Shown here: piece by piece, positions 1 to 5,264 of the stretch | How the letters are laid out: each line of letters begins with the position of its first letter | How positions within the stretch are numbered: the first letter of the stretch is position 1 | Assembly (NCBI GenBank): GCA_016934695.1 | Contig: JAFGSH010000220.1 | Span: forward strand, 1 to 5,264 | Reading direction: 5' to 3' | Length of the DNA: 5,264 nucleotides | Origin: Deltaproteobacteria bacterium | Lineage (GTDB): Bacteria > Desulfobacterota > Syntrophia > Syntrophales > UBA2210 | Made by a program: the position numbers and the translations under genes | The notes under the pieces: generated by a model | What the model was told of the DNA's origin: nothing | The model's input: the letters and a program-made list of their open reading frames with translations, nothing else | Databases searched by the model: none

Positions 1-3000
1 GGAACCTCCGCCCGTGACTTCATGCGCAGTGAGACCCCTCCCCGGCCGTCTATCGATATGGTGGTTTGATCCGTGGGTTTTCCCTCCTCATCGAGGTCAC
101 GGATGGCATACAGTGTATACCCCCTCACATCGGACGTGACCTTCTGCAACCTCGTGATGGTGAGTCCACCCGCGCTGGTCAGGTTGTCGGGGGAAAAGCC
201 GAGGTCCTTCAGGAAGTCGAAGATCACCCCGTGGATAATTTCCTCCTTCCTGCTGGTTCCCACCGTCACCGTCTTTGCCTGGTGCCGGATGGCATCGATT
301 GGCCGGGACAGCTCGTCGATTGCCATGCCGAGAGAGACGTCCAACAGGTCGAGGGGAGAGGGTGAGACCTGCTTGTCCTTGAAATCGATGCGGAATTCCT
401 CAAGGGGGAGTTTCCCGGCGGCGTATTTGAGCAGGAGAGTGATATCAGATGCCACATCGATCCCCAGCGATGAAAAATATCCCTGGTTTCTGCGGTCCCT
501 GAAGGATGTGGAAAATTCATCTATCAGTACGTGGAGACCGGGATCCGTCAGCTTTTCGACGAGGAGCCCCTCCCGTTCGTCCAGTTCGTTTGCCTTGAAG
601 AGGAGCCGCTTCCGGAAATCGCGGATAAACTCGCTGTCCTCGTTGATACCGCATGCCGCGTAGTAGCCCCACAGGTGCCCGGCCAGGGTGTTCAAGATGA
701 CGGATATCGGAAAGGATGCCTTCGGGACCGGGATCACCGAGTCGGCGATGCCGTGGAAACTCTTTTCCCCCTCGTCCGCGATGACGACTACCGAAGCGGC
801 ATGCGCCTTGAAGATAGCCACATCCTTGACAATGTCGCCGAGGACGTAGGGCGCCGTGCCGGCGACGCAGGCAACAATCAGCGGTTCAGATGAGAGGTCG
901 ATATGTTTCTTGTCCTCAACGATGTCCGATGAGATCGTCTTGTAGCACAGTTCGCTCAACTTGATCCTGATCTCGTCGGCGGCAACCTTGTTGGGACCGC
1001 TCCCCACTACCGCCCAGTATCTCTTCTTCCCCGCAATGGAGCGTGCCGTCTCACCGATATGGTCTCTTCCGGCGATGACACGGTTCATGGCGTCCGGGGC
1101 CCGCTCGAGGTTCTCCAGTACCCCGGCCACCATGTTGTCCGAAAGGGTGCCGAGGGTCTGCCCCAGAAAGAGGGCCAGGATGTACCCCGCCACGATCTGG
1201 GAGTAGAATGCCTTGGTCGAGGCGACGGACATCTCGATGTCCCGCCCGTCGCTCGTATAGAAGACCCCGTCCGCCACGTGGGTGATATCGGATTGCCGGC
1301 GGTTGACGATGGCGATGAGGTGTGCCCCCCGTTCCTTCGCCATGGCAACGGCCCGGTTGGTATCGGTGGTGGTCCCCGACTGGGTGACGGCGATGACGAG
1401 GGTGTCATCCAGGTGTTCCTTGAGTGAAAAGCCGCTCAGTTCGGATGCCGTCTTTGCCTCGATCGTGATTCCCGGAACCGTGATATATGTCGCACATGCC
1501 TCGGCGATCGCCTTGCCGGCCACCGCCGCCGTCCCCTGCCCAATGACGAAGATGGTGCGAATCCCTCCCCGCGAGAGGGCCTCGCGGAGTCTCCGGGGTA
1601 TGATATCATCTCCCAGATTGAAGGTGACCTCGGCGCTGCCGTTGGTGCGGTAGCCGATGCGGTACTTGCCCCGCAGTGTCTTTTTGACGGAGAGCGGCGC
1701 GTCGGTGATCTCCTTCATGAGAAAGTGGGGATACCCCTTGCGGTCGATGTCCCTCGTGGTGATCTGCGCCTTCTGAATTTTATCTTTTCCAATCTCGATG
1801 GGGTATCCGTCATAGGTGCAGGCACGGATCATTCCCTCTTCCTCGAGGACGTAGATCTGTCCCTTCGTCTCCGGTCTGCCGGGGATCCGTTCGAGCTCTC
1901 CGTCCATCTTGATGAAACGGGGCGTGACCTCCACCAGCCCGTATATCTCCGATGAAAAGATATACTGGTTGTCGCACAGCCCGATGTAGAGCGATTGACC
2001 GCTCCCCTTGAGGGCGAGGTAGACCTTTCCCGGTTCCAGATTGCTCCGCATGGCAATGGCGTGGGAGCCCTCGAAATCGTTCACGGCCCGGCGGAATGAC
2101 TCCGCAAGGTCGGCCCCCCCGGAGAGGTATTTCTCTATCTGCAGGGCGATGATCTTGGTGTCCGTGGTCACCCGGTGATCGATGATCTCTCTGCCATCCG
2201 CTTCGATCGCTGAGCGCAGGGACCGGTAGTTGTCTATGTCTCCGTTGAGGGCGACATCGATCGTCCAGTTCCCGGTTCCGTAAAGGGGGTATTCCTTGAC
2301 CGGGAGCGGGATCTCGGCCGAGGAGTCGATCGCGGTAGAGAGCGTAAAATTGTTCACGGGATGACAATTTTCCACATTGATGGCCCCTACGGAGGCCCAG
2401 CGTGTATGGGCGAAGAGCACGTCGTGCCCCATCCCTCCGGCGAGACACCGTTTGAGTATCCTGTCCGATCGGATCCGGTCCCGCAGGTAGCGGGTATTTT
2501 CACCCAGCTCCCCGGTAACGGAGGCACGCTTGTACGTAAAGGTGAGAAGCGGGTCTTTCCCTGACACGCGGCCGGAGAGGGTGATGGCACCGTCCAGAAG
2601 ATCGCCGGGGACAGTCCGTATCAGGAATTCGTCGTACAATCCATCGGCCTTCAGGGCCGTGATTACGGTATCCGGTGACGAGGTTTTCTCGGGACGGAGC
2701 GTTATCTCCACCCCCGCAGAATCTCTTCCCCGGACCTCGATACGATCCAGCGAATTGAGGAGGAGATTGATCCGCCAGTATATGGAGACGGCCTCCGGTG
2801 TAAGGGTATCGGGTGCGCCCCCGGCCAGATCGAGGACCTTGTCGCGATTGGCCAGGATGTCCTTTTCAAGGGCCCATGCCGCATCCTTCAGGATCTCGAT
2901 CGATTCGTTGATCCGTTCCATCTCTCCCGTGGAAAGCTGACCCGCCGTCTCTTCTATCAGCGCTTCCTCCTCCGCCAGGAACGAAATCATCCCCTCGGAC

Positions 3001-3383
3001 AGGGTGGCAAGGGCCTCTTCCCCGTCAGGTGAGAAAATGGTCAGCGGGTCCTTCTTCAGGTCGAGGATACCCCCTTCCAGAGTACGGAGCAGATCAGCGC
3101 CTCCCAGGTACCCTTCGGGAGCGATCGAACCGTTCATGAGGGATTGGAGGCCACATTTCCTGATCTGATCAAAGAGTGAGGCGGGGGTGACGGTGCCGGC
3201 ACCCTTTTTTTTCTCTTTCGGTTTGATCGTAATGATCCCGGAGAGGCCGCAGGGGAGGATCGTGCGGGTCACCGGAAAGAGTATGATGGTGCCCGGCGGG
3301 ACATGACGAGGGTCACGACCGATGCGGATACGCCACCCGTGCAGGTACCGAAACAAAAGGGGTCCGTCCTCACGTTTGAACAT
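1..3383 (-). CDS. Giant GlmS-like amidotransferase/SIS protein, 3' end outside the window
   Basis: Open for 1127 codons from ATG 3383 to the window edge, with no stop or frameshift in my hand translation. By homology it is a glutamine:fructose-6-phosphate amidotransferase (GlmS type), which makes glucosamine-6-phosphate in the cytoplasm. Domains: leader 1-44; CGLSG nucleophile motif at 45-49; extra region about 50-205; class II amidotransferase core about 206-480 with RGRDSAG (218-224), HTRWASVG (326-333), oxyanion NGDIDN (380-385) and TDT (407-409); linker with GYPHFLMKEI (550-559); SIS1 about 600-730 with TQSGTTTDT (667-675) and VASTKAF (720-726); SIS2 about 780-917 with K808, E811 and H827 matching E. 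coli K485, E488 and H504; extra region about 918-1026; C-tail QAKTVTVG (1035-1042) with K1037 matching K603; further extension to at least 1127. Usual GlmS is about 600 residues. The ATG has a Shine-Dalgarno site 10 bases upstream and lies 34 bases after pyrG, so an operon is likely. Family certain; exact substrate inferred. Confidence 0.9.
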   Translation of the reverse strand, partial: MFKREDGPLLFRYLHGWRIRIGRDPRHVPPGTIILFPVTRTILPCGLSGIITIKPKEKKKGAGTVTPASLFDQIRKCGLQSLMNGSIAPEGYLGGADLLRTLEGGILDLKKDPLTIFSPDGEEALATLSEGMISFLAEEEALIEETAGQLSTGEMERINESIEILKDAAWALEKDILANRDKVLDLAGGAPDTLTPEAVSIYWRINLLLNSLDRIEVRGRDSAGVEITLRPEKTSSPDTVITALKADGLYDEFLIRTVPGDLLDGAITLSGRVSGKDPLLTFTYKRASVTGELGENTRYLRDRIRSDRILKRCLAGGMGHDVLFAHTRWASVGAINVENCHPVNNFTLSTAIDSSAEIPLPVKEYPLYGTGNWTIDVALNGDIDNYRSLRSAIEADGREIIDHRVTTDTKIIALQIEKYLSGGADLAESFRRAVNDFEGSHAIAMRSNLEPGKVYLALKGSGQSLYIGLCDNQYIFSSEIYGLVEVTPRFIKMDGELERIPGRPETKGQIYVLEEEGMIRACTYDGYPIEIGKDKIQKAQITTRDIDRKGYPHFLMKEITDAPLSVKKTLRGKYRIGYRTNGSAEVTFNLGDDIIPRRLREALSRGGIRTIFVIGQGTAAVAGKAIAEACATYITVPGITIEAKTASELSGFSLKEHLDDTLVIAVTQSGTTTDTNRAVAMAKERGAHLIAIVNRRQSDITHVADGVFYTSDGRDIEMSVASTKAFYSQIVAGYILALFLGQTLGTLSDNMVAGVLENLERAPDAMNRVIAGRDHIGETARSIAGKKRYWAVVGSGPNKVAADEIRIKLSELCYKTISSDIVEDKKHIDLSSEPLIVACVAGTAPYVLGDIVKDVAIFKAHAASVVVIADEGEKSFHGIADSVIPVPKASFPISVILNTLAGHLWGYYAACGINEDSEFIRDFRKRLLFKANELDEREGLLVEKLTDPGLHVLIDEFSTSFRDRRNQGYFSSLGIDVASDITLLLKYAAGKLPLEEFRIDFKDKQVSPSPLDLLDVSLGMAIDELSRPIDAIRHQAKTVTVGTSRKEEIIHGVIFDFLKDLGFSPDNLTSAGGLTITRLQKVTSDVRGYTLYAIRDLDEEGKPTDQTTISIDGRGGVSLRMKSRAEV
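3185..3212 (+). terminator. Weak terminator-like hairpin plus T8 tract, antisense and intragenic
   Basis: Read on the plus strand, a perfect 12-base palindrome GGTGCCGGCACC (3192-3203) is followed by one C and eight T (3205-3212), the layout of a Rho-independent terminator. The stem is short: 4 bp with a CCGG loop, or 5 bp pairing GGGTG (3185-3189) with CACCC (3200-3204). It sits inside the GlmS-like coding region on the opposite strand, so it could only act on antisense transcripts. It may simply be the coding of Lys-Lys-Lys-Gly-Ala-Gly-Thr. Confidence 0.2.
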
Positions 3384-3393
3384 GATCCGTCTT

Positions 3394-3398
3394 CTCCC
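3394..3398 (-). promoter_or_regulatory. Ribosome binding site of the GlmS-like gene
   Basis: GGGAG lies 10 bases upstream of the ATG at 3383, in the 34-base gap after the pyrG stop. It is the best-placed site near this start. The only other plausible start before the nucleophile Cys, a GTG at codon 38, has no purine-rich sequence before it. The site therefore supports a translated leader of 44 residues. Confidence 0.55.
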
Positions 3399-3417
3399 GT
3401 TACTCCCTGAAGGTTTC

Positions 3418-5264
<1,847 letters not shown>

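Follow-up and report, generated by a model that had tools for sequence, protein, structure and literature searches.

An enlarged GlmS-like protein that replaces canonical GlmS in its carriers within the phylum sampled

Amino-sugar and cell-wall synthesis is entered through GlmS, commonly depicted as one conserved protein of 600 residues. PurF and the glutamate synthase GltB are class II amidotransferases that are made with propeptides. In Bacillus subtilis, GlmS is under GlmR control, with regulation coming from an external protein as well as from a ribozyme (PMC6171935). In the large glutamate dehydrogenases L-GDH180, for which a structure is available (7jsr, resolution 6.27 Å), sensor-like domains are N-terminal (PMC8175468).

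The window analysed here, one complete contig of 5264 bp, carries the gene of an oversized GlmS-like protein, hereafter the giant. Compared with GlmS (E. coli 2j6h, TIGR01135; human GFAT-1 6r4i), the giant of locus L001 has about 1200 mature residues instead of 608, and the family shows two helical insertions, a propeptide-like leader in one group, an internal tail lysine with about 207 residues after it, and a score below the family cut-off. The canonical GlmS proteins sampled are read from an MC start, unlike the leader-bearing Syntrophales-type giants; the latter resemble PurF and GltB in that they also carry a leader, presumably cleaved, ahead of the nucleophile cysteine. With the B. subtilis system (PMC6171935), the giant would share control at GlmS, where the route into the cell wall branches off; the difference is that the candidate control part of the giant is built into the enzyme. 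With respect to L-GDH180 (PMC8175468), the catalytic core differs and the candidate sensor of the giant is C-terminal, whereas that of L-GDH180 is N-terminal. Searches of the open-access literature found no published description of a giant GlmS family.

The giant gene is a single unbroken minus-strand frame of 1127 codons, running from an ATG at 3383 off the window edge at position 3, which bears out the earlier claim of a protein of at least 1127 residues. This ATG lies 34 bases past the stop of pyrG, whose own likely start is an internal ATG near 5028, and GGGAG stands ten bases upstream of it. Since the nearest relative (86% identity) has 1244 aa, about 117 residues are absent from the window. 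The earlier note had looked to the sequence left of position 1 for this C-terminus; the contig ends there, and it is relatives that show the further residues. No RNA element was found in the window by an Rfam scan at gathering thresholds, and a plasmid search gave no match.

Table 1. Features of the giant gene and its neighbour in the window (residues are those of the giant; borders of the two insertions are approximate)
Feature	Residues	Coordinates	Strand	Basis
Leader, candidate propeptide before the nucleophile Cys	1-44	3252..3383	-	length, Pro motif, codon test
Glutaminase nucleophile	C45	3249..3251	-	Cys in 90/92 alignment rows, gap in 2
Insertion 1, after the first strand	~54-201	2781..3224	-	173 vs 25; helical in L001 model
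RGRDSAG	218-224	2712..2732	-	motif alignment
Expanded stretch RGRDSAG-HTRWA	225-325	2409..2711	-	63 more than canonical
HTRWA, glutaminase site	326-330	2394..2408	-	R and W in 92/92
LNGDIDNY (canonical HNGIIENY)	379-386	2226..2249	-	N and G in 92/92
TQSGTTTD, sugar-phosphate loop of first SIS domain	667-674	1362..1385	-	Q and S in 92/92
VASTKAF	720-726	1206..1226	-	motif alignment
KLSE	808-811	951..962	-	K and E in 92/92; aligned to E. coli GlmS
His	H827	903..905	-	92/92; aligned to E. coli GlmS
Insertion 2, before the C-tail	~915-1025	309..641	-	229 vs 118; helical in model
HQAKTVTVG, internal catalytic C-tail with K1037	1034-1042	258..284	-	K in 92/92
Start of C-terminal domain	1043 on	3..257	-	~85 of ~200 residues within window
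pyrG, CTP synthase		3418..5136	-	named by eye from sequence; pyrG-giant adjacency recurs in relatives

The sequence of the giant was compared with curated families and solved structures. The window protein matched the glmS-type families of NCBIfam with 233.8 and 255.3 bits, scores that show clear homology yet fall under both curated cut-offs; the lower score is that against TIGR01135, the GlmS equivalog, whose cut-off is 418 bits. Pfam gave SIS (E 1.9e-15 for the first SIS domain) and GATase_6/7, and by sequence the best solved structures were 2j6h and 6r4i. Alignments were made of 18 homologues, the window protein among them, and then of 92 rows without it, the latter being used for residue counts. 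The GlmS motifs stand in the right order from the nucleophile Cys to the C-tail lysine (C45, 218, 326, 379, 667, 720, 808, H827, K1037), as had been noticed before. The class II glutaminase set (Cys, HTRWA, NG, Asp) is present, with the Cys in 90 of the 92 rows, gaps in the other two, and the remainder in all 92; the Lys, Glu, His and C-tail Lys of the isomerase set are each invariant (92/92), and so are the Gln-Ser and Ser. We take the K and E of KLSE to be E. coli K485 and E488, H827 to be H504 and K1037 to be K603. The sugar site differs from that of GlmS by QGTA in place of CGTS and TQSGTT in place of SQSGET.

A glutaminase and double-SIS fold was found in the predicted model of the giant. 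Structural alignment brought residues 1..997 of the L001 model onto E. coli GlmS 1..608 and reached the internal C-tail, where the pLDDT of the model is <50. In a MAFFT alignment the canonical tail fell on giant residues 923-930; this placement was rejected, and HQAKTVTVG at 1034 was chosen as the tail because of its sequence match to LAKSVTVE, its invariance and the reach of the structural alignment. The usual GlmS feature of a tail that ends the protein is absent. On its sequence, the giant appears to be a distinct, enlarged GlmS-like variant that misses two features of the curated family, namely the score and the tail at the C-terminus.

Segment lengths between motifs were measured by strict motif patterns in 108 of the 119 listed Syntrophales-type homologues and in 13 of 16 canonical GlmS, as well as in Desulfomonile/gamma (87 of 120) and Azospirillaceae (21 of 26) giants; some of the unmeasurable proteins (11/119, 33/120 and 5/26 giants, 3/16 canonical) are fragments or have late starts. 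The Syntrophales-type medians, with the canonical median and the window value in brackets, are 46 residues before the Cys (1; 44), 178 from the Cys to RGxDSAG (25; 173), 109 to HTRWA (45; 108), 53 to NG (26; 53), 292 to QSG (251; 288), 53 to VASTKAF (51; 53), 88 to KLxE (87; 88), 229 to the tail lysine (118; 229) and 207 after it (5; the window protein is cut by the window end). In the same order, the medians are 1, 161, 101, 39, 280, 53, 88, 209 and 207 for Desulfomonile/gamma, and 1, 155, 100, 39, 277, 53, 88, 208 and 199 for Azospirillaceae. These medians indicate that the spacing of the SIS core is kept, while the glutaminase half, the pre-tail stretch and the C-terminus are enlarged at the same places in the three groups. 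The extra length had been assigned by the earlier note to four places (leader, after the first strand, before the C-tail and beyond the tail), in agreement with these lengths; the smaller expansions that it saw between RGRDSAG and HTRWA are real and have to be completed by others on either side of NG, towards HTRWA and towards QSG.

Three homology searches were run, from which the best 120 of 7984, 7029 and 5965 proteins over threshold were taken; the proteins over threshold probably include canonical GlmS. Carriers among the matches listed include Syntrophales, Smithella, Desulfobacterales, Desulfomonile tiedjei and Ca. Competibacteraceae, and, as isolates, Rhodocista pekingensis, Indioceanicola profundi, Niveispirillum, Nitrospirillum and Aerophototrophica; in the sources the giants are annotated as "SIS domain-containing protein" or "glutamine--fructose-6-phosphate aminotransferase". 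Flavobacteriales-type matches (L066-L071) were rejected as giants, being ordinary GlmS of 615-622 aa. The giant profile gave 135 and 140 bits in two genomes with such matches, and no giant was found in 148 genomes of that phylum, in a search run there without a positive control. A tree built on 599 columns from 22 giants and 16 canonical GlmS separates the two groups (support 1.000, branch 1.71); identity averages 28% between giants and canonical proteins and 54% among giants. A separate GlmS-family lineage, for which a clade of about 1100-1200-residue homologues with the same insertions had been anticipated, is thus supported by the tree split and by the shared insertions, the homologues having about 1100-1290 residues.

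The distribution of the giant was then compared with that of canonical GlmS. In 18 genomes reached via giant loci (G001-G018), there was exactly one giant each, scoring 189-239 bits against TIGR01135, and this family was over cut-off in none of the 18, against 14/14 control genomes. Among 198 genomes of the phylum, canonical GlmS was over cut-off in 155, the giant was found in 25 and neither was over threshold in 19; canonical GlmS was absent in 24 of the 25 carriers (Fisher p 3.6e-18, relatedness ignored). Genome incompleteness alone is an unlikely cause of this gap, because it affects 24 of 25 carriers while most other genomes match. Within the phylum sampled, carriers have the giant in place of ordinary GlmS, a result that is new here. 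One carrier, G200, holds both the giant and canonical GlmS, and the giant of G149 is split over two contigs. Neither the replacement nor the restriction of the leader motif to one group was part of the earlier note.

A leader of more than 20 residues precedes the Cys in 109 of the 112 Syntrophales-type proteins (of 119) with an identifiable Cys motif. In 107 of these 112, a Pro, mostly within FP, is followed by exactly seven residues and then the Cys. This motif occurs in none of 129 proteins of the other two groups, 110 of which have Met directly before the Cys; annotated leaders of more than 20 residues are found there in 1/104 and 2/25 proteins of the second and third groups, respectively, without the motif. 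The leader with its motif is therefore confined to the Syntrophales-type group, and the Met-Cys starts elsewhere, together with the fixed Pro-Cys spacing, fix Cys45 as the nucleophile. Furthermore, differences at codon position 2 were about half as frequent in the leader as in an upstream control (0.364 vs 0.744; 43 and 13 loci). By analogy with PurF and GltB, the giant is probably matured from a propeptide by leader removal. In the Syntrophales-type locus L013 the protein opens with MCG, and in L099 (G177:C1:1641607-1645266), a giant gene reported with one in-frame TGA, the main frame lacks a leader and has MCGIAG after one residue.

The gene neighbourhood was examined on both sides. The near same-strand upstream gene (36 loci) encodes a GlmU-like beta-helix protein (~400-430 aa) in 18 loci, pyrG in 9, glutamate synthase in 2, CarA in 2 and CarB in 1 (both by eye), a GlmU-acetyltransferase-like protein in L058 and others in 3. 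The near downstream gene (41 loci) is pyrG in 16, HisH in 9, an NrpR-type regulator in 7, GuaA in 3 (by eye), the beta-helix protein in 2, GlmM in L058 and others in 3. In L001:15-13128 the order is glnA (by eye), a class I amidotransferase, a three-part glutamate synthase, pyrG, the giant, hisH and hisF, and in L058 the giant stands between the GlmU-acetyltransferase-like gene and GlmM (541.8 bits, over cut-off). The NrpR-type nitrogen regulator adjoins the giant downstream in L026, L029, L034, L035, L037, L059 and L065; the L026 copy was called by PF01995 (280 bits) and the other six by likeness to it.

The remaining UDP-GlcNAc genes were also followed. GlmM was over cut-off in 16 and full-length GlmU in none of the 18 giant-bearing genomes, absence calls here being weaker than for GlmS because the control genomes gave GlmM in 8/14 and GlmU in 9/14. 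Partial GlmU, nearly always the uridylyltransferase part and mostly in frames of 250-300 aa, was present in 15 of the 18. In the larger sample GlmU was over cut-off in 101/198 genomes but in 2/25 carriers (p 2e-6). The beta-helix protein occurred in 34/198 genomes and 21/25 carriers (p 8e-16), the four carriers without it having divergent, shorter giants. In L021:6676-7959 and relatives (L108-L115), this GlmU-like protein is a left-handed beta-helix of ~430 aa with a C-terminal extension, and it has no significant Pfam family. It is a candidate for the free-standing acetyltransferase of a split GlmU.

The layout of the sequence, its conservation, the predicted core fold, the replacement in the sampled phylum and the gene context are best explained if the giant is an enlarged, highly diverged GlcN6P synthase that replaces ordinary GlmS in its carriers, with presumed activity, probable cleavage and putative sensing; we give this reading a probability of roughly 0.8. 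From genomic replacement and context, we infer that the gene very probably encodes a functional GlcN6P synthase of its host, and the best reading is that it is the sole one in carriers, its activity being presumed. Removal of the 44-residue leader would expose Cys45 as the N-terminal nucleophile, the glutaminase half would free ammonia from glutamine, and the two-SIS half, through its conserved Lys, Glu and His, would ring-open and isomerise fructose-6-phosphate, the internal HQAKTVTV tail being the likely source of the Schiff-base lysine. The product GlcN6P would pass on to GlmM. The additions flank the moving C-tail, which has a helical block immediately ahead of it and a PAS/GAF-like domain immediately behind it; they would be well placed to link activity with a metabolite that reflects nitrogen or nucleotide status.

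Modelled alone, the last 199 residues of L001 gave a confident fold (pLDDT 91.8, pTM 0.85) with PAS/GAF-like best matches. The added parts may, as the earlier note suggested, give regulation, here through this domain, the bolder, testable reading because a separate domain is placed directly after the catalytic tail. In the 18 genomes, the C-terminal profile matched only giants and one broken fragment; the latter (G015:C17:9906-10112) matches part of the domain and has two TAG stops inside. A relation by sequence to the large glutamate dehydrogenases was not found; hhalign gave a probability of 0.8% against a shallow template of their N-terminal region, built from four raw frames of large GDHs from the phylum. 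That the extras of a GlcN6P synthase are structural only, serving the oligomer form or the binding of the GlmU-like protein or GlmM without sensing, has somewhat less than an even chance: two of the extra segments form helices in the model, the GlmU-like protein often lies next to the giant and co-occurs with it, sequence searches of the C-terminal domain gave no match to a known sensor family, and no PAS or GAF was among the Pfam matches listed (8 families) for 46 members, whereas the PAS/GAF-like arrangement, directly behind the catalytic tail, and the length retained from one distant group to the next (medians of 199-207 residues beyond the tail lysine) speak for sensing. More tentatively, and with the odds clearly against the full proposal, the giant could be a self-regulated GlcN6P synthase, leader-cleaved in one group, whose PAS/GAF-like sensor on the C-tail responds to a nitrogen or nucleotide signal and controls entry into cell-wall synthesis; together with a split uridylyltransferase and a GlmU-like acetyltransferase standing alone, it would make up an alternative route to UDP-GlcNAc in Syntrophales and relatives.

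It is improbable that the giant is instead an amidotransferase for another ketose phosphate, making another amino sugar and not supplying the GlcN6P of the cell. The changed sugar-site residues, the identity of just 28% and the score under the curated cut-off would fit such a role, but the catalytic Lys/Glu/His/Lys set is invariant, GlmM directly adjoins the giant in L058, and canonical GlmS is missing from 24/25 carriers and from 18/18 genomes while GlmM is present in 16/18. An assembly fusion or frame artefact, raised by the earlier note together with homologues devoid of the insertions, would suit a single short contig and was rejected as having a negligible chance, since 108 of the 119 listed homologues show the same plan, on separate contigs of up to 2.6 Mb and in named isolates too.

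A double-size GlmS thus occurs in Syntrophales, Smithella, Desulfomonilaceae and Azospirillaceae (among them Nitrospirillum and Niveispirillum). Because carriers in the sampled phylum are almost always without the ordinary enzyme, the GlcN6P synthase of these bacteria would escape annotation based on the GlmS cut-off. The gene context links cell-wall precursor supply to glutamine use, and the material added before and after the moving catalytic tail points to an allosteric design, one open to direct tests.
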